This document shows, in pieces, positions 1-64,000 of a stretch of DNA of 64,000 nt. The notes beneath the pieces are model-generated. The model was not told the DNA's origin and did no database searches. It saw only the letters and a program-made list of their open reading frames with translations. This DNA comes from an uncultured Calothrix sp. (lineage in GTDB: Bacteria > Cyanobacteriota > Cyanobacteriia > Cyanobacteriales > Nostocaceae), in assembly GCA_937973965.1 (NCBI GenBank), contig CALJJQ010000039.1:79979-143978 (forward strand), read 5' to 3'. How positions within the stretch are numbered: position 1 is the first letter of the stretch; each line of letters begins with the position of its first letter. Made by a program: the position numbers and the translations under genes.

Positions 1-2
1 CA

Positions 3-3000
3 CCGAAAAATCCATTAATCCGCGATGGTGTGAGTCAAGGACAGCGACAACTTCCAGTTCTGTCACCTGATTTTGTCAAAATTGACGAGGGTGATTTGGC
101 TGATTTTTTGGTTTTTGCTTACAAATTGAGTGAACAAGTTACTTACTACAAAGATGACAATACAGAAGATGGGAATTGGCAAGATTTTTTCGCTCACAGC
201 ACCCCCGTGCAGATCGCCTTGATTAGTAAAACCCGTTCAGAAAAGGTCAAGGAGGAGTATGGGTATCATTTGGATAAATTTCTCAAAACTCGCACTCGTG
301 AGGTTCTAAAGCGAATATTGGCTGATTGGCGTGGGATTTTGCGACGAATTCAAGACTGGTATGGTAATTTAGGCGATTATACTCCCCTCAAATCTGCGAT
401 CGCCGGACTGGTGCAAACTAATTTACGAGAACCTCTCAAAAGGATGTATTCCTTTGAACGGGTTACTTTAGAAACACCAGATTTTTATCAAAAATTTGCG
501 GAGGTATTTTTTCCAGAGTCAATTAGTTGGGAGATAGAACCTGCTAAGATACTTTTGACTGGTACAGTTTTAGAAGCACGAGCAGAATTGGATTTTGTTT
601 TTCAACCACTGTTTCAAAATTATCGTCAAATTATCCTCATAGCTCCTAAATATCTTCGGGACAGTTTAGAAAAACGACAGGATCATCCACCCCATTTATC
701 CTTATATTTTGCCTTTTGGGAGGTGATGCGACCAGTTCGGGATGACCTGAATCGCATGACCCAAAGACATCTGGACTTTTTCTACCGTCAAGTATTAAAA
801 TTGCGCGATCGCCCTGGGGAAGCTGATAGCGCTCACTTAATATTTGAACTAGCTAAATTCCCAACGGAATATAAACTGGATTCTAAAACTCGCTTTCTTG
901 CTGGTAAAGATGCTAGTGGTGCTGAATTATTTTATCAGTTGGATGAAGAAACGGTAATCCACAAAGCCCAAATAGCTAGTTTGAAAGGGTTATTTTTGGA
1001 CTCGCAAGAAATTGCAACTGGTGAACAACCGGAAAATTTACTGGGTTTTTATACTTCCTCCCAAGCGAACAGTTTTGACGGTGAAGGTGGAGATTTTCCC
1101 AAGGAACAAGTAGTTAAAGCATGGTTGCCCTTTGGCGATAATACACGGAAACATGGTCAAATAGGGTTAGCGATCGCCTCAAATATTTTTTATTTGCGGG
1201 AAGGAAACCGTACCTTAGTTTTTACTTTGACTTTTGAGCAAAAAATTACAGCAGTTAAAGTCAGCGATTTACCTCAAATTTTTACGATTGAATTTAGTGG
1301 TAAAAAAGATTGGATTGCTGGGGAAATCATTATATCAAAAATCAGCGAAACTAGCTTAGAAAATAATACCATAAAATTAGAAGTTAAGCTGACATCTGAG
1401 CAGGAAGCAATTGGTATTTATAATTCTGAACTACCTGGAGCAAAACTTTCTCTAGATACACCAGTGGCAAGATTATTATTAAAAGATGATGTGCTAGTAA
1501 ATGGTTTATCTGCCTATAGTTATTTTCGTAAGCTCAAACTGACTAATTTGAATATCCAAGCCAAAGATATAGAAGTCCGTAACTTAGTATTACAAAATGA
1601 TTTTGCGATATTAGACTCGACCAAACCCTTTCAACCTTTTGGTATCAGACCCAAAACAAAAGCAAACTTTTACATTGGTAGCCAGGAAGTATTTCAAAAG
1701 CATTTGACAGCACTTACTATTTATCTAGAGTTAGAGAAAGAAAAACCCAAAAACTGGTTAGATATTTACGCTGCTTATGATGGTGCTTCTGATGTTAACA
1801 ACCCAGATCAAGTTACCCTAAACTCTAATTTTCAACCGGGGAAATTAGCGATATCTTCTCTTGGTAACAAAATCTGGAACACAGCTACCACACAACCAAA
1901 TTTATTTGATAGTGGGGAAATTTCCCTTACGGGTGAGTTAGCAAACCTAAAACTCGATTCTGTTGCTAACACTGAAATCGTGGAAGCTTTCACCACCGAT
2001 AGCCAAAATGGCTTTTTGCGTCTACAGCTAACTGGTAGTGATTTTCTCCACGATGAATATCCTACTGTGTTAGCACGTCAGGTTTTAGCTGCTGCAACTA
2101 ATAATCAAATTAACGTACCGAATGTAGGTCTGAAAAGACAAGCAGTTATTGGAGCTTATTACAGAAACAATAATGGCATCTTTAAAGCTACTTCTTCCAG
2201 ATACTACGTAGATTTTTCCGACGAGGCAATAATTCCCAAAGAACCATTAACACCAGTAATTCAAGAAATATCTCTCAAATATACAGCAGTAGCAGAGAAA
2301 AAAGATTGTAAATTATTCCATCTCCACCCATTTGATGGATTTGCAAGTTGGGATGAACAAAAACCCTATTTTTTACCTCAGTTTCACCACGAGGGAGAAT
2401 TACTGATTGGATTGGAAAATCTCGAACCACCCACAGCATTACCCTTGTTATTTCAATTAGTAGAAGAAAGTGCAAATGGAGAGTTAGAAAAGACAGAGGT
2501 AGAGTGGTATTATCTCCAAGATAATAACTGGATTTTCTTGCAAGAAAGCATTGTTACTGACAACACGAATGGATTAATTGCTCCCGGTATCATTAATGTA
2601 CAAATTCCCCAGGGAATTAACAAGCATAATACGATTCTCGACTCAAATTTACACTGGATTAAAGCTAGTGTAAAATCCCGCATACGAGCTATTTGTAGAA
2701 TTATTGGTATTCATACCCAAGCTGCAAGGGTAACTTTTATCGATGCAGGAAATGATGGTCAACATTTAGCAAATCCCTTAGAACCTGGAACCATTACTAA
2801 ATTAGCTGTTCCCACCGCAGCTATTAAAAAAATTGACCAACCCTATAATTCCTTTGGTGGCAAAATTAAGGAACAACCGAGTCATTTTTACACCCGCATT
2901 AGCGAACACCTGCGTCATAAAGGTCGAGCTGTTAACATCTTTGATTACGAGCGGTTGGTATTAGAAAAATTCCCACAAATTCATCAGGTACGTTGTATTA

Positions 3001-3677
3001 ACCACGGAAAGATAGAGGGTCAACAGTTGAATGAACTTGCACCTGGAACTGTGACTTTGGTGGTAATTCCCAAACTGTCATCGGAACGCATCCTCCAGGA
3101 ACTAGAACCTAAAGTTAATCTGAACCTACGGGAGAAAATCAAGAAATATTTGCTCACTGTTTGTTCCCCTTGGGTTGATATTCAAGTTGTTAATCCGATA
3201 TATGAAGGTATTCAAGTCGAATTTTCAGTCAGATTTAAATCCCCCTATGACAACAACTTTGGCTATTATTCCCGCGAGTTAGATCGAGGAATAATTCGTT
3301 TTCTCACACCTTGGAGGGTCGATCCGGGGACAGAAATGCATTTTGGTGGTGTTATTTATCGTTCTGCAATTCTCAATTTTGTTGAGCAGCAATATTACGT
3401 TGACTATGTGGTGGGTTTTCAGATGCATCACCAAAATCAACGAGAAAATCAACGGAATGTTCGGGAAGCGATCGCTTCTACTTCCCGTTCTCTACTGACC
3501 TCAGTTCCCGTTGTCAGCAATAGTCAAACTCATATTATTAACGAAATCAATGCAACTAGTAAAGTTGTTCCGAATGAAAAACTAATTTCAGGAACTCTGG
3601 GTTATGAACCTTTAGAAAAGATGATTTTATTACCACCAAAAGAGGAAGGAGGAGAAGGAGGAAATGAGAATGAATAA
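3..3677 (+). CDS. CIS baseplate J-like wedge protein (Afp11/Cis11-like), 5' partial
   Basis: A very large baseplate component of a contractile injection system, acting in the baseplate wedge beneath the sheath. The ORF track starts at a GTG at base 30, but the frame is open to the left edge and reads PKNPLIRDG before that GTG, so the real start is probably outside the window. The C-terminal third, near residues 980-1140, contains the stretch HKGRAVNIFDYERLVLEKFPQ, which is typical of baseplate J/gp47-type CIS proteins and follows a long, poorly conserved middle. The last 80 residues are low-complexity and polar, ending in a Glu/Gly-rich tail. It is followed by the other baseplate genes on the same strand, which supports the assignment. 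The exact Afp number is inferred from size and order. Confidence 0.8.
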   Translation, partial: PKNPLIRDGVSQGQRQLPVLSPDFVKIDEGDLADFLVFAYKLSEQVTYYKDDNTEDGNWQDFFAHSTPVQIALISKTRSEKVKEEYGYHLDKFLKTRTREVLKRILADWRGILRRIQDWYGNLGDYTPLKSAIAGLVQTNLREPLKRMYSFERVTLETPDFYQKFAEVFFPESISWEIEPAKILLTGTVLEARAELDFVFQPLFQNYRQIILIAPKYLRDSLEKRQDHPPHLSLYFAFWEVMRPVRDDLNRMTQRHLDFFYRQVLKLRDRPGEADSAHLIFELAKFPTEYKLDSKTRFLAGKDASGAELFYQLDEETVIHKAQIASLKGLFLDSQEIATGEQPENLLGFYTSSQANSFDGEGGDFPKEQVVKAWLPFGDNTRKHGQIGLAIASNIFYLREGNRTLVFTLTFEQKITAVKVSDLPQIFTIEFSGKKDWIAGEIIISKISETSLENNTIKLEVKLTSEQEAIGIYNSELPGAKLSLDTPVARLLLKDDVLVNGLSAYSYFRKLKLTNLNIQAKDIEVRNLVLQNDFAILDSTKPFQPFGIRPKTKANFYIGSQEVFQKHLTALTIYLELEKEKPKNWLDIYAAYDGASDVNNPDQVTLNSNFQPGKLAISSLGNKIWNTATTQPNLFDSGEISLTGELANLKLDSVANTEIVEAFTTDSQNGFLRLQLTGSDFLHDEYPTVLARQVLAAATNNQINVPNVGLKRQAVIGAYYRNNNGIFKATSSRYYVDFSDEAIIPKEPLTPVIQEISLKYTAVAEKKDCKLFHLHPFDGFASWDEQKPYFLPQFHHEGELLIGLENLEPPTALPLLFQLVEESANGELEKTEVEWYYLQDNNWIFLQESIVTDNTNGLIAPGIINVQIPQGINKHNTILDSNLHWIKASVKSRIRAICRIIGIHTQAARVTFIDAGNDGQHLANPLEPGTITKLAVPTAAIKKIDQPYNSFGGKIKEQPSHFYTRISEHLRHKGRAVNIFDYERLVLEKFPQIHQVRCINHGKIEGQQLNELAPGTVTLVVIPKLSSERILQELEPKVNLNLREKIKKYLLTVCSPWVDIQVVNPIYEGIQVEFSVRFKSPYDNNFGYYSRELDRGIIRFLTPWRVDPGTEMHFGGVIYRSAILNFVEQQYYVDYVVGFQMHHQNQRENQRNVREAIASTSRSLLTSVPVVSNSQTHIINEINATSKVVPNEKLISGTLGYEPLEKMILLPPKEEGGEGGNENE

Positions 3678-3759
3678 TTACCAAACGTTAAAATTCATCG
3701 GTTCGCTAGTTAGGAGCTACAAGTAATTATAAAAACAACAATCAATTCTATTTTTAACC

Positions 3760-4257
3760 ATGATTAATACAACTACTGCATCAAAAACTCAAACCAATAT
3801 GACTTTGAAAAATCGCAATGAACTAAAGAGTTTATTTAAAAATAACACCCATCTTTCGGTGACGCATTTTCATGAGTTAATTACATCCCTACTCAATAAA
3901 AAAGAGGATAAATTTCATGGGGTGTGGAAAGCAGGACAAACCTATCAAACCGGGGATGTGGTCTATTATGAACGTACACTTTGGGAAATGGTTGAACCCA
4001 AGGAAATCTGTGCAAAAGGAGGAGAAGAACCAGATAAAAGTGAGAAATGGAAATCCCGTCTTCGGGAATTGGAACAGAAAGTAGAGACAATTCAACAGGA
4101 TTTACAAGCTTTACGCAAGGAATTTACTGAGTACAAACAGCAGATGGATTTGCGGTGGGAGCAACTACTGAAATATTTGACTTTACTGACTTTGGGAATT
4201 GCGATCGCTCTTGTCTGGTTATTTGGTGGTGCGATTTATAAATTCTGGCAATCTTAG
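3760..4257 (+). CDS. Small CIS-associated protein with carbohydrate-binding-like motif, coiled coil and C-terminal membrane helix
   Basis: A 165-residue protein between the two giant baseplate genes. Residues about 53-97 (GVWKAGQTYQTGDVVYYERTLWE) resemble the small aromatic-rich fold of chitin-binding type 3/CBM5-12 modules, which occur in phage tails. Residues about 99-136 are charged with heptad spacing (RELEQKVETIQQDLQALRKE) and should form a coiled coil. Residues about 140-161 (LTLLTLGIAIALVWLFGGAIY) are a clear transmembrane helix with a short tail. There is no signal peptide, so this would be a tail-anchored protein. Position and the membrane helix suggest a baseplate accessory or membrane-docking subunit; that role is inference. 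Confidence 0.7.
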   Translation: MINTTTASKTQTNMTLKNRNELKSLFKNNTHLSVTHFHELITSLLNKKEDKFHGVWKAGQTYQTGDVVYYERTLWEMVEPKEICAKGGEEPDKSEKWKSRLRELEQKVETIQQDLQALRKEFTEYKQQMDLRWEQLLKYLTLLTLGIAIALVWLFGGAIYKFWQS

Positions 4258-4410
4258 GTAAAACCAGAAATACATTATCTAATAAGTAGTCTCTCAACAC
4301 AAAAGTGATGGATATATTCCTTTATCACTCAAACTACCACCACTCACCAAAATCAAGTTCACAAACTAGTAGGTTACAGACTATCCTCCCCACCCACCCT
4401 ACAAATTAAA

Positions 4411-4430
4411 TTCAAAATCCAAAATCCAAA
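4411..4430 (+). repeat. Heptameric CCAAAAT short tandem repeat just before a start codon
   Basis: The run TTCAAAATCCAAAATCCAAA ends only a few bases before the ATG of the next baseplate gene and takes up the place where a Shine-Dalgarno sequence would be expected. The same unit precedes other genes in this window. Confidence 0.8.
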
Positions 4431-4437
4431 ATTTTTT

Positions 4438-7400
4438 ATGCTTCCATATCCAACTATCTCCAAACTGAAACCGAAATTTCCCGATTATCTTGATTTTCAA
4501 ACCCTACGGGATATCGGTATTAAACATCTACAAACTCTTTCGGGAAAAATTTGGACTGACTATAATTTACACGACCCTGGTGTAACAATTTTGGAAGTGC
4601 TATGTTATGCTGTCACAGATTTGGGTTATCGCAATAACTTAGATATTCAAGATTTATTAGCACTCGATTCCCAACAACCAGAAAATAACTTTTTTACCCC
4701 TGATCAAATCCTCACATGTAATCCAGTTACTGACCTGGATTTACGCAAGCGTCTGATTGATATTCCCGGTGTGCGTAATGCTTGGATTGAAATATTTAAG
4801 GAAGTAAATTTACAAGAAAAAACGGAAGAAATTACAGAAGAAAAAGCCAAAAAAATATCAACTTATCATCCACCTATTTACATTAATTATGCAAATAACC
4901 AGTTGCAATATAATCCCCCCAAGGGTTACACAGAAAAAAACGCACCACGTCTACACCCTCGTGGACTCTATACCGTTTATGTTGACCTCGATCGGCAATA
5001 TGGCAAAAATGCCTGTGGACAGATTTATAATTCCTGGTCGGAGACCCTCGACTCGGTGAAAGCTGTGTTGTGCTGTCACCGCAATCTCTGTGAAGACATT
5101 TACGATATTGTGGTGTTAGGTGCAGAAGAAATAGGACTTTGTAGCGATATGGAACTGGATGCTGACGCTGAAGCGGAAGATGTGCTGGTGGAAATTTATG
5201 TGAAGATACAGGAGTTTTTATCACCTCGGATAAAATTTTATACCCTACAGGAATTGTTGGATAAAGGTAAAGGTATAGAAGAAATCCTTGCTGGTAGACC
5301 TTCTGCAATTGATAATTATGAGAGTCACGGTTTTATTGATACCACCGAACTCGAAGCATTTACCCCACCAGAAGTGATTTACACTTCCGATTTATACCAA
5401 GAAATCTTGAAAATACCAGGCGTGGTGGCTGTAAACAGACTGAGTATTGTTAATTTTATCAACGGTTTAGCCCAGTCTCAAAGCCCCTGGCATTTAAAAT
5501 TAACGAAAGGGTATAGTCCAGTATTGGGGATTGAACAGTCAAAAGTCACCTTATTCAAGGGGATATTACCCATATCACCAGATGGGAATGAGGTTAAACG
5601 CCGTTATTATGAACAACAGACCGCACATATTAAGGTATTACGCCATGGGGACAAACTGGATTTAGCCGTACCACAGGGTAGCTATTATAACTTAGCTGAC
5701 CATTATTCAATTCAGCATGATTTTCCTTTAACCTATGGTATTGGGGAAGAAGGACTACCGGAAGGGGCTTCAGTATTACGTAAAGCCCAAGCTCGTCAGT
5801 TAAAAGGATACCTGGTATTTTTCGACCAACTGCTTGCCAATTATTTAGTTCAACTTGCTCATGTACGGGATTTATTTTCCTGGGAAGTTGACGAAACCCA
5901 GGGACGGAACAACGACCACATGAATCGTCCTCCAGATAAATCCCACACCTATTTTACTCAGGAACTTGATTTTCCAGAGCAAAATGCCATCCTTGGGGAA
6001 GCTGGGGGATATCTGCAAGCAATTCAAGAAGAACCAGAAACCTATCGCGATCGCCGTAATCGTTTCTTGGATCATTTGCTGGGACGTTTTGCTGAGTCCT
6101 TTGCTAATTATGTGCTAATTAACTACCGGATAATTCAGGAACGTCGGGATCAATTCCAGGATGAGGTAATTCACGACAAAGCCCAGTTTTTACAAAATTA
6201 TCCAACTTTGAGTCGCGATCGCTTTCGTGCTTTTAATTATTGCAACTATCAGCAGGTTTGGGACACAGAAAATGTCTCTGGTTTCCAAAAACGGGTTTCT
6301 CGTTTACTGGGTTTTGAAGATGTGCGTCGTCGCAATCTCTGTCATTATGAGGTAGATGAGGTATCTGGTGAGTTTGTCTCTTTTATGGTTACTTGTGGTG
6401 ATGAGGAGCAATCATTAATTAGCTTGCAGACATATAGTGACCAAAAAACTGCTCAAGCAAATATAGAAAAGTTTTTGCTGTTTGCTTTACATGAAAATTT
6501 TTACCAGCGTCTTTGCTATAGTTACTTTTATCACTATGGTTTAGAAGTCGAGGTGAAACCGGACAATGAAAATGAGGAAACCATCACAGTTGAAGGAAGA
6601 GGTGATGGAGTCAGAGCTAAAGTGAGACTGGACAATAAAGAAGAGGAAACCATCACAGCTAGATATGAGTCTGTATTTTTTTCCCAAGCAGAAAGACTTG
6701 CTGCTTTGAATTTTCTGATTGAAATTTTACCAAGTCTTTTGAATTGGAGAGAACAGGAAAATGATGTGATTTCAACTATCTCCCAGGAGAGTGTAATTAA
6801 AACTGAAAACGTAAAGGAGGAAAATTTATACTATTTCCAATTAAATATACCAGTTAGCTCTTCAGTAACATCCACCCTAATTCGGTTTGTGGGAATTCAA
6901 CGCTATTTTTCGGAACCACTTGCTCATCAAGCTGCGATCGCGATTCTCAAACAAATTGCTACTAGACAAAATTACTACCCGATTTTGTTGCGTCAAGATA
7001 AAAGTTCAGAACGGGAAACTCTTAACCCTAGCGATGAAACTAGATTTACCCATTATGGCTATGCTTTAGTTGATCAGGAAGGAAAGGTATTAGGAGAAAG
7101 TGGAAAACGCTTCCCGACAAAACAAGAAAGGGAAACAGCACTACAAAACTGGTTAAGTTGTCTTCAATTCAATCCAAATCAATTTCAGGAATCAGATGAG
7201 CGTTTTTTACAAATTGAAGAAGTGACAGAAGAAACCTCTGGTTATCGCTTCCGATTAATTGACCGGGAAGGGATGACAATATTACAGGGTTTACAACTAT
7301 TTGCGGATGAAAATATAGTTCGCGATCGCTTTTATCAAGATGTGCTGAGTGTGTTGTTTGAACCAGGTGTAATTGAACCAACTACAACCAACGAAGGTTT

Positions 7401-8418
7401 TGGCTTTCGAGTATTAAGTAAACCGGGAAATCGCCGCAGTGCAGTTGCAACTTCTCCCCAATTGTACCCTTCAGAAAGTGAAAGGGACGCAGCGATCGAA
7501 CATCTATTTTTACTAGTACGCACAGCCCATCTCAATATTACTTGGACTGGATTAGAAAATTCCTCTAACCCTAGTTATATTGGTAGAGTTTACGACCAAA
7601 ATGGGAATATTTTACTAGAAACAAGTAAACGCCATAATACACCGGAAACCGCTTGGGAACAAGGTAATGTTTTAATGGAACTTGCTGGGGAACAAGCGGA
7701 ATTTTCTGAAAATGGAAAGTCAGATGCTAAAAATTTTCGACTCATTGATGGGGAACCTGCTGACAGTGGAAATACTTCTAATCCGAATCAAAGTGTTCCA
7801 GAAACCTACGGTTGGGAATTAACAAATCGGGGAAAAGATAAAATCCTTGCTACTCATTACTACACTAGCAAAAAAGAACGAAATCAATCCATCCAAGCAC
7901 TACAAATATTAGTTAATGATGAGGGGTTTCATCTACTGGAGCATATTCTCCTGCGTCCTAGAACTACCTCAGATAATTTTTTATCCATCTGCGTGAACAC
8001 GGATGATGCTACAAGGGGAGAACCAACCCAGTTAACCTATCAAGACCCCTATTCTTTTTGGATCACTATAATTTTACCCTACTGGTCAGAACGCTTCAGC
8101 AATATCGATTTTCGTCGCTTTGTAGAACGGACTTTGCGATTAGAAGTACCTGCTCATGTAGCGTTAAAAATTGCTTGGGTGAATGTCCAACAAATGAGGG
8201 ATTTTGAAGTTGCTTATCGCAATTGGTTGGAGCAATTAGCTTGGGAAACTGGAAATGGTAGCACCTGTAATCTTTCTGGAACACTGAATGATTTAATCCA
8301 AATTATCTCCCAACTGCGAAATATTTATCCCCAAGGTATCTTATACGACCCCCAATTCGTTTCTCAAAATCAACCGATTATTCTCAACCAAACTGCTCTT
8401 GGAACTGCAAGTGAGTAA
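4438..8418 (+). CDS. CIS baseplate protein (Afp12/Cis12-like)
   Basis: A 1326-residue second large baseplate component. Near residues 34-66 it has GKIWTDYNLHDPGVTILEVLCYA, a signature of the N-terminal region of Afp12-like/baseplate-J-type CIS proteins. The middle is long and repeats a pattern in which stretches such as YRFRLIDREGMTILQG and YGYALVDQEGKVLGESGKRF recur, which suggests several small homologous beta modules inserted between residues about 750 and 1180. The C-terminal region contains a block around LLEHILLRPR that is commonly seen in these proteins. The protein is much longer than phage gp6-type proteins, in keeping with baseplate extensions reported for the Anabaena CIS. No Shine-Dalgarno is visible; CCAAAAT repeats abut the start. 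Confidence 0.8.
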   Translation: MLPYPTISKLKPKFPDYLDFQTLRDIGIKHLQTLSGKIWTDYNLHDPGVTILEVLCYAVTDLGYRNNLDIQDLLALDSQQPENNFFTPDQILTCNPVTDLDLRKRLIDIPGVRNAWIEIFKEVNLQEKTEEITEEKAKKISTYHPPIYINYANNQLQYNPPKGYTEKNAPRLHPRGLYTVYVDLDRQYGKNACGQIYNSWSETLDSVKAVLCCHRNLCEDIYDIVVLGAEEIGLCSDMELDADAEAEDVLVEIYVKIQEFLSPRIKFYTLQELLDKGKGIEEILAGRPSAIDNYESHGFIDTTELEAFTPPEVIYTSDLYQEILKIPGVVAVNRLSIVNFINGLAQSQSPWHLKLTKGYSPVLGIEQSKVTLFKGILPISPDGNEVKRRYYEQQTAHIKVLRHGDKLDLAVPQGSYYNLADHYSIQHDFPLTYGIGEEGLPEGASVLRKAQARQLKGYLVFFDQLLANYLVQLAHVRDLFSWEVDETQGRNNDHMNRPPDKSHTYFTQELDFPEQNAILGEAGGYLQAIQEEPETYRDRRNRFLDHLLGRFAESFANYVLINYRIIQERRDQFQDEVIHDKAQFLQNYPTLSRDRFRAFNYCNYQQVWDTENVSGFQKRVSRLLGFEDVRRRNLCHYEVDEVSGEFVSFMVTCGDEEQSLISLQTYSDQKTAQANIEKFLLFALHENFYQRLCYSYFYHYGLEVEVKPDNENEETITVEGRGDGVRAKVRLDNKEEETITARYESVFFSQAERLAALNFLIEILPSLLNWREQENDVISTISQESVIKTENVKEENLYYFQLNIPVSSSVTSTLIRFVGIQRYFSEPLAHQAAIAILKQIATRQNYYPILLRQDKSSERETLNPSDETRFTHYGYALVDQEGKVLGESGKRFPTKQERETALQNWLSCLQFNPNQFQESDERFLQIEEVTEETSGYRFRLIDREGMTILQGLQLFADENIVRDRFYQDVLSVLFEPGVIEPTTTNEGFGFRVLSKPGNRRSAVATSPQLYPSESERDAAIEHLFLLVRTAHLNITWTGLENSSNPSYIGRVYDQNGNILLETSKRHNTPETAWEQGNVLMELAGEQAEFSENGKSDAKNFRLIDGEPADSGNTSNPNQSVPETYGWELTNRGKDKILATHYYTSKKERNQSIQALQILVNDEGFHLLEHILLRPRTTSDNFLSICVNTDDATRGEPTQLTYQDPYSFWITIILPYWSERFSNIDFRRFVERTLRLEVPAHVALKIAWVNVQQMRDFEVAYRNWLEQLAWETGNGSTCNLSGTLNDLIQIISQLRNIYPQGILYDPQFVSQNQPIILNQTALGTASE

Positions 8419-8422
8419 AGTT

Positions 8423-11400
8423 ATGAATACTATGATCAATCAAACTGGCTATCCCATATTTACACCTAATCAGGTATTGACAAAAGATGACCTAAATGAA
8501 CTTGTTAGCTATCTCGATGGACTTAATCGTCTAACTCGCACCCATTTAATTGGTATGGGAATTGTCTGCGGTTTAGAGGTGCAGACTTTAGAGAAAAAAG
8601 CAGGAATCTATATTACCTCTGGTTGTGGTATTACCTCGGAGGGTTTTTGTATCCAATACTCGTCGATTCCTGTTCAAAATCAGGCAGAATCAAAAAATAC
8701 TTTTACCCATTACCGAGATAAAGTCCAGCTATCGAAAAATCTCTTCATCAAAAGCAAATTCCCCAAAAAAAATTATCTTGTCAGAGAATTGATTACAGCA
8801 GAGGAAGCGGAGAAAAAGCCCCAAGGTATCCAACCCTTGACGGCAATACAAGATAATGAATTGTATTCTCAGGTAGTAGTCATCCTCTATGACTGGGAAG
8901 ATTTAGCACGCCAAGATTACTGCCAATTTAGCTATGATGATCGCGGACAGGAACGAAGTTTTCGCTTACGTTTTCTGTTGCTCCCTAGCCAAGATAGCAA
9001 AAATCCTAGCCAAAACACTGAAGAAGAGTATCTCAGTGCTGAACGCTTGCTACGTCAAGGGTATCAGATGGATAAATTACCTGAACGTTGGAGTAGTTTT
9101 GCTACTCAAGAAATTTTTGAACTCCGCAATCACTTTCTCCAAGAATTTGACCGTGAGACGAATAAATTCCAAGATTTTGCTCCACAAGTGCAGCGATTTG
9201 GTTGTACCGCAGACAATAATAGCGTAGATTTAACTAGCATTAATAACTACAAGACTTTCCGGGAGAACTACTACCAGATTTGTGAAAATGCGATCGCGGC
9301 GATCGATAAAGCTTTTCCCCAGCTATTTTGGTTATTTTCACCTTTTTTTACTGCCTTTCAACCTAATTCGGGTAAGGACTTTAGTCAGTTGAAGGAAAAC
9401 CTGAAAAATATATTCAAAGGTATCAAGCTAGAAAATCTCTTAGAGAATATTAAGGTCAAGGAGATTAATCCAGAGATACAAACATTAAAACCTGAACAGT
9501 TGCAATCTACCTATGCGCTACAGTATTTTTACGATTATCTGAGTCTATTGGTTGCTGCTTACTATGAACTAGCTGAGGCTACTTTTGATTTAATGGATGA
9601 CTGCACACCCGATATGCAGCGCTTTCCCAGATTTTTGATGTTAGGATTAGTACCGTCTCCGAGTCAAAGGACTGAGGTATATCTAGCACCTTCCGTCTAT
9701 CGCAGTCATTTTACCCAACCTCCTATCTACAACAGTAACCGGGTACGTCTGCAAGAAGTTCGCTATCTGTACGAACGTCTTTTAAAACTATCTGAACCTG
9801 AAAGTTTTTACCTACTACCATTTTATAATACACCCCTAAAAATTACACCCAGTCAAGACCGCTCCGTACCCCTGAGCAAACAAGCAATCCCTTACTACCT
9901 TAATTATCCCAATCTATACAAATACTGGAACTACGATACTTACCGCAAAGGAAGAAGCGATCGCCATCCTGCTTATTTTTACCCGAAGCGCAATCCAGAG
10001 GAAAATTTTCATGAGTTTCAGGATTTGAATTATCACTTGGATAATTACAGTTTTTATCGGATTGAGGGACACATTGGGAAAGCGAATGACCAGGTTTTTA
10101 AAAACATTCGAGACTATCAAAAACGATATAATTTAGCCTTTGATGTGATTACTTTGAAATTAGGGAATCGAGCAAGTCTGAAGGATTTAAATATTTCTGG
10201 TCAATTTGCTGACCTGGAAGCAGATTTTCGTCGGGTTCAGGGTGTTTTCCAAAAACTTTGGACTCAGCATGAAAACGAATGGTCAAGAAATGTGTTTTTA
10301 CAAACCCTGAAACAATCTTTCTTTGATAAATCGGGTTTGAAGGACATGGATAGCGGTCAACTATCTAATTTTATTTTAGAGCGTGCCCGCAAACCAGAAG
10401 CCTATGAACTTGTTCAAGTTGAGAACACAGAACAGCAATTTCAGATATATATACGTGACGAAAATAATATTCGTATTGCTCGTTATGTCACCCCAATAGC
10501 TGATGCTAGGGGAAATAGCCTCAGTGATTTTCGTGACTTAATAATTGATTTTGCAGAAATTTCTCTTGATAAGATTGACCAGGAAAAACAACGGATCATC
10601 AAAGAAATTGCCTTCAGTATATCTTTCCCGGAAGTCACCCATGATTTAGTTATTGATTCAGCGAGTAACCCAGAAAAATATCACTTAAAATTTTCCACTG
10701 ATGATACGATTGTGTCACCACCTCTTAATCTAAGTTATTCCCCTATTTTGGTTTCCTTGAGTCATTTTGCTGTTAGTCAACAAAACAATCAACCCATTAT
10801 TCCCCAGAAAGAATTTCAGGACTTTGAAACCCTTTATCGTTTATTACGAGATAGTTCGTTGGTATATGGTCCAACCACATTAGCTCAAAATAATCCCCAA
10901 AGCTACTTGATGGGAGATAAACAAGTTACAGAGGAACTAAATGATTTAAATCTGACAGAATTAATTAAAACCTATCAACTGCGATTAGAACAACTGAAAA
11001 AATTGCATTTATTCCCAAATTTTGCGCAACAGCATCCAGGAATGGAACACTTAGGGGGAGTACCCAAAGGGGGTACTTTTGTCTTGGTGTATGTAGATGG
11101 TCAGGATGTTAGGGATCTTCTGGTTGTTGATAAAGACCCTACTGGTTATAAAGAAGCAATCAAACGCACTGAAAATATCCAAAAAGCTGCTTTCTTACCA
11201 CCATCTTTTCTTGGTGAATTACCAGAAAAAGACGTAATTTCCAACAGTGATAGGCTGCTTTTGGAATTAGAGAAGCGCAAAGATATTGTGATTGCAGATT
11301 TTTGTCTTCCCTATCGTTGTAGTAGTAGCTCACCCGCAGTTAGTTATGTATTAGCGCGATCGCGTCCCATTATTTTACTAGAAAAAACCAATTTAGTCTT

Positions 11401-13147
11401 TTGTGAAGGTGATCAACGTCGGTACGAGTTTATCCTGGAACCAGAAGGTGGTACGGTTCGGGGTGAAGGTATTGTATCTGCTGGTTCAAAACAATTTTTC
11501 CAACCAAGTAGTATTGACCCAGGAAGTCGAGATGATTTAGCAAGGGGATTGGAAGTTGCAATTACTTTCATCTATGCGGTTGATGATACCTATGATACCC
11601 TTACTGTTACTATTTATCCCCTACCCAGACCAAATTTATCAGTTAGTGATGGTCAAAGTTTCTGTCACAATGCAGCACCTGTAGAGATTAAACTGGCTAA
11701 TGGAACACCTGATAATTTGCAATTAATCCAGGTAAAAATTAACGACGTAGAAACAAATATTCTCAATCTAAGGGAATATGCAACCGAGGGAGAAACGGAA
11801 ACAGTCACGATTACAGCACTGATTCGGAATCAAACCACAGAATGTGAAAATACCCTCACCCATACAATTACAATTTATCCCCTTCCCCAAGCTGATTTAT
11901 CAGTTAGGGACGGACAAACATTCTGCAACAATGCAGATTCCCTAAACATCACCTTAACTGAAAATACACCTGAAAATATAGAACTGATTCAAGTCAAAAT
12001 TAACGACGTAGAAACAAATATTCTCAATCTAAGGGAATATGCAACCGAGGGAGAAGCAGAAACAGTCACGATTACAGCACTGATTCGGAATCAAACCACA
12101 GAATGTGAAAATACCCTCACCCGTACAATTACAATTTATCCCCTTCCCCAAGCTGATTTCCAACTAGAAATTGACAATATCAACACCAATGGATTTTCTG
12201 TTCGGGTGTATGATATTCAACCAACCGGAGAAAATTCCTTTACATTCCACTGGGAACATGATGGTATTTCCCATCCCAATAACCCTAGTAATAATAATTT
12301 CATTATCAACTATGAATACGATTCTCATAATTGGGTCTCTGATGGCGTAGTATCAATTACTCTGCGCGTACAAACACCACCAGAACTCGGTAATTGTATC
12401 AGTGAACCAGTTACAAAAACAATCCCCATACCCATCGGTGGTGTACAGGGATTGCAATTATTAACCATTAGTAATAATCAAATAATTAATACCCTGACCC
12501 TGGAAAGTAATTCAAGCTTCAATATCTCTGACTTTAACCCCAACAATGAATATGCGATCGCGGCCATTCCTCCCCTAGTTGGCAGTGTCGTATTTGAATA
12601 TACCCCTCCCAATGCCAATTCAGAGGTCATTCCAGCAATCAATTCTCCCTACATTCTACCTAACTGGCAACCGACTGTAGGTATCCATAGAATTACAGCA
12701 CAAGCTGATAGAGAAATTGACGGCGATCCGATAGAAGTAAATACTACCACTGTAACTATTCATATCCGTGATGATAGTAATAGTGAACCGGAGCCTACTC
12801 CCAACCAACCCACATCAAGGTCACTAAAACTACCAAATAAATTACGTGTTTCCCCTCCACCCAGCGATGAGGAAATCGCTCAATTCAAACCGATAATCCA
12901 GCCAGAGAAAATTCAACCAAGTCAAATATTAACCCTTAATCAACCCCATATTGACAGGTGGAGACAAGCAAACACAAGCAAAGAAAAAAACTTGATGTTT
13001 TTACTCCTAACCAGACAAAATTACCGGAATCAAATACTAGCAATAGGAGCAGCAACCTTGCTATTAATCATGGGATGGACTTACACCCTATCCAGACAGA
13101 CCCAAACTCCACAAAACCCTGAACCACAATCAAATTTGAGGTTTTAG
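8423..13147 (+). CDS. Giant modular CIS protein with Ig-like repeats and C-terminal membrane anchor
   Basis: The ORF track begins at TTG 8399, which overlaps the previous gene. I prefer ATG 8423 (MNTMINQTGYPIFT), five bases after the upstream stop, giving about 1574 residues. The N-terminal 110 residues (NELVSYLDGLNRLTRTHLIGMGIVCGLEVQ) are of a type found in CIS clusters. Residues about 1000-1100 begin a chain of Ig/PKD-like beta domains, two of them nearly identical. A proline-rich stretch near residues 1465-1510 leads to a hydrophobic helix (ILAIGAATLLLIMGWTYTL) about 30 residues from the end. With no signal peptide it is predicted to be tail-anchored, with the body in the cytoplasm. Known: the Anabaena CIS is held in thylakoid stacks by extensions of tail-fibre and baseplate proteins. 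Inference: this is the anchor subunit. Confidence 0.75.
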   Translation: MNTMINQTGYPIFTPNQVLTKDDLNELVSYLDGLNRLTRTHLIGMGIVCGLEVQTLEKKAGIYITSGCGITSEGFCIQYSSIPVQNQAESKNTFTHYRDKVQLSKNLFIKSKFPKKNYLVRELITAEEAEKKPQGIQPLTAIQDNELYSQVVVILYDWEDLARQDYCQFSYDDRGQERSFRLRFLLLPSQDSKNPSQNTEEEYLSAERLLRQGYQMDKLPERWSSFATQEIFELRNHFLQEFDRETNKFQDFAPQVQRFGCTADNNSVDLTSINNYKTFRENYYQICENAIAAIDKAFPQLFWLFSPFFTAFQPNSGKDFSQLKENLKNIFKGIKLENLLENIKVKEINPEIQTLKPEQLQSTYALQYFYDYLSLLVAAYYELAEATFDLMDDCTPDMQRFPRFLMLGLVPSPSQRTEVYLAPSVYRSHFTQPPIYNSNRVRLQEVRYLYERLLKLSEPESFYLLPFYNTPLKITPSQDRSVPLSKQAIPYYLNYPNLYKYWNYDTYRKGRSDRHPAYFYPKRNPEENFHEFQDLNYHLDNYSFYRIEGHIGKANDQVFKNIRDYQKRYNLAFDVITLKLGNRASLKDLNISGQFADLEADFRRVQGVFQKLWTQHENEWSRNVFLQTLKQSFFDKSGLKDMDSGQLSNFILERARKPEAYELVQVENTEQQFQIYIRDENNIRIARYVTPIADARGNSLSDFRDLIIDFAEISLDKIDQEKQRIIKEIAFSISFPEVTHDLVIDSASNPEKYHLKFSTDDTIVSPPLNLSYSPILVSLSHFAVSQQNNQPIIPQKEFQDFETLYRLLRDSSLVYGPTTLAQNNPQSYLMGDKQVTEELNDLNLTELIKTYQLRLEQLKKLHLFPNFAQQHPGMEHLGGVPKGGTFVLVYVDGQDVRDLLVVDKDPTGYKEAIKRTENIQKAAFLPPSFLGELPEKDVISNSDRLLLELEKRKDIVIADFCLPYRCSSSSPAVSYVLARSRPIILLEKTNLVFCEGDQRRYEFILEPEGGTVRGEGIVSAGSKQFFQPSSIDPGSRDDLARGLEVAITFIYAVDDTYDTLTVTIYPLPRPNLSVSDGQSFCHNAAPVEIKLANGTPDNLQLIQVKINDVETNILNLREYATEGETETVTITALIRNQTTECENTLTHTITIYPLPQADLSVRDGQTFCNNADSLNITLTENTPENIELIQVKINDVETNILNLREYATEGEAETVTITALIRNQTTECENTLTRTITIYPLPQADFQLEIDNINTNGFSVRVYDIQPTGENSFTFHWEHDGISHPNNPSNNNFIINYEYDSHNWVSDGVVSITLRVQTPPELGNCISEPVTKTIPIPIGGVQGLQLLTISNNQIINTLTLESNSSFNISDFNPNNEYAIAAIPPLVGSVVFEYTPPNANSEVIPAINSPYILPNWQPTVGIHRITAQADREIDGDPIEVNTTTVTIHIRDDSNSEPEPTPNQPTSRSLKLPNKLRVSPPPSDEEIAQFKPIIQPEKIQPSQILTLNQPHIDRWRQANTSKEKNLMFLLLTRQNYRNQILAIGAATLLLIMGWTYTLSRQTQTPQNPEPQSNLRF
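11735..12159 (+). repeat. Near-identical tandem coding repeat (261-bp period)
   Basis: Bases 11735-11898 and 11996-12159 are almost identical, with only a few substitutions (for example GAAACGGAA against GAAGCAGAA, CAT against CGT). Each unit of 87 residues contains KINDVETNILNLREYATEGE and ends in TITIYPLPQAD. The intervening part of each unit is more diverged, so the duplication or gene conversion is recent and partial. Confidence 0.9.
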
Positions 13148-13205
13148 TACCAAATGATAGGTAGATAACAAACACACCCGACAGTACACCTCTTTCCTAT
13201 TTCCC

Positions 13206-15428
13206 ATGAGCAAACAACGTCACATCATTGCACGCACTGTCATAGAACTCGATACCCAACAACTAGCGGATGTATGGAGTTTACAGTCAGACGTAAGTCA
13301 CTTATTTCAACAACAAGGTGTGGAGGCGATCGCAGAACTTTTTGACCAACTGGTGGAAGAGGGGGAAGTAGTGCGATTAGAACGGGTGGAAGTAGATATT
13401 GGCGACCTTGACAGCAGATTGTTCGCCGATGAATTTATACATAAATTACAGGCTGCTTTGCGGGAGACTTTAGGCGATCACTTAACAGATTTATCCCTGG
13501 GAATCCTCACTGCCAAAAGTACTCATAATAGGGAAAATTCCGATTGGGAAGTGTTTATTTACTTTCTCCAATATGGACGATTCCCTTGGTGGTGTCCAGT
13601 TAGGGATTGGCAGGAATGGCTATCATGCTGGTTAAACTCAATACAAATTGATACCAATCATCAAGAAAAACTGCGTCAATTACTGAGGCATCACCCACCA
13701 ACACAACAACGCCTAATAGAACAATTCCCAGAATCTTTCCGACACCAGTTAGTATTACAATTACAGCCAACCTGGATAAATTGGCATCATCTGCTCACCC
13801 AAGCCAAACAAATCATCCAGTCCTGGGTATGGGTAATGAGATTGGATAACAGTGCTAGACTACACCTAGAAAAACAAGCTTGGCTACTACTACTAAGAGA
13901 AATAGATGCAGACAGCACCTCAACTAGAGCATTTCCAACCACCTGGACTCACAACTGGCTGACCCAACTCATGCAACTTTGGCATTTAAATCAAGCCAAA
14001 CACCAAACCCCAACTTTCCCAAGTGTAACACCTCAACCTATTACCCAACGATTACGTACCATTCTCACAGCAGTTCTTGAGAGCGAGCAATCCCTATGGT
14101 TGACAGCCTTAGAACAGGTGTTAAATCTCACCTCCCGTCTATCGAATAATTCGGATACTACATACCCACTTCCTGGGGAAAGTCAGGAACAGACAGAACC
14201 CTTGAGACCAAATCTGCAATCTGGTGACAACAGAGACAATCACACCCCTAATCTTCAAAGGGATGGAGAAGTTTTGCTGCACTTTTTGCAGTATGGTCGT
14301 TTACCCTGGGGTGAAATATCCGCAGATTGGCAAATCAAATGGGAAAATACGATTCAAACCGAAAAATCGTGGCATTTACCCCTACGGAAATTACTGAGAA
14401 ATAACCCCACAGCACAACAGCGATTAGTCACTCAATTACCGGAAAAACTTCGATATCAGCTAGTACAGCAACTACAACCAAATTTGACAAACTGGTATAA
14501 ATTGCTAACACAAGCCAGAGAAATAATACAATCTTGCAACCTGAGTAACTACACCAGTCAACAATTAATTGACCAAGCATGGCGATTACTCCTAGCTGAA
14601 ATTACCTCAGAGAACCCACCACCGACCTTCCCCGCAGCAACTTGGACTCGCAATTGGCTCACCCAACTCCTACAAACACCGGAATTAAATCGATTAATCC
14701 CCACATCTGACCCTGAAGAGCAAGCAAGCGTCAATCAAACCCCATACCAACACCTACATACTATTATTACCACCTTACCAATTGCCGAACATCCACCTTG
14801 GTTAACAGCCCTGGAACAAGTACTATCCAATACATCTAAAAATACACCAACAGTACCCACAAACTGGCGAGAAGACCCTTCCCAGACCGGTGAAAACTCA
14901 ATATTATCCACAGCAGAAGCAACTGCGGGACTATACATCACCCAAGCGGGGCTAGTGCTACTGCATCCATTTATACCTTTTTATTTCAAAGCCATCGATT
15001 TGTTGAATAACGAATTATTCCCAGATGAATCTGCTCAACAAACAGCTATATACTTACTGTATTACCTCGCAACAAAGCAAACCGACACACCCGAATCCGA
15101 ACTAGTGTTACCAAAATTACTGTGTGGTTGGCCACTCAATCAACCAGTAGCACGGGGGTTAGATTTACCAGACGCAGCCCTAGAAGAAGGGGAACGCTTA
15201 TTGCAGACGGTAATTAACTATTGGCAAGTGCTAAAAAGTACTAGTCCCGATGGTTTACGGGAGGGATTTTTACAAAGACAGGGGAAACTGACCCCTACAG
15301 GAGATGGTAACTGGAAACTCCAGGTAGAACAACAGGCGATCGATATTTTGTTGGGTAGTTTGCCCTGGGGAGTGAGTATGGTGACATTGCCGTGGATGGA
15401 GGGAATTTTGATGGTGGAATGGGTGTAA
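13206..15428 (+). CDS. CIS tape-measure protein (Afp14-like, CIS_TMP family)
   Basis: A 740-residue protein setting tail length in contractile injection systems. The N-terminus (RHIIARTVIELDTQQLADVWSLQSDVS, then EVVRLERVEVDIGDL) is the hallmark of the CIS tape-measure family. A module starting with HFLQYGRLPW or YFLQYGRFPW and running through LRQLLRHHPPTQQRLI to WTHNWLTQL occurs twice, at residues about 115-260 and 355-500, so the body is an internal duplication, as expected for a length-encoding protein. The C-terminal domain (GLVLLHPFIPFYFKAIDLL, then LPWGVSMVTLPWM) is typical of the family end. It follows the anchor gene by about 60 bases on the same strand and very likely shares its transcript. 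Confidence 0.85.
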   Translation: MSKQRHIIARTVIELDTQQLADVWSLQSDVSHLFQQQGVEAIAELFDQLVEEGEVVRLERVEVDIGDLDSRLFADEFIHKLQAALRETLGDHLTDLSLGILTAKSTHNRENSDWEVFIYFLQYGRFPWWCPVRDWQEWLSCWLNSIQIDTNHQEKLRQLLRHHPPTQQRLIEQFPESFRHQLVLQLQPTWINWHHLLTQAKQIIQSWVWVMRLDNSARLHLEKQAWLLLLREIDADSTSTRAFPTTWTHNWLTQLMQLWHLNQAKHQTPTFPSVTPQPITQRLRTILTAVLESEQSLWLTALEQVLNLTSRLSNNSDTTYPLPGESQEQTEPLRPNLQSGDNRDNHTPNLQRDGEVLLHFLQYGRLPWGEISADWQIKWENTIQTEKSWHLPLRKLLRNNPTAQQRLVTQLPEKLRYQLVQQLQPNLTNWYKLLTQAREIIQSCNLSNYTSQQLIDQAWRLLLAEITSENPPPTFPAATWTRNWLTQLLQTPELNRLIPTSDPEEQASVNQTPYQHLHTIITTLPIAEHPPWLTALEQVLSNTSKNTPTVPTNWREDPSQTGENSILSTAEATAGLYITQAGLVLLHPFIPFYFKAIDLLNNELFPDESAQQTAIYLLYYLATKQTDTPESELVLPKLLCGWPLNQPVARGLDLPDAALEEGERLLQTVINYWQVLKSTSPDGLREGFLQRQGKLTPTGDGNWKLQVEQQAIDILLGSLPWGVSMVTLPWMEGILMVEWV

Positions 15429-15485
15429 TAAAAATATATTTTTTGACAAGGTATTCACAATTACTTCGCTGCCGGAGGAAAAGCA

Positions 15486-16724
15486 ATGAGAACCGACGAT
15501 AGTAAAACCAGTACAAATCACTCAACCGCACCGCAAAAACCTTTTTTCGGGGCAACACCAAACCATGCTTTTTTCTCGACAGAAAGGGCACAACCGACAC
15601 CTTTTTTCCAACCCCAGGCTGTCTCACCTGCAACTATACAAGCTAAATCAGGGGATGTGAGCGAGGAAGAGGTGCAACGGATGCCAGCCTTTGACAGTGA
15701 AGTTACCAGCAATGGGGAGGTGCAGAGAAGGCAGATTAATTCCCCACAACATACGTCAGCATTCCCGATTCAAGCAAAATTGACAATTGGGGAATCAGGA
15801 GACAAGTACGAACAGGAAGCAGATCGGGTTGCATCCCAGGTGGTAGAACAGATTAATGCACCTGCACCCGCGCAGTCAACCCAAGGGCAGACAGTACAGC
15901 GTCAGGAAGAAAATAAAGAGGAATTGCAGGCGAAACCGGAGATTACTGCAATTCAAAGGATGGAAGAATCGGAAGAGGAACTACAGGCAAAGTCAAACCT
16001 TCAGCATCAGGAAGCCATTAGGGGAGGGGAAGCATCAACCGATTTAACATCAGCCATTAACAGTGCCAGAGGCGGTGGACAGCCCTTAGATACAGGTTTG
16101 CAACGGTCAATAGGACAAGCTATGGGGGCGGATTTTAGTGGAGTGCGGGTGCATACAGATACTCAATCTGACCAGTTAAATAGATCGATTCAGGCAAAGG
16201 CATTTACAACAGGACAGGATGTGTTTTTTCGGCAGGGAGAATATAACCCTGGGAGTCGAGAGGGACAGGAGTTGATTGCCCATGAGTTGACCCATGTGGT
16301 GCAGCAGGACTCCAGAAAAAGTAGTTTTGTACAAAAAAAACCCAGTTCACCAACACCCACGAAAAGGATTGAGGTTGATTTAAGTAGTCAAAACCTACAT
16401 GCTTTTGAGAAAGGGAAAGAAGTGTATTCATTTAATTGTGTTTCTGGTGATAGCTCACATCCTACACCCACTGGGACTTTCAGTATTTTGAGGAAACATC
16501 CGACTTACACGAGCAAAAAATACGGTGCTCCGATGAATTATGCAATGTTTTTTACAAAAACTGGCGAAGCAATCCATCAAGGAGTAGCTGTTGGTCCATT
16601 ATCTTATCTGAAAAGTTGGGGGGTAGATTCAATCGGATCACATGGTTGTGTTCGTTTAGCTAAAGATAATGCAGCAACTTTATTTCTGTGGACACCAAAG
16701 GGAACTCCAGTATGGGTTCATTAG
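15486..16724 (+). CDS. eCIS cargo candidate: DUF4157 domain fused to L,D-transpeptidase (YkuD) domain
   Basis: A 412-residue protein with a strong Shine-Dalgarno (GGAGG) before ATG. Residues about 190-280 hold the DUF4157 eCIS core (LDTGLQRSIGQAMGADFSGVRVHTD, then HELTHVVQQ, including the HExxH motif). The N-terminal 180 residues are low-complexity with recurring EEELQAK and VQR-type patches, as in other DUF4157 proteins. Residues about 296-412 form a YkuD-type L,D-transpeptidase domain with its catalytic motif (IHQG, then SIGSHGCVRLAKDNA). Known: DUF4157 proteins are linked to eCIS loci and often carry toxic C-terminal domains; YkuD domains cross-link or cleave peptidoglycan stem peptides. 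Inference: a CIS effector acting on peptidoglycan. It has no signal peptide, which argues against an ordinary periplasmic enzyme. Confidence 0.8.
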   Translation: MRTDDSKTSTNHSTAPQKPFFGATPNHAFFSTERAQPTPFFQPQAVSPATIQAKSGDVSEEEVQRMPAFDSEVTSNGEVQRRQINSPQHTSAFPIQAKLTIGESGDKYEQEADRVASQVVEQINAPAPAQSTQGQTVQRQEENKEELQAKPEITAIQRMEESEEELQAKSNLQHQEAIRGGEASTDLTSAINSARGGGQPLDTGLQRSIGQAMGADFSGVRVHTDTQSDQLNRSIQAKAFTTGQDVFFRQGEYNPGSREGQELIAHELTHVVQQDSRKSSFVQKKPSSPTPTKRIEVDLSSQNLHAFEKGKEVYSFNCVSGDSSHPTPTGTFSILRKHPTYTSKKYGAPMNYAMFFTKTGEAIHQGVAVGPLSYLKSWGVDSIGSHGCVRLAKDNAATLFLWTPKGTPVWVH

Positions 16725-16826
16725 AGTCATCGCTGTAGTGCGATCGCTCGATCTTGTCGGGTGCATTAACTTCAAGTACGACACCACGATGATATTGCGT
16801 TGACAGTGCGATCGCCGAGTTGAACA

Positions 16827-16997
16827 TTAAACCTGCTCTGGATCGATACCCATTTCCCGTAACTTTGCTGCTAAACGATTCGCCCTTGTTTCTGCTTCCT
16901 CAGTCCGTTGAGCAATTTCTACATAACTCAAAAAACGCTGTCCATCGGTACGAAATATTTGCAACTCATCTGTTGACAAATCGAGCTTTATCAAACA
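16827..16997 (-). pseudogene. 3' end fragment of a Uma2-family (DUF820) gene
   Basis: Reading the minus strand gives an open stretch ending in ELQIFRTDGQRFLSYVEIAQ and then AETRANRLAAKLREMGIDPE before a stop. This is the characteristic tail of cyanobacterial Uma2-family putative endonucleases. About 55 residues remain; the catalytic N-terminal domain is missing. The fragment sits head-on against the effector remnant that starts at about 16991. It is too short and start-less to be in the ORF track. The family call rests on recognising the tail and is not verified. Confidence 0.6.
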
Positions 16998-17866
16998 TCA
17001 TTGAGAATCCCATCGGATTTATCGGTAACTTAGTAAATTCCGTTAAACGGGGATTTCAGCAATTTGCCAGCAACATTTTGACTCACCTGCGAGCAGGATT
17101 AATTGGCTGGCTATTCGGTGCGCTAGCGGGTGCAGGATTGCAACCACCCGAACGCTTCGATCTGCGGGGTATTGTTTCCCTAGTCATGCAAATTCTCGGT
17201 TTAACCTATCAAAGATGACGCGGTATTTTAGTACGATTGTTGGGTAGTGAGGAACGGGTACAAAGGGCAGAACAAGCCTTTGATTTTCTCGTCACCCTGG
17301 TTCGAGATGGCATTGCCGCAGCTTGGCAACGGATTGTCGAATTTGTCGGCAATTTGCAAGAAATGGTCATTGGTGGCATTCGTGACTGGGTAGCAAGGAC
17401 AGTTGTAGGGCAGGCGATCGCCCGTTTAGTCACCCTATTTAACCCAGCCGGAGCCGTGATTCAAGCCATCATGGCAATCTACAACACAATCGTTTTCTTC
17501 ATCGAACGTGCCCAGCAAATTAGTGCAGTGGTCGAGTCAGTGTTTGGTTCCATTGCTAGTATCGCCGCAGGTAACATCGGTGCAGCAGCGTTAATTGCTA
17601 AAGGATATAAATACTTTGTTGACAAGGACGCAGATCATGTCCTTGATTTATCGTGGCATGGACAGGATGAATTTGATAATTTATGGCCATTAGATCGGGA
17701 GGTCAATCAAAGACCAGTACAGGACAATTGGTATTCTAACTATTTGATACAGTTTAAAGCAGGTAATAACAGAGTTCAGGTCAAACCGTTGGGTCAACTA
17801 GATGGAAAATGGTTTAAGATATTAGGCTACCAATACCCACCTCCCAACCCAGGAGGAAAAGAGTAG
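16991..17866 (+). pseudogene. Headless eCIS effector remnant with HNH-like C-terminal domain, broken by an in-frame TGA
   Basis: ORFs 16820-17218 and 17237-17866 are in the same frame and are separated by a single TGA (TYQR, stop, RGILVRLLGSEERV), so they are one broken gene. The first 170 bases of the upstream ORF are antisense to the Uma2 fragment; real similarity begins at SNIIENPIGFIGNLVNS. The middle (QFASNILTHLRAGLIGWLFGALAG and AIYNTIVFFIERAQQISAV) is the helical module typical of DUF4157 eCIS cargo. The end (DADHVLDLSWHGQDEFDNLWPLD) looks like an HNH/SHH-type toxin nuclease motif with DH and N residues. The DUF4157 head is missing. Recoding or a sequencing error at the TGA cannot be excluded. 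Confidence 0.65.
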
Positions 17867-18123
17867 AAGAGCAAATCGCTATCCTTACCCGACACGTGCG
17901 ATCGCTACTCAAATTTGTCTCCTAAAATGAAATATGTAACTCATGTGACAAAAATTTAGGAGGCTTTTGTTCTAAAAAGCACAGTTCACTTCAGTATTTC
18001 CCCCTCCTCCACCAGACTCTGAGTAGCCTTCATTAGTCATCTCCCTAAGAACTCAGCCGATGCAAAACTCAACCAACCCGGAAATCGAAAATTCCACTGC
18101 TCCCCATATCGCCACCCAAATTT

Positions 18124-18642
18124 TTGATCGTGCGATCGCAACCCTTACCCATCATTAGCAATCTATTTCAACTTGATAACCAGGAAGTAAGCAACCATCC
18201 AGTCACTAACATTATGGTTGCTTTTTTTACCAATGATGATTGGACTTTTACCAAAATACAGGGAAAACCAATTTTGCAAATGGGCTACCAAGGGGAAAAT
18301 GGACAATTTATTTGTGACGCTAGAGCCAACGAAAATCCCCAACAATTTGCCTTTTATGCGATTTTCCCCATGCTTACACCCGAAGACCGTAAATTAGCGA
18401 TCGCCGAATTTATTACCCGTGCTAACTACGGTATGACCATCGGTAATTTTGAATTCAATTTCGATAGTGGTGAAATCTTATACAAAACCAGTATTGATGT
18501 GGAGGGGGATCGTCTGACTGCTGCTTTGATGAAACGGTTAGTTTACACAAATATTGCGATCGCAGATCGATACCTTCCCAGCATTCAAGCTGTTATCGAT
18601 GGTACATCCCCAACAGAAGCAATTCAGACAATCGAGCAGTAG
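18124..18642 (+). CDS. YbjN-like protein, possibly frameshifted near its 5' end
   Basis: A protein of about 172 residues whose body (NHPVTNIMVAFFTNDDWTF, then EFITRANYGMTIGNFEFNFD and YKTSIDVEGDR) matches the YbjN superfamily, which shares the type III secretion chaperone fold. The ORF track uses a TTG at 18124 with no good ribosome-binding site. An ATG at 18060 in another frame opens a 32-codon reading MQNSTNPEIENSTAPHIATQ and then IFDRAIATLTHH, which looks like a natural N-terminus for this family but stops exactly where the other frame takes over. A small indel near 18145 may therefore have broken the gene. It lies downstream of the effector remnant and converges with the CHAT gene 31 bases away. 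A cargo-chaperone role is conceivable but unproven. Confidence 0.6.
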   Translation: MIVRSQPLPIISNLFQLDNQEVSNHPVTNIMVAFFTNDDWTFTKIQGKPILQMGYQGENGQFICDARANENPQQFAFYAIFPMLTPEDRKLAIAEFITRANYGMTIGNFEFNFDSGEILYKTSIDVEGDRLTAALMKRLVYTNIAIADRYLPSIQAVIDGTSPTEAIQTIEQ

Positions 18643-18673
18643 AATCTAACTTCTTGAACGAGAGAGGTCAAAG

Positions 18674-21247
18674 TCAACTACCAATTAAAATAAAAGAAGC
18701 CCAAAAGTAGGGGTGATTATATTGGGTGTGTTGCAGGAGGTAAAGTTGGGCTTGGCGCAGGGCTTCAGCTTTTGATACACCTGGAGTCAGTAATTGTTCG
18801 TAGAATTTGACCATAAATAGGGGTGTGGATTCGTCGTTAATTGTCCAGAGGGATGCGAGGGTGCTATCGGCTCCGGAGCGGACTGTTACTCCCGCAAGTC
18901 CAAGGGTTGCGCGGTTATCTCCTTGAGCGGTTTGACAAGCACTGAGTACAAGTAATTTTAGGGGAGATGGGTCGGATAATTGACGCTGGGAAATTATTTG
19001 GTCAAGGGTGCTAATGTCTAGTTTGCCGTCGTTGGTGAGGATAAAATTATTTTCCGCTTGGGAGCTAAATTGTCCGTGGGTGGCAAGATGGATAATATCA
19101 TGGGATTGGTTAGTAATTTTCTGGGTAAGAGCTTGGGTGGTAAATTCCTGATCTAGAAGGATTTGGATGGGTCGTCTTGGTTGGGTGTTGCGAAACAAGT
19201 TGTAAATTTTTTCGATCTCGGTTTTGACTCCTGGTAGACTAGTAAACTCCTGATTACTTTGGCTTAATCCGCCGAGTAATACTTTTGACTGGTATGGACT
19301 AAAGGGGGGTAAGTTGAGTCGTTGTCCAGAAGGTGCGATCTTACCTTTGGGAGTAGCTAATGCTAGAGTAATTTGATAATTTTCTATTAGATACTGTTTG
19401 CCATCAAAGAGGGCAGAGACGGGGATATTGCGGAGGGAACCATCTAAAACAAATACTAGGGTTTTAATTTGAGATTGTTTTATTTGGGGAATGATGGGTT
19501 GCATCAACCAAGTATAAATTTTTTCGGCAATTGTCTGACGTTCCTGGAGGAAGGAAGTACGACGCAGAGATTGACGCATGGTTTGGATATCCTGTTCAAT
19601 CTGCGGTTGGGGGATGAAAGTAGTATGGTGAGTCAGGGGTTTTCCGGGTAGGGATAAAATCACCTCCAGGCGATCGCTGAGGATAATGGGATAAATTACA
19701 GCAGCGTTAGTATCAATTTGATTAATTTTGCGGGGTTGGTTGTCTACGCAAGCTTGACGGAAAAAATTAGTGAGTTCGGCTAATTGCAGGTCTTCAATGG
19801 TTTGACGAGCTTCCAGCAGGTTTGCTTGGGAAGTGGGGATAGATGGGGTTAATAACAAATCCACGAATTGACGATAAACAGGTTCAACGCGATCGCGGAA
19901 GGAAAATTGAATATCTGGACTAATCGCAGCTAAATCCTGACGGAGCGATCGCAAAATAGTCAGAGCTTGACGGTAATGAATGATTGCTTCTGCTTTTGCT
20001 CCGGTATAATTTGATAATCTCCCCATCTGCCATTCCCATTCGTAGGCAATTTCCGGTGCGGTGGTGGCAGAAACTAAGTTCAAGGCTTGCTGGGTAAGTT
20101 TTTTGGCTTCCGACCACTGTCGATTTTGTTCGTAGATTTTGCCTAATTCTCCTAAAGCGTAGGATTCTCCACGGGGATTACCAATAATCCGAGCATTTTT
20201 AGCTGCTTGGGTCAAGGTTTCAACGGCAGGTATTACTTGTTTTAGTCTAGCTAAATATCGACCTAATTCAATTTGAATATACACAATTGTTTGGGTGAGG
20301 GGTTGTTGTTGCAGTTGGGTTTGTAGTGGGGGAATAATCTCTTTTGCCTGATTATATGCTTGGGTTTTAATGAGTAATCCCAGTAGTTTTACCTGGGTTG
20401 CTATTTTCAATTCCGGGTTAGCATTTTGCTCTGGACTATCAAGTATTTGTTGGTAATAATCTATGGCACGAGTAAATTCTTGCTGGTCTGCCGCCAAATT
20501 TCCTAAATTAAATAAGGCTAATAATTGGCGTTGAATATCATGGGATTTCTGCGCTAATACTGAAGCTTGCTCTAAGTTAATTTGTGCAGTCTTAAAACTC
20601 CCTGTTAATCGCAATATATTTCCTAATGTAATCAAACCATCTATCTGTAGTGAAGAAACTGGCTGTTTCTGCCAAGATATACTCAGGGACTCCAAGAGAT
20701 TACGAGCGCGACGATACATTCCTAAACCTTGTAAGGCTCTTGCTTGGTTAATTTGTGTCCCTAATTCACCAGATTTATCTCCTAATTGCCCGTAGATTTT
20801 TTGAGCTTGTTGCCAAATATCTACAGCTGTTTCTAATTTCCCCTGACGATATAAAACCTCACCATAATGATTGAGAATTTGAGCATAAATAAATTGATTC
20901 TGCGTAGCCTTTATCAGAGATAATCCCCTCTGAATATAAATTTCTGCTAATTTTGTTTGACCTAAATTTTGCTCTGCTAAGGCTAAGTAACTATAAACCA
21001 AAGCTTGATAAGATTGCTCTAAATCTGGCTTTACCTGTAGCCAAATCTGCACCGCTTCTGAAAATCTTCCAACTTCATATAAATACTGTCCTTTTTTTAT
21101 GTTTTGAATATATGTAGAACTATCAGTACTGGACTTAATTTCATCAGCGATTACTAAACCTGTATAGGTATTGATTAGTATCAACCAACCTATACAGAAA
21201 CCCAAACATAAAATCCAAAATATACTAATTAGTTTCGATCTCAACAT
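18674..21247 (-). CDS. TPR-repeat protein with C-terminal CHAT (caspase-like) protease domain
   Basis: An 857-residue protein starting with a hydrophobic segment (FWILCLGFCIGWLILI, residues 9-25), either an uncleaved anchor or a signal peptide. Residues about 45-430 are TPR-like repeats (QYLYEVGRFSEAVQIWLQ, ALFNLGNLAADQQEFTRAID and others). Residues about 555-857 form a CHAT domain with the His-Cys dyad in HDIIHLATHGQF and LLVLSACQTAQG. Closing motifs (GLAGVTVRSGADSTLASLW and FYEQLLTPGVSKAEALRQAQ) match the family. CHAT proteases are common in filamentous cyanobacteria and some take part in regulated cell death or signalling. The gene converges with the CIS/effector region, which may only be coincidence. 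Its substrate is unknown. Confidence 0.9.
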   Translation of the reverse strand: MLRSKLISIFWILCLGFCIGWLILINTYTGLVIADEIKSSTDSSTYIQNIKKGQYLYEVGRFSEAVQIWLQVKPDLEQSYQALVYSYLALAEQNLGQTKLAEIYIQRGLSLIKATQNQFIYAQILNHYGEVLYRQGKLETAVDIWQQAQKIYGQLGDKSGELGTQINQARALQGLGMYRRARNLLESLSISWQKQPVSSLQIDGLITLGNILRLTGSFKTAQINLEQASVLAQKSHDIQRQLLALFNLGNLAADQQEFTRAIDYYQQILDSPEQNANPELKIATQVKLLGLLIKTQAYNQAKEIIPPLQTQLQQQPLTQTIVYIQIELGRYLARLKQVIPAVETLTQAAKNARIIGNPRGESYALGELGKIYEQNRQWSEAKKLTQQALNLVSATTAPEIAYEWEWQMGRLSNYTGAKAEAIIHYRQALTILRSLRQDLAAISPDIQFSFRDRVEPVYRQFVDLLLTPSIPTSQANLLEARQTIEDLQLAELTNFFRQACVDNQPRKINQIDTNAAVIYPIILSDRLEVILSLPGKPLTHHTTFIPQPQIEQDIQTMRQSLRRTSFLQERQTIAEKIYTWLMQPIIPQIKQSQIKTLVFVLDGSLRNIPVSALFDGKQYLIENYQITLALATPKGKIAPSGQRLNLPPFSPYQSKVLLGGLSQSNQEFTSLPGVKTEIEKIYNLFRNTQPRRPIQILLDQEFTTQALTQKITNQSHDIIHLATHGQFSSQAENNFILTNDGKLDISTLDQIISQRQLSDPSPLKLLVLSACQTAQGDNRATLGLAGVTVRSGADSTLASLWTINDESTPLFMVKFYEQLLTPGVSKAEALRQAQLYLLQHTQYNHPYFWASFILIGS

Positions 21248-22857
21248 CCTAGAAAATAGAGTGAGTAGTCAAAGGAAAGACAAACCGACTCCATGAAAAA
21301 CCACACTACGCATGTTTACGAGTCATCTTGAACTAGGGAATAGGGAATCTCAACATATAGATCAAGTAGATCAAGATGTTTGTAGTCATGACTTTAGACT
21401 CAAAAAGTAAGTCCATGAGAATGAACCATAAATATAGCAATCTGATTTTAGTAGTGAAAAATAGCGTGTCATTGACTGGTGACTGTCAACCATCAACAAC
21501 CCTACATGTAAGATTCCACAGATTATTTAGGAATGCAGTAGCAGCAAATGAATCAGCATGATTGACTACGGCTAATTAGCTTGCTGAGGTATTTACTTGT
21601 GATATGCAAGATTTGAGATAACTGTACATTTCGTACATTTCCATCATGATGTTGAAAGGAGATTCAAAAAAACCAAAAAGCATTCTCATATACTAAACTA
21701 ATAACTCCCAGTAAGCAAATAGTGTGTTAGTTTCCGCTAAACCCCACAAGCCTCATCAAACTGTCCTCAACTGGAATCTGCACTATCGGAAACACTAATA
21801 ACTCAAGGGAACTCAAATATTAATTAAAAGCTTTGACCATGAATCTCTACCATTCATTTACAGGATATCATACTACCATTTATTTGAAATGATGACAACT
21901 GGTGGAAATTGATATGAATTGTAATAAAACTGTGAGACAATCCCGTATAAATAAAGAGAACGCTGTAACAAATTAATTCATCGGAATCGTAAAAATGATT
22001 AAGACTAAACAAGTGTTATGGAGGTCAGGTGTTTGGTAAATTCATCTCGTAAGATTGATATATATTCTCCAAATCCAACTTCTTAACGAAGATAGAAGCT
22101 CAAGATAATTAACAATTCATAATCCTGTTAAACGCACCTTTACTTTCCCCAAGAAGATATATTTACCACTTTTGACAAAAGTCGCGATAGGGAAACCACT
22201 ATAATGATTCTATTTAGGAAGTGAATGGGATTATCTATATAGCTCTTGCAATAATTAGTTACGCGATCGCATGTTGAAGTGCAATTCAGAATACACCGCG
22301 ATCACCTATATTATGAGCCACATAACCCAATCCAGGCATTTTATTCCTATTTGAAGTATAATGTGGGGATCTACCCTGATTTTTGAACTGAATTGCGTGG
22401 ACTGGCATCAGGACGTATAAAAATAAGCTCTTGTTCAAATAATTACTAATTCGTAATAGCCTGCGGCAACGCTTCGCGTACGTAATTCGTAATTAAAAAG
22501 GGTACGGAGCAACTGAATTTATCTATGAAGAACCAAACTGTGTAGCATCAATATTCCCAGTCCCCGGATACCCCTATGGGGAAGTAAACTATATACCTGG
22601 GGTACTAATTACGTAGGTGTAGCCTTGCCATAGCTGATAAATTACGAATTATTGTGACAAGGGTACTACATCACGGTGACAAGTAACGTCAGGTACATCA
22701 TCTGTAACTGAAAGCCTGATTTTCCATCAGTTCTATGGCCGTACCCAGTATTTTGATATACTGCTGTCAATTGTGAAGCGCAGGTTTAGTTTACGTAAGT
22801 TCTGGAGCAAAAGTACAAAAATCTGCGGAGGAGTCCCATTAAAGGTTTATTGCGTCA
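21248..22857. other. 1.6-kb intergenic region between divergent CHAT and aminopeptidase genes
   Basis: No convincing gene; the 61-residue ORF 21376-21561 lacks coding character. The stretch is AT-rich and carries one copy of the 47-bp dispersed repeat at 22448, plus several ATTACGAATT-type palindromic pieces between 22440 and 22660. Promoters for both flanking genes must lie here, but I cannot point to reliable -35/-10 boxes. Confidence 0.5.
22448..22494 (+). repeat. 47-bp dispersed repeat, copy 1
   Basis: The core CCTGCGGCAACGCTTCGCGT is flanked on both sides by ATTCGTAAT/ATTACGAAT arms. It is an exact 47-base match, in reverse orientation, to 35287-35333. Confidence 0.9.
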
Positions 22858-25440
22858 ATGTTGCATTCTTATTTTGATACAGAAAAACCCCATCATAAAT
22901 CTTTTGAGTTACCTGGAGCGCGACCCCATTATAATCCTGACCGCCCTGGACAGGTAAAGCATATTTTTTTAGATTTAGATTTAGATATTCCTCACAGTCG
23001 CTACAGTGGTACTTGTACAATCACCCTTGTACCAATTCGGGATGGGGTCAAAAGTGTGACCTTGGATGCAGTTGATTTGACCATTGGGTCTATTCAGGTC
23101 AATCAAGTTCCTCAACGCTGTGATTATGACGGTGAAAAGCTAACTATCTATTTGGAAACTGCAACCCAGATAAATGTCCCCCTAGAAATTGCGATCGCCT
23201 ACAGTAATCAAAATCCGCGACGGGGTATTTATTTTATTCACCCAGATCCCCATTATCCCCATAAACCAGTTCAGGTGTGGACCCAGGGGGAAGATGAGGA
23301 TTCCCGGTTTTGGTTTCCCTGTTTTGATTATCCAGGACAGTTATCTACCAGCGAAATTCGTGTTTGTGTTCCCCAGGATTTTATGGCGGTTTCCAATGGG
23401 GAATTAATCAAGACGGAGGAATTGGCAGAGAAGAAGATTTACCACTGGTTACAAAAGGAAGTCCATCCCACCTATTTGATGACTTTGACCGTGGGTCGGT
23501 TTAGTGAGATTCGCGACACATGGCATGATAAACCCGTCACCTATTATGTGGAAAAAGGACGGGAAGCGGATGCCAAACGCAGTATGGGTAAAACTCCGCG
23601 AATGATGGAGTTTTTGAGTGAAAAATACGGTTATCCCTACCCTTACTCCAAGTATGCCCAGGTTTGTGTGGATGATTTTATTTTTGGGGGGATGGAAAAT
23701 ACCTCGACGACGGTGTTAACAGACCGTTGTTTGCTGGATGAACGTGCAGCAATTGATAATCGTAATAGTGAAAGTTTGGTAGTTCACGAACTTGCTCACC
23801 AGTGGTTTGGTGATTTGCTGGTGATTAAGCACTGGTCCCATGCTTGGGTCAAGGAAGGAATGGCTACCTATTCGGAAACCATGTGGACTGAATATGAATA
23901 TGGGAGGGAGGAAGCTGCGTATTATCGGTTACAAGATATGCGTAGTTATTTGGCGGAAGATGCAGACCGTTATCGCCGACCAATGGTAACTCATGTTTAT
24001 CGGGAAGCGATTGAATTATATGACCGCCATATCTATGAAAAGGGTGCGTGTGTGTACCATATGATTCGCTCCGAATTGGGGGAGGAATTATTTTGGCCAG
24101 CGATTCAACAATTTGTCCGGGACAATGCCCATAAAACTGTAGAAACGGTTGATTTATTGCGAGCCATTGAAACGGCAACTGGACGAAATTTATTGTTTTT
24201 GTTTGACCAGTATGTGTATCGCGGTGGACACCCGGATTATGAGGTGAGTTACAGTTGGGATGGGGAAAGTCATTTAGCGAAATTAACTGTTAAGCAAACT
24301 CAACCGGGTAAGCATAATTTATTTGATTTGCGCATACCCATCGGTTTTGGTTATCAAGATGGGGAGGGTCTGGTGGCTCTGCAACAGTTTACGGTGCGGA
24401 TTCACGAAGCGGAACAAAGCTTTTATTTTCCCCTGACAGAAAAGCCCCTATTTATCAGCTTTGATATTGGTAATAATTACCTCAAGACAGTCACCCTCAA
24501 ATACCCGGTTGTCGAACTCAAAGCCCAATTAGAACTTGATCCTGACCCCTTATCGCGGATTTTTGCAGCCCAAGCTTTAGCCAAAAAAGGTGGATTGGAA
24601 GCTCTTACAGCCCTCACTAAAGCCCTCCATCAGGATAAATTTTGGGGTGTGCGGGTGGAAGTTGCTAAACAAATAGCTAAAATCAAACTTGACCAAAGTC
24701 TTGATGCCTTATTATCTGCTTTAGGCGATACAAATCCCTACGTCCGCAAAGCGGTAGTGGAAGCACTTTCCCAAATCAAAACCCACCAAAGTTATCAAGC
24801 CCTAAAAAACTTACTCAAAAACGGCGATCGCAGTTACTATGTGGAAGCCGCAGCTGCACGGGGACTAGGTGCTGTCACCACCGGATTTGACAGCGATAAA
24901 TCTCAACCCGACAAAGCCATTAAGCACCTGACCAAGGTCTTAGCGGAAAAAGCTGGTTGGAACGAAGTTGTTCGCAGCGGTGCGATCGCTGGATTGGCTG
25001 AACTCAAAACCAGCAGTGCAGCCTTAGACATAATCCTGGAGTATACCAAACTCGGTGTACCCCAACCACTACGTTTAGCTGCAATCCGCGCTCTCGGTCA
25101 AATTTCCACCGGACAAGCTTCCCCAGATGTAGAACGGATTCTCAACCGTTTAAGCGAACTGGCTCAAGAAAGCTTTTTCCTCACCCAAGTGGCAGTCTGC
25201 ACAAGCCTGGGGAAAATGGAAACACCCAAAGCAATCACCATTTTGCGATCGCTTTCCCACCAAACCCCTGATGGTCGTGTCCGCAGACTTGCTGATGAGG
25301 AAATTAACCGGATTCAGGAAAAAATTGGAAAAGATACTGCCCTACGTCAATTACGTACAGAAATTGACCAACTCAAACAGCAAAATCAAGAACTGCGCAG
25401 TCGTCTGGAAGAATTAGAAGCTAAATCTAAGTCGTGTTAG
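22858..25440 (+). CDS. M1-family zinc aminopeptidase with HEAT-repeat and coiled-coil C-terminus
   Basis: An 860-residue member of the M1 gluzincin family, which removes N-terminal residues from peptides. The exopeptidase motif GGMEN is present (IFGGMENTSTT, about residue 278), followed by the zinc site HELAHQWFG (about residue 312) and the third ligand in WVKEGMATYSE. The N-terminal beta domain and catalytic domain occupy roughly residues 1-460. Residues about 560-820 are HEAT-like helical repeats (LSRIFAAQALAKKGGLEALTA, VRKAVVEALSQIKTHQSYQA) replacing the usual C-terminal domain. The last 40 residues (LRTEIDQLKQQNQELRSRLEELE) are a coiled coil. This architecture occurs in other cyanobacteria and bacterial TAF2-like M1 proteins. 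It has no signal peptide, so it is cytoplasmic. It has a poorly placed ribosome-binding site and stands alone. Confidence 0.9.
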   Translation: MLHSYFDTEKPHHKSFELPGARPHYNPDRPGQVKHIFLDLDLDIPHSRYSGTCTITLVPIRDGVKSVTLDAVDLTIGSIQVNQVPQRCDYDGEKLTIYLETATQINVPLEIAIAYSNQNPRRGIYFIHPDPHYPHKPVQVWTQGEDEDSRFWFPCFDYPGQLSTSEIRVCVPQDFMAVSNGELIKTEELAEKKIYHWLQKEVHPTYLMTLTVGRFSEIRDTWHDKPVTYYVEKGREADAKRSMGKTPRMMEFLSEKYGYPYPYSKYAQVCVDDFIFGGMENTSTTVLTDRCLLDERAAIDNRNSESLVVHELAHQWFGDLLVIKHWSHAWVKEGMATYSETMWTEYEYGREEAAYYRLQDMRSYLAEDADRYRRPMVTHVYREAIELYDRHIYEKGACVYHMIRSELGEELFWPAIQQFVRDNAHKTVETVDLLRAIETATGRNLLFLFDQYVYRGGHPDYEVSYSWDGESHLAKLTVKQTQPGKHNLFDLRIPIGFGYQDGEGLVALQQFTVRIHEAEQSFYFPLTEKPLFISFDIGNNYLKTVTLKYPVVELKAQLELDPDPLSRIFAAQALAKKGGLEALTALTKALHQDKFWGVRVEVAKQIAKIKLDQSLDALLSALGDTNPYVRKAVVEALSQIKTHQSYQALKNLLKNGDRSYYVEAAAARGLGAVTTGFDSDKSQPDKAIKHLTKVLAEKAGWNEVVRSGAIAGLAELKTSSAALDIILEYTKLGVPQPLRLAAIRALGQISTGQASPDVERILNRLSELAQESFFLTQVAVCTSLGKMETPKAITILRSLSHQTPDGRVRRLADEEINRIQEKIGKDTALRQLRTEIDQLKQQNQELRSRLEELEAKSKSC

Positions 25441-25522
25441 ATGTGGCGGTTGCTGGGAGATTTATGCTTCCAGCAATCTTTGTATATTTTGACTTTGAAA
25501 CCAAAATTCTTGCACTACTGGT

Positions 25523-25568
25523 CTACCACGTTAATTTTCATGGGTGAGGGAAGGTTCGTAGTGGCGCT
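25523..25568 (+). repeat. Dispersed repeat family C, partial copy
   Basis: The segment CTACCACGTTAATTTTCATG followed by GGTGAGGGAAGGTTCGTAGTGGCGCT matches the longer copies at 42430-42556 (inverted) and 55326-55455. Confidence 0.7.
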
Positions 25569-25607
25569 CATGCTCCCTTGATAATCAAACGTGAATCCGA
25601 CGGATTT

Positions 25608-25801
25608 CAAATTTCTTAAAAATGGTTATAGTAATCCCAAAATAACAGATAGTACTAATATCTTATCACGGATTATTCACTGACATCACAGCTAAAACTT
25701 ATTTATCTCCATACAAATTTCTTAAAAATGGTTATAGTAATCCCAAAATAACAGATAGTACTAATATCTTATCACAGATTGGTCACTGACATCACAACTA
25801 A
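25608..25801 (+). repeat. Two-copy tandem repeat with 106-bp period
   Basis: Two direct copies begin with CAAATTTCTTAAAAATGGTT at 25608 and 25714. About 88 bases are nearly identical, including ACAGATAGTACTAATATCTTATCAC, and differ only in a few positions (ATTATTCACTG against ATTGGTCACTG). It lies in the gap between the aminopeptidase and the ABC1 kinase and has no coding potential. Confidence 0.9.
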
Positions 25802-26242
25802 TTTATTTCTAAACAGATGGCTATCCATTTTTGTGCGGGAATCAACACTTTCTTAACAAAAAACAATTTGTCTTCAAACAATACAATTAATCTTAAGAAA
25901 AAATCAAGATTTATGCTTAATAAAACTTAATAAATAACAACTGATGAGTAACCTACGAATAGACGTATTGGCAGTATAGATAGGGTTATCACGAATGTTA
26001 ACCATAAACAAAACCTCGATTTCATCCCTGCGAGAGTTGTACTTTTATGAACTATAATTAATGAAAAGATATAAAAACACGAAGTTGATCCCGGCGGTAA
26101 TTGCACCGATTACAGCCCGGAAATGCGTATATTTTCGTTGTTTTAAATAAGAGGCTGCGGTTATTTTAAACCTGGGGACTAGAACTCCTATTCAGGCAGA
26201 CAAAAAGTCGCGTACATTAGTAAATGAGAGGCAAAGGTCGGC
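25802..26242. other. AT-rich leader of the ABC1 kinase gene
   Basis: No gene is seen. The stretch has A/T runs and then a more balanced final 150 bases that should hold the promoter of the kinase gene. No clear ribosome-binding site other than GAGAGGCAAAGG about 10 bases before the GTG. Confidence 0.4.
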
Positions 26243-27970
26243 GTGGGTCAGTATCAACCTGCTCAATTAAATCGCTACAGTCCCGATGTGATCGCTCGGT
26301 ATTATCGATACCGTCCCTGGCGAGCGTGGGGACGAGCATTGAAGATAATCTGGTACTTTGCGGGATTTATCCTGGCGTTGTTAATGGATCGGTGGTTTGA
26401 TCGGGAAGAAGCGAATAAGTATAAACGTGCTGCTCGATTACGGGAGATTCTCACCGATTTGGGTCCAACATTTATTAAGGTGGGACAAGCCCTGTCAACG
26501 CGTCCAGACTTGGTGCGGAAAGATTTTTTAGAAGAACTAATTAAATTACAGGATCAGCTACCAGCTTTTGATAATGCGATCGCCTATCACATTATTGAAA
26601 CCCAGTTGGAGCGTTCCATAGATGAAGTTTTTCGGGAATTGTCACCGACACCCGTTGCCGCAGCGAGTTTAGGACAGGTTTATCGTGGTCGGCTGGTGAC
26701 AGGAGAGGAGGTTGCAGTTAAGGTACAACGTCCCCATTTACGTTCTGTATTGACCCTGGATTTATATTTATTGCGTTGGGCAGCTCAGACGTTTGGCTGG
26801 TTGTTACCGTTGAATTTAGGACACGATTTGACCTTGATTATTGATGAATTTGGGTCGAAATTATTTGAAGAAATTGACTATTTGAACGAAGCTCGAAATG
26901 CGGAAAAGTTTGCGAGTAACTTCCGCGACGATCCCCATGTTAAAGTGCCGATGATATATTGGCAGTATACTACCAATCGGGTGTTGACACTGGAATGGAT
27001 CAACGGCTTTAAACTCAATGATACAGAACAAATCCGTGCAGCAGGAGTTGACCCGGAAGCAGTCATCGAAATCGGTGTGACATCTGGTTTGAAACAATTA
27101 CTAGAACATGGCTTTTTCCATGCCGATCCCCATCCTGGTAATTTATTTGCCATGCCAGATGGGCGTATGGCCTACATTGATTTTGGTATGATGGATCAAC
27201 TGGATGAGATGACGAAGGAAACCCTTGTTGATTCCATTGTCCATCTTGTAAATAAGGATTACGCAGAACTGGCCGAAGATTACGTTCGACTGGGTTTTTT
27301 GACCCCCGATACGGACATACGTCCTATAATCCCTGCGCTGGAAGCGGTTTGGAGTGATGCCATCGGTAAAAACGTCGGCGAATTCAACTTTAAAACCATC
27401 ACCGATAAGTACTCGGAAATCATGTTTGATTATCCCTTCCGAGTACCAGCGAAATTTGCTTTAATTATTCGCTCACTGATAACCCAGGAAGGTATAGCTC
27501 TTTCCTTAAATGAGAACTTTAGAATAGTGGAAGTAGCCTATCCCTACGTTGCGCAGCGATTATTAACTGGAGAATCACCGGAACTGCGTCGTCGTTTAAT
27601 CAATATCCTCTTTAAAGACAATAAATTCCAGTGGGAAAGATTGGAGAACCTGATTAATATTGCTAGAGCCGACGGTGATTTTGATGTTTTGCCCACAGCC
27701 AAATTAGGCTTACAATTTTTATTGTCTGACGAAGGTAAATATCTTCGTCGTCAATTAATTTTCGCTCTGACAGAAGATGATAGACTGCATACCGAAGAAG
27801 TCGAACGTTTGTGGAATTTGGTCAAAAATGACTTGAAACCCGATAGAATATTTGGTGCGGCGGTTAACTTTCTGGCAGAAGTGTCTCGGGAAAGTGTTGC
27901 GGCAATTATTCCCAAAACTAAGTTGCTAGCAATATTTGGCATTCCCACAGCGACAAACAGCAAACAGTAA
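26243..27970 (+). CDS. ABC1/UbiB-family atypical kinase
   Basis: A 575-residue protein with a GTG start preceded by purine-rich GGCAAAGG. It carries the family motifs in order: FIKVGQALSTRPD (KxGQ motif, about residue 75), AAASLGQVYRG (Ala-rich nucleotide loop), VAVKVQRPHL (catalytic Lys), GFFHADPHPGNLFA (about residue 295) and MAYIDFGMMDQ (metal-binding Asp). A hydrophobic segment near residues 30-48 (ALKIIWYFAGFILALLMD) could touch membranes. Known members act in quinone (ubiquinone/plastoquinone) metabolism; cyanobacteria have several paralogues and I cannot tell which this is. It stands alone on + with long gaps on both sides. Confidence 0.9.
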   Translation: MGQYQPAQLNRYSPDVIARYYRYRPWRAWGRALKIIWYFAGFILALLMDRWFDREEANKYKRAARLREILTDLGPTFIKVGQALSTRPDLVRKDFLEELIKLQDQLPAFDNAIAYHIIETQLERSIDEVFRELSPTPVAAASLGQVYRGRLVTGEEVAVKVQRPHLRSVLTLDLYLLRWAAQTFGWLLPLNLGHDLTLIIDEFGSKLFEEIDYLNEARNAEKFASNFRDDPHVKVPMIYWQYTTNRVLTLEWINGFKLNDTEQIRAAGVDPEAVIEIGVTSGLKQLLEHGFFHADPHPGNLFAMPDGRMAYIDFGMMDQLDEMTKETLVDSIVHLVNKDYAELAEDYVRLGFLTPDTDIRPIIPALEAVWSDAIGKNVGEFNFKTITDKYSEIMFDYPFRVPAKFALIIRSLITQEGIALSLNENFRIVEVAYPYVAQRLLTGESPELRRRLINILFKDNKFQWERLENLINIARADGDFDVLPTAKLGLQFLLSDEGKYLRRQLIFALTEDDRLHTEEVERLWNLVKNDLKPDRIFGAAVNFLAEVSRESVAAIIPKTKLLAIFGIPTATNSKQ

Positions 27971-28970
27971 AAATCGCAAGAGAGACGCGATGTCTAGCGT
28001 CTGTACTGGGGGTAAGGCTTTTCGCCGAATGATTGGTTACATTGTGGTTTTATGTTTAATTGCACCTACTTAACCTTAGTCATTAGTTGAGAACAAAGTC
28101 AATTAAATAGGGTCTGCTGAATAAGTCTTTTAGTAGGGGTAGGGAATAGGGAATAGTTTTCAGCTTTCCCCTTCCACTTTTCAAAACACCCAAAAAAATT
28201 ACAAATGCCAGATTTTGAAGTTTTATATACCCATGTATTTGCGCTTTTTTCAGCCAAAGTAACCTCAACAGCTTAAAATATGAAAAGTCTAATATCGTTT
28301 ACGCGAATGCTTGCTACATATCAGGGGCTGTAACCATTGATGATTCTAGTTTCATTATATTGCAAAGTACAAGAGAATCGATATAACTATTTTTCGGCAA
28401 GCCCTAATTAGGAGGTTTTTAAAAACTGGGAGCATCCCCAAAATGTAAAAATATATTTTGTGATTGCGTAGACGCATAGTGGATCGACCGTAGGGTTGCA
28501 GCGTAGACGCGCAGCGGCTTTTTGCCAAGTAGCGATCGCAAAATCCATCACTCAGAATGAGTTCATCGATTGCTGAAGGTCATACTTCTAATATAATGAT
28601 AAGATTATTCTGTGATACCATTTCACCTAAATTTTGATACATTTTCTCCCCCTGCATCCCCTACTTCCCTTCCTCCCCTAAATGTCTCAACTCCAAAGTG
28701 AAACAGTATTACCGAGCAATAAAATTATTTTCGAGGAATAATACTGGACAAGGGTTTTATTATTTGTGACTCCTAGTTGCGAGTTTTTTTATTAGGAGTA
28801 CTCACGTCGATTTGTGAAAAAACTCCGTAGACTGAAAAAGTTTTTTCTACTCCCTACCCTCACAGATAATTTTCAAAATCAAAGCGGATTCCTGTAGCCT
28901 ATTCCCTGTCTTTGTCTCAGAGAGTACAATTAATTTTGTTTAACGAATTACCAATTTACCAGGAGCTTAC
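27971..28970. other. 1-kb intergenic region rich in dispersed repeats
   Basis: No credible gene. It contains a GAGACGCGATGTC-type inverted-repeat element near 27977, a partial copy of repeat family D at 28070-28104, a GGGAATAGGGAATAG run near 28141 and a full copy of repeat family B at 28291-28388. It also has a GTAGACGC-rich patch near 28465-28520 and an inverted repeat around 28766-28804 (GTGACTCCT with AGGAGTACTCAC). Confidence 0.6.
28291..28388 (+). repeat. Dispersed repeat family B, copy 1
   Basis: Starts AATATCGTTTACGCGAATGC and ends CAAGAGAATCGATATAACT. It is nearly identical to 56796-56892 and more loosely related, in reverse orientation, to 31169-31264. Confidence 0.9.
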
Positions 28971-29345
28971 GTGTACTACTTCCCATCCCAACCACCATAT
29001 CTTTTACTTGCATTTGGATTATTCACAGCAGTCACATCTGGAGCAGCTTTATCCGGAACACTACAATCCCTTGTTGCAACTTGGCAAAATGCAGGTGCGG
29101 AAAATTCGGAAATTCAACTGACCAAAAAACCCTTAATTTTCCCATTTTTAGGAATTACATTGGGAGTGGGAGTGTTTTTAGTATCGGGATTAGAAATCTT
29201 TGGTTTTCCCCCCTTACTTGCTTACGGGGTGGGATTACCGATGGGTATTTTGACCTGTTTACTGATTTGGTTACAACTAGGTAGCATGATGACATTTATG
29301 CAAAGTCGAGGGATGAGTTCTTTGGATTTAGATTCCATGAGTTAA
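28971..29345 (+). CDS. Conserved small cyanobacterial membrane protein
   Basis: A 124-residue protein from a GTG with a good AGGAG ribosome-binding site seven bases upstream. Three hydrophobic segments are visible: residues about 9-29 (PYLLLAFGLFTAVTSGAALSG), 54-76 (LIFPFLGITLGVGVFLVSGLEIF) and 80-106 (LLAYGVGLPMGILTCLLIWLQLG). No catalytic motif is present. I do not recognise a function. It looks like one of the many small conserved thylakoid or plasma-membrane proteins of cyanobacteria and stands alone. Confidence 0.65.
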   Translation: MYYFPSQPPYLLLAFGLFTAVTSGAALSGTLQSLVATWQNAGAENSEIQLTKKPLIFPFLGITLGVGVFLVSGLEIFGFPPLLAYGVGLPMGILTCLLIWLQLGSMMTFMQSRGMSSLDLDSMS

Positions 29346-29926
29346 TAATTAAATTTTTGATGCATTATGGGAAAACAAGGGGTAGAAACCTCTTGTTTTT
29401 TTGTATTTAAGTGTTTTTGCGATAGACAAATATGATTTCGATGTTAAAACTGATTTAGTCAATTTAGGAATACAGGAGACCGGATATAGGAATTATCAGC
29501 TAGCGAATATTACCGCAAAAGAAAATCGACAGTTTAGAGATGCTGTTAACAGGGGAGCGAAAAATCTCCAAATATTCAACTACCCTCTCGTCCGATAGGG
29601 GTTGAAAATAACTGTCTCAGGTTTAAAGTCAGTTAAAATCGACTACAAATAAAACACAGATAAGGAGAGTAATTATCACTAAAATTATCACTAAATAAGT
29701 ATTGATGTATTTACTGGTAAGGTGCAAGATTTAGATTTACTTCCCCTGCTTTCCATCAGGTATGAACCCAAAAGAGATGTAGCAATGCTACGCTTCTACC
29801 AAATTAATCTGTCACAATATTTTTTCAAATTGGTATCATTACCCCCTACTCCCAACAAACAGAAAATCAAGCTATAACAACAACTATTCCAACTATATTC
29901 AAACAATCTCTTAATATTCAACCTAT
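29346..29926. other. Intergenic region before the glycosyltransferase
   Basis: A 65-residue ORF (29401-29598) lies here but lacks a ribosome-binding site and recognisable similarity. A short hairpin-prone GTAGCAATGCTAC palindrome sits near 29779. Nothing else is identified. Confidence 0.4.
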
Positions 29927-31147
29927 ATGCGTATCTTAATGCTATCTTCCACCTTTCCCTATCCACCGAGTCGGGGAGGGACGGAAATTAGAACTTTTAA
30001 TTTAATTAAATATTTACACTTTAAGCATGATATTACTTTAGTCACCCAACGTCATGAAGGGGTGAGTGGTACAGAAGTTGAGGAATTACGTCAATGGGTA
30101 AGAGAATTAATTGTCGAACCCCTAATCAGCGATAGTAATTCTTCCCGTAATTGGTTGGGGAAAGTAAACAGATTCGCAACATCTGTCATCACTGCGACTC
30201 CAGCTAACGTATTATATCGCTACTCACCACGAATTCAAGCCATTGTTGACAAATACGTTTTAGAACAAAAATGTGATGTCATCACTTGTGAACACAGTGT
30301 GAATGAAATTTATATCCGTCCGGAATTTTGTCATCGGCTAAAAACAGTAGTGGACATCCATAGCTCCGTATATGGGTGGACACGAGACCATCTATCTGCT
30401 GGAGCTTCCACAAATGTGTTACGCGATCGCTTGTATTTAAATTTAATTCTCAATCGTTACGAACGTCGTTATAGTCGGAAGTTTTCCCATCTAGTTGTGA
30501 CTACCCAGGATGATAAAAGTGAGTTTTTAAAACTACGTCCGGATTTGGATATTCAAGTTATACCGAATGGTGTGGATTTAGATTTATTTCCCGAACGGGG
30601 ATATGACCAAGGGGGACATAGGTTAATTTTTGTCGGAGCAATGGATGCATCCCACAACATCGATGCAGCGAAATTTTTTGCTCTGGAAGTTTTTCCCTAT
30701 ATCCGCGATCGCTATCCGGATGCTAGTTTTAGTATTGTTGGTGCAAGACCTGTTTCGGAAATTCAGGAGTTAGGTAATCGTCCAGGGGTGATTGTGACAG
30801 GGAAAGTTGCGTCGATGGTTGATTATTTACACCAGTCTACTGTTTGCGTTGTCCCCTTAAGAACCGGATTTGGAATTAAAAATAAAACTTTGGAAGCAAT
30901 GTCTGCGGGTGTACCGGTGGTGGGAAGTGATCGCGGTTTGGAAGGTTTGGTTGTGGATGATGGTAAAGTACCTTTACGAGCATTGCGTGCTAACCAACCT
31001 CAAGAGTATGTACAAGCAATTTGTCAATTATTTGAAAATTCGGCTTTGCGTCAGGAATTAGCTCAAAATGCACGACAAATGGTGGAAATGGAATTTACTT
31101 GGGAAAGTGCAGGAAAGCGCTATGAACAAGTTTTAACAGGGAATTGA
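29927..31147 (+). CDS. GT4-type family glycosyltransferase
   Basis: A 406-residue GT-B fold glycosyltransferase. The N-terminus MRILMLSSTFPYPPSRGGTE has the glycine-rich acceptor loop; the second half has VIPNGVDLDLFPE, LIFVGAMDASHNIDAAKFF and VCVVPLRTGFGIKNKTLEAMSAGVPVV. The last includes the donor-binding glutamate of GT4-like enzymes. Such enzymes usually transfer a sugar from a nucleotide donor to a growing polysaccharide or lipid. No partner genes are adjacent, so donor and acceptor are unknown. There is no membrane segment; it is likely cytoplasmic or peripheral. No strong Shine-Dalgarno precedes the ATG. Confidence 0.88.
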   Translation: MRILMLSSTFPYPPSRGGTEIRTFNLIKYLHFKHDITLVTQRHEGVSGTEVEELRQWVRELIVEPLISDSNSSRNWLGKVNRFATSVITATPANVLYRYSPRIQAIVDKYVLEQKCDVITCEHSVNEIYIRPEFCHRLKTVVDIHSSVYGWTRDHLSAGASTNVLRDRLYLNLILNRYERRYSRKFSHLVVTTQDDKSEFLKLRPDLDIQVIPNGVDLDLFPERGYDQGGHRLIFVGAMDASHNIDAAKFFALEVFPYIRDRYPDASFSIVGARPVSEIQELGNRPGVIVTGKVASMVDYLHQSTVCVVPLRTGFGIKNKTLEAMSAGVPVVGSDRGLEGLVVDDGKVPLRALRANQPQEYVQAICQLFENSALRQELAQNARQMVEMEFTWESAGKRYEQVLTGN

Positions 31148-31168
31148 GATTGAGAAAACAGGAATAGA

Positions 31169-31264
31169 TTATATCGATTCTCTTGTACTTTGAAATAAAT
31201 GAAACTAGAATAATCAACAGTTATAGCCCCTGGTATGTAGCGACTATTAGCGTAAAGGATATTA
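31169..31264 (-). repeat. Dispersed repeat family B, diverged inverted copy
   Basis: The reverse complement reads TAATATCCTTTACGCTAATA and ends in CAAGAGAATCGATATAA, clearly related to copies at 28291 and 56796 but with more changes. It lies just downstream of the glycosyltransferase stop. Nothing else is seen in the following 330 bases. Confidence 0.8.
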
Positions 31265-31598
31265 CAGATACCCTGAATTAGATTTAGGATTGAAAACCCT
31301 TTTTTCAACCCTAGTCCATAATCAAAACCGGAGTTTTCGTCATTGCAACATCGGAAAAGTAATCTCAATAATCGCAGCTAGGAACCACGGTTCTCAAACT
31401 GAATAGTTGATATCTTGCATCTTGGGGAATATCAAAATAAATTTAACTAAGTATCCTCCTAGTTTTCGACTACGTTTTCGTCCACCAGGGATTGTAAACT
31501 CCCTGTTTTATCTTCCCATCTGTCCCATTCCCATTCTTTTTACAAATTGGTATTTAAGAACTTCTTTATCCCTTATAATAATTGTATCTCCTGCATTC

Positions 31599-31880
31599 CT
31601 ACTGTTGCATTGAGGGAGTGAAGGGGAAAAGTTTACTGGGGATGGGAATACGGGGATTAACGGGTGCTGCTGTTACAGGTGCTGGTGTATCTGGATTTTC
31701 GGTTGATTGTGCAGTTAAAGGTGTATCTGGATTACCGATACTAGCTGTTGCGGAAATATCAGCAGTGGAGGTGGTATCTGTTTTGCTATTGGTAGGGTTT
31801 GTTTGCGCACAACATGGAGATGCGATCGCGAATACAGCGATGGAACAGAGTAAAGTTAATTTACAGAGATTTGAATTCAT
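31599..31880 (-). CDS. Small secreted Thr/Pro-rich protein
   Basis: The ORF track gives 106 residues from 31919. I prefer the internal ATG at 31880 (MNSNLCKLTLLCSIAVFAIA), preceded by AAAAAGG nine bases upstream, giving 93 residues. Residues 1-24 form a signal peptide ending near ASPCCAQ; two adjacent cysteines could allow lipidation, but the lipobox is poor. The remainder is low-complexity and rich in Thr, Pro, Ala and Asn (TNPTNSKTDTTSTADISATA), with NPDTP repeated. Function unknown. The overlapping + ORF is its shadow. Confidence 0.5.
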   Translation of the reverse strand: MNSNLCKLTLLCSIAVFAIASPCCAQTNPTNSKTDTTSTADISATASIGNPDTPLTAQSTENPDTPAPVTAAPVNPRIPIPSKLFPFTPSMQQ

Positions 31881-32518
31881 TTTTGTTGCCTTTTTGAATC
31901 GATGCAATTTTTGTTTCAAAAGTTTTTAAAAATTTCTTCTCCACAAGAAACTGCGCTATACGCGTCTACGTCAAACTCCGACAAATATGTAGATAAGGAG
32001 TAGCCGAATCGTCTAGTTGGGGGAACAAACCTTCTAGATATAATTCGGCTGATTCAATTTATTTATGCACAAATCACTCACAGATGATGGTTAAAAAGTC
32101 TTGTCTTCAACGCTCATAGCACTCTGCACTCAGTGTCAATAACTGCTTATTTTCAGTTAGTTTGAGTACAACTGTGTTTAATATAATCAGCACCGAGAAA
32201 TGTTTGTAGAGAATTTATACGGAAAAATAAAATATTTGATTTGCCAGATAATTTAATATATTTATGTGTAATTTATGGGACGAGATTTAATATCTTTATA
32301 TTGATAGGATGAAATTAAATAAATTTAAGATGAATGTTCCAGCGAATCATTAAAATACAATGAGCCGACACCTTACACCTTGGGGAAATAGCGATATCTC
32401 TGTGAAAATACAGGTTGTTTGAGTGATTTTAGGAAAATATCACCGCGAATGTTATTTTTGTTGAGAAATAGGGAATATTGAAATTAGATATTATTCCTTA
32501 AATTTGAATGCACCATTG
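31881..32518. other. Intergenic region, AT-rich
   Basis: Between divergent small genes; no further gene recognised. It contains a GCGTCTACG patch near 31960 and a long AT-rich segment at 32210-32340. Confidence 0.4.
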
Positions 32519-32674
32519 ATGTCACAGCCACGTATTTTGGAGCTAGCACAGCAGGGTGATGCTCAAGTGATCGCATATCTCATAAATCAACAATTACAGC
32601 CGAAAGGAATTACAAGTATATTATTTGCATGTTTAATAGTTCTGGGATTGATTATTCGTATTGTTCTGCAATAA
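32519..32674 (+). CDS. Possible 51-residue membrane microprotein
   Basis: Too short for the ORF track. ATG at 32519 gives MSQPRILELAQQGDAQVIAY, then LINQQLQPKGI, then a hydrophobic end (SILFACLIVLGLIIRIVLQ). The first 31 residues resemble the N-terminal module that begins many Nostoc proteins (ILELAQQGD...LNRSLQPKGI), here joined directly to a single membrane helix. No good Shine-Dalgarno precedes it. It could be a genuine microprotein or the broken end of a larger gene. Confidence 0.4.
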   Translation: MSQPRILELAQQGDAQVIAYLINQQLQPKGITSILFACLIVLGLIIRIVLQ

Positions 32675-32717
32675 GCTCAACTTAGCACATCAAAACAGAT
32701 TAAAAATCAGGGATATG

Positions 32718-33989
32718 TTATATACTCCCCATCCTTTCGATCTCCTCTTGAACGATAGCAACAAGCTTTGTTGCTGCACCTGGTTCACCACGACTTTGAC
32801 GAAGTTGCTCACGTATTGCCTCTAAACGCTGGGGATGGTCTAAATAATCAATCACCATTTCCGCTACTGTCTGGGGTTGTAATTTACCCACTAATTCTGG
32901 GACAATCTCTTTTTGTGCCCAAATATTTGGCCATGCTAGCAAACCCTTACGTCGCAAAAACCACCAATTGATTAACTTCGCAAAACTCGAACCCACCCCA
33001 GGTAAGTTTGCGAAAATCCCCGGTAAACCATCCCAAGAACGCATGGCATCCAGTTGTTGAGTTGGTAATAGTACAATCATTGGTACGGCAAGGGAACCTA
33101 ACTCGGCAGTATTTGCACCGACCGTTGTTAAACAAATGCTACATCTTGCTAACCGATCGTAGGCTGGATGATGAGTATGTAATTCCACTGATAATCCTTG
33201 GGATGTTTGTAAAATAGGTTGTTTGGGATTGTCAGTAATTAAACTTGCTCCTTGGAAATTAAAATATTTACCCACCGGATTCCTATCTAGATTGGCAAAA
33301 CTAGCTAATTTCTCCAAATCCAGGGTTGGAGCAACGGGAATGATAAATTTTGTTTCCGGTTTTTTGGCGTAAATATGTTCAGCGATCGCAAGGGTTAATG
33401 GTACACCTTGGGCTAGTTTGGCTGCTTTAGAACCGGGTAAAATTCCGATAAGGTGGGTAGTAGTAATTGATTGATTATGATTATCGTTACTAGAGTCTTG
33501 GAAATCAGTTTCCGCCATTAAATCACCAATTACAGTAAACTTATGGGTATACTGGGGCTTAACTTTGGCCGCGACATCGGCGTTCATGACTGCAAATCGA
33601 TCGATAAAACTATGCCATCGAGCTTCCCATTCTGCATAGACAATTGTTTTATAGCCCATTTTTTTGCCAATAATGACAGGGAAAAATTGATCACCTCCGA
33701 GAAAAATGATGATACCCTGTTTACGCCAATCCCATTTTTCCTGGGTTTCTCCAGAGATTAAAAAACGAAAAAAACCTTCTGCACCCTGGACTCGATCGAC
33801 TTCGGGATAGGATAGAGCGATTTGTGCTTCTTTCCCGCTAGCATTAGGACAAGGTGAGAGAATTACGGAAATACGTAGGGTATTGCGGTCATGACCTAAT
33901 GTTTGCCGTAAAGCTTTTACCACTGGACGTACCCAAGTAGTGATTTCACCTGGACCATTGGAAAGGATCAAAATATCTACGGAAGTCAT
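32718..33989 (-). CDS. Lipid-A-disaccharide synthase-related (LpxB-like) protein
   Basis: A 423-residue GT-B protein. The N-terminus (VDILILSNGPGEITTWVRPV) and blocks such as IIIFLGGDQFFPVIIGKKMGY, HLIGILPGSKAAKLAQGVPL and CLTTVGANTAELGSLAVPMIVLLPTQ resemble the LpxB/GT19 glycosyltransferase group. A related protein is conserved in cyanobacteria, which generally lack canonical lipid A, so the true product is probably another glycolipid or is unknown. It lies downstream of the coiled-coil gene with a 69-base gap on the same strand and could be co-transcribed. Confidence 0.75.
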   Translation of the reverse strand: MTSVDILILSNGPGEITTWVRPVVKALRQTLGHDRNTLRISVILSPCPNASGKEAQIALSYPEVDRVQGAEGFFRFLISGETQEKWDWRKQGIIIFLGGDQFFPVIIGKKMGYKTIVYAEWEARWHSFIDRFAVMNADVAAKVKPQYTHKFTVIGDLMAETDFQDSSNDNHNQSITTTHLIGILPGSKAAKLAQGVPLTLAIAEHIYAKKPETKFIIPVAPTLDLEKLASFANLDRNPVGKYFNFQGASLITDNPKQPILQTSQGLSVELHTHHPAYDRLARCSICLTTVGANTAELGSLAVPMIVLLPTQQLDAMRSWDGLPGIFANLPGVGSSFAKLINWWFLRRKGLLAWPNIWAQKEIVPELVGKLQPQTVAEMVIDYLDHPQRLEAIREQLRQSRGEPGAATKLVAIVQEEIERMGSI

Positions 33990-34058
33990 GTTTTTGGTAA
34001 ATACAGGATACAGGATATAGGATAAAGGAGAAATTGAAAACTGGATGGGGGATGGTGG

Positions 34059-34820
34059 TTATTTTTGAAATAAGAGAGCGAGAATGATGACAAAACTGAT
34101 GGAAAGGATGAGTAACCAAATTTTCAGGAAATTCTGTTTTTGAATTTGTGTATCTAGTTTCGTTTCTAGACGTTCAATTGCTAAATAGGCATTTTGGATA
34201 TTTTGGTGATTATTTGCATAGTCCTGTTGGATTTTTTCTAATCCTTGCTGACTTCCGATTTGGGTGAAGATACGTTCCAGATTTTGGAGGATTTCTTGGG
34301 ATTTAGTATTTGTCTGTGATATTTGTTGAATTTGTGCTTGTAGCTGAATTTGGTCTTGATTGATTTTTGCTTCTATCTGTTTGATTTCCTCCAGGTGTTG
34401 GGGTAGTCTTTGGTTAAGTGTAGGAATTTGTTGTTCAAAGTGTTCTAATTGGGTTTGGGTGATTGCTAAACTGGAACGAATATTAATTAATTCTTGGTTT
34501 AATTGGGAGATATGATTTTCATAGGTTTTAATTTGGTTAAGGTGTAATTCCACATCGTCATGGAATTCGTGAGCGATATTTACATTAGTTTGAAATTCCG
34601 ATTGTAAATTTTGAATATCTCTTGCAGTGGATTTCACCTCCTGGTATATCTGTAATAATTCTGATTTCAAACTAGTTAGCCTTTCCGTTTCCGTATAAAC
34701 TTCTGTCTGAATTTGTTGTGCTTGAGCTAAAACCTCATTCGCAGAGTTTACCCCAGTTTCAATAGTTTGAGCTAGTTGTTCTAATTGTTGGGCAATTTCG
34801 ATATCTGTAGGTGTTTTCAT
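34059..34820 (-). CDS. Long coiled-coil protein with C-terminal membrane anchor
   Basis: A 253-residue protein almost wholly predicted as coiled coil from residue 10 to 225 (Gln/Glu/Leu-rich, for example LTSLKSELLQIYQEVKSTAR and IKQIEAKINQDQIQLQAQIQ). It ends with one hydrophobic helix (IWLLILSISFVIILALLFQ) at the extreme C-terminus. There is no signal peptide, so it is tail-anchored with a cytoplasmic rod. Such proteins can tether or space complexes; no function can be assigned. It lies between the LpxB-like gene and the toxin-helicase fusion, all on the minus strand. Confidence 0.65.
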   Translation of the reverse strand: MKTPTDIEIAQQLEQLAQTIETGVNSANEVLAQAQQIQTEVYTETERLTSLKSELLQIYQEVKSTARDIQNLQSEFQTNVNIAHEFHDDVELHLNQIKTYENHISQLNQELINIRSSLAITQTQLEHFEQQIPTLNQRLPQHLEEIKQIEAKINQDQIQLQAQIQQISQTNTKSQEILQNLERIFTQIGSQQGLEKIQQDYANNHQNIQNAYLAIERLETKLDTQIQKQNFLKIWLLILSISFVIILALLFQK

Positions 34821-35331
34821 GATGATTTATCGCTAGAAAATAGGGAATAGGGAATAGGGAGTAGTTGGTATAACCCTTACCTCGACTGTATTCATTTTTA
34901 AAAAACCTAAAACCCGACGCTAAAACCATTGCAAGATAGTTGTTTTAGTTTTTGGACTTGAGTGCAAATCTGTGACATGGAAAAAGTCTTTGCCAAAAAA
35001 CCAGGATTTTTGCCGTATCAGGAAAGTCAAGTTCTTAATTTTGGATAAAGTCGAGCTGAGAGGTTGTTTAAAAAGTCATTTTTAATACTTGAATTGTCGT
35101 TTTTGGGAGTAGGAAGAGACGCGACATATCCCATCTGTACTCTCGAAGGAAAAATCAGCTTTATAACCCCATATCCAGAGTCAGGACAATAGACAAAATA
35201 GTGATAATTAATACTTGACAAACCTCCTCTTACACATAGGCTAATCCCTAAAATTTTTAGGTCTTCGTAATAAACCCAGAATTCATAATTACGAATTACG
35301 TACGCGAAGCGTTGCCGCAGGCTATTACGAA
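34821..35331. other. Intergenic region with several repeat types
   Basis: Contains the GGGAATA tandem run at 34838-34864 and a GAGACGCGACAT element near 35107. At 35033-35056 TTCTTAATTTTGGATAAAGTCGAGCT is an inverted match to 57432-57457. The end of the region is the 47-bp repeat at 35287-35333. No gene is supported. Confidence 0.6.
34838..34864 (+). repeat. GGGAATA heptameric short tandem repeat
   Basis: The run AAATAGGGAATAGGGAATAG followed by GGAGTAG is a short tandemly repeated element of the kind known in heterocystous cyanobacteria. It lies just upstream of the coiled-coil gene. Confidence 0.85.
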
Positions 35332-35333
35332 TT
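35287..35333 (-). repeat. 47-bp dispersed repeat, copy 2 (inverted)
   Basis: An exact reverse-complement match to 22448-22494 (core ACGCGAAGCGTTGCCGCAGG). It overlaps the stop codon of the toxin-helicase gene by two bases, so the repeat may have supplied the present 3' end of that gene. Confidence 0.9.
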
Positions 35334-37632
35334 ACGAATTATTAATTCTGTCCATAAATGCTTGACAAAGTAAACTCACTAAAGGCTTCTCCGGTGAAGA
35401 GTGGGAAATAATATTATTTCCAAAAGGCAGATTTTGCTGACAATGATTACCGTAGATGAAAGCGCGTACCCTTGCAGCTTCATAGGGTAAACCTTTGCGT
35501 TCAAAATCATGGGCAATACTTTTTAAAATACTTTCAAATTCAGCTTTATCTACATCTTTAAGTGATTCTGCTTCAACAACCGCTTGCCAACTATGTCCTA
35601 ATGCACGTAATAATAAACATCTCAAGGGGATATTTTGAGTTTTGGCTAATTCTGCTTGTAAATGGTCAACTGAATGACGGGATAATCGGGAAATAGCAGC
35701 TAATTCCCATGTTGATTTTTCCATTCCCACAATACCAGCAAATTGCAAAGCCAAATAGGTATCCCAATATAAATAACCACTTTCACAACGCTTGAGCAAT
35801 CGCTGTTGAACATCGCTAGTAATTTGGTTTAAATCAGCATCACTGACAACTTCCGTAATCCACTTGATTGCATTGTCAGGAGTAACGCGATCGCATTTTT
35901 GAAAATAATCAGTACCATTGCCATTTAAACGGTCAATTTCTGCTTGGGTTGCGACTACTAATAACCGCGATCGCGCTCTTGTGAGTAGGGTATACCATTG
36001 AAAGGTTTCTTCCAGGGTTGGGGTTCCCGTTCCTGCAAATAAACAAAATGCCACACAAGCTTCAAATTCCCGACCTTTAGCTCGTTCCGGGTTTAAAATC
36101 ACTAAATTATCATGATTGGCGATGGGTTGGGTACTTAAAATTTTGACTGCTTTAGCCAAATCCCGCAATAAATAGCGACGATTTTCTTCTTTACCACATT
36201 CTCCAGCTAATTTTTCCAGAAATTTGAATGCATCCATTTGGGAATCACATACCAATAATCGCACCGTTTCGCCATTCTCAAAAGCATGAATTGGGTTAGC
36301 GGGAGTAGGTAATTCCTTACATTTATGTTGGGATGTAATTTGTTGCGCTAGTTGCCAAAATTGATTGGCAAATTCTAAAATCTGGCGAGAATTACGATAG
36401 TTACGTAATAGTTCAATTGTGTTGCGAATATGTAATTGTCCCCAGGTAAAATCCGTTGGTTGAATCCGTTGATTTAAATCTCCTAACAACCATAAAAATG
36501 TCTGATGTCCTTGTGCAGCCCATGATTTACAGACAGAAATGATTGCTTGTAACTCACTTAATAGATAGTCCTGGGCTTCATCAACTATTAATAACGTACA
36601 CTCCGAATTACTCGGATTTATATTACTTGTATTTTGCACAATTCTCGCTGCATCTAATCGAGATATTCGACAAGCTAAAGCCTTATAAAAATGTTTTTTA
36701 CTGATTTTAATTAAACTTTCCAAACGCTGACTATTCGCTTGGTACATAATATTTTTTTGCTGCTGCTGTTGATTTTCCTCCAACACAAAAGCTTGGTACA
36801 ACAACATATCACTTTTACTCACCTCACCCTCCTTGGTATATTTCATTGCTGCACGCAACGCGGCTAATTCCTGTTGAGGTGAAGCCAGTTTTTCGTGTAA
36901 ATCTGGATTAATTTTTCCTAACCATTGGGGAAAGGTTCCTAACCAAAAATTTTCATCAGCTAAAGCCGTTTTTACCTCTGCAAATTCGGAAATATCCCGT
37001 CGCAACGCTTCCGGAACAATTAACATGGTATTCCAGTTAAAAGCTCGGTGAATTTCACAAGCAAATAGGGTTGCGCACACCGTTTTCCCCGTACCCGGTG
37101 CGCTTTGAATCACCACACAGGAACTATCTTCAAACTCGTCAATGGTTGCAGTTTCCCAATGGGAACATAGTAACCGTAAGGGTTCATCTAAAACATGACG
37201 TTGATAGTGGGTCAAAATTGGTGAATACCGATAACTGCCATACACAAACCGATACCAGTCCCCTTCCTGCTCGTAATTCCACTGATAGGCAGGGTTTTCA
37301 GATAACTCCGTACCCTGGGGATTTAGTAACTCCTGAATCACTTGGGGATGGGCGCGATCGCGATCGAAGGCGTCATCATAAACACCTCCCCGTAAACCAG
37401 CTTTAATCACAATCAGCGTTTCTTCCCCTTCACGATGCCAAATCACTCGCCATCGACCCGACCGAGTTCGCAGCAAATTTTCAAACCCGCGTAACGGCTT
37501 AGTATGCCGTTCGTCACCATTACTCAAACGATGCAAAATTTGATACACACGCTGCAAGTCACCGGGAGGTAGCTTTTGGATTTCTCGAAACGCAGCCCGA
37601 ATTATCTTAATCGTCCGCATATCCACCACCAT
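35332..37632 (-). CDS. RelE/ParE-like toxin domain fused to an SF1 (UvrD-type) helicase
   Basis: A 766-residue fusion. Residues about 5-85 (IIRAAFREIQKLPPGDLQRV, then KPLRGFENLLRTRSGRWRVIW and LIVIKAGLRGGVYD) have the pattern of the RelE/ParE toxin fold. A linker leads to an SF1 helicase core: Walker A SAPGTGKTVCA (about 177-187), Walker B TLLIVDEAQDYLLSE (about 347), LGDLNQRIQ, LLRNYRNSRQILEFA, VILNPERAKGREFE and YTLLTRARSRLLVV. The last 180 residues are helical and unassigned. No antitoxin gene is seen next to it. Inference: a nucleic-acid-sensing or defence helicase in which the toxin-like fold binds or cuts RNA or DNA. Its 3' end overlaps a dispersed repeat. Confidence 0.8.
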   Translation of the reverse strand: MVVDMRTIKIIRAAFREIQKLPPGDLQRVYQILHRLSNGDERHTKPLRGFENLLRTRSGRWRVIWHREGEETLIVIKAGLRGGVYDDAFDRDRAHPQVIQELLNPQGTELSENPAYQWNYEQEGDWYRFVYGSYRYSPILTHYQRHVLDEPLRLLCSHWETATIDEFEDSSCVVIQSAPGTGKTVCATLFACEIHRAFNWNTMLIVPEALRRDISEFAEVKTALADENFWLGTFPQWLGKINPDLHEKLASPQQELAALRAAMKYTKEGEVSKSDMLLYQAFVLEENQQQQQKNIMYQANSQRLESLIKISKKHFYKALACRISRLDAARIVQNTSNINPSNSECTLLIVDEAQDYLLSELQAIISVCKSWAAQGHQTFLWLLGDLNQRIQPTDFTWGQLHIRNTIELLRNYRNSRQILEFANQFWQLAQQITSQHKCKELPTPANPIHAFENGETVRLLVCDSQMDAFKFLEKLAGECGKEENRRYLLRDLAKAVKILSTQPIANHDNLVILNPERAKGREFEACVAFCLFAGTGTPTLEETFQWYTLLTRARSRLLVVATQAEIDRLNGNGTDYFQKCDRVTPDNAIKWITEVVSDADLNQITSDVQQRLLKRCESGYLYWDTYLALQFAGIVGMEKSTWELAAISRLSRHSVDHLQAELAKTQNIPLRCLLLRALGHSWQAVVEAESLKDVDKAEFESILKSIAHDFERKGLPYEAARVRAFIYGNHCQQNLPFGNNIISHSSPEKPLVSLLCQAFMDRINNS

Positions 37633-37759
37633 TTTGCCCCTGTCCTTCGCAATTTTATTTTATTATTCCCGTGTAAAATCGAAAATATCAGGGTCAATTA
37701 GGATGTCATCTTGAAGTTAAACTACGTGTAGACACCCAATCTGGAAACGGTATCAAACT

Positions 37760-38131
37760 TTGAGTAGTACATTTTGTCATCGTTGTCAGCGACAAGTTGA
37801 TTCCCAAGCTGTGACTTGTCCTTACTGTCAAGCGGAATTAAAGGCGTTTGGTCATCCTGGCATTACTTTACATCGAGCGCAGGGAGATAGGTATCTGTGT
37901 CCGGGTTGTACCTACGATCGAGATGATAGTTGTAATTTTCCCCAGCGTCCTTTTGCGAAAGAATGTACCCTCTATGACGATTGGGAACAACGCCAATATA
38001 AACGCATGGAAGCCACTCAGCAACCTAGTTGGGGAAAACGCTTACAAACATGGATGCGGCGTTATCAAAGTTTACTATTAATTTGTGGCTTATTGATAAT
38101 TTGTTTGATTATAGTTATTTCTGCTTCCTAA
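37760..38131 (+). CDS. Zinc-ribbon protein with C-terminal membrane helix
   Basis: A 123-residue protein. Two Cys pairs near the N-terminus (FCHRCQRQ and VTCPYCQAE) form a zinc ribbon; further cysteines follow (YLCPGCTYDRDDSCNF, then KECTLYDDW), so there may be a second metal site. Residues about 100-121 (LLLICGLLIICLIIVIS) are a membrane helix near the C-terminus. The start is a TTG; no in-frame ATG exists before the upstream stop, and the ribosome-binding site is weak. It is divergent from the toxin-helicase gene with about 130 bases between them. Conserved in cyanobacteria; function unknown. Confidence 0.7.
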   Translation: MSSTFCHRCQRQVDSQAVTCPYCQAELKAFGHPGITLHRAQGDRYLCPGCTYDRDDSCNFPQRPFAKECTLYDDWEQRQYKRMEATQQPSWGKRLQTWMRRYQSLLLICGLLIICLIIVISAS

Positions 38132-38266
38132 GATAGGGGAGTAGGAATGAGCTATTTTTTTGTTTAGCTTTGCTGTGAGTAGGCTACATGTACTGCTGAC
38201 ACGAGAACTGATGAAGCAGTGTTTTCCCTACTCCCTACTCCCGTCACGGACTACTCCCTGGGTTTC

Positions 38267-39514
38267 CTAAGAATCTTGAAGGATGGTCTTGGAGACAATG
38301 CGGGTTTTCTTGCGGTCAGCATCAGATAACTCCTCACCAGCTTGGAGACGGGTAGCAGAAGTTTGTAAAACCGTAGCTGCATTTTGATCACCCATTTGCA
38401 AAGCTGTCTTCGCAGCAGTTTGTAACATGGTTGCAGCACCAGCGCGATCGCCTTGTTGTAATTTGGTCTCTGCTAATTGAGTTTGGCGATATTTAGCTAG
38501 AGCGAGAATATGTTGTTGGACTTCCGGATTGGGTTGGGGTTGATAAACCTGCTGCACATTAACTTCCACAGGAATGGTTTCCGATAACAAACCAGTTTGG
38601 TTGATGGCTGGGTCATCGTAACGTACCTGGAGTTTGGCAATGGTTTGTAAACCAGGTTCCAACTGGGCTGTATAAAGGTTGGCCAGAACCACCCGTTCCG
38701 CATCCTTCATTAAATCCCCTAAGCGCACGGAAAAACGTCCATCGGCTTCCTGTTGGGTAGCCAGTTCAATGGTATCAGGGGAGACCTGAGCCACGGGTTT
38801 CAGTTCCGCAAATCGCACCTTTGGCATGAGGGAAAATAACAAATAGGCATTAGTTAAACCAACAGTTTGAATCCGGTCAAACAGTTGACTAAAGCGAGTT
38901 TCTGCCTCTTCTGGGTGTTCAATATGGGTTAGGGAACCACCAGCAGCATCAGAAATACTTTCCAAGACATCTTGGTTCCAATTATCACCAAACCCCAAAG
39001 TATTTAAAGTTAAATTGTAGCTAGCGGCAAGTTGGGCAAACTTTAAACAGCGATTATTATCACCGTGTTCATTTTCGCCATCGGTAAGTAGAAAAGCCTG
39101 GGAAATAGTTTCCTTTTTACCCTTTGCCAACTCCTCAATCCCTAAACGCATTCCTTCATCAATAGCCGTTCCCCCATCAGCAGTTAAGCGCTTAATTTGC
39201 TGCTTAATTTTTTCCGGATTCTCAATTACTTGATTGGGAACCAGTACCTTTGCTCGGTGATCAAAAGCCACCACACTCAAGCGATCGCCAGGACTTAAAC
39301 GATCGACAATCCGCATAGCGGCTTGTTTGACGGTTTCCAATGGTCGTCCAGTCATTGATCCGCTATGGTCGAGGATCAAACAGAGATTTAACGGAGCGCT
39401 CCGATCCAACGATTCCGCGATCGCAGAAATGGAAATAGCTAACTGACGTTGACTATTAACTTGATTTCCATCCAAGTTGCCATCATTCAACACAGGCTGC
39501 AAGCTAACCTTCAT
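38267..39514 (-). CDS. von Willebrand factor A (VWA) domain protein
   Basis: A 415-residue cytoplasmic protein. A VWA domain occupies about residues 40-220 with an intact MIDAS metal site: DHSGSMTGRP, the Thr in TADGGTAIDEG and the Asp in AFLLTDGENEHGD. A beta-rich region follows (about 230-320), then a helical Gln/Ala-rich tail with repeated AATMLQTAAKTALQMGDQNA and AATVLQTSATRL. Such VWA proteins usually serve as metal-dependent protein-binding scaffolds. No partner ATPase is adjacent. There is no signal peptide. Confidence 0.85.
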   Translation of the reverse strand: MKVSLQPVLNDGNLDGNQVNSQRQLAISISAIAESLDRSAPLNLCLILDHSGSMTGRPLETVKQAAMRIVDRLSPGDRLSVVAFDHRAKVLVPNQVIENPEKIKQQIKRLTADGGTAIDEGMRLGIEELAKGKKETISQAFLLTDGENEHGDNNRCLKFAQLAASYNLTLNTLGFGDNWNQDVLESISDAAGGSLTHIEHPEEAETRFSQLFDRIQTVGLTNAYLLFSLMPKVRFAELKPVAQVSPDTIELATQQEADGRFSVRLGDLMKDAERVVLANLYTAQLEPGLQTIAKLQVRYDDPAINQTGLLSETIPVEVNVQQVYQPQPNPEVQQHILALAKYRQTQLAETKLQQGDRAGAATMLQTAAKTALQMGDQNAATVLQTSATRLQAGEELSDADRKKTRIVSKTILQDS

Positions 39515-39936
39515 AAACCTTTCTATCCAGGCGATACTGACATTTTAATAACTTCACCGCTTCATCTCAACACTACGGATTTTAAATATTCGATCTGAGA
39601 TGGGGATGTTTGCCGTTAATTAACCTCTGGCTGAGGTCTTGTTCTAGATTATCTAATCAGCTACTTGAAAAAGATGTTTTTTTATACATCGTTACTCAAT
39701 CACTATAATCTTTATCCATCCCTAGCACTCAATTCAAAACCACCAACCCCCCATCACCCATCCCTAATCCCCCTCGAAATAATTTGAGTAGAATTGAGAT
39801 TGCGGATATATTCATGATATTCACAAAAATCCTGGCATTGCTGCTTGTATATCGAGGAATCCACACCTCCACACAGGTATGCCAAAGCGCTAGGATGTAT
39901 TACAGTTAACGGCATTATTTCAAGCAACGGAAGCTC
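39515..39936. other. Divergent leader region between VWA and clpR genes
   Basis: No gene seen; contains AT-rich stretches and should carry the promoters of both genes. No reliable promoter boxes identified. Confidence 0.4.
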
Positions 39937-40602
39937 ATGGATATTTCCCCGAAGAAAGCTGTGCAAGCCCAATATTACGGCGATAACTTCTACCGTACCC
40001 CACCCCCAGACCTCCCCTCATTGCTCCTGAAGGAACGAATTGTTTACTTGGGAATGCCTTTAGTTCCTGCGGTGACAGAGTTAATTGTTGCCGAGCTTCT
40101 GTATTTACAATCTGAAGACCCCGAAAAACCGATCAAAATCTATATTAACTCCACTGGTACTTCCGGTTACAGTGGCGACCCGGTTGGCTTTGAAACCGAA
40201 GCTTTCGCCATTTACGACACCATGAAGTACATTAAACCTCCCATCCACACCATCTGTATTGGTACGGCGATGGGAATGGCAGCAATGCTGTTGAGTGCAG
40301 GAACAAAGGGTTGCCGTGCGTGTTTACCCCACGCCACAATTGTTTTACACCAACCCAAAAGTTATGCCCAAGGACAGGCTACAGACATCCAAATCCGTGC
40401 CAAAGAAGTTTTAGCGAATAAAGCCACCATGTTGGATATTCTCTCCCGAACCACAGGACAAACCAAGGAGAAAATCGAAAAAGACATGGATCGGATGTTT
40501 TATATTACTCCCCAGCAGGCAGTAGAATACGGAATAATTGACCGGGTATTCGAGACCAAACAAGATATCGCTAAAGCCCAAATTCCTGCCAGTATCCTCT
40601 AA
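39937..40602 (+). CDS. clpR: ClpR, non-catalytic ClpP-like subunit
   Basis: A 221-residue member of the ClpP family. The catalytic serine block that reads GxAASMG in ClpP here reads CIGTAMGMAAMLLSAGTKG, with glycine in place of the serine, so the subunit cannot be proteolytic. The following HQP block (IVLHQPKSYAQGQA) is kept. It is followed 150 bases later by an intact clpP. In cyanobacteria ClpR and ClpP3 form the mixed core that works with ClpC in housekeeping proteolysis. The start ATG (MDISPKKAVQAQYYG) fits the usual ClpR N-terminus. Confidence 0.92.
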   Translation: MDISPKKAVQAQYYGDNFYRTPPPDLPSLLLKERIVYLGMPLVPAVTELIVAELLYLQSEDPEKPIKIYINSTGTSGYSGDPVGFETEAFAIYDTMKYIKPPIHTICIGTAMGMAAMLLSAGTKGCRACLPHATIVLHQPKSYAQGQATDIQIRAKEVLANKATMLDILSRTTGQTKEKIEKDMDRMFYITPQQAVEYGIIDRVFETKQDIAKAQIPASIL

Positions 40603-40755
40603 TCTGAGATTTTGAGCCAACCCCTAAAACTTTACAGGGAGTAGGGAGCAGTCGGAAAATCAATTGCTGAGGGATTTTGTATTCCGTATTCTCTGCTTTG
40701 CTCAACAACCAAAAAATAGCCCGATCCAAACCTATAAAAATTGGAGTTAAAGAAA

Positions 40756-41349
40756 ATGCCTATCGGTGTTCCGAAAGTCCCTTACCGGATGCCAGGAGAA
40801 CAGTATACTCAGTGGGTAGATATTTATAATCGCCTGTATCGCGATCGCATTATTTTTCTTCCCCGCGAGGTGGATGATGAAATCGCCAACCAAATCGTTG
40901 CGGTTATGCTTTACCTCGACTCGGAAGAACCTGGTAAAGATATTTTCCTCTATATCAATTCCCCCGGTGGTATGGTGACATCTGGGCTAATGATCTATGA
41001 CACCATGCAACATATCAAATCCGATGTGGTGACGATTTGTGTGGGATTGGCAGCATCAATGGGTTCCTTTCTCCTCGCAGGGGGAACCAAGGGTAAACGT
41101 TTAGCCCTCCCCCATTCACGCATCATGATTCACCAACCTTCCGGTGGAACACGGGGACAAGCAAGTGATATCGAAATCGAAGCTCGCGAAATTATCCGCA
41201 TTCGCCATCAGCTTAACAGTATCTACGCCCAAAATACTGGACAACCATTAGAAAAAATCGAAAAGGATATGGACCGAGATTTCTTCATGTCCGCCCAAGA
41301 AGCCAAGGAATATGGCTTAATTGATAAGGTGATTGAAGAACGAGTTTAA
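40756..41349 (+). CDS. clpP: ATP-dependent Clp protease proteolytic subunit (ClpP3-type)
   Basis: The ORF track starts at TTG 40741, but GGAG at 40743 lies inside that extension and points to ATG 40756 ([15 protein letters not shown]), giving 197 residues. The serine block [16 protein letters not shown], the histidine block [13 protein letters not shown] and [19 protein letters not shown] supply an intact Ser-His-Asp triad. It directly follows clpR and is almost surely its partner in the mixed ClpP3/R ring. A strong stem-loop follows the stop codon. Confidence 0.93.
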
Positions 41350-41378
41350 CTACTGGTAATTTTGGAAATATCTCCAAG

Positions 41379-41428
41379 AATATTGTTGACTGCCGACTGT
41401 TAACAGTTCACGGTCAACAATATTTTAC
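41379..41428 (+). terminator. Stem-loop terminator after clpP
   Basis: AATATTGTTGAC at 41379 pairs perfectly with GTCAACAATATT at 41413; inside it ACTGTTAACAGT is itself palindromic. A short T-rich stretch follows. It ends the clpR-clpP transcript, 30 bases after the stop. Confidence 0.7.
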
Positions 41429-41429
41429 G

Positions 41430-41788
41430 TTACCTTCATAAACTTCAATTTTTGTCCCGCATCTGCCCAGTGGTCTGTCAACTTTATTTTGATAGATGGT
41501 GGTGTGGTCATCCTGCCCGTATTTGAGTTATATGTATATTTATCTATACATTTCTGTTGTGACAAACCACTAGAGGTCGGGGTTTTATATTTTTAATGAT
41601 ACTGTAATAATATTCCTAACCTGCATTTCTCACAAGTAAGCGATAAGTGTTGAGTAACGGGTTAATTTTTCTACTAATCCCTACTCCCCACTCCCGACTC
41701 CCAATTAAGAAATAATTTTTCAGGATTTGTGAGAAATGCGGGTTAAATATAAACATCATCGCGAGTTTCCAATTCCCCATTAAAATCT
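41430..41788. other. Leader region of the bilin lyase gene
   Basis: No gene is supported. A C-rich short repeat (CTCCCCACTCCCGACTCCC) lies near 41682. Confidence 0.4.
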
Positions 41789-42373
41789 ATGGATGCAATG
41801 CAATTTTTTCAACTGAGTGCTGGTCGCTGGAAATCTGCACGTACAACCCACCATTTAGCATTCAAACGCTCCGAATTTGGCGAATCAGAAATTCAAGTTG
41901 AAACCCTAACGGCTGATGACCCAGAAATTATTAACCTGTGTCAAATGCATGACATCGATCCCGCTCTATCTATCGGTGGTTCACGGGTACGTTGGCTAGG
42001 AACAATGGCTTGGGACAGGGAAGGAGAAGAAAACCACGAAGGTAAAACTATATTCGCGATTGTCCCCGATGCGGGTAATCCCCGTGCAGGTCGTTTACTC
42101 AGAGAACGGGGTTATGCAGAAATAGTTCCCGTGGTTGGACAATTTCATTTAGATGAGGAAGATGGATTAGTTTTAACCACCGAATATGAAACCATGAGTT
42201 CCATCGAACGATTTTGGTTTAACGGGGAAAATCTGCGGATGCGCACCAGTACCGTTAAGCGCTTCGGTGGATTTAGCACAGCCTCTTTCTGCGTGGAAAC
42301 TCGCTATGGTGATGAGAATTATTTGACCAGCAGCAGCGTGGAGATTACCCAACCCTCCCTCCTCGGTTGGTAG
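41789..42373 (+). CDS. cpcS: Phycobiliprotein chromophore lyase, CpcS/CpeS family
   Basis: A 194-residue lipocalin-like protein that attaches phycocyanobilin to phycobiliprotein cysteines. The start MDAMQFFQLSAGRWKSARTTHHLAF and blocks such as GRLLRERGYAEIVPVVGQF, TTEYETMSSIERFWF and LRMRTSTVKRFGGFSTASFC are typical of the CpcS/CpeS family. The length is normal. Which subfamily (S, U or III) it belongs to cannot be settled by eye. It lies near two rod-core linker genes, so this is a small light-harvesting assembly group. No strong Shine-Dalgarno precedes the ATG. Confidence 0.85.
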   Translation: MDAMQFFQLSAGRWKSARTTHHLAFKRSEFGESEIQVETLTADDPEIINLCQMHDIDPALSIGGSRVRWLGTMAWDREGEENHEGKTIFAIVPDAGNPRAGRLLRERGYAEIVPVVGQFHLDEEDGLVLTTEYETMSSIERFWFNGENLRMRTSTVKRFGGFSTASFCVETRYGDENYLTSSSVEITQPSLLGW

Positions 42374-42429
42374 TTTTCAAGTTAAACAGTTAACAGTCAA
42401 CAAATCCAAGTACTTGACCATATAAGCAA

Positions 42430-42556
42430 GCTCTGAGGGGTTCGTAGTAGCTCTAACTCCGAAAAAGATATGATATGAGGCGCTATACCCACAGGGTTTT
42501 CCTAGACTAGCGCAACTACGTGCCTTTCCTTACCCATGAAAATTTATGTGGTGAAG
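42430..42556 (-). repeat. Dispersed repeat family C, full inverted copy
   Basis: The reverse complement (ACTTCACCACATAAATTTTC, through GGGTAAGGAAAGGCACGTAG, to CGAACCCCTCAGAG) aligns over about 127 bases with 55326-55455, with partial copies at 25523 and 60091. Confidence 0.85.
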
Positions 42557-42604
42557 TATTGAAGTAGTTATTATGGAATGATTTAATTACCGCTTACTGT
42601 TTGG

Positions 42605-43222
42605 ATGAGCCATCCTGATGTAAAAGTTGATGCATTTTGGCGTGGGATTAGCTACCTGCGACAAGTTCGCCGTTTAGCTTTATCCCCCTTGATGATTGAT
42701 GTGATCGATGATGGAGGTCTAGCCAATTCTCATCACCATCGAGAGATTTGCACCTGGATTGGCGAAAATATCCAAGCAGTAAACGCGACCTTAACAGATT
42801 ATTTAGATGCTTGTCACCAGTGTTTTGCCCTTTGCGATCGCCCTGCAATTCAAATTTTCGCCACACCCCTAGCAGAGCAATTTGGGATTGACGGGCTATG
42901 CAATATTTTTGTCAACCCTATCGCCATTTTAATCGATGTTGGTCGCACCTCACCCAATCATTGGTTGGGTATTGTTGCCCATGAGTATGCCCATGCTTGT
43001 GTGGGTGATGTTGGTCACGGGGAACAGTTTGCCAAGATTCTCACCCATTTATGTCTCGGTTTAGGACTGGATTTACCAGTTTGGGAACCAGAAACAATGG
43101 AAGCATGGTTGTCTAATTATCCCCATTGTCAGTTAATGATTGACCCATTAGCTTTTTGGTTTGGACAACCATATAACCCGGATTTCTCACGAGTTAGTTA
43201 TACGTCTGGAGTGAGAGATTAA
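42605..43222 (+). CDS. Putative minimal zinc metalloprotease (HExxH)
   Basis: A 205-residue protein of unknown family. Its one clear motif is WLGIVAHEYAHACVGDVGHGEQFAKIL (about residues 120-146), an HEYAH zinc-binding helix followed by a glycine and a further His-Gly-Glu that could give the third ligand, as in SprT or WLM-like proteases. No signal peptide or membrane segment is visible, so it is probably cytoplasmic. It sits between the bilin lyase and cpcL on the same strand. Protease activity is inferred from the motif only. Confidence 0.65.
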   Translation: MSHPDVKVDAFWRGISYLRQVRRLALSPLMIDVIDDGGLANSHHHREICTWIGENIQAVNATLTDYLDACHQCFALCDRPAIQIFATPLAEQFGIDGLCNIFVNPIAILIDVGRTSPNHWLGIVAHEYAHACVGDVGHGEQFAKILTHLCLGLGLDLPVWEPETMEAWLSNYPHCQLMIDPLAFWFGQPYNPDFSRVSYTSGVRD

Positions 43223-43412
43223 TTTTCCTTATACTCCCTACACCCTGTAAGTTTTAGGAATTTGTGAGAAATACAGATAAGTACTGATGCCGTACTTCGT
43301 CCTATTCAATATTTAATCGGAAATTGTGAGGGATTAACAATCAATGACCACAGATTAGTTGTTAATAAAATCAAACTCAATTTTTCCCACAAAGCCAGTG
43401 GAGACGGTAAAT

Positions 43413-44141
43413 ATGGCACTTTCTTTGTTAAATTATGCACCCTCTTCCCAAAATCAACGGGTGACGGCATATGAAATTCCTGGAGATGAGCAACCCCGTA
43501 TTTTTACCACTGATAATTTACTCACAAACTCTGAATTAGACACATTAATTGCGGCTGCTTATCGACAGATTTTTAATGAACAACAAATGACCGTATCCGC
43601 ACGGCAAACATTTTTAGAATCCCAATTACGAGCTGGACAAATTTGCGTTCGCGACTTTATCCGTGGACTCGCTACCTCTGACCAATTTCGTCGTCATAAT
43701 TACGAAACCAATAATAACTACCGCTTTGTGCAAATGTGTATCCAACGCATCCTGGGACGGGAAGTTTATCATGAGCAAGAAAAATTAGCCTGGTCAATAA
43801 TTTTGGCAACAAAGGGTCTAAACAGCTTTATTGATGAATTACTAAATAGCGAAGAGTACATGAACAATTTTGGCTTTCATACCGTCCCCTACCAACGCCG
43901 CAGAATCCTACCCCAAAGGAGTATCGGAGAGCAACCCTTTGCGCGGATGGCTAGATACGATTCCTACTACCGCGACAGTCAACCCCGTGGTAAGATTTAC
44001 CGTTTAGATAGGGCTACCCAACCCTTCAATCCCCCATTCCTCCGCAATGCTAATTGGCAAGCCGCAGTTGGTGTGTTGATGATTTTTGCTGCTGTCGCAA
44101 TTCTCACCCTAGCCATCGGATATGGCTTCAACCCAGCCTAA
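43413..44141 (+). CDS. cpcL: CpcL (CpcG-like) membrane-anchored rod linker
   Basis: The ORF track starts at TTG 43359; ATG 43413 with GGAGACGG ahead of it gives [20 protein letters not shown], the standard CpcG N-terminus, and 242 residues. Residues about 30-165 are the PBS linker domain ([48 protein letters not shown]). Unlike rod-core CpcG, the C-terminus ends in a hydrophobic helix ([23 protein letters not shown]). Known: CpcL proteins with such helices tie a phycocyanin rod without core to photosystem I or NDH-1. It is followed directly by a soluble cpcG. Confidence 0.9.
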
Positions 44142-44262
44142 TTAACCCCCACTGAATTAAGTTTCGTTAATTTTTATCATCTTCCTCAGAATAGGCCCCG
44201 GAGACTCCCTTAAGATATGTTGTAAACTTGTTAATTTTAATTAACCTCAAGGGAGGTTCTCT

Positions 44263-45030
44263 GTGGCGATTCCTCTTTTAGAATACGCACCCAAAAGTCA
44301 AAACGGACGCGTTACTGGTTACGAAGTTCCGAACGAAGAGCAACCGAGAATTTTCTCGACTGACAACTTGCTTTCGGCTTCGGATATGGACGCTTTAATT
44401 GAAGCAGCCTATCGTCAGATTTTTTTCCACGCTTTTAAAGCAGACCGGGAAAGATTTCTCGAATCCCAGCTACGTAGCGGACAAATCACCGTTCGTGACT
44501 TCATTCGGGGATTATTGCTTTCAAACACCTTTAAAAAGAGCTTCTACGATTTAAACAGCAATTACCGCTTCGTGGAACATTGCGTCCAAAAGGTCTTAGG
44601 TCGTGATGTTTACAGCGAACGGGAAAAAATTGCTTGGTCGATTGTAGTTGCCACCAAAGGGATTAAAGGATTTGTAGACCAGTTACTAGACAGCGATGAG
44701 TATCTAGAGAACTTTGGCTACTCCACCGTACCCTACCAACGTCGTCGCGTTCTCCCCGGTCGTGCGGAAGGTGAACTGCCATTCAACATCAAATCACCCC
44801 GTTACAACGAATACTATCGTGCAAAACTGGGTTTCCCTCAAATTATTTGGCAAACCATCGTCCGCAGCTATGTACCCCAAGAAAAACAACCCAAAGCGGG
44901 AGATCCACGCAATTTCTTGGCAATGGCACAAAGCATCAACCCATCTGTAAATATGCCACAGAAGATTTCGCCGCTTAACATTGACTACGACCGCGAGGTC
45001 CCCTATCGTCAGTTAGCGGGTATCAGATAG
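44263..45030 (+). CDS. cpcG: Phycobilisome rod-core linker CpcG
   Basis: A 255-residue protein with a GTG start after the strong ribosome-binding site GGGAGG. The sequence [20 protein letters not shown], the linker domain ([41 protein letters not shown]) and the C-terminal region ([20 protein letters not shown]) match CpcG rod-core linkers, which plug phycocyanin rods into the allophycocyanin core. It lacks a membrane helix, in contrast to its neighbour. In Nostoc, cpcG copies are usually clustered at the end of the cpc operon; no cpcBA genes are seen here. Confidence 0.92.
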
Positions 45031-45090
45031 GCATTCAAAAGTCCTAGGTAAGTAGTACTTATTTTCTAGTTACCTAATACATTTGAATGC
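45031..45090 (+). terminator. Long two-part stem-loop after cpcG
   Basis: GCATTCAAA at 45031 pairs with TTTGAATGC at 45082, and inside it TAGGTAA pairs with TTACCTA at 45070. It starts right at the stop codon of cpcG. It lacks a strong T-run, so it may be an mRNA-stabilising 3' structure rather than a classical terminator. Confidence 0.6.
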
Positions 45091-45726
45091 AACTGGTCAT
45101 TAGTCGTTAATCAAGAGTCTAGAGTTATAAATCCAAATTTTGTATTTGGTTTACAGCTTTGATTTTGGATGTCGGCTAATGACCTTAGTTTTTGGGGATT
45201 TGTCAAAATTGCAGGGAGTGGGGAGTAGTGATAAATAATCTCAATTCGGTTAGGTGTAACGAAGTGTTAGCTTGCTTCTTTTCGAGCACCCAACAAAACT
45301 AACATGGAAGACAAATAAATTCACCATAACAATAAATATGATAATTAATCAAAATAGGCTACATTTATCGCTGAATCAATCGACAAGATGAGGTTGAAAT
45401 GTCGGGTTAAGGTGCAGAAAATTAGTAATATCACTGCAAATTTATTTGTGTGTATGTGTTGGTTAGTGAGAGGTTTGGACTATGGATGTGGAAGAATATT
45501 TCTATGTCTAAAGAATCACCATATAAACATCTCAAGATAGAGCAATATTTGTACTTGAATACCTATACTAACTAAGTCGAAGCTGAATCACCTGACTTTT
45601 CAAAAAACATATTCCCTAGATGTTTATTGAAAATTACGAGAAATAAAATATCGCGAAATTATAGTTAAATTAGTTAAATTATTTTTACCACCTGATAAAT
45701 CCAAAATCTAAAATCCAAAATCCAAA
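45091..45726. other. Intergenic region after the linker genes
   Basis: AT-rich with no supported gene. It ends in a CCAAAAT heptamer run (45698-45726) that touches the next start codon. Confidence 0.5.
45698..45726 (+). repeat. CCAAAAT heptameric repeat abutting a start codon
   Basis: The sequence AATCCAAAATCTAAAATCCA followed by AAATCCAAA runs directly into ATG 45727. No Shine-Dalgarno can fit. Confidence 0.85.
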
Positions 45727-46611
45727 ATGAGTGTACGGTTGATTTTTCGGTTATTAAAAGAAACATTTCATGAATGGCAACAAGACGGTGCATCTCGTTT
45801 AGCTGCTGCTCTTGCATACTACACAATTTTTTCCCTAGCACCCCTATTGATCATCGCGATCGCAATTGCTGGGGCTATTTTTGGGGAGGAAGCTGCACGG
45901 GGGGAAATTGTCGGTCAAATTCAAGGTTTGGTGGGTACGGAAGGTGCTAAAGTTATTGAAACAGCGATCCAAAATGCTAGTCAACCCGATGTTAGCAATG
46001 TGGCTTCCATTATCAGTATTATTGCTTTATTATTTGGTGCTTCCGGTGTATTCGCAGAACTCCAAGAGTCTTTAAATATCATTTGGGATGTGAAAGTTAA
46101 ACCCAAGCAAGGATTGAAGGTCATAATTCGCAAGCGGATTTTATCCTTTTCCGCAGTCTTGGGAATCGGCTTTTTGTTATTGGTATCCCTAATTGCCAGT
46201 GCCATTCTCTCGGCGATTAATACCTACTTTAGCGGTCTTCTACCTGGTATCCCTGGGATATGGCGGTTTATTGACTTCCTATTTTCCTTTTTCAGCATCA
46301 CGGGAATGTTTGCACTAATGTATAAATTCTTGCCCGATGTGAAAATTCGCTGGAGTGATGTTTGGGTAGGAGCAATTATTACGGCTTTACTGTTTACCAT
46401 TGGTAAATCAGTATTAGGAATTTATTTAGCACGGGGAAGTTTTGGTTCTACCTACGGTGCTGCGGGTTCCCTGGTGATTATATTGGCTTGGGTTTATTAT
46501 TCAGCCCAAATTTTATTTTTCGGAGCCGAATTTACCCAGGTGTACGCTCATAAATTTGGCGGACGTATCCTACCGGATAAATACGCAACCTATGCGAATC
46601 GCAAAAGCTAA
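45727..46611 (+). CDS. YihY/BrkB-family inner-membrane protein
   Basis: A 294-residue polytopic membrane protein. The N-terminus has the family signature (GASRLAAALAYYTIFSLAPLLI); later blocks FGASGVFAELQESLNIIWDV, RWSDVWVGAIITALLFTIGK and YGAAGSLVIILAWVYYSAQILFFGAEFTQVYA are typical. About six membrane segments are visible. Although once called ribonuclease BN, the family is now regarded as membrane proteins of uncertain, possibly transport, function. It is preceded by a heptamer repeat in place of a ribosome-binding site and stands alone. Confidence 0.88.
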   Translation: MSVRLIFRLLKETFHEWQQDGASRLAAALAYYTIFSLAPLLIIAIAIAGAIFGEEAARGEIVGQIQGLVGTEGAKVIETAIQNASQPDVSNVASIISIIALLFGASGVFAELQESLNIIWDVKVKPKQGLKVIIRKRILSFSAVLGIGFLLLVSLIASAILSAINTYFSGLLPGIPGIWRFIDFLFSFFSITGMFALMYKFLPDVKIRWSDVWVGAIITALLFTIGKSVLGIYLARGSFGSTYGAAGSLVIILAWVYYSAQILFFGAEFTQVYAHKFGGRILPDKYATYANRKS

Positions 46612-46883
46612 CCCGATGGGATGAAAGGATTTTAGATTTTGGATTAACACCAAAATTATTGTCGCGTAGAGACGTAGTATTGCGAAGAACTAACCAATTC
46701 GACAGTCTGAGTCCTAATTGCTTGAAAAATTATGGCAACTGCTTGCGTCTCCAAAAAAATCTTTGGTTGTGTTTGGTCGTCAAAGGGACGATTATAAATA
46801 CTGTATAAATACTGGTGTCCAGATATATTCTTGCCATCAAAAACAGGTTTACACGAATAGTAAGATTAGATACCTCCTATTTT

Positions 46884-49496
46884 CTATCTCTGTTCCACAC
46901 CTCCTACAACTGGGGTAAATTCGTCTCCTGCAAACGGATCGGTTCCCCCAGTCCAGTTAAAGTCACTGATGCGGAAACTAATTCCACCTAATTCCAAAAC
47001 CGGGTTATAACGCAGTGTCACCCCGTAGGTGCGACGACTGTATTCTAGGGAGTATTCAGTACTGCTACTTTTACCGTTATCCAGGTTGAGGGATGTTTGG
47101 AAACCAAAGCGAAATGGTCCGTAAATTTGCTGGACAATGCCAAAATTCAATAAACGGTTATCCACAAATCGATCAAATAAAAATGGTGATTTCCCATCAC
47201 GCACCCCCTGGGAATAACTCAGACGGAAACCAGTGTAATCTAAAACCTGTTTGGAAAAATTACCAATTTGTCCCTCCAATCCAATTGTCCCAATCAAGGT
47301 ATTTTGACTATCCCCATTGGTATAATAGGTAGCTGTGCCATTAACCTCTCCAAAGGCATTTAAATAGGGTAAAACTGGGTTTGGCGTATATTTTAGTCCC
47401 TCGGTTGAGGTCGCTGGTAGGGTTTGACCGCGCCAAATGGGGATACTACCAAAGATTTTGGCGTTTCCCTGAAATCTTCCCAGGGAAATTAAATCATTAT
47501 CACGAATTGGTTCCAGTAGATCCAAACGGTCAGTGTTGGCGTTGATATATTGGGCACCAGCTTGGTAAGTTGCATTTAAGCCGGTTTTACCCAAGGGAAT
47601 AACTGGTGAAAGAATTACCGCTCCGAAACTGCTTTGGACACGTTGAAAACCCAGGGTTCCATTATACAGGCGATCGCGGTAATTAAAATCCAGGTTGAAT
47701 AGGTGGGGTCTGGTATCCCCAATCACTTGCTGAAAGCGTAAATTTGCCCGCAGGTTATTATCAATGTCTCCTAAATCCAGACTCTCTAAACTTGCTTGAC
47801 CATCAACTCGACTTTGAGGACCTAGTAGAGCTGTGACTTGACTTTTTAAGCCGAATAGGGAGGCAAAATTACCAGTATTATTAGCCACTGCTTTTTGGGC
47901 AAAAAACTGGGGGGTGATACTCCATTGTACGGTTTCTGTATTTACCGGTTCAAATCTCCGTTCCAAAAATAATCCTCCCCGTCTGTCACCGTCAAATCCC
48001 GGTGATGCGATTAAAGGTGTGACATTCCGTCCCCTTCGGTCAATTACCTGTTGGTTATAGGGTATGGGTAAGGAAAAACCTCCATCGAAAACTAATCTTT
48101 GTCCTTGAGTGCGAACTCGATCTCTAAATGGAGATTCACGGGTAAGGGTGACACGGTTTGCCCTTAATTCTAATTCAGGAGGGGAAAAGGGATCATTGGT
48201 TAACCGCACATCTTCAGCTTGCCAGCCACGGGGAAAAAAGTCAATGCGTCCAGCTTCAAACCGGATACGTCTCACTTCTCCCCCCTGTCTCGATAAGTTC
48301 AGATTACTGACATCAGGATTTCCCCCCAAGTTAACATCAATTCCCCCCGGACTCCCCACACCCGTCAATGGTTGGCGTTGACGAATGCGATCGCTCAAGG
48401 GTTGATGGGGAACCCCACCAGCTACACTTGGTGTAAATGACAAGTCTGTCCCCGCGCTAGGTATAAATATTTCGCCGCTACCACGCTGAATTTCGCCACT
48501 GTCTTGAATAAAGTTATAAACAAAGCGTCCCCCCCGCAAAACTTGATCCCCACGGGTGAGAGCAACATTACCATCCCCAACGGCAATTAAATTATCTAGG
48601 CTAACTTGCACCCGATCCGCATCCATCACCGCACCATCAAATCGGACAACGACGTTACCTTCTGCTGTCACCACCCGTCTTTGCTCATCATATTCTTGAC
48701 GGTCGGCAATCACTTCGACTATTCGCCGTGTATCTTGGTTAGTGGCTGGTGTTTGATTATTTTGATTGTTTTGGCTTTGAATTACTGGCTGCTCCTTGGA
48801 AGTAAAATCAATCGTTGTCGGTGTACTGTTAGTTCCTGTCCGTGATTTAAATTCCAGGGTGGAGGGACGGGGGTTGTCGTCAGAGGTCAGGGTGCTAAAT
48901 TTGACCATTAGAGGTTGTCCTGCACTTACTTGATTGGGAGCAGAATTAGTGTAGGTGGTTTTTTGTGAAGGTAAGTAATTAGAATTAGAAATATTTTGAT
49001 CAGCCTCTGATGGCCGATTTTGAGAATTATGTATAGTTTTTTTGATAGTATCAAGATTAACGGCAAATGATGTTGGCGATCGCCAAGATTTACCACTTTC
49101 TAAACCAGGTAAAATGGGGATACCTATTTCTAGCCCAGAGCCTAATAACTTGGCACTATTTTGAACTGGTTTGTCATAATTAGGAGTAAACTCCGGTGGA
49201 AATATTTCCGGAATACTACTAGGATTTATAGTACTCTTATTGACATTTTGATTTAGTGAACTTAACCCATCAACCCCTGATTTTACCTGTCCAGCACCAT
49301 CTACAATTTCAACATGGCTGGATGTAGGAGATTCAGTCGGGGATAATGGGGAATCTAGCTGTTTGGAATTAACCTGTTCAACCTCCGGGGGTTGAATTTG
49401 GTCATCCTTTGCATCTACACTAGTGGAAACCACACTTGCAGATGGAAACGTCGCCACAGCTAAGGACAGGTGGGGTGGCACAAAGGGGTAAACCAT
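46884..49496 (-). CDS. OstA/LptD-like outer-membrane protein (DUF3769-type)
   Basis: An 870-residue cyanobacterial protein of the OstA/LptA-LptD group. The first ~250 residues are Ser/Thr/Pro/Asn-rich and disordered. Residues about 260-345 form an OstA-like beta domain (RRIVEVIADRQEYDEQRRVV, then NVVVRFDGAVMDADRVQVSL and NVALTRGDQVLRGGRFVYNF). The rest is predicted beta-barrel-like with alternating hydrophobic strands (YSLEYSRRTYGVTLRYNPVLEL) and a C-terminal phenylalanine-rich region. Such proteins probably help insert envelope glycolipid. The N-terminus is unusual: the stretch SLAVATFPSASVVSTS is only a weak signal peptide, so the true start may lie elsewhere. Confidence 0.8.
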   Translation of the reverse strand: MVYPFVPPHLSLAVATFPSASVVSTSVDAKDDQIQPPEVEQVNSKQLDSPLSPTESPTSSHVEIVDGAGQVKSGVDGLSSLNQNVNKSTINPSSIPEIFPPEFTPNYDKPVQNSAKLLGSGLEIGIPILPGLESGKSWRSPTSFAVNLDTIKKTIHNSQNRPSEADQNISNSNYLPSQKTTYTNSAPNQVSAGQPLMVKFSTLTSDDNPRPSTLEFKSRTGTNSTPTTIDFTSKEQPVIQSQNNQNNQTPATNQDTRRIVEVIADRQEYDEQRRVVTAEGNVVVRFDGAVMDADRVQVSLDNLIAVGDGNVALTRGDQVLRGGRFVYNFIQDSGEIQRGSGEIFIPSAGTDLSFTPSVAGGVPHQPLSDRIRQRQPLTGVGSPGGIDVNLGGNPDVSNLNLSRQGGEVRRIRFEAGRIDFFPRGWQAEDVRLTNDPFSPPELELRANRVTLTRESPFRDRVRTQGQRLVFDGGFSLPIPYNQQVIDRRGRNVTPLIASPGFDGDRRGGLFLERRFEPVNTETVQWSITPQFFAQKAVANNTGNFASLFGLKSQVTALLGPQSRVDGQASLESLDLGDIDNNLRANLRFQQVIGDTRPHLFNLDFNYRDRLYNGTLGFQRVQSSFGAVILSPVIPLGKTGLNATYQAGAQYINANTDRLDLLEPIRDNDLISLGRFQGNAKIFGSIPIWRGQTLPATSTEGLKYTPNPVLPYLNAFGEVNGTATYYTNGDSQNTLIGTIGLEGQIGNFSKQVLDYTGFRLSYSQGVRDGKSPFLFDRFVDNRLLNFGIVQQIYGPFRFGFQTSLNLDNGKSSSTEYSLEYSRRTYGVTLRYNPVLELGGISFRISDFNWTGGTDPFAGDEFTPVVGGVEQR

Positions 49497-49823
49497 ATTG
49501 CAGCAAAGCTATGCTTAGTAAGTAGTCAACAAATAGTCGGAAGGAACAACCTCCCGACTCGACAATTTTGCCTGAACATCAAGCAATTTGTTCAGTTAAA
49601 GCCACAACACTTTTGCTAGGAATTCGATTCAATTGTCATTTTCAGACAGATTTTCCCATTGAGCGATCGCATTTGTGATGAAAGAGATTCATGTATCAGT
49701 CACAACAATATCCGCCCTGAGAAAACCGATTATACCCAGCATGTCATATGTGCCAAACTTCCACTCCAATCTGCCATAATACGTAAAACATGCAAAATTG
49801 GGCTGGAAAACATTGCTGTAGAA
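49497..49823. other. Gap between the OstA-like gene and psbI
   Basis: No further gene; the 77-residue + ORF at 49659 is antisense to psbI and non-coding. Promoter of the OstA-like gene is expected here. Confidence 0.4.
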
Positions 49824-49940
49824 TTACTCGAAATCACGACGACCGGGGTTACGAGCAGGGTCATTGGACAAAAATCCAAATACAAACAATGAAACGAAGA
49901 AGGCAACAACAATGTAAACAACTACTTTTAAAGCCAGCAT
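49824..49940 (-). CDS. psbI: Photosystem II reaction-centre protein I
   Basis: Missed by the ORF track because it is only 38 residues. The minus strand reads [20 protein letters not shown] then [18 protein letters not shown] and a stop. The single membrane helix at residues 4-24 and the conserved tail SxDPARNPxRxD identify PsbI, a small PSII subunit beside D1 that supports early assembly and dimer stability. The sequence AAAGGAAT lies upstream of ATG as the ribosome-binding site. Its length and sequence are standard. Confidence 0.97.
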
Positions 49941-50992
49941 GACGTTAAATTCCTTTGGGTATATTTTGAAAGCGCTCATGACAGCAAAAACCAGGATATA
50001 GAGTTGAAAAAACCAGGGAAAACACCTAGTAATCGCACCCCTTTCACCTCAATGCTGTATCCAGAACAGGAATTTTCGTGACTCCAGGAATCATGAAAAA
50101 TCCCCTTTTCCTCAGCGCTTTGGCAATGCAAAAACTACAACTCTAACTATCTTACCCAAATCTCACCCCTTTTTGGCGGAAATAACGGTTGTGACTCAGT
50201 GAGTTTCAGAAATGTTTACAGTTCGTTAGCAGCGAATGAATTCCTAACTCAAATTATTGACTCTTGTGCTTGTTGACGTTAATTGAATTGCGAGGTTTCC
50301 CGATCTATCCCCTCTAAACCTCCATTGAAGCAAATCCCGAAAATTTGCAGGGATTAGCCTATATGTACTACTAACACCAAACCTGTAGATGCACTTAGCC
50401 CAATCTGCTGTTTGAGATCAGAGCAGTTTTTCCCACTTAATACTACGTGAGTTCGATGAGTTATAAAGCCTAAAAATCTTGTCCAGGATTATTCGTGGGA
50501 AATAAAGGTTTTTAAAAACCTCTTCGTATGTTGAGAATAAAATCAGTAAACCTGGAATTAGCAATTTATTGACTTCGTTCTCAACTAATTAATGAGGTTA
50601 CTTTAAACCTTAACTGACAAAATTATTGATTCACAAGGATTGTAGTGTTTAAAAGCCGTCGAATTCACCTTAATACTCACTTTCAAGTGAGAAAGAAAAT
50701 CAAGCCGTTACTCCAGGTTGATCCCGGATTTTCTCTTAGGGAATAGTCCGTGACGGGAGTAGGGAATGGAAAGAATATTAAGCTGTTGCTCGACGTTTAT
50801 CGTTCACTCATGAGAATACATATACTTACCACGTTCATCCACTGAGCTTTCATTAATACGGATGATGCTCACAAATAAACTGTCATCCATCAACTGTCAA
50901 CCCAACAAAAAGGAAATATAAAGGAAATATATTAGTACACGAAGTATAACTTACTCGTTCAACATCCAGGTAAAACACCTTTTCTGTAATTC
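49941..50992. other. 1-kb intergenic region with a family-D repeat
   Basis: No supported gene. It holds one copy of repeat family D at 50528-50610 and a GGGAATAG-type stretch near 50740. The psbI promoter must lie in the first 200 bases. Confidence 0.5.
50528..50610 (-). repeat. Dispersed repeat family D, inverted copy
   Basis: The reverse complement starts AGGTTTAAAGTAACCTCATT and ends TACTGATTTTATTCTCAACAT, matching 57349-57431 with few differences and partly 28070-28104. Confidence 0.85.
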
Positions 50993-51745
50993 CTATCTAC
51001 CAGAAATGCCTTCTATTCTCATCAACTGCTCTATCTCCATCCTTTCTCCTTGCTGCACTTCCTCCGACTGGTTCAAGGATGGTTTTCTTTGTTTAATTAC
51101 TTTAGCTGGAACCCCAACCGCAACCGAATAGGGGGGAATATCCCTAGTAACCACAGAACCTGCACCAATTACACAACCTTTACCAATTGTTACCCCATCG
51201 ATAACTGTGACACCATGACCCAACCAACAGTCATCACCAATTACAATCCCTTTCCGGGTTACTCCTTGGGAAGCAATGTCAACCGTTGGATCGGCAAAAT
51301 TATGGTTGTTCGCATATATACCCGTATGGGAAGCGATGAGACAAGATTTACCAATTCGGATATTTCCTGGACCCGCAAAACAAACATAGGGACCAATATA
51401 TGTATTCTTATCGATAAAAAAGTATGTGTTATCCAAAGCACGAATATCGACCCCGTATTGAATCTGAACACCATCTTCAAAAATGACTCTGTTGTTATCC
51501 CCGATGGCATTCACATTCGCATTTCTCATGATTTGCACTCCATCACCCAATTCAATTGCTGATGTGTTCATAAAATCCACATTATGTTGAATCCAGGTGT
51601 TTTTACCAATCCGTCGAAAAATTAACCGATAAAACCACACTCGTAACTGGGAACCGACAATCCGAGTGGGAATTCCCGAAAGCAAGTTGAGAAGGATAAA
51701 TTCGAGGAGACGATGAATTTTTTTATTCGTAATTCTTCTATTCAT
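50993..51745 (-). CDS. Hexapeptide-repeat acyltransferase, paralogue A
   Basis: A 250-residue left-handed beta-helix acyltransferase of the WbbJ/maltose O-acetyltransferase type. Hexapeptide repeats run from about residue 60 to 210 (NRVIFEDGVQIQYGVDIRAL, IGKSCLIASHTGIYANNHNF, IGKGCVIGAGSVVTRDIPPY). The catalytic histidine is likely in ANNHNF. The end VAVGVPAKVIKQR is typical. An N-terminal helical part of about 35 residues precedes the beta helix. It is paralogous to the next gene on the same strand, 190 bases away. Substrate unknown; probably sugar or exopolysaccharide acetylation. Confidence 0.88.
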   Translation of the reverse strand: MNRRITNKKIHRLLEFILLNLLSGIPTRIVGSQLRVWFYRLIFRRIGKNTWIQHNVDFMNTSAIELGDGVQIMRNANVNAIGDNNRVIFEDGVQIQYGVDIRALDNTYFFIDKNTYIGPYVCFAGPGNIRIGKSCLIASHTGIYANNHNFADPTVDIASQGVTRKGIVIGDDCWLGHGVTVIDGVTIGKGCVIGAGSVVTRDIPPYSVAVGVPAKVIKQRKPSLNQSEEVQQGERMEIEQLMRIEGISGR

Positions 51746-51935
51746 GATGCGAACACAGATGTTACTGAAAAAGTTTGCGAAAAAAATGGCAAAATGTACT
51801 TTTCAAATCAACTAGATGCAAAAAAATGTTGTTGATATTTGTGGAGATTTGCTTCTCTATCGGTGATGATTCAAAGGCTCAATGACTAAATATTCCCTTG
51901 AAATCATCACTCACATAACTAACTCAATTAGCGAT

Positions 51936-52652
51936 TTAATTAGAAGTAGTCAAACTTTGTTTTGCCAAATCACTAAATTTAATTCCCTGATTTGATTCAC
52001 CATCAACAAGACGATTTTTAATTACTTTAGCTGGGACACCCACTGCAACCGAATAGGGTGGAATATCCTTAGTCACAACTGCACCAGCACCAATCACACT
52101 TCCTTTACCAATGGTGACACCATCTAATACCGTTACAGCATGACCTAACCAACAATCATCTTCAATTACTATACCTTTACGACTAATTCCCTGAGCAGTT
52201 ATAGGTTCTTCTATATTGTGAAAGCGGTGATTATTCGCATATATACCACAGTGAGCAGCAATTAAACATCTTTCACCAATTACGATATCACCTGGTCCTG
52301 TGATACAAACATCGGAACCGATAAATGTGTCTTTCTTAATCGTAATATCGGTGTGGTCTAAACAGCCAATATCAACGTTCCTTTCTAAAGCCACACCACT
52401 TTCCAAACGGATATGATTGTTCTCACCAGCAGCATTGAATCGGACTCCCCGGAAAATATGCACACCATCACCGATTTCTGCGCAATATGCATTTACCAGT
52501 TCTACTCCGTCTTGGATATACACCGATTTACCTAAGCGAGCAAAGATGGTTCTGTAGATTACATTTCGTAATTTGGGTCCCAGAAATAGGGTGGGGATAG
52601 CGCCAAACAAAGTTGTGATTAGCAATTCATAAAATCGTTTTAATTTACTCAT
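51936..52652 (-). CDS. Hexapeptide-repeat acyltransferase, paralogue B
   Basis: A 238-residue paralogue of the neighbouring gene. Shared blocks include the N-terminal LRNVIYRTIFARLGKSVYIQ, CLIAAHCGIYANNHRFHNIE (catalytic His), GIVIEDDCWLGHAVTVLDGV and IPPYSVAVGVPAKVIKNR. The two differ in the middle strands and in the extreme C-terminus, so they have diverged after a tandem duplication and may have different acceptors. Upstream lies a 1.2-kb gap that should hold the promoter for the pair. Confidence 0.88.
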   Translation of the reverse strand: MSKLKRFYELLITTLFGAIPTLFLGPKLRNVIYRTIFARLGKSVYIQDGVELVNAYCAEIGDGVHIFRGVRFNAAGENNHIRLESGVALERNVDIGCLDHTDITIKKDTFIGSDVCITGPGDIVIGERCLIAAHCGIYANNHRFHNIEEPITAQGISRKGIVIEDDCWLGHAVTVLDGVTIGKGSVIGAGAVVTKDIPPYSVAVGVPAKVIKNRLVDGESNQGIKFSDLAKQSLTTSN

Positions 52653-53901
52653 ATGTCATCCCGTAGTTATTGTTAAAATAGGCTTTTGGGGTTTTGAATT
52701 GATATTTATTTTTCTTGAGTTTTACCTCATTCTCAATGGCAGATAAATTTGGATTTTAAATCAACTGCATAGAGATATTTAGGAATTGTATTTGGGCTTT
52801 TTCAGTTAATTATCCTCCAAATAAATATGTTTTTCTTTACCCTTCGCATTCAAGGAATCAATTTTGGAGTATTAGACAACAAAAGTAATACAGTTATTTG
52901 CCCAGATAATCAAAAGAAAGTATGAACAATATTACTTTTTACGTTCCATTTCCCAAATATTTTTATCCATCCAGATTGCCTGTTAACGGGTTTTTCTAGT
53001 TAGTACTAAATCCGCAAAATCAAACATTGATATCTGTTGAATATCTAGATATTAGTCACTCAAACATCACCATAACAGTTTTTTCGAATTATTTAGAAAC
53101 TAGTAATACTTTATTCTTTGACTATTTTTGACGAATTTTCAGGCTAGCCAACCTGTCAGTAAATTGAAAGCTAAACAAATATTATACTGACATGTCCATT
53201 TCTAAATAATTCGGGAAAAATTGCGTTCCCAACTAGGCTCGAATCAGCTACCTAGTCATGGATACAGAGCACAATATAACTCTCATAACTTGGAAGATGT
53301 TCATAAATCAAAAATTCAGCCTGGGTTTCTCACCAATTCCTAAATCTTTTAGGGATTAGGGAACAGGAATAGTAGAAAAATTGATCCCTTGTTCAACACT
53401 TGTCACACACTTGTAATAAACACAGGCATATGGGGTGCGCAGCTAAGACACCCGAAAATTCCACCTGTATTTTATGAACACTTCCTCAGAGTTACACTGT
53501 TTATATAAATTAATGATGCAAATATTTTTGAACTCAATGGCAAGTCTCACCCAATATCAAGGGGGAGCATCCCCAACCTCTGCCATTACATTAAAATCCA
53601 CCATCGGGGCAAACAAGTATAATCTTCCCCGATTCAAGTAACGGCTCAGTTGCAGCCAGTTATCGTGTTGTGCTGCTACTTTCATTAGTAAAACCCATTC
53701 CACAAGACTAGATGACCCAGCAACTCCGACGAAATTGAATAATCAGGCAATAATTGACTCAGAATACCTTTGTATTCTAGGCTATCACTGCTACTCAAAC
53801 ATTAATATATTTCAAGGATAGTAATTTAATATTACCGATATATTCTCGAAAAACTACTTAATTCACCGAAACTATACAAACAATTCATGTAATTTTTGCC
53901 T
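52653..53901. other. 1.2-kb intergenic region with a hairpin element
   Basis: No gene supported. The only ordered structure is the inverted repeat at 53079-53220. The stretch is AT-rich elsewhere. Confidence 0.5.
53079..53220. repeat. Short element with 21-bp terminal inverted repeats
   Basis: The arm TTTTTTCGAATTATTTAGAA at 53079 matches the reverse complement of TTTCTAAATAATTCGGGAAA at 53199 with two mismatches. The 100-base interior holds a further hairpin (CCTGTCAGTA with TACTGACATG). The size and structure recall a MITE or a small structured RNA. No second copy is seen in this window. Confidence 0.55.
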
Positions 53902-54336
53902 TTATAGCCATTGTCCTCCCCGAAAACGCCAACGGGGGAAAATGATTCGCATCAAGCTTTGAGAACAGATAAATACCCCTAACCAAACTAGACTGTAGTG
54001 GGATAGAAAGACTAAAGAGTCTAATTCTTCTTTGGGAATCGGAATTGGTAAAAAGCCGAATAGCTTGACTCCGCAAAACACAAAAACCATCTCCCAGATA
54101 CCAGCCATTAACTGATACGCTGCTGGCCAATCCCGATCCCATCGGTATTTTTGTATCTGGTTATACAATATATCCCAAGCCAAACCAAAAATGGCGACAT
54201 ATCCAAGTATCCAGTAATAAACGGAATTTGCACCAGGACCGATAATACCCATTGCAAAGGGTAGGGAAATTAGGATTCCCACTGTTCCTAATAGTAGTAA
54301 ACGTGTTTGCCAACGGCCAAATAATGTTGGAGTCAT
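53902..54336 (-). CDS. Conserved cyanobacterial four-helix membrane protein
   Basis: A 144-residue membrane protein. Four hydrophobic segments are visible: about residues 11-32 (RLLLLGTVGILISLPFAMGII), 39-60 (VYYWILGYVAIFGLAWDILY), 77-98 (MAGIWEMVFVFCGVKLFGFLP) and 109-130 (LVFLSHYSLVWLGVFICSQS). The C-terminus is basic (FPRWRFRGGQW). I do not recognise a family. The start codon is preceded by CCAAAATCCAAAATC repeats on the coding strand instead of a Shine-Dalgarno. It lies 140 bases downstream of the SGNH hydrolase and may be co-transcribed. Confidence 0.7.
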   Translation of the reverse strand: MTPTLFGRWQTRLLLLGTVGILISLPFAMGIIGPGANSVYYWILGYVAIFGLAWDILYNQIQKYRWDRDWPAAYQLMAGIWEMVFVFCGVKLFGFLPIPIPKEELDSLVFLSHYSLVWLGVFICSQSLMRIIFPRWRFRGGQWL

Positions 54337-54476
54337 TTGATTTTGGATTTTGGATTACTTTTTGTCTTGTTTGCAAACGACGGTAAAGCTTACGCACTCG
54401 TTACTTATACACACTTAACTCCATCATCTACTACTCCCTACTCACAATACTTAAAATCTATACAAGTTTTGAATAT

Positions 54477-55202
54477 TTAAATACTAGCCTGACAAAGGGT
54501 TTTGGGGGAGTATTGAGTGGGAATTGCGTCCCAGTTTTTGACAGCATTTAGTAAAGTTTGATATCCCAGAGCGTTGGGATGTAAACCATCATCGCTTAAA
54601 CGTGCGTTAATCCAATCCTGGGAATGTGCCATCCATTGTTGAAATATATCTAAATAGGGGATACGGCGATCGCAACATGCTTGACGAGTAATTTCCTTAT
54701 ATATGTATTGGTCGGCATGATTGTAGTATAAACAATCGAGAAATGGCATTTTTTCTTCATTCACGGGAACCATACCTACAAATAAGACGGGACACAGCTG
54801 ACTTGCATGGTCAAGCAAGTCCCCTATCTGGGTTTCAAATCGGCTTAATTCCGTGTAGGGTTTACCATCTAAACGTCCCACCCGTGCAGAATCGTTGACA
54901 CCAACCGATAAAATAATTAAGTCGGGGACACGATTGCGCAACTCTCCTCGGTGACGAAACTCAGTTTCTAGACGTTGAGCAACTTGACTAGTGCGATCGC
55001 CCCGTACTCCCAAATTATATAAAATATGACCTGGACGCTGTGGACACATCCATTCCCGTCGCAATCTTTCTACCCAACCACCACCTTCCGGGTCTCCAAA
55101 TCCATATACAAGGCTGTCCCCCAAAACAACTATTTTTAAAGGCTGTTGCTGCTTCGAGATTAACAAATGCTCCATGTTCCCAGAGGCTTCCAATAAGTAC
55201 AT
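54477..55202 (-). CDS. SGNH/GDSL-family hydrolase
   Basis: A 241-residue esterase or lipase-like hydrolase. The catalytic blocks are present: block I IVVLGDSLVYGFG (Ser), block II NLGVRGDRT (Gly), block III LSVGVNDSARVG (Asn) and block V LSDDGLHPNALGY (Asp and His). No signal peptide is seen, so it is cytoplasmic; an internal ATG ten codons in (MEHLLISKQQQ) is an equally good start. Similar proteins act on acyl or acetyl esters of sugars and lipids. The substrate here is unknown. The two acetyltransferases nearby make a sugar-acetyl ester one possibility, as inference only. Confidence 0.88.
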   Translation of the reverse strand: MYLLEASGNMEHLLISKQQQPLKIVVLGDSLVYGFGDPEGGGWVERLRREWMCPQRPGHILYNLGVRGDRTSQVAQRLETEFRHRGELRNRVPDLIILSVGVNDSARVGRLDGKPYTELSRFETQIGDLLDHASQLCPVLFVGMVPVNEEKMPFLDCLYYNHADQYIYKEITRQACCDRRIPYLDIFQQWMAHSQDWINARLSDDGLHPNALGYQTLLNAVKNWDAIPTQYSPKTLCQASI

Positions 55203-55325
55203 GTTTCAAAATTTATCTTTGATTATCTTCAAAATTCTATACATTTTCATGCCATTGTCAGTACTCTTCATGGGGATTTCATAAATGTACTGGGTATTTT
55301 TCAGGAAGTGGCGATCGCAAGTAGT

Positions 55326-55455
55326 AGTCCACCACATTAATTGTGATGGGTGAGGAAAAGCACGTAGCAGCGCTAGTCTACGACAACCCTGCGGGTATAG
55401 CGCCTGATATTAAAACTTTTTCGTGGCTAAAGCCACTACTATTAACCCCTCGGAA
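55326..55455 (+). repeat. Dispersed repeat family C, full copy
   Basis: Runs from AGTCCACCACATTAATTGTG to ACTATTAACCCC, about 130 bases, and aligns with the inverted copy 42430-42556. It occupies much of the 475-base gap between the hydrolase and the epimerase; nothing else is seen there. Confidence 0.85.
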
Positions 55456-55677
55456 AGTATGAGATGAACCAATAGCACTCAGTCAACCCTAAAAAATACT
55501 GGGTGAAGGTAAGCTTTCTGGAGTAGAAGATGCAGGGGAAGAAAACTTGAGATTTCATCACGGGGTCATCGGTTCCAAGTTATTTGGTGACAATTTCTGT
55601 AGCATGGAGGGGAGTATCCAGATTACCCTTGTGAATGTTGACTTAAACTAAACAAAAATTCAAAATCCTCGAAAATT

Positions 55678-56625
55678 ATGGCGAAAAAAATCGTTACCGG
55701 AGCAGGTGGTTTTATCGGTTCCCATTTGACAGATACTTTACTTCAGCAGGGACATGAGGTAATCGGAATTGATGAATTTAATGATTACTACGATACCAAC
55801 CTCAAACGCAAAAATATTGCCCATCTTCAAGAACACCCTCAGTTTGAATTAATTGAAGCGGAAATCCAAACTCTAGATTGGCACAAGTTGCTAGCGGATG
55901 CAGATGTAGTCTACCACCAAGCTGCTCAAGCTGGGGTACGTGCAAGCTGGGGACAGGGTTTTCGCATGTATACTGAACGCAATATTAACGCTACCCAGGT
56001 AATACTCGAAGCAGCCAAAGATGCCAAAAACCTGCAACGGTTCGTATTTGCTTCCACGTCCAGTGTGTATGGCGATGCGGAAACCTTACCCACCCACGAA
56101 GGAATTTGTCCAGCACCGGTTTCTCCCTACGGTATCACTAAATTAGCGGCGGAACGGTTATGTCTGCTGTATCACAAAAACTTCGGTGTCCCCTTTGTCT
56201 CCCTCCGCTATTTTACCGTTTATGGACCTCGGCAACGTCCAGATATGGCCTTCCACAAATTCTTTAAAGCTGTTTTGGACAACCAAGCCATTCCCATCTA
56301 CGGTGACGGCGAACAAACCCGTGATTTTACCTTTGTCAGCGATGCTGTTGCAGCTAATTTAGCTGCTGCGACTGCTCCGGATGTGGTGGGAGAAATTTTC
56401 AATATCGGTGGTGGGAGTCGGGTAGTTCTTTCCCAGGTTTTGCAAACTATGGAGGAAATTGTTGGCCAACCCATTCAACGTAACCATATCGGCAAAGCAA
56501 TGGGAGATGCACGCCACACAGCCGCAGATATTAGTAAAGCCCAGAAACTACTCGGTTGGCAACCCCAGGTTTCCCTGCGCGATGGTTTAACTCAAGAATG
56601 GGAGTGGATTCAGACGCTGTATTGA
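55678..56625 (+). CDS. NAD-dependent sugar-nucleotide epimerase (UDP-glucuronate 4-epimerase-like)
   Basis: A 315-residue extended short-chain dehydrogenase. It has the Rossmann motif GAGGFIGSHLTD, the active-site block VFASTSSVYGDAETLPTHEG and the catalytic SPYGITKLAAERL (YxxxK), then RYFTVYGPRQRPDMAF, typical of UDP-glucose/UDP-glucuronate 4-epimerases. It makes nucleotide sugars for polysaccharides; the exact substrate cannot be read by eye. A degenerate CAAAATCC repeat lies in front of the ATG. It stands alone on the + strand. Confidence 0.88.
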   Translation: MAKKIVTGAGGFIGSHLTDTLLQQGHEVIGIDEFNDYYDTNLKRKNIAHLQEHPQFELIEAEIQTLDWHKLLADADVVYHQAAQAGVRASWGQGFRMYTERNINATQVILEAAKDAKNLQRFVFASTSSVYGDAETLPTHEGICPAPVSPYGITKLAAERLCLLYHKNFGVPFVSLRYFTVYGPRQRPDMAFHKFFKAVLDNQAIPIYGDGEQTRDFTFVSDAVAANLAAATAPDVVGEIFNIGGGSRVVLSQVLQTMEEIVGQPIQRNHIGKAMGDARHTAADISKAQKLLGWQPQVSLRDGLTQEWEWIQTLY

Positions 56626-56795
56626 TTTACCAAGTTGCCCGCTATTTTCGGATGTAATTGCAAAAGTCCTCCACAAGAGGACTAAATCCGAAAATCATCA
56701 GGCGATCACTTTCAATCCATTTCTATCTGGAGACGCTTGTTATGCTGCCGTGTTAACCTGCACTCATCTCCAATAAATTCTTACCAAAACCTATT

Positions 56796-56892
56796 AATAT
56801 CGTTTACGCGAATGCTTGCTACATATCAGGGGCTGTAACCATTGATTTTTCTAGTTTCATTGATTGCAAAGTACAAGAGAATCGATATAACT
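56796..56892 (+). repeat. Dispersed repeat family B, copy 3
   Basis: Starts AATATCGTTTACGCGAATGC, ends CAAGAGAATCGATATAACT. Only a few changes separate it from the copy at 28291-28388. Confidence 0.9.
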
Positions 56893-57348
56893 CCAGTGCT
56901 TCTAGTAAAATTAAATCCCAAGCCTCACCCGAACAAACATTTGATGTATTTCCACACCTGCACCACGCGATCGCTGTTTGGGGAATCAAAAAATTCAGAA
57001 AAGGAGTTGATTTAAATCGGGGTTATTGTTAATATCAGAATATGGCTTCAAGGGCTTGCTATTTTCTTGTCGTAATAATGATAATCGTTTGCATAGCCTC
57101 TAAACCCCTGACTGCAAGTATTTTAGAGAAAAATATCCTTATTGTTCACCCGGTTTTGGAGAGTATCCCAGGTATGAGGGATGAACATTTTTTTGGAGCG
57201 GTTTCGATGGGAGAAGTGCTAGCACCTAAACCACCTCAACTAGGATGTCAGTGGGGAATGACCTCGAGAAACATAGCTTGACTACTCACAAAAGTTTTTA
57301 AATCAAGAAAACCCTAATTAACGTGAATTCGACGAATTTTAAAAGTTC

Positions 57349-57431
57349 AGGTTCAAAGTAACCTCATTCATTAGTTGAGAACAAAGTCAATAACTGACTG
57401 ATTCCAGGTTTACCGATTTTATTCTCAACAT
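57349..57431 (+). repeat. Dispersed repeat family D, copy
   Basis: Starts AGGTTCAAAGTAACCTCATT and ends TTTATTCTCAACATA. It is an inverted relative of 50528-50610. Confidence 0.85.
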
Positions 57432-57471
57432 ATTAGCTCGACTTTATCCAAAATTAAGAACAGCGTCACCT

Positions 57472-57505
57472 TGGTCTACCAGGTCGGGAGACCACTGGTA
57501 GACCA
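57472..57505 (-). terminator. Nested palindrome downstream of sbtA
   Basis: TGGTCTACCA at 57472 pairs perfectly with TGGTAGACCA at 57496, and inside it GGTC and GACC flank a GGGA loop. It lies 14 bases past the sbtA stop. No T-run follows in the sbtA direction, so it is a candidate terminator or 3' stabiliser. Confidence 0.6.
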
Positions 57506-57519
57506 TATGTTTTCTGATG

Positions 57520-58653
57520 TCAACTGCCCATTAAAGCCTGGGCAAGCCCTATATAAAGGGGTATTCCCAGCGCGATCGCAACTGGTGTACCGATGGCTGT
57601 AGACGCGCCGATGTAGGCAGAAGGGTTGGCCGAAGGGATACCGGCTCGTAATGTAGGTGGTCCAGAGATATCTGAACTGGAGCAGGCGATGACTGCCAAG
57701 ATGACCACACCACCAAGGCTGAATCCCGTGGCAAAGTGGGCAATCATGCCAAAACCAAAGGCTATAAGTCCATGCAGCAACGGAGCGATTACTGCATATA
57801 CAGCGTACCAATGAGCCACCTTGCGCAACTCAGCAACCCTTGACCAAGCTTCCATACCCATAACCAGCATCAGGATTGACAGCAGTCCACGGAAAAGGGG
57901 TTCATAAAAGCTTTCAAAAACACTGTCCGGCTTAGTCAGAATACCTAGAGCAAGACCAAGCAGCAGTGCCGATAGGGCAGAACCCTGAACGCTTTCCTTG
58001 ACGATGGGCCATATTTTTACCCGCTTGCTTGACTTGCTACCGTACTGCCCGCTAAGATACTCCTGTCTAGTAGTGGAATACTCCGGCTCGCTAGGATACC
58101 CGCCTACAGCAACTGATTGCCGACTTAGGTACTCTTCCTTATTAAGATACTCGTCTGCAGTGCTGCGTCGCTTGCTGACATAAACGCTGGCCACAACAAT
58201 CGCAGTTACGAGGGCTGGTATATCCATAAAGGGATAGAGTGCAGCAGCCCAAGCCTCGTATTTGATGCCTTGCTCTTCCAGTAGCGTTAGAGCTGCGGCG
58301 AGGGTAGAGCCACTCACAGCACCGAACAACCCCGCAGTTGCAACGGCATCCACCACTCTAACATTCGGCATTTTAGCCAACGTATAGCGACCGATGAAAA
58401 CGATCAGAATCCCCGTTATCATGGCAAATGCCGCAGGCAACAGCATCTCCGTTAGATTGGCATTGCGGATCGCAATACCGCCGCTTAGACCGACTTTCAT
58501 GAGCAGCATGAAGACGATAAATTTATAGATCGCATCTGGAATTTGCAGTTGGCTACCGAGGGAGGCAATAACCATACCGCCAATCAGAAAGCCGAGTGTC
58601 GGCGATTGCAACTGAGCCAGTAAGCGCATTAAGAAACCGGACAAGAAATCCAC
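57520..58653 (-). CDS. sbtA: Sodium-dependent bicarbonate transporter SbtA
   Basis: A 377-residue polytopic plasma-membrane protein, the high-affinity Na+/HCO3- symporter of the carbon-concentrating mechanism. Two inverted halves are seen: N-terminal membrane segments starting LLAQLQSPTLGFLIGGMVIA with KVGLSGGIAIRNANLTEMLL and GAVSGSTLAAALTLLEEQGI, and C-terminal segments with VIACSSSDISGPPTLRAGIP and GASTAIGTPVAIALGIPLYI. Between them, residues about 165-215 form the soluble loop with repeated EYLS motifs (NKEEYLSRQ, TTRQEYLSGQ). The start is GTG, backed by an excellent AAGGAGGT ribosome-binding site. Its regulator gene sbtB lies divergently, not downstream as is common. Confidence 0.95.
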   Translation of the reverse strand: MDFLSGFLMRLLAQLQSPTLGFLIGGMVIASLGSQLQIPDAIYKFIVFMLLMKVGLSGGIAIRNANLTEMLLPAAFAMITGILIVFIGRYTLAKMPNVRVVDAVATAGLFGAVSGSTLAAALTLLEEQGIKYEAWAAALYPFMDIPALVTAIVVASVYVSKRRSTADEYLNKEEYLSRQSVAVGGYPSEPEYSTTRQEYLSGQYGSKSSKRVKIWPIVKESVQGSALSALLLGLALGILTKPDSVFESFYEPLFRGLLSILMLVMGMEAWSRVAELRKVAHWYAVYAVIAPLLHGLIAFGFGMIAHFATGFSLGGVVILAVIACSSSDISGPPTLRAGIPSANPSAYIGASTAIGTPVAIALGIPLYIGLAQALMGS

Positions 58654-58657
58654 GAGT

Positions 58658-58686
58658 ACCTCCTTCTAGCTCCTCTAACGAGGAGC
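58658..58686 (-). promoter_or_regulatory. Strong Shine-Dalgarno and hairpin in the sbtA leader
   Basis: On the coding strand, GCTCCTC-GTTA-GAGGAGC forms a perfect seven-base-pair hairpin at 58669-58686. Three bases later comes AAGGAGGT, then the GTG start. The hairpin's 3' arm itself resembles a ribosome-binding site. It could influence translation or mRNA processing; this is inference. Confidence 0.6.
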
Positions 58687-59609
<923 letters not shown>

Positions 59610-60223
59610 CTTCAAACCCCTTAGTGGTGAAGAAAACTCTAAAGGTCTGGAGAAAGGGAGCTTGAGAGTATCGCCCAGGCTGATGATACAATTCGTACTG
59701 ATAGTCGGTGGCTCAATATACCTCATCTCCTCATAGACTTCAAAATTGTTGATTTGCAACAGTTACTTTTGCTAATATGGTGGTGTATTGTTAGCTATCA
59801 TGTTCTCAACGTGATAATGATAATCAATATCTCATTTTACAAGGGCTTAAATGTAACCCTTTGAGGAAAAAGCTGCCTACATTTTACCCTTTTATACATT
59901 TAGCTCAATTAGGATTGGGTTTTCAAAAATTTTTGGGACATTGGTGAAATCAATGTCGTGTTTGCGGATATTTTATCAATATTTTAATCGCGCGATCGCT
60001 TGTAGAATTAAAGCATATATTTAGCTTGTATGGCATGGCGTAAATGAAGTGAACATTGAAAATAGCAGAAGAGTCGAGAAGATAGGCAATATTCTAGTAC
60101 AAGGCGCTAAAGCGCAACTACCTACCTTCTTTTTCACCTATCAAGATTAATGACATGGAGTACTAGAGCTTACAGATATTCTCCATATATCCATAGTTGC
60201 TCAAAATATCAAAAAACAAGCAT
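59610..60223. other. Intergenic region with a diverged family-C repeat
   Basis: No supported gene. Bases 60091-60172 read on the minus strand look like a diverged family-C repeat (ATTAATCTTGATAGGTGAAA and GTAGGTAGTTGCGCT). Confidence 0.4.
60091..60172 (-). repeat. Dispersed repeat family C, diverged partial copy
   Basis: The reverse complement keeps the order CATTAAT, GGTGAAAAAG, GTAGTTGCGCT of the other copies but with many changes. Weak call. Confidence 0.4.
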
Positions 60224-61012
60224 ATGCCAAATCTAGAAATCAAGACAAGCACCGTCCAGATTCCCAACCAGGGTTTACAAATAGATGGGTATCTTGCACA
60301 ACCAGCAGGAGCAGGAAACTTTGGTGCAGTGATTGTGTTCCAAGAGATTTTCGGAGTTAATCAAAATATTCGCGATATCACCGACCTGATTGCTCAACAA
60401 GGTTACATTGCGATCGCACCAGCCATGTTTCATCGACTTGCTCCGGGATTTGAATTTGGATTTAGTCCAGAAGATGCAGGTTATAGTCCCGAAGCCTACC
60501 GTTTGGGGATGGAATATTACCAACAGGTCAAATACAGCGAAATCATAAGTGATATTCAAGCTGCGATCGCCTATTTAAAAAACCTACCCCAAGTTAAACC
60601 CGATGCAATTGGTTGTATCGGGTTTTGTTTTGGTGGTCATGTTGCCTATATTGCCGCAACTTTACCAGAAATTAAAGCTACTGCTTCCTTTTACGGTGGG
60701 GGAATTACCGTTCCCTCCTACGGAGAAGCAACACCAACTTTAAATCGAACATCAGCAATTAAAGGTACAATCTATACATTTTTTGGCAATCAAGATCCAT
60801 TAATTTCCCCAGAAGATAATGCCAAAATCGAAGCTGAACTGCAAAAACATAACATTAGCCATAGTGTTTTTCGCTACGATGCAGGACATGGTTTTTTTGC
60901 TGGGCTTTTTGTCGATAAGTATCCATTTTTAGCCAAAAATCCTAACATTAATCAAGCAGCAGCCATCGATGCTTGGTCTCAGGTCTTAGAGCTTTTCCGT
61001 AATCACCTGTAA
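60224..61012 (+). CDS. Dienelactone hydrolase family protein
   Basis: The ORF track starts at 60197; ATG 60224 (MPNLEIKTSTVQIPNQGLQI) fits the family better and gives 262 residues. It is an alpha/beta hydrolase with the dienelactone-hydrolase nucleophile cysteine in GCIGFCFGGHVAYIA, the acid in FFGNQDPLISPED and the histidine in YDAGHGFFAG. N-terminal block VIVFQEIFGVNQNIRDITD is also typical. There is no signal peptide. The natural substrate in cyanobacteria is unknown. It stands alone. Confidence 0.9.
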   Translation: MPNLEIKTSTVQIPNQGLQIDGYLAQPAGAGNFGAVIVFQEIFGVNQNIRDITDLIAQQGYIAIAPAMFHRLAPGFEFGFSPEDAGYSPEAYRLGMEYYQQVKYSEIISDIQAAIAYLKNLPQVKPDAIGCIGFCFGGHVAYIAATLPEIKATASFYGGGITVPSYGEATPTLNRTSAIKGTIYTFFGNQDPLISPEDNAKIEAELQKHNISHSVFRYDAGHGFFAGLFVDKYPFLAKNPNINQAAAIDAWSQVLELFRNHL

Positions 61013-61150
61013 AAAAAATAGGTAAATACTTTCCCACATCAACACGATTACCATCAGCCATGTTTAGTTAGATAATAAGCGAAAATATCTTTAAATGTGT
61101 GTGACTTTCCGATGAGAGCATTTTCACCAAAATCTTGTACTGAATCTTTA

Positions 61151-61537
61151 TTATAGATAATAAAGAAATTCTTCTAAAACACTAGAATGAAGATTCGATC
61201 TAGAATCAAATTTTTCCGCATAGTGCTGTTGGTCTAAAAAGTCTTTGTATGCCTCAAAAAGTTCTACTCGTCTAGTAATAATTTCTTCATCCTTATCAGT
61301 GGCTTCAGAGGTTGGTCCAATTAACTCCATATTAGCTTTGTGCCACTTATCATACTCAGTTCTGATTTCACGAAGATATTTCTTGCTCTGCCATAAACTG
61401 AAGCTATAATGTTCAAAAATTCTAAAATGTTCAAAAATTCTAAACCATAAATTAGAATTATGTGATTCTGCTTTTCTGTCAACTGTGACTAATGATTTTC
61501 CCCTGAAAAAAGTACAATACCAATAATCACGCTTATT
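61151..61537 (-). pseudogene. Start-less gene relic, possibly from a type II restriction enzyme
   Basis: An open frame of 128 codons without any usable start before its middle, so absent from the ORF track. It reads TFFRGKSLVTVDRKAESHNS, then an in-frame duplication FRIFEHFRIFEH, then LWQSKKYLREIRTEYDKWHK and FEAYKDFLDQQHYAEKFDSR with SNLHSSVLEEFLYYL before a stop. The amino-acid composition is clearly coding. The last part recalls the N-terminal region of some type II restriction endonucleases (BsaWI-like group); I cannot verify this. The rest of the gene is gone on both sides. Confidence 0.5.
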
Positions 61538-61761
61538 TCATCCGCATATTTAGGGTTGAAAGGTTTATTCTAAGTGCTGACAGCACATCAAAGTTTACCC
61601 CATCCTCCGACTACCCTCAAAAAATAACTAATTCATACTCCGACTATTAAGGTTAAGATAGTATTGTTAAGGCTTGTTTACAGAATTCCCCAAAACATCC
61701 GAATTCTGTTATTGCGGCCAAATACAAATGTATATCTGAAAAACATACTTTAGAGTTAAAT

Positions 61762-63555
61762 ATGACGCTCCCAATCCGTAACGTCGCAATTATCGCCCAC
61801 GTTGACCACGGCAAAACCACCCTCGTTGACGCACTCCTCAAACAATCTGGTATTTTCCGCGAAGGCGAAGACGTTCCGGATTGTGTGATGGACTCCAACG
61901 ACCTGGAACGGGAACGGGGGATTACGATTCTGGCGAAAAATACCGCCGTTAAGTTCAAAGATACCCTGATTAATATTGTTGATACCCCTGGACACGCTGA
62001 CTTTGGTGGTGAGGTGGAACGGGTACTAGGAATGGTGGATGGTTGTATCCTAATTGTGGATGCCAATGAAGGACCTATGCCCCAAACCCGGTTTGTGTTA
62101 AAAAAAGCACTGGAAAAAGGGCTGCGACCGATTGTGGTGGTGAACAAGATTGATAGACCCCAAGCTGAACCCCACAAAGCTATTGACAAGGTACTAGATT
62201 TATTCTTGGAATTAGGTGCGGATGACGACCAGTGTGATTTCCCTTACCTATTTGCATCTGGATTATCAGGATTTGCGAAGGAAAAACTGGAAGACGAACC
62301 TAAGGACATGCAGCCCCTATTTGAGGCAATTTTACGCCATGTTCCCCCTCCAGTGGGAGACCCCAACAAACCTTTACAATTGCAAGTGACGACCCTGGAT
62401 TATTCGGAATATTTAGGACGGATTGTCATCGGTCGGATTCACAACGGCACAATTAGAATGGGTCAGCAGGCAGCTTTAGTGACCGAAAGTGGTAATATTG
62501 TCAAAGCGAAAATCACCAAATTAATGGGATTTGAAGGCTTGAAACGGGTGGAGATGGAAGAAGCTTCCGCCGGTTACATTGTGGCGGTGGCTGGTTTTGC
62601 GGATGCTAACATTGGGGAAACCATTACCGACCCCAACGAACCCCAAGCTTTACCTTTGATTAAAGTCGATGAACCCACCCTGCAAATGACCTTCTGGGTG
62701 AATGATTCTCCCTTTGCGGGACAGGAAGGTAAATTTGTCACCTCTCGACAAATTCGTGATCGCCTAACCCGTGAATTGGAAACTAACGTTGCTTTACGGG
62801 TAGAGGATGGGGATTCTCCGGACAAATTCCTGGTATCGGGACGGGGAGAATTGCACTTGGGTATCTTAATCGAAACCATGCGTCGGGAAGGTTACGAATT
62901 CCAAGTTTCCCAACCCCAGGTAATTTACCGTGAAGTCAATGGTCAACCCTGCGAACCCTATGAATTATTAGCCCTAGACGTACCGGAAGATGCAGTTGGT
63001 AGCTGTATTGAACGATTAGGACAGCGCAAAGCCGAAATGCAAGATATGCAAATGGGTGCCAACGGACGCGCAAATTTAGAGTTTGTGATTCCTGCACGGG
63101 GTTTGATTGGTTTCAGGGGGGAATTTATCCGTATGACCCGTGGTGAGGGAATCATGAATCATAGTTTCCTGGAATACCGTGCCCTCAGTGGAAATATTGA
63201 AGCTCGGAACAAGGGCGTGTTAATTGCCTTTGAGGAAGGGGTTTCTACTTTCTATGCCATGAAAAACGCGGAAGACAGAGGTGTATTCTTTATTACTCCA
63301 GGGACAAAAGTATATAAAGGCATGATTGTTGGCGAACACAACCGTCCCCAAGACTTGGAATTGAACGTGTGTAAAACCAAACAGTTAACCAACCACCGGT
63401 CTGCAACCGGAGATGAATTGGTGCAGTTACAAGCACCCGTGGAAATGAGTTTGGAAAGAGCTTTGGAATACATTGGACCAGACGAATTGGTGGAAGTCAC
63501 ACCCGAATCAATTCGTTTACGGAAAATGTCAAAGAAGTTCGCAGGTAAACGTTAA
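61762..63555 (+). CDS. typA: GTP-binding translation/stress factor TypA/BipA
   Basis: A 597-residue ribosome-associated translational GTPase. The G motifs are intact: G1 AHVDHGKTTL, G2 ERERGITILAKN, G3 DTPGHADFGGEV, G4 VVNKIDRPQAEP. EF-G-like domains II, III and V follow (YLGRIVIGRIHNGTIRMGQQ, DKFLVSGRGELHLGILIETM), and the C-terminal TypA-specific domain contains VCKTKQLTNHRSATGDELVQL. The length is normal for the family. It acts in ribosome assembly and stress adaptation. A terminator follows 32 bases after the stop. The long minus-strand ORF at 61653 is its shadow. Confidence 0.97.
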   Translation: MTLPIRNVAIIAHVDHGKTTLVDALLKQSGIFREGEDVPDCVMDSNDLERERGITILAKNTAVKFKDTLINIVDTPGHADFGGEVERVLGMVDGCILIVDANEGPMPQTRFVLKKALEKGLRPIVVVNKIDRPQAEPHKAIDKVLDLFLELGADDDQCDFPYLFASGLSGFAKEKLEDEPKDMQPLFEAILRHVPPPVGDPNKPLQLQVTTLDYSEYLGRIVIGRIHNGTIRMGQQAALVTESGNIVKAKITKLMGFEGLKRVEMEEASAGYIVAVAGFADANIGETITDPNEPQALPLIKVDEPTLQMTFWVNDSPFAGQEGKFVTSRQIRDRLTRELETNVALRVEDGDSPDKFLVSGRGELHLGILIETMRREGYEFQVSQPQVIYREVNGQPCEPYELLALDVPEDAVGSCIERLGQRKAEMQDMQMGANGRANLEFVIPARGLIGFRGEFIRMTRGEGIMNHSFLEYRALSGNIEARNKGVLIAFEEGVSTFYAMKNAEDRGVFFITPGTKVYKGMIVGEHNRPQDLELNVCKTKQLTNHRSATGDELVQLQAPVEMSLERALEYIGPDELVEVTPESIRLRKMSKKFAGKR

Positions 63556-63586
63556 GCGACATTATTGAATTGGTAATCAAATTTAG

Positions 63587-63617
63587 CGGGGTAGCAATTT
63601 TGCCACCTCGTTTTTTG
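63587..63617 (+). terminator. Rho-independent terminator of typA
   Basis: CGGGGTAGCAA pairs with TTGCCACCTCG across a two-base loop, with one mismatch and one wobble, and is followed by TTTTTT. It lies 32 bases after the typA stop. Confidence 0.85.
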
Positions 63618-64000
63618 TTGAGAAATATAATATTTGCAAGTTTTTTCTTTGGTATCAACGCAATCAATGGTATTAGTTAGTCGGTTTCCTAACTTAGGGC
63701 TTGCAGAAAAGTAGTAAAGACGCGATAATCGCGTCTCTATGTCTTGTAAGCTTTAGAGGGTGTTTTAGTTCCAGAAAGTGCAAACTTTGGAGGAGCATAG
63801 AAGCTCAAAAACCTTGCATCTGTAGTTTTGGCATTGCATAATCAAGGGATGATTTTAATCTAAGTAGTTAAGCAGAATTAATTACACAAATAAATGATAC
63901 CATTAAATGGATTCAGCTTGTTTTATGGATAAGGTCTTATTATGTTCTTTATCAAAGAAATAAATTCCCTTTCTTGGAAACTGCTAGAAAGGATATATCG
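63618..64000. other. Right-end intergenic region
   Basis: No gene is supported before the window ends. A perfect palindrome AGACGCGATAATCGCGTCT at 63718-63736 belongs to the short GAGACGCG elements also seen near 27977, 35107 and 46667. Confidence 0.5.

Follow-up and report, generated by a model that had tools for sequence, protein, structure and literature searches.

A RelE-SF1 helicase fusion and a coiled-coil partner protein form a patchily distributed gene pair in cyanobacteria

The window analyzed here, a 64,000-nucleotide stretch of DNA from an uncultured Calothrix sp., carries on its minus strand a single open reading frame of 766 codons (gene A; positions 35332 to 37632), which encodes a 766-amino-acid fusion of an N-terminal RelE-like domain to an SF1 helicase and is present in one copy in the source genome. 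A previous sequence-only reading had marked out the same span, which one reading frame does fill, but made no mention of the strand. Downstream on the same strand, beyond an intergenic stretch of 511 bp (34821 to 35331), lies gene B (34059 to 34820), which encodes a coiled-coil protein of 253 amino acids and was recognized as a partner by its position and its co-occurrence with gene A.

The RelE domain occupies residues 1 to 90 (37363 to 37632, minus strand). A single-sequence search of the PDB with A is weak, its best relevant match being Mtb RelG (E value of 0.043). A profile of the domain built from 22 divergent homologues, with free-standing RelE proteins excluded, matches archaeal RelE (1wmi; 3e-7), RelG (3g5o; 2e-6), and E. 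coli RelE (9e-5), as well as Mtb RelE1, T. thermophilus RelE, and YoeB, the whole range extending from 3e-7 to 2e-4, and it retrieves no ParE from the PDB. The AF2 model of residues 1 to 105 (pLDDT of 83) has a RelE (BECR) fold; in Foldseek it matches T. thermophilus RelE with an E value of 1.6e-5, and its top 20 matches all belong to the RelE superfamily. Further down the match list is PDB entry 8phb, Cami1, a CARF-RelE CRISPR effector. A free-standing RelE of another cyanobacterium matches A at 8e-7 and belongs to the Pfam family ParE_toxin, which holds many RelE toxins.

Apart from the start methionine, the only residues invariant across the 22 sequences of the domain are R62, R81, and Y85, and in the profile alignment these coincide with R61, R81, and Y87 of E. 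coli RelE, a correspondence with a chance probability of about 1e-5 if any three of the roughly 85 columns are considered equally likely. Two further candidate catalytic equivalents, R55 and R57, align with K52 and K54 of the E. coli protein; most family members have R or K at these positions. RelE cuts mRNA in the ribosomal A site, and R61, R81, and Y87 are critically involved in catalysis, according to Neubauer et al. (PMC2807027), whereas ParE is without the RelE catalytic set (PMC7180214). Since A keeps this set and its profile matches no ParE, we rule out a ParE identity; the domain is RelE-like rather than ParE-like and, judged from its residues, looks catalytically intact. The fold that the sequence-only reading had proposed for the N terminus, RelE or ParE, is therefore borne out and narrowed to RelE, and the structural comparison that it had suggested as a check also returns RelE.

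The SF1 helicase core spans approximately residues 164 to 571 (35920 to 37141, minus strand) and contains a Walker A motif (GTGKT, residues 180 to 184), a Walker B motif (DEAQD, residues 351 to 355), and motifs III to VI, with the elements GDLNQR, NYRNS, KGREF, and YTLLTRAR; these motor motifs are mostly invariant. Its Pfam and NCBIfam helicase scores fall under the curated cut-offs, marking it as a divergent SF1 helicase. The profile of A matches HelD (6wvk; 1.5e-15), and the full-length AF2 model (pTM of 0.81) matches UvrD, HelD, Upf1, and SLFN11, although with low overall TM-scores of about 0.3 to 0.4, such that placement in any one branch of SF1 is tentative. By its motifs and predicted fold, then, the motor is a UvrD/HelD-like SF1 helicase, in agreement with the UvrD-type motor read earlier from the sequence. 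The helical tail noted at the same time also reappears, as a predicted all-helical domain that is conserved in the family (approximately residues 585 to 766; 35335 to 35880, minus strand), with helices at residues 585 to 765 in the AF2 model.

The B proteins have a conserved N-terminal motif, TDxEIAxxLExLxxxI. That of the window ends in a hydrophobic segment (residues 232 to 250), and a C-terminal segment of this kind (KD19 of at least 1.5) is present in 17 of 25 B proteins and missing from the other 8, so membrane anchoring, although predicted to be frequent, is not universal. No antitoxin domain matches B, which resembles no known antitoxin; its Pfam matches to eukaryotic coiled-coil families score below threshold, and we set them aside as probably compositional. 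Gene B lies directly 3' of gene A on the same strand at every examined locus with an intact A, and at several loci the stop of A and the start of B overlap (-3 or -7 nt). The earlier statement that the fusion has no antitoxin gene thus holds for antitoxins of the classical kind, but it overlooks this conserved partner immediately downstream.

The distance between the two genes is expanded in the genus of the window, amounting to 511 bp there and to 378 bp in Calothrix sp. NIES-3974 (locus L002), compared with -7 to 70 bp at most other loci. Both Calothrix gaps contain repeat-like and lineage-specific inserts. At another locus (L055:9076-9736), A and B are separated by a free-standing RelE-like toxin gene (91 amino acids) together with a small gene for a putative antitoxin.

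The pair is patchily distributed across cyanobacteria. Of 391 genomes from the same order, 31 have homologues of gene A, as do 16 of 386 genomes sampled across the phylum; the scan of genome contigs for gene A reaches only close relatives. The copy in Calothrix sp. NIES-3974 is 98% identical to that of the window, and within the family to which the window belongs, the carriers form two separated lineages in the tree, which suggests transfer or differential loss. Most copies are chromosomal, and plasmid-borne copies occur only in Synechocystis and Picosynechococcus. Searches of phage records and viral contigs found no relatives of gene A, and searches of non-cyanobacterial plasmids with three different members as queries found no full-length A. 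The genes that flank A-B are not neighbors in other genomes of the family, leaving no definable empty site. Gene A is under purifying selection in two of the pairs compared (window versus L002 and L060 versus L070), with dN/dS of about 0.1 both in the RelE part and in the remainder of the protein; in the pair L053-L064, dN/dS of A is relaxed.

Genes A and B occur together far more often than expected by chance: among the 391 genomes of the order, 31 carry A, 31 carry B, and 28 carry the two together (hypergeometric P = 4e-36), and in the phylum sample they coincide in 15 of 16 genomes each, although these counts are not wholly independent because the B profile (22 loci) derives largely from neighbors of A. 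B without A is rare, being found in 3 of 360 genomes lacking A, two of these instances weak or fragmentary. The three genomes scored as carrying A only are a distant relative (G131), in which a B scoring below the threshold lies 6 nt downstream, and two with a broken A, one in which B is decayed as well (G602) and one in which no B was found (G431). We saw no intact A without B among the loci and genomes examined.

Where the pair decays, B tends to persist. On plasmid pSYSA of Synechocystis PCC 6803 (L049:9842-12229), an in-frame TAG splits A into two annotated open reading frames while B is intact; all listed PCC 6803 records show A as two frames, and in PCC 6714 and strain B12 the gene seems to be uninterrupted. 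A is similarly split on pAQ6 of PCC 7002, fragmented in G615, and missing from G030, each time with an intact B. The orphan B of G030 (L102:5824-7801) lies beside a zinc-ribbon gene that also flanks A-B in the window and at locus L003, which is consistent with loss of A only. These four cases, with none of the reverse, amount to an asymmetry like that of toxin-antitoxin systems, but the larger target size of A, which has roughly three times the length of B, may suffice to produce it, the probability of zero reversed cases among four then being about 0.3. A toxin that is solely self-controlled, as had been proposed from the sequence, fits poorly with a partner that accompanies A throughout and outlasts it where it decays.

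The genomic surroundings differ between plasmids and chromosomes. On pSYSA, the pair lies between csx3 (slr7080) and type III-B CRISPR-Cas genes, and its gene B is, by gene order, slr7083; nothing on slr7081 or slr7082 turned up in the literature searched. On pAQ6, the pair lies in a stretch rich in toxin-antitoxin genes. In the window, the neighbors are genes for a glycosyltransferase, an LpxB-like protein, a VWA protein, ClpP, and CpeS, and PADLOC returned no match and no known defense gene among eight of them; most other chromosomal copies are likewise surrounded by ordinary genes and lack a known defense gene nearby. The survey of gene neighborhoods proposed in the sequence-only reading therefore yields no known defense gene around the window's own copy, and we reject a defense-island context as general support for this copy and for most chromosomal ones. 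Of the defensive role suggested at the same time, what stands is its plausibility by analogy with ArmD and CnuH (see below) and from the plasmid contexts.

We see about an even chance that A and B together constitute a conditional toxin system of two genes, its most likely targets being phages or mobile elements. The proposal draws on the RelE fold with its invariant R/R/Y set, the invariant motor motifs, the co-occurrence and stop/start overlaps of the two genes, the persistence of B where A is broken or lost, the dN/dS of about 0.1, the csx3 and type III-B CRISPR setting on pSYSA, the toxin-antitoxin-rich stretch of pAQ6, and the requirement for ArmD in ARMADA defense. Against it stand the ordinary chromosomal neighbors, a decay asymmetry that size alone could explain, the non-universal anchor of B, its dissimilarity to known antitoxins, and the partial non-independence of the co-occurrence counts. 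Under this scheme, A would be a RelE-type mRNA endonuclease under the joint control of its own SF1 motor and of B, and B would be a coiled-coil scaffold, often membrane-anchored, that contacts A with its conserved N-terminal helix. In the resting state, A would be inactive or sequestered on B. The trigger would be engagement of the motor with a nucleic acid or nucleoprotein that is aberrant or foreign, such as a stalled transcript, an RNA-DNA structure, or phage RNA, after which an ATP-driven rearrangement would release the RelE domain; its cutting of mRNA in the ribosomal A site would then bring translation to a halt. More tentatively, and as something possible rather than probable, we suggest a cyanobacterial immune or abortive system in which a membrane-tethered lattice of B restrains the motor-gated A, coupling the sensing of nucleic acid by the SF1 motor directly to ribosome-dependent mRNA cleavage, with B representing a new type of antitoxin.

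Other accounts of the pair place its function outside defense. A could serve in quality control, acting like Upf1 or HelD to find stalled transcription-translation complexes, where its RelE domain would cut the mRNA and free the ribosomes, while B would place A at the membrane; the system would then perform stress surveillance. The fold matches to HelD and Upf1, the profile match to HelD (6wvk), the known cleavage of mRNA by RelE in the ribosomal A site (PMC2807027), and the ordinary chromosomal neighbors all speak for this account, but a gene found in only 4 to 8% of sampled genomes, divided between two separated lineages in one family, repeatedly broken or lost, and carried on plasmids in CRISPR or toxin-antitoxin regions makes it unlikely. 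An addiction module, in which toxin A and antitoxin B would stabilize plasmids or genomic regions with no part in defense, would accord with the survival of B without A, the reverse of which was not seen, and with the plasmid copies of Synechocystis and Picosynechococcus. We consider it quite unlikely, however, given that most copies are chromosomal, that an ATP-driven toxin of 766 amino acids is unusual for simple addiction, and that B is not of the labile, DNA-binding antitoxin type.

SF1 helicases often carry targeting domains, and the RelE domain might by the same token be a docking module only, directing the helicase to, for example, the ribosomal A site without any RNase activity; the catalytic R/R/Y set is, however, strictly retained while the rest of the domain diverges, which argues against this idea, and we regard it as improbable. 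Least credible of all is that A is a misclassified component of Gabija, HelD, or ARMADA. Weak profile matches to GajB and HelD point in that direction, but the partner genes of these systems are absent from the neighborhood in the window. We rejected HelD (NF041464) on a score of 35.7 against a cut-off of 419 bits and Gabija GajB on the lack of an adjacent GajA OLD nuclease and of any PADLOC match among the eight window neighbors. Membership in ARMADA was rejected on the absence of ArmA, ArmB, and ArmC from the window neighbors and on ArmD-type N termini that the RelE profile of A does not match.

The conditional toxin reading gains its context from systems in which a RelE-like domain is already known to be joined to a motor. 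ArmD of ARMADA type II combines an N-terminal RelE-like domain with a GajB-like UvrD SF1 helicase, and deletion of any of the four arm genes, or mutation of the Walker A motif of ArmD, abolishes phage protection (preprint PMC12458937). A shares this architecture, but ArmD works with ArmA, ArmB, and ArmC, none of which lies beside A in the window; A instead ends in a helical domain and is paired with a coiled-coil protein. Two fusions that appear to be of the ArmD kind (L108:4980-7118 and L109:4983-7097) come from the cyanobacterium Pseudanabaena and from E. coli, in each case from a conjugative or mobilizable plasmid, and adjoin a DruE/YprA-like helicase gene; the RelE profile of A detected no homology to their N termini. 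A Streptomyces plasmid (L110:5001-7061) encodes the same type of N-terminal domain joined to a serine/threonine kinase in place of the helicase.

CnuH of the CoCoNuT systems is a UPF1-like SF1 helicase with a RelE/colicin D-like RTL domain, and these systems, in which coiled coils abound, are predicted to act on RNA (eLife 2024, PMC11090510). The combination of SF1 helicase, RelE-like domain, and coiled coils recalls A-B, but the domain order of CnuH differs from that of A, and CoCoNuTs also have a McrB GTPase, McrC homologues, and OB/SmpB-like domains, none of which we saw beside A-B on inspection (the McrB GTPase and McrC homologue are absent among the window neighbors, and none was apparent by eye at other loci). 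Type II toxins (RelE, RelG, and archaeal RelE) share with A the fold and the equivalents of R61, R81, and Y87; A differs in being fused to a motor and in having a coiled-coil partner rather than an RHH, HTH, or Phd antitoxin, and A-B does not have the usual layout of a small free toxin with such an antitoxin adjacent. In Cami1, as is proposed for A, the RelE domain is under the control of a second domain within one polypeptide, but that domain is a ligand-binding CARF domain, not a helicase, and we know of no coiled-coil partner for Cami1.

As for B, the Slr7083 protein of Synechocystis PCC 6803, its homologue by gene order, forms filaments in vitro, is located at the cell periphery, and appears harmful when overproduced (PMC7002697). 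That work was done without knowledge of A, which is split in PCC 6803, and A-B offers a possible partner and function for this filament-forming protein. The broken copies in the model strains PCC 6803 and PCC 7002 may explain why the pair has been overlooked; in addition, a survey of multidomain RelE-fold toxins expressly excluded proteins without an identifiable antitoxin (PMC11980606). RelE-helicase fusions have already been described, and A-B is a separate, compact two-gene variant of them. Their recurrence in separate defense settings (ArmD, CnuH, and A-B) suggests that gating of RNase toxins by a motor is a general principle, and A-B, with its two genes, is the most compact version found here, rendering the mechanism directly testable.
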